NCBI GenBank assembly: GCA_031127185.1
Contig: JARIET010000010.1
Span: 1-20,638 of the forward strand
Direction of reading: 5' to 3'
Length of the DNA: 20,638 bases
From: Gemmatimonadota bacterium
Lineage (GTDB): Bacteria; Gemmatimonadota; Gemmatimonadetes; Gemmatimonadales; Gemmatimonadaceae
Shown here: one piece after another, positions 1 through 20,638 of the stretch
Position numbering within the stretch: position 1 is the stretch's first letter
How the letters are laid out: every line of letters starts with the position of its first letter
Made by a program: the position numbers and the translations under genes
The notes under the pieces: model-generated
The model's database searches: none
Told to the model about the DNA's origin: nothing
What the model saw: the letters and a program-made list of their open reading frames with translations, nothing else

Positions 1-1
1 G

Positions 2-1648
2 CAGGCGCGTACCTATGCGACCGGCCAGCTCTCCACCCCAACCAACAGCGCCCGCGAGTTCTTCTCAGTCCTCCATGTGGTGGACATCGGCTCGCGGACG
101 TATTCGCAGTTCCCACCGGGGTGGGCCGCCATGTTGGCACTGGGATCGCTGCTGCGTGCCGAGTGGTTGATTGGACCTGTGGTTGGCGCGGTAGCCGTAT
201 TTGTGTTTGCGCGACTGATTCGCCACCTGCACGGTGGCGATGCACCGTGGCTCGTCGCGTGTGGCGCGCTGGTGTTTGGGCTCGCCCCGTTTGTTGCATT
301 CCAGTTTGGATCGCACATGAGTCACGGCCCGTTCGTGATGTGGCTGCTGACCGCTGTGTTGTTGCTTGCGCCACTGATTGAGAACCGCGTGGAGTCCTCG
401 GGCCAGGCTCGCGTGAAGTACCTGTTTGGCGGCGCCTGTGCCGGTTTGGCGTTTGCAGTCCGACCGCTCGATGGGGCTGCCTTCGTGGTGCCGCTCTTCG
501 CGTGGTTGACGTGGCGTGCCGTGCGCAAGACCGTGCCGATTGCAAGTGTAGTGACAGTCGCCGCGAGCAGCTTTGTACCACTCGCCGCGGTGATGTTTGT
601 CAACCTGAGAACAACGGGATCCGCAACAACGTTTGGCTACGAGGCGCTGTGGGGCGCATCACACGGACTCGGATTTCACGCATCGCCGTGGGGCGATGCA
701 CACACGCCACAGCGCGGGCTGGAACTCATTTCGCTGTACGTCACGCGACTGAATGCGTACTTCTTCGAGTCGCCCTTCCCTTCCCTGCTTCCCGTTGCCG
801 TGGCACTGGCAATCAGTGGCCCGCTATCGGCGATCGAACGCCTGTTGCTCGCTGTGGCCGCGATGCACGGTGGACTGTATTTCGCGTATTGGCACGACGG
901 GTTCTATCTCGGGCCGCGCTTTGTTCTTCCATGGATCCCGGGACTGCTACTCGTCACCATTCGCGTTGCGCGACGCATTGGGGATCCGGGTATTTCGCGA
1001 TCGGTTCGAGCTGGTTTCGCCGGCACTGCTGTCGGTGCTTTCGCCTTGACTGTGATTGTCGCGCTGCCTGTTCGTATTTCGCAGTATCGCTCGGGCCTCT
1101 CCTCGATGCGCACCGACTATGGCGCGGCCGCATTGCAGGCGGGCGTGTCGAACGCGTTGGTGTTCGTTCGTGAGAGTTGGGGTGCGCAACTCATCGCACG
1201 CCTCTGGGCAATCGGCGTTTCGCGACCTGCAACGGCGACGCTCTATTCTGGAGTGGACGCGTGCGCGCTTGAGCACGCAGTGACGTCGCTAGAGCAGCGC
1301 AACATCACCGGCGTCAGTGCTGAGGCCGCGCTGCAACCACTGCTGCGCGATTCTGCTCTTGTTCGCGCGAGCAACGTGTCGCCTGATACGACGGAGCGAA
1401 TGCTTCCTGGCGCCACGTATGATTCTGTTTGCACCGCTCGCGTGTTGTCGGATCGCGAAGGCTACGTACTCTATCCACCGCTGCTGCTTGATCGCAGATC
1501 GGGGAACACGTACGTCCGCGACTTCCAGACACGCGACACTATTATCACCAAGCGTTTCGCTAACCGACCACATTTCCTGCTCAGTCGCGATGGCGTCGAT
1601 GGAACGGCACGCTTGGTCTGGACGCGACTTGACTCAGGCCGGAAATAG
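2..1648 (+). CDS. GT39-like (GT-C fold) membrane glycosyltransferase, 5' end outside window
   Basis: The reading frame is open from the left edge, so the N-terminus is missing. About 548 residues remain. Near the visible start is a loop containing SRTYSQFPPGW, which resembles the 'YPPGWP' loop of dolichyl-phosphate-mannose/ArnT-type GT39 transferases. Many hydrophobic segments follow (for example LACGALVFGLAPFVAF-like stretches and LLLAVAAMHGGLYFAYW), so this is a polytopic inner-membrane protein. The last ~170 residues are mostly soluble, as expected for a periplasmic C-terminal domain. Family members move a sugar from a polyprenyl-phosphate carrier to a lipid or protein. The acceptor here cannot be told. 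The acidic catalytic motif usually lies in the first periplasmic loop and would be upstream of the window. Family assignment is from the fold pattern only. Confidence 0.7.
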   Translation, partial: QARTYATGQLSTPTNSAREFFSVLHVVDIGSRTYSQFPPGWAAMLALGSLLRAEWLIGPVVGAVAVFVFARLIRHLHGGDAPWLVACGALVFGLAPFVAFQFGSHMSHGPFVMWLLTAVLLLAPLIENRVESSGQARVKYLFGGACAGLAFAVRPLDGAAFVVPLFAWLTWRAVRKTVPIASVVTVAASSFVPLAAVMFVNLRTTGSATTFGYEALWGASHGLGFHASPWGDAHTPQRGLELISLYVTRLNAYFFESPFPSLLPVAVALAISGPLSAIERLLLAVAAMHGGLYFAYWHDGFYLGPRFVLPWIPGLLLVTIRVARRIGDPGISRSVRAGFAGTAVGAFALTVIVALPVRISQYRSGLSSMRTDYGAAALQAGVSNALVFVRESWGAQLIARLWAIGVSRPATATLYSGVDACALEHAVTSLEQRNITGVSAEAALQPLLRDSALVRASNVSPDTTERMLPGATYDSVCTARVLSDREGYVLYPPLLLDRRSGNTYVRDFQTRDTIITKRFANRPHFLLSRDGVDGTARLVWTRLDSGRK

Positions 1649-1665
1649 CAGCGCCGCTCGGATAG

Positions 1666-1685
1666 CTAAGAAGCGTCAATCTTAG
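1666..1685 (+). terminator. weak candidate terminator hairpin after the glycosyltransferase
   Basis: A perfect 6-bp inverted repeat (CTAAGA at 1666-1671, TCTTAG at 1680-1685) with an 8-base loop lies 18 bases after the glycosyltransferase stop and is followed by TTTGTG. The stem is AT-rich and the T run is short, so termination is uncertain. It is the only clear hairpin I found between this gene and the parA promoter. Confidence 0.25.
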
Positions 1686-1797
1686 TTTGTGCGCGCGGCG
1701 CGGCAGTCCACCGACAACTGTCAACACTAAAGTTCTTGTAAATAACGAGTTACGGCGAAAATAAATCATATGTTTGTTTGTGGTCGTCATTGTTTTG

Positions 1798-1826
1798 TTG
1801 TTGTCCTTTTTGTTAGATGTTATTAA
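1798..1826 (+). promoter_or_regulatory. candidate sigma70-type promoter for the parAB operon
   Basis: TTGTTG (1798-1803) and TATTAA (1821-1826) are separated by exactly 17 bases in a conspicuously AT-rich island (about 1710-1830) within otherwise GC-rich DNA. Transcription would begin near 1833 and give a leader of about 118 bases to the parA ATG at 1951. The parS site lies within this leader. The rest of the 302-base gap between the glycosyltransferase and parA holds no convincing gene. Confidence 0.4.
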
Positions 1827-1869
1827 CCACTCCATCGTCGCACGTTTTGGTCCAATACCTGCCGAGCGA

Positions 1870-1885
1870 TGTTCCACGTGGAACA
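1870..1885. promoter_or_regulatory. parS: parS centromere site
   Basis: The 16 bases TGTTCCACGTGGAACA form a perfect palindrome around CACGTG. This is the known ParB-binding consensus of chromosomal ParABS systems (Pseudomonas-type variant of TGTTTCACGTGAAACA). It lies 66 bases upstream of the parA start, which is a common place for an origin-proximal parS. ParB dimers load here and spread as a clamp. In this position they could also repress the parAB operon. No second site of comparable quality was seen in the window. Confidence 0.93.
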
Positions 1886-1950
1886 ATTGGGCTTGCGCCA
1901 GACGCTTGACTCCGCGTAGGTTGACGAACCCTCAACACGTGGCAGGCGAG

Positions 1951-2760
1951 ATGGCGCGAATTTTTGCCGTAGCAAACCAAAAAGGGGGCGTTGGAAAGAC
2001 GACGAGCGCCGTGAATATCGCAGCCGGGCTTGCAGCTGCAGAACGGCGTGTGTTGCTCGTGGATAGCGACCCTCAGGGGAATGCCACGAGTGGCATGGGC
2101 TGCGCAGGCGGCGACTTTGAGCTTTCAACGTATGATGTACTGCTCGATCCTGGCCTAGGATTGGAGGCCGTTCGTCGCGCGATTCAGTTTGATCACCTGG
2201 ATCTGTTGCCGGCTACACCCGACCTTGCTGCCGCGGAAGTTGAGCTAGTCGGAGAGGAGGGCAGGGAGCTCCGGATGCGCCGCGCGCTCGAACCGCTCAG
2301 GAACAGCTATGACTACATCATCATTGACTGCCCACCGTCTCTTGGGTTACTCACACTAAACGTGCTCGCGGCAGCCGACGGCGTGCTGATTCCCCTTCAG
2401 TGTGAGTACTTCGCGCTCGAGGGATTGACGCAGCTCATGCACACCATTGGGATCGTACAACGAAACATCAATCCGTCTCTTGTGCTTGATGGCGTCCTGC
2501 TCACGATGTTCGACTCCCGCCTCAATCTTTCGCGTCAGGTGGTCGAAGATGCACGGGCGCATTTTGGCGAAACTGTCCTCAATAGTGTGGTACCTCGCAA
2601 TATTAGGCTTGCCGAAGCGCCGAGTTTTGGAAAGCCGATCATTGCTTATGATGTAACATCAGCTGGAGCGCAAGCATACCTTGGAGTTGTACAGGAGCTG
2701 ATCGCCAGGAGCGAGAAGCCGTCAGATCGCCGGCACGAGCTCGCTCTCGCGATTGCCTAA
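1951..2760 (+). CDS. parA: ParA/Soj chromosome-partitioning ATPase
   Basis: Product of 269 residues with a deviant Walker A motif KGGVGKTT (residues 11-18, signature lysine K11), the D38-x-D40 motif in LLVDSDPQGN, and Walker B YIIIDCPPSLG near residue 125. This is the normal length for a chromosomal Soj/ParA without an N-terminal HTH domain. ParA-ATP dimers bind the nucleoid and are released by ParB-stimulated hydrolysis, which pulls parS regions apart. The ATG at 1951 was chosen because it directly precedes the ARIFAVANQKGG start typical of the family. The frame is open upstream to 1774, but that extension would translate the parS site and is not family-like. parB follows after 32 bases. Confidence 0.95.
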   Translation: MARIFAVANQKGGVGKTTSAVNIAAGLAAAERRVLLVDSDPQGNATSGMGCAGGDFELSTYDVLLDPGLGLEAVRRAIQFDHLDLLPATPDLAAAEVELVGEEGRELRMRRALEPLRNSYDYIIIDCPPSLGLLTLNVLAAADGVLIPLQCEYFALEGLTQLMHTIGIVQRNINPSLVLDGVLLTMFDSRLNLSRQVVEDARAHFGETVLNSVVPRNIRLAEAPSFGKPIIAYDVTSAGAQAYLGVVQELIARSEKPSDRRHELALAIA

Positions 2761-2792
2761 GTAAAATACGTCTAACAAAAAGAGTATATATC

Positions 2793-3716
2793 ATGGCAGG
2801 CGACAAAATTAGGCGCTTGGGACGCGGACTCGATGCCCTTTTGGCCCCGACAGCGCCGGGCACGACAGAGCTTCGGTTTCCGACCCGAACTGACGGGGCG
2901 CCGGCAACGGGCTTTCGCAGCATACCGCTTGCGGCCATCACTCCCAACCCACTCCAGCCGCGGAAGGCGTTTAGCGAGGCCGAGCTGGCGGAACTTCGGT
3001 CAAGTATCGCCTCAAGTGGCCTGCTGCAACCGATCTTGGTCCGGCCCCACGGTACTGGATTCGAGCTGGTTGCCGGTGAACGTCGCTTCCGCGCGGTTCA
3101 GTCACTTGGATGGAAGGAAATCCCCGCGCAGGTTCGAGAACTTGATGATCAGGCGGTGCTGACGGTCGCGCTCATTGAGAACCTGCAGCGAAGCGACCTG
3201 AATCCGATTGAAGAAGCCGAGGGCTACCAGGAACTCGTTTCCAAGTTTTCTCTGACACAACAGCAGGTCGCAGACGCGGTTGGGCGGGATCGATCGACGG
3301 TTGCCAACACACTTCGATTGCTCGCGCTTCCGGTTTCTGTCCGACAGATGTTGCGCGATAGCCAGCTAACGCTTGGTCATGCGAAGGCACTGCTTGGACT
3401 TTCCGATCACGCCCGCATGATTGCTCTTGCGGCTGCCGCGGTGGCCGAGGGGCTCACGGTTCGCGAGGTGGAACGCCGGGTTCGTGACACACAACCTCCG
3501 ACCCGCAAGGCGAAATCTGTTGCAGCGCGAACGGCACCATCGCGACCGGCTGAGGCGCATGTCATCGAAGAAGCGCTGCGTCGGAAGTTCCAGACCGACG
3601 TTGCCTTGTCCGTTCAGGCGGGAGGGAAGGGTGACCTTCGCTTTGCGTTCTATTCAGCAGACGACCTCGAGCGGCTACTGGACCTGATGCTGGGTCCAGG
3701 ACGCGAGATGATCTGA
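2793..3716 (+). CDS. parB: ParB/Spo0J parS-binding CTPase
   Basis: Product of 307 residues with complete ParB architecture. The N-terminal RLGRGLDALL motif (about 8-17) stimulates ParA. The ParB/Srx CTPase domain carries GERRFRAV (about 94-101) and ENLQRSDLNPIEEAEGY (about 129-145). A helix-turn-helix (QQVADAVGRDRSTVANTLRL, about 157-176) binds parS. A C-terminal dimerisation segment follows the basic linker around residues 230-255. The parS site just upstream of parA is its expected target. The ATG is preceded by AAAGAG. The stop codon overlaps the next ATG by one base (TGATG), which implies translational coupling to the downstream membrane/coiled-coil protein. Confidence 0.95.
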   Translation: MAGDKIRRLGRGLDALLAPTAPGTTELRFPTRTDGAPATGFRSIPLAAITPNPLQPRKAFSEAELAELRSSIASSGLLQPILVRPHGTGFELVAGERRFRAVQSLGWKEIPAQVRELDDQAVLTVALIENLQRSDLNPIEEAEGYQELVSKFSLTQQQVADAVGRDRSTVANTLRLLALPVSVRQMLRDSQLTLGHAKALLGLSDHARMIALAAAAVAEGLTVREVERRVRDTQPPTRKAKSVAARTAPSRPAEAHVIEEALRRKFQTDVALSVQAGGKGDLRFAFYSADDLERLLDLMLGPGREMI

Positions 3717-4147
3717 TGGGTATCGGACCGGGGACAGCTGAGCGCAACGAACACGGCGACGTTTTTGCGCGCGACATGGGCGCGATGATCGTCCATGTGC
3801 AGCGCGAATCCGGTCTGGCACATCGCACGTTCGTGCTCAGTGAGTGGCAGGTGAACGCCTTGCGCATTGCGCGACATCGTGGGGTGCGAGTGGCAATCGC
3901 TGTCGTGCTCCTGAGCTGGGGATATCTCGCAATCGAAGCCGCCCGAGTGCCGCTACTTACCACGCGGATCGCGCGAATGGAGCAGGACGCGCTGCGACTG
4001 GACACCCTTCAGCAGGCACTGACGGAACTGCAGGCGCGGTATGAACAAGTGCAAGCGATGCTGAGCAGACCGGCGGTGGCTGGCGCTGGAGTTGGCAGGC
4101 AGGATTCGACCGCATTACCGAAAGTCCGCGCTCGCGCACCTCAGTGA
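3716..4147 (+). CDS. small single-pass membrane protein with coiled coil (M23-peptidase-like N-terminus, no peptidase domain)
   Basis: Hypothetical protein of 143 residues. Residues ~24-50 look like a short beta-rich cytoplasmic segment (MIVHVQRESG...RTFVLSEWQ). A membrane helix covers about 60-76 (AIAVVLLSWGYLAI). Heptad-like LTTRIARMEQDALRLDTLQQALTELQARYEQV (about 80-112) should form a periplasmic coiled coil. This order matches the N-terminal part of LytM/M23 peptidases that often neighbour bactofilins (LmdC type), but the reading frame ends about 30 residues later with no catalytic HxxxD or HxH motif. It overlaps parB by one base and precedes the bactofilin by 30 bases, so all three are probably co-translated. 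Internal ATGs at codons 21 and 24 are alternative starts. Function is not known. A role as membrane adaptor for the bactofilin is an inference. Confidence 0.75.
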   Translation: MGIGPGTAERNEHGDVFARDMGAMIVHVQRESGLAHRTFVLSEWQVNALRIARHRGVRVAIAVVLLSWGYLAIEAARVPLLTTRIARMEQDALRLDTLQQALTELQARYEQVQAMLSRPAVAGAGVGRQDSTALPKVRARAPQ

Positions 4148-4177
4148 ATTTTCAGGTCACGACCAAGGAGGATTTCA

Positions 4178-4600
4178 ATGGCCATGTTTGGAAAGGATCA
4201 GCCAACGCGCCCTGAACAGCGCGCTGCGAATGGGCCGGTGGAGGCCGTGTTGTCCATCATTGCCGGCGGCATGCGCATCACGGGCGATGTCGAGACGAGC
4301 GGCGTATTGAAGGTGGACGGTGAGATTCATGGATCGATCACCGGAGCGCGACAGGTGCTGTTGGGTCGCAGCGGCGTGATTCACGGAAACATTTCGGCCG
4401 GCGAGGTGGTTGTCGGCGGCGCGGTAGAGGGATCTGTGTCGGCGATCGACCGTCTGGAACTTCAGGCCACTGCGTCCGTGGCTGGCGACATCGACACGCG
4501 CTCGATTGTTGTGACCGAGGGGGCCAAGATCAACGGCGTTGTTCGCATGACTGACGTAGCCACGCGGCTGCAAGAGCCGCTGAAGATCGCCCGTGGCTAG
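4178..4600 (+). CDS. Bactofilin (polymer-forming cytoskeletal protein)
   Basis: Product of 140 residues. The core of about 22-125 has the repeating short beta-strand pattern of the bactofilin beta-helix: GGMRITGDVETSGVLKVDGE, IHGSITGARQVLLG, GVIHGNISAGEVVVGG, VEGSVSAIDRLEL. The flanking tails are short and mostly disordered. Bactofilins polymerise without nucleotide into membrane-associated filaments that organise cell-wall enzymes or, in Myxococcus, the ParABS machinery. The start is fixed by a strong Shine-Dalgarno AAGGAGG (about 4165-4171) a few bases upstream of ATG 4178. It lies downstream of parAB and the small membrane protein in one apparent operon. The next gene has its own AT-rich promoter region. 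Confidence 0.93.
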   Translation: MAMFGKDQPTRPEQRAANGPVEAVLSIIAGGMRITGDVETSGVLKVDGEIHGSITGARQVLLGRSGVIHGNISAGEVVVGGAVEGSVSAIDRLELQATASVAGDIDTRSIVVTEGAKINGVVRMTDVATRLQEPLKIARG

Positions 4601-4613
4601 TTGCATACTTTAG

Positions 4614-4644
4614 TTTACAAATTACTGATAACTTGTTTTATAAC
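4614..4644 (+). promoter_or_regulatory. candidate promoter of the nucleoside transporter operon
   Basis: TTTACA (4614-4619, 5/6 to the -35 consensus) and TATAAC (4639-4644, 5/6 to the -10 consensus) lie in an AT-rich stretch between the bactofilin stop and the BMP lipoprotein. The spacer is 19 bases, which is long. Initiation near 4651 would leave only a few bases before GTG 4655 or about 22 bases before ATG 4673. Confidence 0.4.
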
Positions 4645-4654
4645 TGAGAGTTGC

Positions 4655-5641
4655 GTGACTCATTGTAGGCTGATGGTGTTTCTCGCCGCCATTGTGACCA
4701 GCGCCTGCGGCGGCGCCAAACCCGATGCGGGTGCCGAGGGCACCGGACTTCGGGTCGCCCTCCTGACCCCCGGGCCGATCTCGGACAAGGCGTGGAATGG
4801 CGGTGCTTATGCTGGGCTCGAGCGAATTCGTGATTCACTGAGCGCCAAGATCAGCCACATCCAGGTGAAGACGCCGGCCGACTTCGAGGAAAATTTCCGG
4901 CAGTACGCCGCCGCTGGTTACTCTTTCGTCATCGGCCACGGATTTGAATTTCAGGATGCTGCAGCGCGCGTCGCCGGCGAATATCCGAACACGGTCTTCG
5001 TGACAACGGGCGGAGAAACCGTTCGCCCGAATGTTGCCGCACTCTCCTTCGCATTCGACGAGCCATCGTATCTCGCCGGAATGGCGGCCGCACTGGCGAG
5101 CAAGACCGGCGTTATCGCCGGCATTGGAGGCACCGAGCTTCCCCCGGTAAAAACATCCTTTGCGGCATATACGGCAGGAGCGCAGTTTGTGCGCCCCGAT
5201 ATCCGGATCATTGTGACCTACGTTGGGAATTGGGACGACATGAGCGCCGGTCGTGAGCAGGCGCTTGCGTTGGCGCGACGCGGGGCGGACGTCATTTTCC
5301 AGAACGCCGACGCGGCTGGGCTCGGCGTATTTCAGGCCGCGCGTGACACCAAAGGCCTGCTCGTCATTGGATCGAATTCAAACCAGAATGCCGTTGCGCC
5401 GGGCCTGACGCTTGGCAGCGTGGTCATCGACATTCCACACGCCTTCTTACTTGTCGCGCGCGAAATTGCCAGCAAGTCATTCGCCCCACGAGTCATTCGG
5501 CTGGGTACGGCGAATGACGTGGTGCGCTGGGAACCCGCTGATGTACTCGCGACGCAGATTCCCGCGGCCGCCATGGCGCGTATTGACTCCGTACGTGGCG
5601 CCATGCGCGCCGGCACCTTCACGATGCCCGGCGCGCCGTGA
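4655..5641 (+). CDS. BMP-family (PnrA-like) substrate-binding lipoprotein of a nucleoside ABC importer
   Basis: A short signal peptide ends in VTSAC (a slightly atypical lipobox), so the protein should be lipid-anchored outside the inner membrane. The mature part follows the Bmp/PnrA fold: RVALLTPGPISDKAWNGGAY near the start, SFVIGHGFEFQDAAARVA, FAFDEPSYLAGMAAALAS (family 'xxEgSYLAG' element), and IGSNSN in place of the usual GxxSDQ ligand loop. PnrA relatives bind purine nucleosides. The two permeases and fused ATPase downstream are the matching NupABC-type components. GTG 4655 was chosen because it gives the signal peptide a charged n-region (THCR) and is preceded by GAGAG. ATG 4673 is the alternative. 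The stop overlaps the Nif3 start as GTGA. Confidence 0.88.
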   Translation: MTHCRLMVFLAAIVTSACGGAKPDAGAEGTGLRVALLTPGPISDKAWNGGAYAGLERIRDSLSAKISHIQVKTPADFEENFRQYAAAGYSFVIGHGFEFQDAAARVAGEYPNTVFVTTGGETVRPNVAALSFAFDEPSYLAGMAAALASKTGVIAGIGGTELPPVKTSFAAYTAGAQFVRPDIRIIVTYVGNWDDMSAGREQALALARRGADVIFQNADAAGLGVFQAARDTKGLLVIGSNSNQNAVAPGLTLGSVVIDIPHAFLLVAREIASKSFAPRVIRLGTANDVVRWEPADVLATQIPAAAMARIDSVRGAMRAGTFTMPGAP

Positions 5642-6414
5642 GCGTTTCTCTCGACATCGTCGTCGCCCATCTCGACGACTACCTGCGCATTCGTGAGATC
5701 GGGGACTATCCGAACGCCATCAACGGCTTGCAAATCAGTCATCGGGGCCCCGTCCATTCAATTGCGACTGCGGTAGACGCGTCTGCGCGCACCATCAAGG
5801 GTGCGGTGGCTGCTGGCGCGAACCTGCTGATCGTGCACCATGGGTTGTACTGGAGTGGCCTGCAGCCCATCGTCGGCCATCGCTACGAACGGTTGCGCCT
5901 GCTCGTCGACCACGATTTGGCCGTGTACGCGGCACACCTCCCACTTGATGCGCACGCGGAAATCGGTAACTCATGTTTGTTGGCACACGAGCTCGGACTT
6001 GCGCCGACGGCCGGGTTTGCGCACCACGAGGGGGTGCCACTCGGCGTGTGTGGCGACTGTGATCTCCCGACTCACGAAATCATTGCATCAGCAGATCGGT
6101 TCGCCAGGACACACGGCGGCGCGACGATTGCTTCTGAATCGACTTCGGGGCGGCGCACGCGACGCTGGGCCATTTGTTCCGGTGCGGGTGCAGGAACGAG
6201 CACCATTGCCGAGGCCGTTCGACTTGGTGTCGACACATTGATTGTGGGAGAGGGGCCGCACTGGACCGCGGTCGATGCACCAGAGCACGGTCTCGTCGTG
6301 GTCTATGCCGGGCACTACGCAACGGAGACACTTGGCGTCCGCGCGCTCGGAGACCGCCTTTCCGCCACGTTTGGACTTTCACACCATTTCGTGCCGGCGC
6401 CGACGGGGTTGTGA
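5638..6414 (+). CDS. Nif3-like dinuclear metal-centre protein (YbgI/YqfO family)
   Basis: Product of 258 residues, the short (YbgI-sized) form without the inserted PII-like domain. Metal ligands expected for the family are visible: the HH pair in LLIVHHGLYWSG, HLPLD in YAAHLPLDAHAEIGNS, and the C-terminal GHYATE element preceded by GEGPHW. The family forms ring-like hexamers with two metals per subunit and is often annotated as 'GTP cyclohydrolase 1 type 2', although its reaction is not settled. Both ends overlap neighbours by GTGA (5638-5641 and 6411-6414), so it is embedded within the nucleoside-importer operon and probably translated at a coupled rate. A link to nucleotide metabolism or salvage is an inference from this context. 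Confidence 0.9.
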   Translation: MSVSLDIVVAHLDDYLRIREIGDYPNAINGLQISHRGPVHSIATAVDASARTIKGAVAAGANLLIVHHGLYWSGLQPIVGHRYERLRLLVDHDLAVYAAHLPLDAHAEIGNSCLLAHELGLAPTAGFAHHEGVPLGVCGDCDLPTHEIIASADRFARTHGGATIASESTSGRRTRRWAICSGAGAGTSTIAEAVRLGVDTLIVGEGPHWTAVDAPEHGLVVVYAGHYATETLGVRALGDRLSATFGLSHHFVPAPTGL

Positions 6415-7886
6415 CGGCACTCGCCGATACGCTTGAGCTCCAGAACATTTCCAAGCGGTACGGTTCGACGGTAGCGTTGGCGGGTGCTTCGTTGATCGCC
6501 CGCCCCGGCGCGCTTCATGTGTTGCTGGGTGAGAACGGGGCAGGGAAGACCACCCTGCTCCGGGTTGCGAGCGGCCTTACCACCGCCGACGCGGGCTCAA
6601 TCATTCATCGTGGCCATGCGGTACGGTGGCAGACGCGAGCGGCAGCGCTGAACGCCGGCATCAGCATTGTACAGCAGCACTTCTCTCTGGTGCCCGCGAT
6701 GACGGTGGCGGAAAATGTGGCACTCGCCGATCGCGGTATGCTCGCGCGCTTCTCGATGGCCTCGGCGGCGGCACATGTCCGGCACCTGTGCGCGGAGGTC
6801 GGACTCGACCTAGACCCCGGCGCTACTGTCGGCACCTTGTCGGTGTCTGCGCAGCAGCGAGTGGAAATCGTCAAAACAATTGCACACGGTGCTCCCGTGC
6901 TGATTCTCGATGAACCCACCGCCGTGCTGTCTCCGAGCGAGGCCGAGTCGCTCTTTGAGTGGCTTCGTGGTTTTGCCGCGATGGGGCACACTGTGATCGC
7001 GATCACGCACCGTATCCGGGAGGCGATGCGCTTCGCCGATTCCATTACGGTGCTTCGCGGCGGAAAGACCGTTTTCGCGTCCGACGGACCGTTCACCGAC
7101 GACCGCCCGCTTCTTGAAGCCATTCTCGGTGAATCTCGCGGGCTGGATGATCGCATGGTCGAAGTTCCGTCGACACCAGGCTCCGGCTCCGGTCGTGACA
7201 TTGACGGTGTGGCTGTTTCACTTGCCGGAGTCTCGGTGACCGACGGAAACGGCGTGCCGCGACTTCGTGATGTGAACTGCAGCATCCGGGCCGGTGCAAT
7301 CGTCGGTGTCGCGGGGGTCGAGGGCGCGGGGCAGCGAGAGTTGCTGCGAGTAATCGCCGGCCGACTTGTTCCGACTGCGGGTAGTGTCGTGCACGACCGC
7401 CAGGCCGGGTTCGTTCCCGAAGACCGACAGCGCGAGGCGGTGATTCCAGAATTTTCGCTCACGGAAAATTTTGCCCTTCGGGGCAGCGGCGCGCGGCGCG
7501 GCCTGATCCGATGGTCGGTGATCGCGTCTGAGACGAAGGCAGCCATGCAGCGCGCTGACGTGCGAGCAGCGTCGGCCGAGTCGGCTGCGCAGACGTTGTC
7601 TGGTGGAAACCAGCAGCGCTTCGTATTCGCGCGGGAGACCGTCGGCGCCCCACGGGTGATCGTAGCCGAAAACCCCACCCGGGGTCTCGATGTTCGGGCC
7701 GCCGCCGAGATGGTCCGCCGCCTGCGCGATGCCCGTGATGCCGGTGCGGCGATCGTGGTGTACTCCAGTGACGTCCACGAACTCGTTGCGCTCGCGGATC
7801 GCGCCCTGGTCTGCTTCGGGGGCGCCGTGCGCGAAGTCGCAGTGTCTGCCGAAGCCATCGGATCTGCGCTGGTTGGCGCCTCGTGA
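6411..7886 (+). CDS. Nucleoside ABC importer ATPase (two fused ABC domains, NupA/YufO-like)
   Basis: Product of 491 residues with two ABC cassettes. Domain 1 has Walker A GENGAGKTT (40-48), signature LSVSAQQRVEI and Walker B VLILDEPTAVL. Domain 2 has a degenerate P-loop GVEGAGQRE, signature LSGGNQQRFVFARE and VIVAENPTRGLD. The asymmetric second P-loop and the 'PTRGLD' Walker B are typical of the sugar/nucleoside (RbsA/YufO) class, in which one site hydrolyses ATP. Domain 1 reads LSVSAQQ where most relatives read LSVGQQQ, so the signature Gly is replaced by Ser. GTG 6411 was chosen because it starts four bases before the end of Nif3 (GTGA overlap) and gives the usual N-terminal length. The frame is open upstream, but there it only shadows the Nif3 gene. 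Confidence 0.93.
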   Translation: MTALADTLELQNISKRYGSTVALAGASLIARPGALHVLLGENGAGKTTLLRVASGLTTADAGSIIHRGHAVRWQTRAAALNAGISIVQQHFSLVPAMTVAENVALADRGMLARFSMASAAAHVRHLCAEVGLDLDPGATVGTLSVSAQQRVEIVKTIAHGAPVLILDEPTAVLSPSEAESLFEWLRGFAAMGHTVIAITHRIREAMRFADSITVLRGGKTVFASDGPFTDDRPLLEAILGESRGLDDRMVEVPSTPGSGSGRDIDGVAVSLAGVSVTDGNGVPRLRDVNCSIRAGAIVGVAGVEGAGQRELLRVIAGRLVPTAGSVVHDRQAGFVPEDRQREAVIPEFSLTENFALRGSGARRGLIRWSVIASETKAAMQRADVRAASAESAAQTLSGGNQQRFVFARETVGAPRVIVAENPTRGLDVRAAAEMVRRLRDARDAGAAIVVYSSDVHELVALADRALVCFGGAVREVAVSAEAIGSALVGAS

Positions 7887-8938
7887 GCTCGCAACGTCGG
7901 GTCGCCCAGCTCTCAACGCCCCTCTTCGCCGTTGGTGGAGCCATAGCCGTAGCCGCCACCATCATCACCCTCGCGGGTCTCGACGCCGGTGCGGCGCTAC
8001 GCGCCGCAGTTGACGGGGCATTCGGCGATTCATTCGCGGTGCTGTCGGCAACGTTGAAGCGAATGACTCCACTGTTGATGCTGGGAATTGCCGTCGCCGT
8101 GGCGTTTCGGGCGGGAGTGCTCAACATCGGCGCTGAAGGTCAGTTTCTCGCGGGCGCGACAGCAGCCACCGCGGTCGCACTGCGATTGCCCGGCAGGTTC
8201 GGCCCGCTGGTATTTCTCGCTGCCCTCGCCGCGGGAGCGATTGCAGGTGCCGGCTGGGCGGCGATTGCGGCGTGGCTCCGTCGTCGGTATTTGGTCACCG
8301 AGGTCGTGAGCACGCTGCTCCTGAATTTTGTCGCGCTGAACCTCGTGGGTTTTCTCATTCGCGGACCGCTTCAGGAGCCAACGGGAGCGTATCCCCAATC
8401 CTCCACGATTCCGGATGTGGGCAAGCTTCCGCTCTTGTTCGCTGAACACCGCCTCCATCTCGGGTTCTTGATCGCGCTGGCAACGGCGCTCGGGACATGG
8501 TGGGTGCTGAAGTTCACGGCAGCGGGATTCCGCCTGCGTGCCACAGGTGCATCGCCCGATGCGGCACGAAGCGCTGGGCAGATTCCCGTAGAGCGTGTTC
8601 AGGCGATGGCACTCGTGGCCAGTGGTGCCATTGCCGGACTCGCCGGCGCCAGTGAACTCACCGGCGTGACACACGCACTCTACGAAGGAATTTCCCCGGG
8701 ATACGGTTACACGGCCATCGGCGTGGCGCTGCTCGGTGGCCTCCATCCCGGTGGAATCGTCATTGCCGCGATTTTCTTTGGCGCCCTTGGGGCTGGCGCT
8801 GACGCAATGCAGCGCGAGGCCGCTGTTCCTGCCGAATTTGCGTCGGTCGTCGCGGCCATCGTGATTTTGTGCGTGCTGGCCGTTCCCGGCTTGATGGCGC
8901 GATTCACGAGCGGTGGCCGTGCGGGAAGCGCCACGTGA
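7883..8938 (+). CDS. Nucleoside ABC importer permease, first subunit (BPD_transp_2)
   Basis: Product of 351 residues and highly hydrophobic, with eight or more predicted membrane segments. It contains the family element FRAGVLNIGAEGQFLAGA (about 74-91), matching the N-x-G-x-E-GQ motif of branched-chain/nucleoside permeases of the NupB/YufP type. The second conserved block lies in the C-terminal half (SPGYGYTAIGVALLGGLHPGG), where the EAA-like coupling region contacts the ATPase. The GTG start overlaps the ATPase stop as GTGA. The next permease starts in the same way at the 3' end. Confidence 0.92.
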   Translation: MSSQRRVAQLSTPLFAVGGAIAVAATIITLAGLDAGAALRAAVDGAFGDSFAVLSATLKRMTPLLMLGIAVAVAFRAGVLNIGAEGQFLAGATAATAVALRLPGRFGPLVFLAALAAGAIAGAGWAAIAAWLRRRYLVTEVVSTLLLNFVALNLVGFLIRGPLQEPTGAYPQSSTIPDVGKLPLLFAEHRLHLGFLIALATALGTWWVLKFTAAGFRLRATGASPDAARSAGQIPVERVQAMALVASGAIAGLAGASELTGVTHALYEGISPGYGYTAIGVALLGGLHPGGIVIAAIFFGALGAGADAMQREAAVPAEFASVVAAIVILCVLAVPGLMARFTSGGRAGSAT

Positions 8939-9852
8939 CCGTTGCCGACGGATTTCTCGAGGCCACCGTGCGCAGCGCGACGCCACTCGCGTTCGCCGCA
9001 CTTGGGGAACTGATCGCTGAGCGAAGTGGCGTCATCAACATCGGCTTGGAAGGGTCAATTGCCCTCGGCGCATTTGTTGCACTCCTTGCGACGGCGGCGT
9101 TCGGACCCGCAACTGGCCTGGTCGCTGGCGGTCTCGCCGGAGCGGCTATCGCGCTGGTCTTTGCGACATTCGTGGTCACGCTCCGGGCACAGCAGGTGCT
9201 TGCCGGCACCGCGGTGAGCCTGCTCGGACTCGGGCTCGCGGCGGCATTGCATCGCATCTCCATGATCGGCCCGGACGCGGTGTCGCAGGTCGTGACCATT
9301 CCCGTGGTAACGATTCCCGTGTTCTCGCAGATTCCTCTCGTGGGTCCGGCACTCTTCGCACAACCGCTGACGACCTACGCGCTCTATCTATTGTTTCCAA
9401 CTGCGTGGTTTTTCCTCTACCGAACAGTTGGCGGGGTTGTGGTGAGGGCCACCGGAGAGAATCCGGAAGCTGCCCACGCAAGCGGCCATTCACCGGACGC
9501 GGTTCGGTTTGGCGCTGTCGTAGTCGGCGGTTTCTTCGCCGGCATTGGCGGTGCAACGCTTGTCGTCGCGCAGGTTGGAACCTTTTCGGACGGCATGTCT
9601 GCCGGACGCGGATTTATCGCCATTGCCATCGTGGCCCTCGGTCGTTGGCATCCCGGAGGTGTCGCCGTGGGGGCGCTCGTGTTCGGCGCCGTAAGTGCGC
9701 TGCAGTTTCTCGCGCAGTCGCTCGGCTGGAGCGTGCCGTACAACCTGTTGCTTGCGTTCCCCTATCTGCTCACACTCATCGCAATGGCGGCATTCGGCGG
9801 CGTCCAGGCTTCACCTGCCGCCCTGGGACGCGATGGCGCGACACGCCGCTGA
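8935..9852 (+). CDS. Nucleoside ABC importer permease, second subunit (BPD_transp_2)
   Basis: Product of 305 residues with many membrane segments. It carries the matching element ERSGVINIGLEGSIALGAF (about 30-48) and the C-terminal GRGFIAIAIVALGRWHPGG block. NupC/YufQ-type permeases are shorter than their partners, as here. The frame is open back to 8869, but GTG 8935 is preferred because it makes the same GTGA overlap with the upstream permease seen at the three other junctions. It is the last gene of the operon. Its last 42 bases overlap the end of a small gene on the opposite strand. Confidence 0.92.
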   Translation: MTVADGFLEATVRSATPLAFAALGELIAERSGVINIGLEGSIALGAFVALLATAAFGPATGLVAGGLAGAAIALVFATFVVTLRAQQVLAGTAVSLLGLGLAAALHRISMIGPDAVSQVVTIPVVTIPVFSQIPLVGPALFAQPLTTYALYLLFPTAWFFLYRTVGGVVVRATGENPEAAHASGHSPDAVRFGAVVVGGFFAGIGGATLVVAQVGTFSDGMSAGRGFIAIAIVALGRWHPGGVAVGALVFGAVSALQFLAQSLGWSVPYNLLLAFPYLLTLIAMAAFGGVQASPAALGRDGATRR

Positions 9853-10161
9853 TTGTCCGCGCGAAGTCTCCGGCGGCACCCACGGACCGACCAGATCCCA
9901 GTGCCACGCAGGCGCCCGAACGCCACTCCGTGGATCGCGAAGCGGTCGATACTGCAGTCGTTCGGGGTGAAGCCCGACGGCCAACCCTATCCACTCGAGC
10001 CGCGCGAGATCTGACGACACGAGATGGGCCATCCGTACACCGCGCCATGTGTGCCGGTGCAGCCAGAGGCCGCCGGACAGTGCGTGCTCGACGCCAGCCC
10101 GCCAAAAACGAAACTCCTGCCAGACCGCCACATAAGTGCGAATCTCGGCAGTTATTGGCAC
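9811..10161 (-). CDS. small DUF4031-like protein, overlapping the pilin gene
   Basis: Product of about 116 residues. The central part, LWLHRHTWRGVRMAHLVSSD then LARLEWIGLAVGLHPERLQY and later HWDL, follows the pattern of DUF4031 proteins (W..RGR..AHL.SD....LH..A..IGL....F......HYD). The protein is rich in Trp and Arg. The family has no established function. The start is GTG at 10161-10159, preceded on this strand by GAGGGG at about 8 bases. It overlaps the end of the pilin gene by 10 bases, so translation is probably coupled to pilA. A second GTG at 10131 is an alternative start. The 3' end runs 42 bases into the opposite-strand permease gene. Reality of the gene is supported by the motif and lack of another explanation for this 300-base gap, not by a database match. 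Confidence 0.5.
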   Translation of the reverse strand: MPITAEIRTYVAVWQEFRFWRAGVEHALSGGLWLHRHTWRGVRMAHLVSSDLARLEWIGLAVGLHPERLQYRPLRDPRSGVRAPAWHWDLVGPWVPPETSRGQSAACRAIASQGGR

Positions 10162-10580
10162 CCGATGAGCCCCTCAACAGTAGCCGGGGACAGCGCGGTG
10201 ACCGAACCGGTAAAGAGCGCGCAGGTAAGCGGAAACGAGGCCGGATGAGTCGCCTTGGCCGACCAGCCGGCCCCCGTCGCGTCAACAATGCTCAATACGA
10301 CACCAGGCGACGTTTGCATTTTCAGGAGCGATGCGTTTGACGTGTAGATCGCGTTTTCGAAGAAATACGCTTCCTGTGCCGATGCCAGGTTGCGCAAGTC
10401 GGTTTTCAGCGCCGCTGCGTTTGCCTTGCCCTTGGTGTTCTGGAATTTTGGAATTGCAATCGCCGCCAGGATTCCAATGATCACGACAACGATCAACAGT
10501 TCAATGAGCGTAAAACCGCGTGGGGTTCGCGATATGCCCGCGCCGCGGTCATCTGCATCGTGCGAGTTGGTGATTGGCAT
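10152..10580 (-). CDS. pilA: Type IV pilin (PilA-like major pilin or pseudopilin)
   Basis: Prepilin of about 142 residues. The type III signal sequence has prepilin-peptidase cleavage after RG in PRG|FTLIELLIVVVIIGILAA, with N-methyl-Phe at +1 and the conserved Glu at +5. The long hydrophobic N-terminal helix is followed by a small globular domain (YFFENAIYTSNASLL). Two C-terminal cysteines (TCALF ... LIGCQ) could close the D-region disulfide of type IVa pilins. ATG 10580 gives a leader of 22 residues, which is long. The frame is open upstream to 10655, but a candidate sigma54 promoter lies there. AGGG stands a few bases before the ATG. The gene is alone apart from the small DUF4031-like gene overlapping its end. 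No pil assembly genes are in the window. Confidence 0.88.
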   Translation of the reverse strand: MPITNSHDADDRGAGISRTPRGFTLIELLIVVVIIGILAAIAIPKFQNTKGKANAAALKTDLRNLASAQEAYFFENAIYTSNASLLKMQTSPGVVLSIVDATGAGWSAKATHPASFPLTCALFTGSVTALSPATVEGLIGCQ

Positions 10581-10634
10581 CACACCCTGACTCCGGTGCG
10601 TGGGGGCGAAGGACTCTTGCACGAAACCAAGGGT

Positions 10635-10649
10635 GCAATGCCGATGCCG
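10635..10649 (-). promoter_or_regulatory. candidate sigma54 (-24/-12) promoter of the pilin gene
   Basis: On the minus strand the bases CGGCATCGGCATTGC match the sigma54 consensus TGGCACGN4TTGC at 8 of 11 defined positions, with GG and GC at the required 10-base separation. Initiation about 12 bases downstream, near 10623, would give a leader of about 42 bases to ATG 10580. Pilin genes of Pseudomonas, Myxococcus and Geobacter are known to use sigma54 with PilR. No regulator or rpoN is visible here. Confidence 0.35.
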
Positions 10650-10740
10650 TTGCATCTGTCAGCGGCAACCCTATGTCGCCTCACTAGTTGCGCACCGGGG
10701 GCCTGTTCGGCGAACGCAGCTGCAGCGGGTCGTTTCGCAC

Positions 10741-10759
10741 TGCAGTGCCGCAGACTGCA
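10741..10759 (-). terminator. hairpin downstream of polA
   Basis: A perfect 6-bp stem (TGCAGT/ACTGCA) with a 7-base loop lies 22 bases after the polA stop. It overlaps a 12-base palindrome GCACTGCAGTGC (10737-10748), so two alternative structures are possible. No T tract follows, so it is not a standard intrinsic terminator. It could be a Rho-assisted 3' end or an operator in the pilin upstream region. Confidence 0.25.
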
Positions 10760-10780
10760 ACATTGTGATAGTTGGTGAAG

Positions 10781-13624
10781 CTAGGCCTTGGCCTCGAGCC
10801 AGTTGTCCCCGATTCCAATATCGACAACGAGGGGAACCCGAAGCTCCACCGCGGTGGTCATGCAACGGTTCACCACCTCGCTGAGTGTATCGATTTCGGT
10901 TGGCGGCGATTCGAACACGAGCTCGTCGTGCACCTGCAGCAACATCCGGCTTTCGAGTCCGCGAGCCTTCAGCTCAGCGTGCAGCCGGATCATTGCGACC
11001 TTGATCAGGTCGGCTGCAGAACCCTGAATAGGGGAGTTCTGTGCGAGTCGTTCGCCAAACGCGCGGATATTGAAGTTTCGGTCATTGATTTCGGGAATGA
11101 AGCGGCGGCGCCCCAGGATCGTCTCGACATAGCCCCGTTCGCGCGCGGTCGCGACCATCTGATCCAGAAAGGCACGCACGCCAGCGAACCGCGTGAAGTA
11201 GGTATCAATGAATTCGCGCGCCTCGGCATGTTCAACCTTGATTTGACGCGAGAGCGCGTGAGCCCCCTGGCCGTAGATCGTGGCAAAGTTGATTGTCTTT
11301 GCCCGAGATCGCATTTCGCCGGTCACATCAGCCAGCGGCACCCCGAAGATGATTGAGGCGGTTTGGCGGTGGATATCGCCGCCCGCACGAAATGCCTCGA
11401 CAAAGGCCGGATCTCCGGAGAGGTGTGCGAGCAGGCGGAGCTCCACCTGCGAGTAGTCGGCGGCCAACAGTTTCCAGCCCGTCCGCGGAATGAACCCCCG
11501 GCGAATCGCTTTCCCCAGTTCGCGACGAATGGGAATGTTCTGCAGGTTCGGATCGTGTGATGAAAGGCGACCCGTAGCCGCAACAGTCTGGCTGTACGAC
11601 GTGTGGATACGACCGGTTGACGGATTCACCAGCGCCGGAAGCGTGTCGAGATAGGTGCTCTCGAGTTTTGCAAACTCGCGGTATTCCATGATCAGCGCCG
11701 GGAGCACGTGCCCCTCGTCGGCCAATTGCTGGAGTACCGATGCGTCCGTGCTTGGCCCTGTTGATGTCTTCTTCCGCACCGGCAGCTGCATTCGCTCGAA
11801 CAGGATCGCGGCGAGTTGTCGGTTGGAGTTCACATTGAATCGTTCGCCGGCTTGTTCGTAGATGGCTTCTTCCGAAGCCACGCGTTCCTTGGCAAACCGT
11901 GTCTTGAGCGATTGGAACCAGGGGAGGTCGATCGAAACCCCCGTCCATTCCATATCTGCCAGTACTGACAGCAGGGGAAGTTCAACCTCATGAAGCAGCT
12001 TCGCCGCACCCGCCTCCGTCACGCGTGGCTCAAGCAGCACGCGCAGGGCGAGGCTCACGTCGGCGTCTGCCGCCGAGTACGACGTGGCGGCGGCAACCGG
12101 CACGCGGTCGAATGACACCTGTTGCTTTCCCTTGCCGGCAACTTCGTCATACGTCGTCATTGCCCGTTGCAAGAACTCAATTGACAACGCATCGAGCGCG
12201 TGCGACCGACGACCTGGATCCAGCAGGTAGCTTGCCAACATCGAGTCAAAATCCACGCCGGCGAGGACAAGGCCTTCGCGACGCAACACGAGCAGGTCGT
12301 ACTTGATATTGTGTCCCGTCTTGGCAACGGACGAATCGGCCAGAAGGGCGCGCAGTGGTTCGAGTTCCGGCGACAGCGGGTCGGGCAGGTTCCGCACTGT
12401 CGTTTCTCCCGCTGCACTGACCTCACCTCCAAACCCAGAACCGAGGTCCTGCTGGTCCGCTGCTGCAGAGCGGTGGCGGAACGGGAGGTAGAACGCCGTG
12501 CCCGGCCCGGTCGCGATGGAGAGTCCAACAAGCCGGGCGCGCATCGGATTCACGACCGGCGGCGCGCCAGCATCGAGCATCGTTTCCGTGTCCACCGCGA
12601 TCGAGCCGGCTGCGCGAGCCGCGGCAACGACGCGAGCTACGCCTTCGAGTGTGTCGATCGTTTCATATGTCAGAGTCGGCGGTTGTGGCGTCGTGTCAGC
12701 CGGGTCAGACGGCATTCCACCGGCGCGCGTCGCAGCTTCTTGCGCGTGGGTGCGAAACTCCAGGCGAATGAACAGGTCCCGAAGCTGCGGCCAATTGGGT
12801 TCGCGCACCTTGAGTTGTTCGAGATCCAGCTGCATCGGCAGGTCTGTGCGGATCGTCACGAGGTCTTTTGACATCCGGCCAACATCCGCGTTCGCCGCAA
12901 GCGCCGTCCGGGCCCGCGTGGGCTCAACCTCGTCGATGTGGCTCAGGATTTCCTCGAGCGGTCCCCATTTCCCGATGAGCGCGAGGGCGGTCTTATCACC
13001 GATTCCCTTGACGCCGGGGACGTTATCTGAACTGTCACCAAGCAGGGCGAGGTAGTCGACGACGCGATTCGCCGGAACTCCCAGCCGTTCGGCAGCATTC
13101 GACTCGTCATACCATTTTTCGGTCGTTCGGCCCGGGCGCCCGTGCCACGGATTCAGGATGCTGACCCCAGGACCCACCATCTGTACAAAGTCCTTGTCGC
13201 CCGAAACAATCACCGCCTGCAAACCACGCTCTGCTGCCTGCCGGGCGAGCGTTCCAATCACATCATCCGCCTCAAATCCGTCGAGTGACAGGATCGGCAC
13301 GTGATAGCCCGCGAGGATCTCCGATACTCGTTCTATCCCAGTATCGAAATCGGCCTGTTGCTCCGGCTCAAGCCGCTCGCGTGTTGCCTTGTATTCGGGG
13401 TACCGCTCATGCCGGAACGAGAGCCCGGCGTCGTGCACCCAGGCGAGGTATTCGGGGTGGTGCTTGTCGATCAACCGGCGCACGAACTCGAGCGCCCCTC
13501 TCGCAATCGCGGTGTTCTCGCCCCGACTGCTCACAAGCTGCTGGTCCGCGAGAGCGAAGAACGCCCTGTAGATCAGTGCATATCCGTCAACGAGAAAGAC
13601 CCGTCCGCGTTCCGGCGCCGTCAT
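10781..13624 (-). CDS. polA: DNA polymerase I
   Basis: Product of 947 residues with three domains. The 5'-3' flap nuclease is at about 1-290 (VFLVDGYALIYRAFFAL, SGDKDFVQMV, LLGDSSDNVPGVKGIGDKTA). The 3'-5' proofreading domain is at about 325-530 and keeps its acidic motifs: Exo I in AVDTETMLD, Exo II in GHNIKYDLL, and Exo III as YSAAD. The family A polymerase follows, with DPNLQNIP, DYSQVELRLLAHLSGD (motif A), the O-helix region RSRAKTINFATIYGQGAHAL, and QVHDELVFE (motif C, about 897-905). Proofreading is therefore probably active, unlike in Taq-type enzymes. It fills gaps after RNA primer removal and excision repair. It starts 10 bases after the GWxTD gene and is probably its co-transcribed partner. 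Confidence 0.97.
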   Translation of the reverse strand: MTAPERGRVFLVDGYALIYRAFFALADQQLVSSRGENTAIARGALEFVRRLIDKHHPEYLAWVHDAGLSFRHERYPEYKATRERLEPEQQADFDTGIERVSEILAGYHVPILSLDGFEADDVIGTLARQAAERGLQAVIVSGDKDFVQMVGPGVSILNPWHGRPGRTTEKWYDESNAAERLGVPANRVVDYLALLGDSSDNVPGVKGIGDKTALALIGKWGPLEEILSHIDEVEPTRARTALAANADVGRMSKDLVTIRTDLPMQLDLEQLKVREPNWPQLRDLFIRLEFRTHAQEAATRAGGMPSDPADTTPQPPTLTYETIDTLEGVARVVAAARAAGSIAVDTETMLDAGAPPVVNPMRARLVGLSIATGPGTAFYLPFRHRSAAADQQDLGSGFGGEVSAAGETTVRNLPDPLSPELEPLRALLADSSVAKTGHNIKYDLLVLRREGLVLAGVDFDSMLASYLLDPGRRSHALDALSIEFLQRAMTTYDEVAGKGKQQVSFDRVPVAAATSYSAADADVSLALRVLLEPRVTEAGAAKLLHEVELPLLSVLADMEWTGVSIDLPWFQSLKTRFAKERVASEEAIYEQAGERFNVNSNRQLAAILFERMQLPVRKKTSTGPSTDASVLQQLADEGHVLPALIMEYREFAKLESTYLDTLPALVNPSTGRIHTSYSQTVAATGRLSSHDPNLQNIPIRRELGKAIRRGFIPRTGWKLLAADYSQVELRLLAHLSGDPAFVEAFRAGGDIHRQTASIIFGVPLADVTGEMRSRAKTINFATIYGQGAHALSRQIKVEHAEAREFIDTYFTRFAGVRAFLDQMVATARERGYVETILGRRRFIPEINDRNFNIRAFGERLAQNSPIQGSAADLIKVAMIRLHAELKARGLESRMLLQVHDELVFESPPTEIDTLSEVVNRCMTTAVELRVPLVVDIGIGDNWLEAKA

Positions 13625-13634
13625 CGCCGAGGCG

Positions 13635-15020
13635 CTACTGCACTCGCTGGCGCCATGCGGTCATGAAATCCGATTCACTGGTGGTCGTGAGCTTCCATCG
13701 CCCGAATCCATTCTGGTCATAGAAGGTCAGCACGATGCTGTAGCGGCGGTACTCCCAGACCTGCTGTCGCCCCTGAGTATTGAGTCCGCGGCCCATCTGC
13801 TCGTAAATCTGGTCGGGACGCCCGAGTCCGAGCATCACCTTGCCCCGGTCCGTTTGCCAGCCCGGCAACGTTTCTTCCCGGAAACGGGTGTTCGCCTCGA
13901 GCAGGCGGGCAAAATAGTCGCGTAGTGCGTCCGACTGCCCGGACGGATCTGTGTACTCGCGCACAAACGCGGCCCACGCGGCCGGGCGATATTCTGCCGC
14001 GGTGTCCTTGAGTGCCTGGAGACGATAGATGGGCGCAAACCACCGGAGGTAGCTCAGCATTTCTTCGAATGATGCGAGCGGAAGATCCGCTCCGAAGCCA
14101 ACGAAGAATGGAGCGCGGGTGGTATCCGCGGCCCGCGGCGTCCAAACGGACAGTGTCATCGCGCCGATGCCAACGCGGCTGATAGGCACGTTCAACACGC
14201 CCGCATGCAGGCCTCCACGTGCGGGAATCGTAACGCTGTCGCGGTAGAGTCCGCGCCCATTCTCTGCACGAACGATGTACTGCAGCAAGCGCGGGCCGCT
14301 CTCCCCGCCATACGCCTCGACAACGAACGGAACGATAGAATCGCGTCCGAACGTGGCGCCGCCCGTTGGATTGGCAATGACCTGTGGGAGTGTGCTCAGG
14401 CGGGTGCGCATTCCGGCGCGGGCAAAAGATACGGGGGTCGAAAGCCCTGATGTGCCGAGTGTGGGAACCGCCAGGGTCGCGCCGTCTTCAGCCGTGCGTG
14501 CGCTCCCATCATCTCGCACCGCTACGGCAAAGTCGTACCGTCCCGGAGGCAGGGTGATGATCTCTTCGTACAGGACGCTTTCGTCAGTCCGCGTCGTCTC
14601 CTTGAAGCTCGCAACAACCACATTCTCGTGCGCCTCGATACTCCGAACCGATTCTGCTCCGCTCTTCACGCCAATGGTGATGGTGTACCCCGCGCGAAAG
14701 CGATCATTTTCGCGGGCAAAGGTCAGCGCGGCATTCGAAAGGGAAATCGCGACCAGCACGTGCGTGGAATCCGGCGATGGCGTCGCAAAGAACGAGACAC
14801 TGCCCACGAACGGCATCGGCGCGCCGCGCGCCAGAAGGCCGAGTCGTCGAAAAAGTCCGATCGCGTCATACTGGGGTCCGAGCGCCGTGCGCGCCGACGG
14901 CTCAGGACCAGGAGCGCGTGCCGCTGGAGGAGCTCCCGTGCGGCTCCCCCCGCAGGCAGCGGCGGCTCCGAGTAATAAAGCCGGGAGCAGCGCGCGAACA
15001 CGTCGCGCCAATTGGCGCAT
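13635..15020 (-). CDS. GWxTD-domain lipoprotein
   Basis: Product of about 461 residues. The N-terminal LPALLLGAAAAC forms a lipoprotein signal with Cys at the processing site, so the protein should be anchored in a membrane facing the periplasm. A long beta-rich region follows (SFFATPSPDSTHVLVAISL, LPPGRYDFAVAVRD). The C-terminal ~120 residues carry the GWxTD domain (LPGWQTDRGKVMLGLGRPDQ, then VWEYRRYSIVLTFYDQNGFG). This domain is frequent in Acidobacteria and Gemmatimonadota and has no assigned function. ATG 15020 was chosen because AAAGGG precedes it at good spacing and it yields a compact charged n-region (MRQLARRVR). In-frame starts at 15038 and 15071 are possible. polA follows after only 10 bases. 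The region upstream to the divergent kinase is 107 bases and should hold both promoters. Confidence 0.85.
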   Translation of the reverse strand: MRQLARRVRALLPALLLGAAAACGGSRTGAPPAARAPGPEPSARTALGPQYDAIGLFRRLGLLARGAPMPFVGSVSFFATPSPDSTHVLVAISLSNAALTFARENDRFRAGYTITIGVKSGAESVRSIEAHENVVVASFKETTRTDESVLYEEIITLPPGRYDFAVAVRDDGSARTAEDGATLAVPTLGTSGLSTPVSFARAGMRTRLSTLPQVIANPTGGATFGRDSIVPFVVEAYGGESGPRLLQYIVRAENGRGLYRDSVTIPARGGLHAGVLNVPISRVGIGAMTLSVWTPRAADTTRAPFFVGFGADLPLASFEEMLSYLRWFAPIYRLQALKDTAAEYRPAAWAAFVREYTDPSGQSDALRDYFARLLEANTRFREETLPGWQTDRGKVMLGLGRPDQIYEQMGRGLNTQGRQQVWEYRRYSIVLTFYDQNGFGRWKLTTTSESDFMTAWRQRVQ

Positions 15021-15127
15021 CACCGCCCTTTGTTCCATCGCTTTCTGATTCATTCCGTCTACATACCCCAAAGTTCGACCAACCGTTTCGCTTGCTCCAG
15101 CCTGTTCCGGTGCTTAGGTTCGCCCCG

Positions 15128-16045
15128 GTGTCACGTGATCCACTCGCAGGAACCAATGTCGCAGGATACTCCCTTGAGCAGCGGGTCGGCGAAGGGGGGA
15201 CCGCTACTGTTTATAAGGCCACCCATGGCCAGCATGGAACCGTTGCCCTGAAGGTCCTGCGCGACAAGCTTCGCCAAGACCGGACCGCCGTGGCCCGCTT
15301 CCTTCGTGAAGCCTCTTTCGGAACCCGCGTCCAGCATCCCAATGTCGTGCGGACGATTGAACTCGGCCAGTCGCCCGAGGGACTTCACTACCTCGCCATT
15401 GAGTGGGCGGCCGGCGAGTTGCTCGAAGGATATGCCAAGCGCTGCGCCCCGCTGCCGGTCGACGAAGTGGCTACGATCGTCACTCAAATCGGTGACGCCG
15501 TTCACGCCGCCCACGCCAATGGAATCGTGCACCGGGATCTCAAGCCTGAAAACTTGATGTACGACCCGGTGACCCGCAACGTCAAACTGCTCGATTTCGG
15601 CATTGCCACATCAACCGACGTCGCGCCCGACGAGCGGTTGACTCGCGCCGGGTTTTTTGTCGGCACGCTGATGTATGTCGCCCCCGAGGCCCTCAGCGGT
15701 GAGATCGTCACTCCTGCGGCTGACCAATAAAGCTTGGCCTGTATTGCGTATTTGCTCCTCACGGGCACACTGCCTTACGCCGCCAAGTCTCCACGCGAGA
15801 TGTTCACACAGCTGCTTTCCCAGCCGCCGATCGCCCTGAACAAGGCAAAGCCCACGCTCGCCTACGGGAACTCCGTCGAAGCGGTGGTCATGCGCGGCCT
15901 CGCGAAAGATCCGAAGGCGCGCTATGCAAGCGTCCTGGAATTCGCGAGCGCCCTCGCCGCTGCGCTATCGACGGACGCCAAGCCGGCTGCGGATGACTCC
16001 GGAATTTTTTCGCGCATGAAGGGCATGTTCAAGGGAAAGAGCTAG
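15128..16045 (+). pseudogene. Hanks-type Ser/Thr protein kinase interrupted by one in-frame TAA
   Basis: Read through, the frame encodes 305 residues of a PknB-like kinase: glycine loop GEGGTATVY, VALK with catalytic K42, HRDLKPEN (H135-R136-D137), DFG (D156), APE (E187) and subdomain IX D199-Q200. Codon 201 (15728-15730) is TAA. The same frame then continues perfectly as SLACIAYLLLTG through the rest of the C-lobe to a TAG at 16043. The stop occupies the usual Tyr/Trp of 'DxYSLG', so one base change from TAC or TAT explains it. No other damage is visible. The 200-residue truncated product would lack helices F to I. There is no membrane segment. The C-terminus GIFSRMKGMFKGKS is a short basic amphipathic tail. 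GTG 15128 was chosen because TAGG precedes it by about 9 bases. GTG 15110 is the alternative. Its 3' end overlaps the histidine kinase gene by 17 bases. Confidence 0.85.
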
Positions 16046-17069
16046 GCCCTTCCACCTGACCCGCATCCACGGGCAGCCACAGTGTAAAAACCGAACCACT
16101 GCCCGGCACACTCTCCACGGAGATGTCGCCGTCCAGCAGGCGCGCGAGTCGTCGGGAGATCGCAAGCCCCAGCCCTGTTCCTCGACGTTGTGAGTCCGCG
16201 CGCGACCCGGCATTCACCTGCTCAAATTCTTCGAAGATCCGGTCGAGATCGGCCGCGGCGATTCCCAGCCCCGTATCGGTGATCTGCACCGCCATCCACG
16301 AGGTATATGCCAACAGCAGCGGTCGGCGGCCGGTGCTCGCGGTGACACGCGCCAGGTCCGCATCGCCCACGTGTGTTGCTCGTACGCCAATCGTTCCGCT
16401 CGACGTGAACTTGATGGCATTTCCTATCAGGTTGACCAGAATGCGGCGCAAATGTCCGCTGTCCGTCACCAATCGTGGCAATGTTGCCGGCACCGTGATC
16501 GCAAACGCCAGCCCGCGCTGCGCAGCAAGCGGCTCCATTTCTGACACAACATCTATGATGAATGGCCGAAGTCGAATCGGCTCCGGGTGCACCTCGAGAC
16601 GGCCGGCAGCCATTCTCGCGAGGTCCAGCACTTGCTCCACCAGCTCCCGCAGGTGGTTTGCTGATGACTCAATGCGTTCGACGGGACCGCGCTGTCGGGG
16701 TGTCAGCTCCCCGTACGATCCGTCGCGGAGCAGGTCCACGAATCCGACGATAGCCGAAAGCGGTGTGCGCAATTCGTGCGAAACGCTTCCCAGAAACTCC
16801 GCCTTCGCCCGGTTGGCGCGGTAGAGCTCTCCAGAGAGCTGTTCCAGCTCGACCGAGCGTTCTTCGATGTGCCGCGCCTGCCGTCGTTCGAAGACCAGAA
16901 CGGCGGCGAGCGCTACCATGGCGAGCGCGAGCGCCACCCAAAGCGCCAGCCTGACCGGCCAGGGGGCCGCAGCGGCAACGTAGTGGTCTGCGATCCACAG
17001 TCCCGCAGCGATCCCCAGTGAGGCGGTTCCCAGCGCCACAGCCGACGGTCGCACCGCTTGGCCACTCAT
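16029..17069 (-). CDS. Sensor histidine kinase (orphan)
   Basis: Product of 346 residues. Two membrane helices near the N-terminus (about 10-28 and 40-60) are joined by a short loop, so there is almost no periplasmic sensor. A helical linker (QARHIEERSVELEQLSGELY) leads to the HisKA domain with phospho-acceptor H98 in GSVSHELRTPLSA. The HATPase domain has N box NLIGNAIKFT, G1 DTGLGI, F box IFEEFEQV and G2 GTGLGLAISRRLA. All catalytic boxes are intact. No response regulator is adjacent, so the partner is elsewhere. ATG 17069 is preferred over the TTG four codons upstream. It is divergent from pyrE across 67 bases and convergent with the interrupted kinase, overlapping it by 17 bases. Confidence 0.92.
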   Translation of the reverse strand: MSGQAVRPSAVALGTASLGIAAGLWIADHYVAAAAPWPVRLALWVALALAMVALAAVLVFERRQARHIEERSVELEQLSGELYRANRAKAEFLGSVSHELRTPLSAIVGFVDLLRDGSYGELTPRQRGPVERIESSANHLRELVEQVLDLARMAAGRLEVHPEPIRLRPFIIDVVSEMEPLAAQRGLAFAITVPATLPRLVTDSGHLRRILVNLIGNAIKFTSSGTIGVRATHVGDADLARVTASTGRRPLLLAYTSWMAVQITDTGLGIAAADLDRIFEEFEQVNAGSRADSQRRGTGLGLAISRRLARLLDGDISVESVPGSGSVFTLWLPVDAGQVEGPSSFP

Positions 17070-17100
17070 TGCTGAACCCAAACGCCGTGCACGTGTTGCA

Positions 17101-17129
17101 TTGACGGCAAAAGTATCACCCGGTAACCT
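17101..17129 (+). promoter_or_regulatory. candidate pyrE promoter giving a leaderless transcript
   Basis: TTGACG (17101-17106) is followed by a 17-base spacer and TAACCT (17124-17129), which keeps the T, A and final T of the -10 element. Initiation 7 to 8 bases later would fall at or next to GTG 17137. No Shine-Dalgarno sequence is visible before that GTG, which is consistent with a leaderless mRNA. Confidence 0.4.
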
Positions 17130-17136
17130 CCGCGTC

Positions 17137-17694
17137 GTGACTGCTCATCAACGCCTTCTTTCGCTTCTTGCCGAGCGCTCTGCGCGCCGCGGTTCGTTTA
17201 CCCTCGCGTCGGGTCGCCAATCGTCGGTGTATATCGACGCGCGCCTCACGACGATGAGCCCGGATGGACTCGCCACGATAGGGCCGCTCGCCCTGCAACA
17301 CCTCGCAGACGCCAGTCTCACACCGGACGCCGTGGGCGGCCTGACACTGGGAGCTGATCCGGTCTCCTATGCCATTGCCTACGCCAGCGCCCTTGCCGGC
17401 GCCCCGATCCGCGCATTCACGGTTCGCAAGGAAGCCAAGTCACACGGAACGGGCCGCTTGATTGAAGGTCCGTTTCGTTCGGGCGACTCGGTTGTTGTGA
17501 TCGAGGATGTGATCACAACCGGCGGCTCGGCGCTGCGCGCCATTGATGCCGTTCAGAAAGCCGGCGCAACCGTTATTGGAGTCCTCACCGTCGTGGATCG
17601 CGAAGAGGGCGGGCGCGAAGCCATTCTGGCCACCACTCACGTACCGATCATATGCCTTACCAGAGCCGCCGATATCATGGCCCTTGTTCCCTAA
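17137..17694 (+). CDS. pyrE: Orotate phosphoribosyltransferase
   Basis: Product of 185 residues. It converts orotate and PRPP to orotidine monophosphate in de novo pyrimidine synthesis. Visible signatures are FTLASGRQSSVYIDAR near the N-terminus (substrate-facing segment), the flexible catalytic loop FTVRKEAKSHGTGRLIEG with its lysines, and the PRPP-binding motif VVVIEDVITTGGSA. The end TRAADIMALVP is compact. GTG 17137 begins the expected N-terminus (TAHQRLLSLLAERSA). An in-frame TTG at 17101 would add 12 unlikely residues and coincides with the -35 element. No other pyrimidine gene is adjacent. The stop codon overlaps the end of the opposite-strand regulator by four bases. Confidence 0.95.
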   Translation: MTAHQRLLSLLAERSARRGSFTLASGRQSSVYIDARLTTMSPDGLATIGPLALQHLADASLTPDAVGGLTLGADPVSYAIAYASALAGAPIRAFTVRKEAKSHGTGRLIEGPFRSGDSVVVIEDVITTGGSALRAIDAVQKAGATVIGVLTVVDREEGGREAILATTHVPIICLTRAADIMALVP

Positions 17695-18581
17695 GATGCG
17701 CGCTTGAGCGCTGGCGCCAGCTCCGCGCCCGTCACCCGACCGCGCATGGTGAGGGGCGACATCATTATCAAGCGCTCGCGATACGGAGTGATCAGCAACA
17801 CGCGAAAATACCGCATCATCGTGACTCCGTTGTACTGGCGACGGAATTCTCCGGCGGACATGTGCATGTACGTCTGGATGTGCCGGCCGAAGCTCTGCGG
17901 CGATGAGTGACCGAGGTGTGTCGCGACGTCAGCTATCGTCAGGCCAGGGTTCTCAAAGAGTCGCGCCGCGCGCACGAGTCCCGCGAACACGATGAACTGT
18001 TTTGGCGCCGGCACGCGCGCGCGGAAGAATCGGCTTACCAACGTCGACGGCAGCACACCCAAGGTCCGAGCCAGCGCCTGAACTGTGCGTGCACCCGTGT
18101 ACCCGTCAAAGAGGGCTTCGGCAAAGGCCAGCAGGTCCTTCGGTGCACCGCTCAGTTCGTCGAGCAATTCCCGCAATGCCTGCTGGTCTCGCTCGCGCAC
18201 AACGTCTCGTGCCAGCGTGCTTCGCAAGCGTCCCCAACCCGCGGGGGTACGAATGTCTATGACCTGATGCACACCACACCCCCCGATCGCAATGAGGTCA
18301 GTGGCGGAGGGGATTCCCTTGGGACTCAGGAGCACCAGCGCGGGCACCCGAGGGAACTCCCTCACCATCCGCCGTGTCGGCGAAAGCTCTGCAGGGGTGC
18401 AACGCGTGGTCGACAACAGGATTGCACTGACCCTCCGTTCTCGAAGATCTCGGAGGACCTCGGCGACCGAGTCCCGGTGGACGGTTCGATACAAGCCGGC
18501 ACCGGCTCGCTCTATGTCGGCGCGCTCGGCTGGATCGACAACGGTTGCGACAGGACCGATATACTGCGGCGTGGATGGCAT
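17691..18581 (-). CDS. AraC-type transcriptional regulator with receiver-like N-terminal domain
   Basis: Product of 296 residues. The N-terminal ~115 residues show an alternating beta/alpha pattern like a response-regulator receiver (ATVVDPAERADIERAG, SAILLSTTRC, PALVLLSPKG), but the expected phospho-acceptor Asp is Ser in AILLSTT. The C-terminal half carries a two-part AraC HTH domain: first HTH around TVQALARTLGVLPSTLVSRF and second around LTIADVATHLGHSSPQSFGR, followed by HMSAGEFRRQY. About 45 further residues (VTMMRYFRVLLITPYRERL...) extend past the usual end. GAGGAG lies just upstream of the ATG. Targets are unknown. It is divergent from rnpB across about 178 bases, so it might act on that region or on itself. 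Overlaps the pyrE stop by four bases. Confidence 0.82.
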   Translation of the reverse strand: MPSTPQYIGPVATVVDPAERADIERAGAGLYRTVHRDSVAEVLRDLRERRVSAILLSTTRCTPAELSPTRRMVREFPRVPALVLLSPKGIPSATDLIAIGGCGVHQVIDIRTPAGWGRLRSTLARDVVRERDQQALRELLDELSGAPKDLLAFAEALFDGYTGARTVQALARTLGVLPSTLVSRFFRARVPAPKQFIVFAGLVRAARLFENPGLTIADVATHLGHSSPQSFGRHIQTYMHMSAGEFRRQYNGVTMMRYFRVLLITPYRERLIMMSPLTMRGRVTGAELAPALKRAS

Positions 18582-18749
18582 GCGCTCCTCGATGAGTAGG
18601 GAAGACTCGTGAGCGACAAGCCTTTCCCGGACGGGTCATCGGGGTGTCATTGGCACGGCTGTCAACAGGTTGCCGGTCGTCACCGGTGGAACGAAAGCGA
18701 TGTTGGGCGCTGGGGTTCCGCGCAGGCTGCACCGGATGCCGTGCGGGCA

Positions 18750-18755
18750 TACATT
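18750..18755 (+). promoter_or_regulatory. candidate -10 element for rnpB
   Basis: TACATT lies 5 bases upstream of the predicted RNase P RNA 5' end at 18760, the position expected for a -10 box. No convincing -35 is seen about 17 bases upstream. A 5-bp inverted repeat ATGCC/GGCAT (18736-18750) abuts the element. Confidence 0.35.
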
Positions 18756-18759
18756 TCGA

Positions 18760-19158
18760 GTGCGAGTTCTCCCGGCCGGACGGTCGCGGAACCTGTCGCG
18801 AGACGGGTTGCGAGGAAAGTCCGGGCTCCATGGACAGGCTGCCAGGTAACTCCTGGGCATCGTGGTAACACTGGTGACGGAAAGTGCCACAGAGACTAGA
18901 CCGCCCCGCGTTCGGAACCACGACCGCGAGGGCAAGGGTGAAAGGGTGGGGTAAGAGCCCACCGCACTCGTGGTAACACGGGTGGCAAGGCAAACCCCAG
19001 CCGGAGCAAGGCCGAATAGGCGGCGAGAAGCAGTCCTCTTCGACAAAGACGCCGCGGGTAGGCTGCTAGAGGGCGCGGGTGACCACGCTCCAAGAGAAAT
19101 GACCGTCAGAGGCTTCATGCTTCGACAGAACCCGGCTTATAGGCCGGGAGGCTCGCAC
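18760..19158 (+). ncRNA. rnpB: RNase P RNA (bacterial type A)
   Basis: This is the catalytic RNA that removes 5' leaders from tRNA precursors. The universal block GAGGAAAGTCCGGGCTCC is at 18812-18829 and the matching 3' block ACAGAACCCGGCTTAT at 19125-19140, which together build helix P4. Between them are other known core segments: GGTAAC after P5/P7, GGGTGAAAGGGTGGGGTAAGA, GGAGCAAGGCCGAATAGG and GGGTAGGCTGCT. Helix P1 fixes both ends: GTGCGAG and CTCCCGGCC at 18760-18777 pair with GGCCGGGAG and CTCGCAC at 19142-19158, giving 16 base pairs with one small internal bulge. Length is about 399 bases (E. coli 377). No terminator follows. The next gene starts inside it. Confidence 0.97.
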
Positions 19159-20013
19159 CTCTCCACTCGGCTCGCCGCGGTCCTCCTGCTGGCAACTGGG
19201 GCCTGTAGCGCGCCCATCCCGCGCCAGTCGCCGACTCCCACCGAGTCTCCCGTACCAGCTGCCACGCCGACGGTCCCCAACTCCTGGGTGCTTGCACGAG
19301 ATTTGCTCGCCCGGGAGTATCGCGTGGAGCAGACCGCGGAGATCTCCATTGCCACCGACTCTGGAACGTCGACCGAGACGTCAACATTGGTTGTTGCGGC
19401 TAGTGTTCGGTCAACGGCGGATGGCGGTGTCTCCGGGCTCGTGCGCTCCGCAAGCGTTCGAGCGGCAGGCGCGACTGAGGTTGGCTTCCCTGGCGTTGTG
19501 TTGCCCCTGGTTTTCTCGGGCACGCCTCCGTCCCGAGGAAGCCAACACCAGCTGACTGGGCGAAACGTTCCCGCCGACCCATGCCAATCGCCTTCACACG
19601 CGGTGCTTCGTTCGATCCGCGACCTCTTCGTGTCGCTGCCGGACACCTTGCGGCTTGGCACGACCTGGGCTGACTCCGGTCAATCGGACAGTTGTCGCGG
19701 CGGAGCACGATTGATCGGCAGCACAACCCGGCGATTCTCGGTGAGGAGTTACGAGGTGCACGACGGACGCCCGCAGCTGCTGGTCGATCACCAATCGACT
19801 TTTCGGTTGCGTGGAACGGCAACGCGGCGCGGCGACACGACCGTTGTTGATGGGCTCGGCTCGGGAAGTGGGGAGCTCACGATCGACGCAAACACCGGCG
19901 CCGTCGTGTCAATCACGGCGTCGGCATCGCTGGAGATTTCCGTCCGTGGCGCGGTACGGATGGAGCGCGCGCAACAGCTGCTTCGCACGCGTATTTTGCG
20001 GCCCGATCGCTAG
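19117..20013 (+). CDS. Hypothetical lipoprotein starting inside rnpB
   Basis: Product of about 298 residues. I do not recognise the family. A clear lipoprotein signal is present: hydrophobic LAAVLLLATGA then Cys, with charged STR just before it. A Pro/Ser/Thr-rich linker follows (PRQSPTPTESPVPAATPT), then a beta-rich domain with repeats of Ser/Thr and paired cysteines (DPCQ, DSCRGG). No in-frame ATG, GTG or TTG exists between 19120 and the lipobox, so the start must be ATG 19117 (preceded by AGAGG at 4-5 bases) or ATG 19099. Both are within the RNase P RNA. The n-region residues RQNPAYR are encoded by the invariant P4 strand. A start at the first downstream GTG (in SWVLARD) would lose the signal peptide. 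The stop codon overlaps dnaN by four bases (CTAG). Confidence 0.75.
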   Translation: MLRQNPAYRPGGSHLSTRLAAVLLLATGACSAPIPRQSPTPTESPVPAATPTVPNSWVLARDLLAREYRVEQTAEISIATDSGTSTETSTLVVAASVRSTADGGVSGLVRSASVRAAGATEVGFPGVVLPLVFSGTPPSRGSQHQLTGRNVPADPCQSPSHAVLRSIRDLFVSLPDTLRLGTTWADSGQSDSCRGGARLIGSTTRRFSVRSYEVHDGRPQLLVDHQSTFRLRGTATRRGDTTVVDGLGSGSGELTIDANTGAVVSITASASLEISVRGAVRMERAQQLLRTRILRPDR

Positions 20014-20638
20014 TCGACCAGCCTCAGCGGCATCAGCAGGCAGACATACGTCGCCGAGTCGGACCAGCCTTCCGGTTCGACGGTGGCCGCCCGCTCGGGC
20101 GCCTTGAAGCTCATTCGGACTTCGTCGGTCGGGAGAAACCGAAGTATCTCTAGCAGGTACGCTGCATTGAATCCAATATCGAGCGGATCTCCGGTGTAGC
20201 GAACCGGGAGTTCGTCCTGCGCTTCCCCAAGGTCCGGCGTGCTGACGCTGAACTTCAGCATCCCGCTATTGAATGAAAGCCGTATCCGGTGCGTCTGGTC
20301 CGATGCCACAACAGACATCCGCTTGAGCGCACTCGTGAGGGCCTGCCGATCCACGATGGCAACTTTATCGTTGTCCTTTGGGATGACCTGCTCGTAGCTC
20401 GGGTACGGACCTTCTATGAGGCGCGTATACACCGCGGTGAATGGAGACCTGAAGCCCAGGTGATTCTCTCCGTGTGCAACCTCGAGTTCCTCTTCGGCAG
20501 GAAAGAGCCTCCGAATCTGCTCCAGCGCCTTTGGCGGGATGATGAACTCGCTTGGTTTCCCCTTTCCTGCCTCAACTTTTGCCGGCACTTCCATTTTCGC
20601 GAGCCGATGTCCGTTGGTTGCAACCATTCGCATCTGAG
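20010..20638 (-). CDS. dnaN: DNA polymerase III beta subunit (sliding clamp), C-terminal part
   Basis: The frame runs off the right edge, so only the last ~209 residues are present (clamp domains 2-3). RMVATNGHRLA matches the conserved 'VATDGHRLA' element of the clamp. Further support comes from IEGPYPSYEQVIPK, IRLSFNSGMLKFSVSTPDLGEA, FNAAYLLEILRFL and the C-terminal YVCLLMPLRLVD, where MPLRL corresponds to the 'MPMRL' partner-binding end. The beta clamp is a dimeric ring that tethers replicative polymerase. dnaN usually follows dnaA at the origin, so dnaA is expected to the right of the window on the same strand. The stop is shared in CTAG with the convergent lipoprotein gene. Confidence 0.96.
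   Translation of the reverse strand, partial: QMRMVATNGHRLAKMEVPAKVEAGKGKPSEFIIPPKALEQIRRLFPAEEELEVAHGENHLGFRSPFTAVYTRLIEGPYPSYEQVIPKDNDKVAIVDRQALTSALKRMSVVASDQTHRIRLSFNSGMLKFSVSTPDLGEAQDELPVRYTGDPLDIGFNAAYLLEILRFLPTDEVRMSFKAPERAATVEPEGWSDSATYVCLLMPLRLVD

Follow-up and report, generated by a model that had tools for sequence, protein, structure and literature searches.

Overlapping genes at an RNase P locus have a precedent in Thermus, where rpmH and rnpA overlap so that two protein frames are read at the locus of the RNase P protein. The locus described here is likewise an RNase P locus with an unusual overlap by which two products are constrained, but here it is the gene for RNase P RNA (rnpB) that overlaps the gene of an unrelated lipoprotein. 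A further precedent is provided by dual-function bacterial sRNAs such as VcdRP and Spot 42, described as riboregulators with a small ORF within the regulatory sRNA, in which, as would be the case here, one RNA region is both functional RNA and mRNA. About ten such sRNAs are cited in the review PMC10339803, and the term RNase P does not occur in its main text. The present locus is unlike these sRNAs in that a catalytic housekeeping RNA would contribute no more than the start and n-region to a protein of 300 residues, and in that the two products would need different molecules. In ribosome profiling studies, rnpB is reported as not translated in S. meliloti (PMC10117765), is listed as poorly covered by ribosomes in E. 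coli O157 (PMC5331693) and, in C. jejuni, is among the few non-coding RNAs detected (PMC11955535). No protein gene starting in rnpB was recognised in the open-licence literature searched, judged by titles and the opening of abstracts. While overlapping genes and dual-use RNA are known, their combination with RNase P RNA, with the phase kept in six species, looks new within that literature.

The window, that is the whole 20,638-nucleotide stretch of DNA analysed, contains a full-length match to the RF00010 covariance model (model 1-367), which scores 285.8 bits against a gathering score of 100 and has both P4 and P1 formed. By sequence the RNA is a class A RNase P RNA with a predicted catalytic role, and the match is the only one to RF00010 in the genome assembly that contains the window (61% complete). 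A seven-pair extension carries the P1 stem 3 bases beyond the Rfam end, which fits the RNA end near 19158 proposed in a first-pass annotation of this DNA. When the strands of the extension were swapped among 15 congeners the native pairings had a mean of -14.9 and the swapped pairings a mean of -11.1 (sd 4.4); as only 2 of the 15 native pairings were better than all their swaps, this comparison is suggestive only.

Table 1. Features of the junction between rnpB and the lipoprotein gene in the window
Feature	Coordinates	Strand	Basis or detail
rnpB, class A RNase P RNA	18768-19155	+	RF00010 match, Rfam bounds
P1 outward extension, 5' strand GUGCGAG	18760-18766	+	co-folding, 7 pairs
P1 outward extension, 3' strand CUCGCAC, doubling as predicted signal-peptide codons	19152-19158	+	co-folding
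P19 hairpin	19108-19124	+	19108-19113 pairs with 19119-19124; loop 19114-19118
J2/4 and P4 3' strand, conserved, ACAGAACCCGGCTTA, read as RQNPAY	19125-19139	+
Predicted lipoprotein CDS (or from 19117)	19099-20013	+
ATG within rnpB, in the lipoprotein frame, candidate start common to the clade	19099-19101	+
Second in-frame ATG, at the P19 loop	19117-19119	+
AGAGG, Shine-Dalgarno-like, upstream of ATG 19117	19108-19112	+	duplex energy -5.8
Hydrophobic core LAAVLLLATGA and lipobox Cys (codon 19204-19206)	19171-19206	+

The gene that follows rnpB encodes an uncharacterised protein of ~300 residues. Its N-terminus is predicted to be that of a bacterial lipoprotein, with an Arg-rich n-region, the core LAAVLLLATGA and then Cys, the signal being called by a simple hydropathy rule. 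A strict lipobox is [LVI][ASTVI][GAS]C; the window reads T-G-A-C, and the Cys is invariant in all 20 homologues compared. As the first-pass annotation had proposed for the P4/P1 strand, the n-region, LRQNPAYRPGGS, is encoded by the J2/4-P4-P1 strand of the RNA. The protein has no Pfam match at E 0.001, no NCBIfam match at E 0.1 and no PDB sequence match at E 1, and the 20 homologues returned two stray single-member NCBIfam matches. The predicted structure is all-beta (pLDDT 85.8) and fold comparison gave low TM-scores and barrel-like matches; a MucB or LmcA-like lipid-binding fold was among the candidates weighed, with unrelated beta proteins as the yardstick. At its other end the lipoprotein frame converges with that of dnaN, the stop codons overlapping by 4 bases (20010-20013). 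A GWxTD protein is also encoded in the window and, together with related records, assigns it to Gemmatimonadota.

Four start codons precede the signal core in the lipoprotein frame, and all lie within rnpB: two GTGs deep in the RNA gene (offsets -185 and -173 relative to its Rfam 3' end), ATG 19099 and ATG 19117. The earlier claim that the starts giving a signal peptide, 19117 and 19099, lie in rnpB is thus confirmed. ATG, GTG and TTG are absent from this frame between the 3' end of rnpB and the core, and the next in-frame start after ATG 19117 is a GTG at offset +133, beyond the Cys codon. A hidden start of the gene's own was rejected for the window, as among the near-cognate codons sought just two CTGs occur between rnpB and the Cys, both within the hydrophobic core. 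A simple consensus scan found no + strand terminator-like site between the two genes, in agreement with the first-pass annotation, and the sole such site on that strand is at 19782, within the lipoprotein gene.

The two candidate starts differ in their setting. ATG 19099 forms the start of the P2 3' strand, a position at which an ATG occurs in 141/141 family loci searched (of 143), a count in which the few ATGs lying at 54-93 nt are perhaps different ones; the CAG motif that marks the other end of the measured interval is missing at two loci (G110 and G167). ATG 19117 occurs only in the window and in L154, a stretch identical to it, while 19099 is clade-wide. The first-pass annotation had placed the start codon in the conserved 3' strand of the RNA, but 19117 lies in the variable P19. 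The predicted Shine-Dalgarno pairing, computed against an anti-Shine-Dalgarno sequence, is weak for 19099 (-2.9 kcal/mol) and better for 19117 (-5.8, AGAGG). These energies decide nothing, since congeners with an ATG of their own span -3.8 to +1.3 kcal/mol. The start in the window would be either 19099 or 19117, and we choose neither.

To place the junction in its family, rnpB was sought in 179 genomes and matched in 148. The usable set comprised 143 loci from 142 of these 148 genomes, including two of the three copies in G175; partial rnpB matches led to the omission of G007, G012, G104, G180, G196 and G197, and some flanks end at contig ends (for example G192 and G199). The lipoprotein, sought with a profile built from an alignment of 20 homologues, was found at 113 of the 143 loci, and at 111 the start of its frame is at most 200 nt beyond rnpB, which argues that the pair is an old association. 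The start counts are made at the family level, with 37 order-level rnpB loci and G088 outside them. Among the 107 loci with a called signal, 100 have an ATG, GTG or TTG of their own between rnpB and the core by rule and 102 after correction; the 100 include G019, whose homologue is 1.86 kb away, and represent an upper bound because any ATG, GTG or TTG before the core was counted. The correction concerns G005, with a GTG 15 codons before its true Cys, and G052, with ATGs at +100 and +118, both of which the rule had scored as lacking a start. The five loci with no start after rnpB and before the core are the window (G000), G001, G003, G009 and G049, four of which fall in one clade. Six further loci had no signal call and are outside the 107 (G020, G043, G153, G178, G182 and G204); five have an ATG, GTG or TTG after rnpB, and no start is listed for G204, where the frame opens 536 nt downstream and contains masked letters. 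The closest comparison is with G002, G010, G011 and G014, of the same genus, which share the gene order and lipoprotein family of the window but, unlike it, have an ATG of their own that follows the Rfam end of rnpB by only 12 nt, such that no overlap is needed.

The survey also yielded several observations on rnpB itself. The RF00010 match is absent from all four genomes of genus g2 (G018, G051, G161 and G162; 80-97% complete) and from G016 (98% complete), reflecting a divergent RNase P RNA, loss at the filter or a missing region. In two congeners, G007 (contig C227) and G012 (contig C62), the partial match (model 20-222) ends 30 bases from the contig end, as if the RNA gene had broken the assemblies. 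G175 carries three different rnpB loci (contigs C24, C41 and C157), one of which matches the window, and is probably a mixed bin because a single MAG holds all three.

The clade consists of six species: the window, G001, G003, G004, G005 and G009. It is supported at 100/99 and 100/98 in two PolA trees, built without G010 and G012 (split genes), the second also without G035 and G020, which had very long branches in the first and are probably in the wrong frame. PolA of the clade members is 63-77% identical to that of the window. In all six the rnpB ATG is followed in phase by an unbroken lipoprotein frame, which reads M(T/I)(V/I)R...LRQNPAYR(P/L)G. The window, G001, G003 and G009 lack any ATG, GTG or TTG in the stretch between rnpB and the core. 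G005 has the GTG described above as a further possible start, and G004 an ATG 8 codons before the Cys, in our judgement too short a distance for an ordinary signal peptide. Relatives with a spacer and a start of their own, which the first-pass annotation would have taken as counter-evidence, therefore make up most of the family (102 of the 107 loci), but four of the six species of the clade are not among them. Near-cognate codons after rnpB are found only inside the core in the window, G001 and G049; G003 has an ATT between rnpB and the core, and G009 a GTG that falls within the core, 7 codons ahead of the Cys, and a CTG nearer rnpB. G049, the single genome of another genus in the set, also lacks a start of its own and reads the same RNA strand in a different frame, MTVRNSRSDRTRLIGR... 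Given the other genus and the other frame, it looks independent of the clade, and the overlap apparently arose twice, as judged from the sequences. G001, G003, G005 and G009 are MAGs whose records suggest an origin in lake or inland-sea water.

The L154 contig is identical to the window across the rnpB-lipoprotein junction. Over 12961-19798 of the window, 250-base bins are 72-92% identical to L154 as far as rnpB, within which the comparison switches abruptly to zero mismatches (18861-19798). Such a jump suggests that one of the two is a chimeric assembly or has recombined.

An open frame alone is weak evidence for use of the rnpB ATG, because the frame is also open to that codon in 23 of 103 non-clade loci, which have later starts as well. 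The case rests instead on the sequence of an intact, selected gene that has no other ordinary start, on phase and on a fixed ATG-to-CAG length. The distance from CAG to Cys in the clade is 22, 25, 25, 25, 26 and 32 codons, whole codons every time; the phases among the 100 own-start loci are 36:35:29. The ATG-to-CAG length, which spans P19, is 27 nt in all six clade members and 26, 26, 27, 28, 28, 28, 29, 29 and 34 nt in nine other congeners. On the PolA tree a hand count gave four length changes in 0.98 units of branch length among the other congeners versus none in 2.42 units within the clade (hand-worked conditional p about 0.007, rising to about 0.03 once the long branch of G004 is left out), and on a family-wide lipoprotein tree of 109 tips none of 38 length changes fell in the clade (p 0.044). 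All of these are modest p-values, obtained on approximate trees for a clade that was picked after the data had been seen. Within the clade 35 of 36 P19 cells are paired, and two pairs have changed on both sides among the six species. As frame and length are constant while P19 stays a covarying hairpin, RNA structure and reading frame are kept together.

The best explanation of the sequence data is probably that the spacer ahead of the lipoprotein gene disappeared and the gene took over an AUG of rnpB, so that each read-through transcript would end up as RNase P RNA or as mRNA. The spacer, with its own start codon, would have been lost in the ancestor of the water-dwelling clade, and the N-terminus of the lipoprotein would now be translated from an AUG inside rnpB. 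As no terminator was found between the two genes, we infer that transcription runs on from rnpB into the lipoprotein gene. In some molecules P2, P4 and P1 would close and 3' trimming near 19158 would yield RNase P RNA, cutting the frame; in others a ribosome would engage the AUG ahead of 3' strand pairing, which would commit the molecule to use as mRNA. With weak initiation at 19099 this second outcome would stay infrequent. Both the sequence and the relatives support the proposal of the first-pass annotation that a molecule matured into RNase P RNA can no longer be an intact mRNA.

The chief rival, possible but clearly the less probable reading, places a promoter inside rnpB that produces a dedicated lipoprotein mRNA; the start would still lie in rnpB DNA, with no competition for one molecule. 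This is compatible with all of the sequence evidence for the overlapping start, and the gene may once have had its own promoter, since most relatives have a spacer. A simple scan of 18500-20100, however, found no sigma-70-like promoter, a result tempered by the fact that promoters of the phylum may not fit that consensus. That the lipoprotein instead starts downstream of rnpB at a non-standard codon, its frame into rnpB being incidental, is decidedly unlikely. The ATT of G003, the CTG of G009 and the 23 non-clade loci that are open to the rnpB ATG despite later starts are consistent with this idea, but it is opposed by the restriction of near-cognates to the core in the window, G001 and G049, and by a P19 length that is fixed in the clade only.

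Mutual exclusion of the two uses on one molecule, an ATG at P2 and a Shine-Dalgarno-like site for 19117 within P19 would also suit a regulatory switch coupling the supply of RNase P RNA to lipoprotein synthesis. We consider such a switch unlikely, as the overlap is explained by compaction and 19117 is not common to the clade; the link between RNase P RNA supply and an envelope protein suggested in the first-pass annotation is unsupported here. It is similarly doubtful that rnpB precursors act as a bifunctional transcript in which closure of P2, P4 and P1, in competition with a ribosome at the rnpB AUG, decides the fate of each molecule, with unfolded or RnpA-starved RNase P RNA being read out as lipoprotein. 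Loss of the gene's own start codon might indicate that it is decaying and untranslated in the clade, which is very improbable in view of intact frames of 346-359 codons from stop to stop, pairwise differences that are highest at codon position 3 in 15/15 clade pairs, and the retention of signal core and Cys. An assembly error at the junction, which the jump in identity between the window and L154 from 72-92% to 100% inside rnpB might indicate, is the least probable of all, as the junction lies inside the identical part and G001, G003 and G009 share the architecture. The simplest evolutionary account of the captured AUG would thus be compaction, not a dedicated switch.

If the capture of an rnpB AUG is correct, a protein gene would, in several species, depend on sequence inside a universal catalytic RNA for both its start codon and its secretion signal. 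Annotation pipelines that avoid placing genes across RNA genes would be expected to truncate or drop such proteins. The locus would offer a clean test system in which RNA folding and translation compete on one transcript, and would illustrate how compaction may join a coding frame to a housekeeping RNA while selection continues to act on both.
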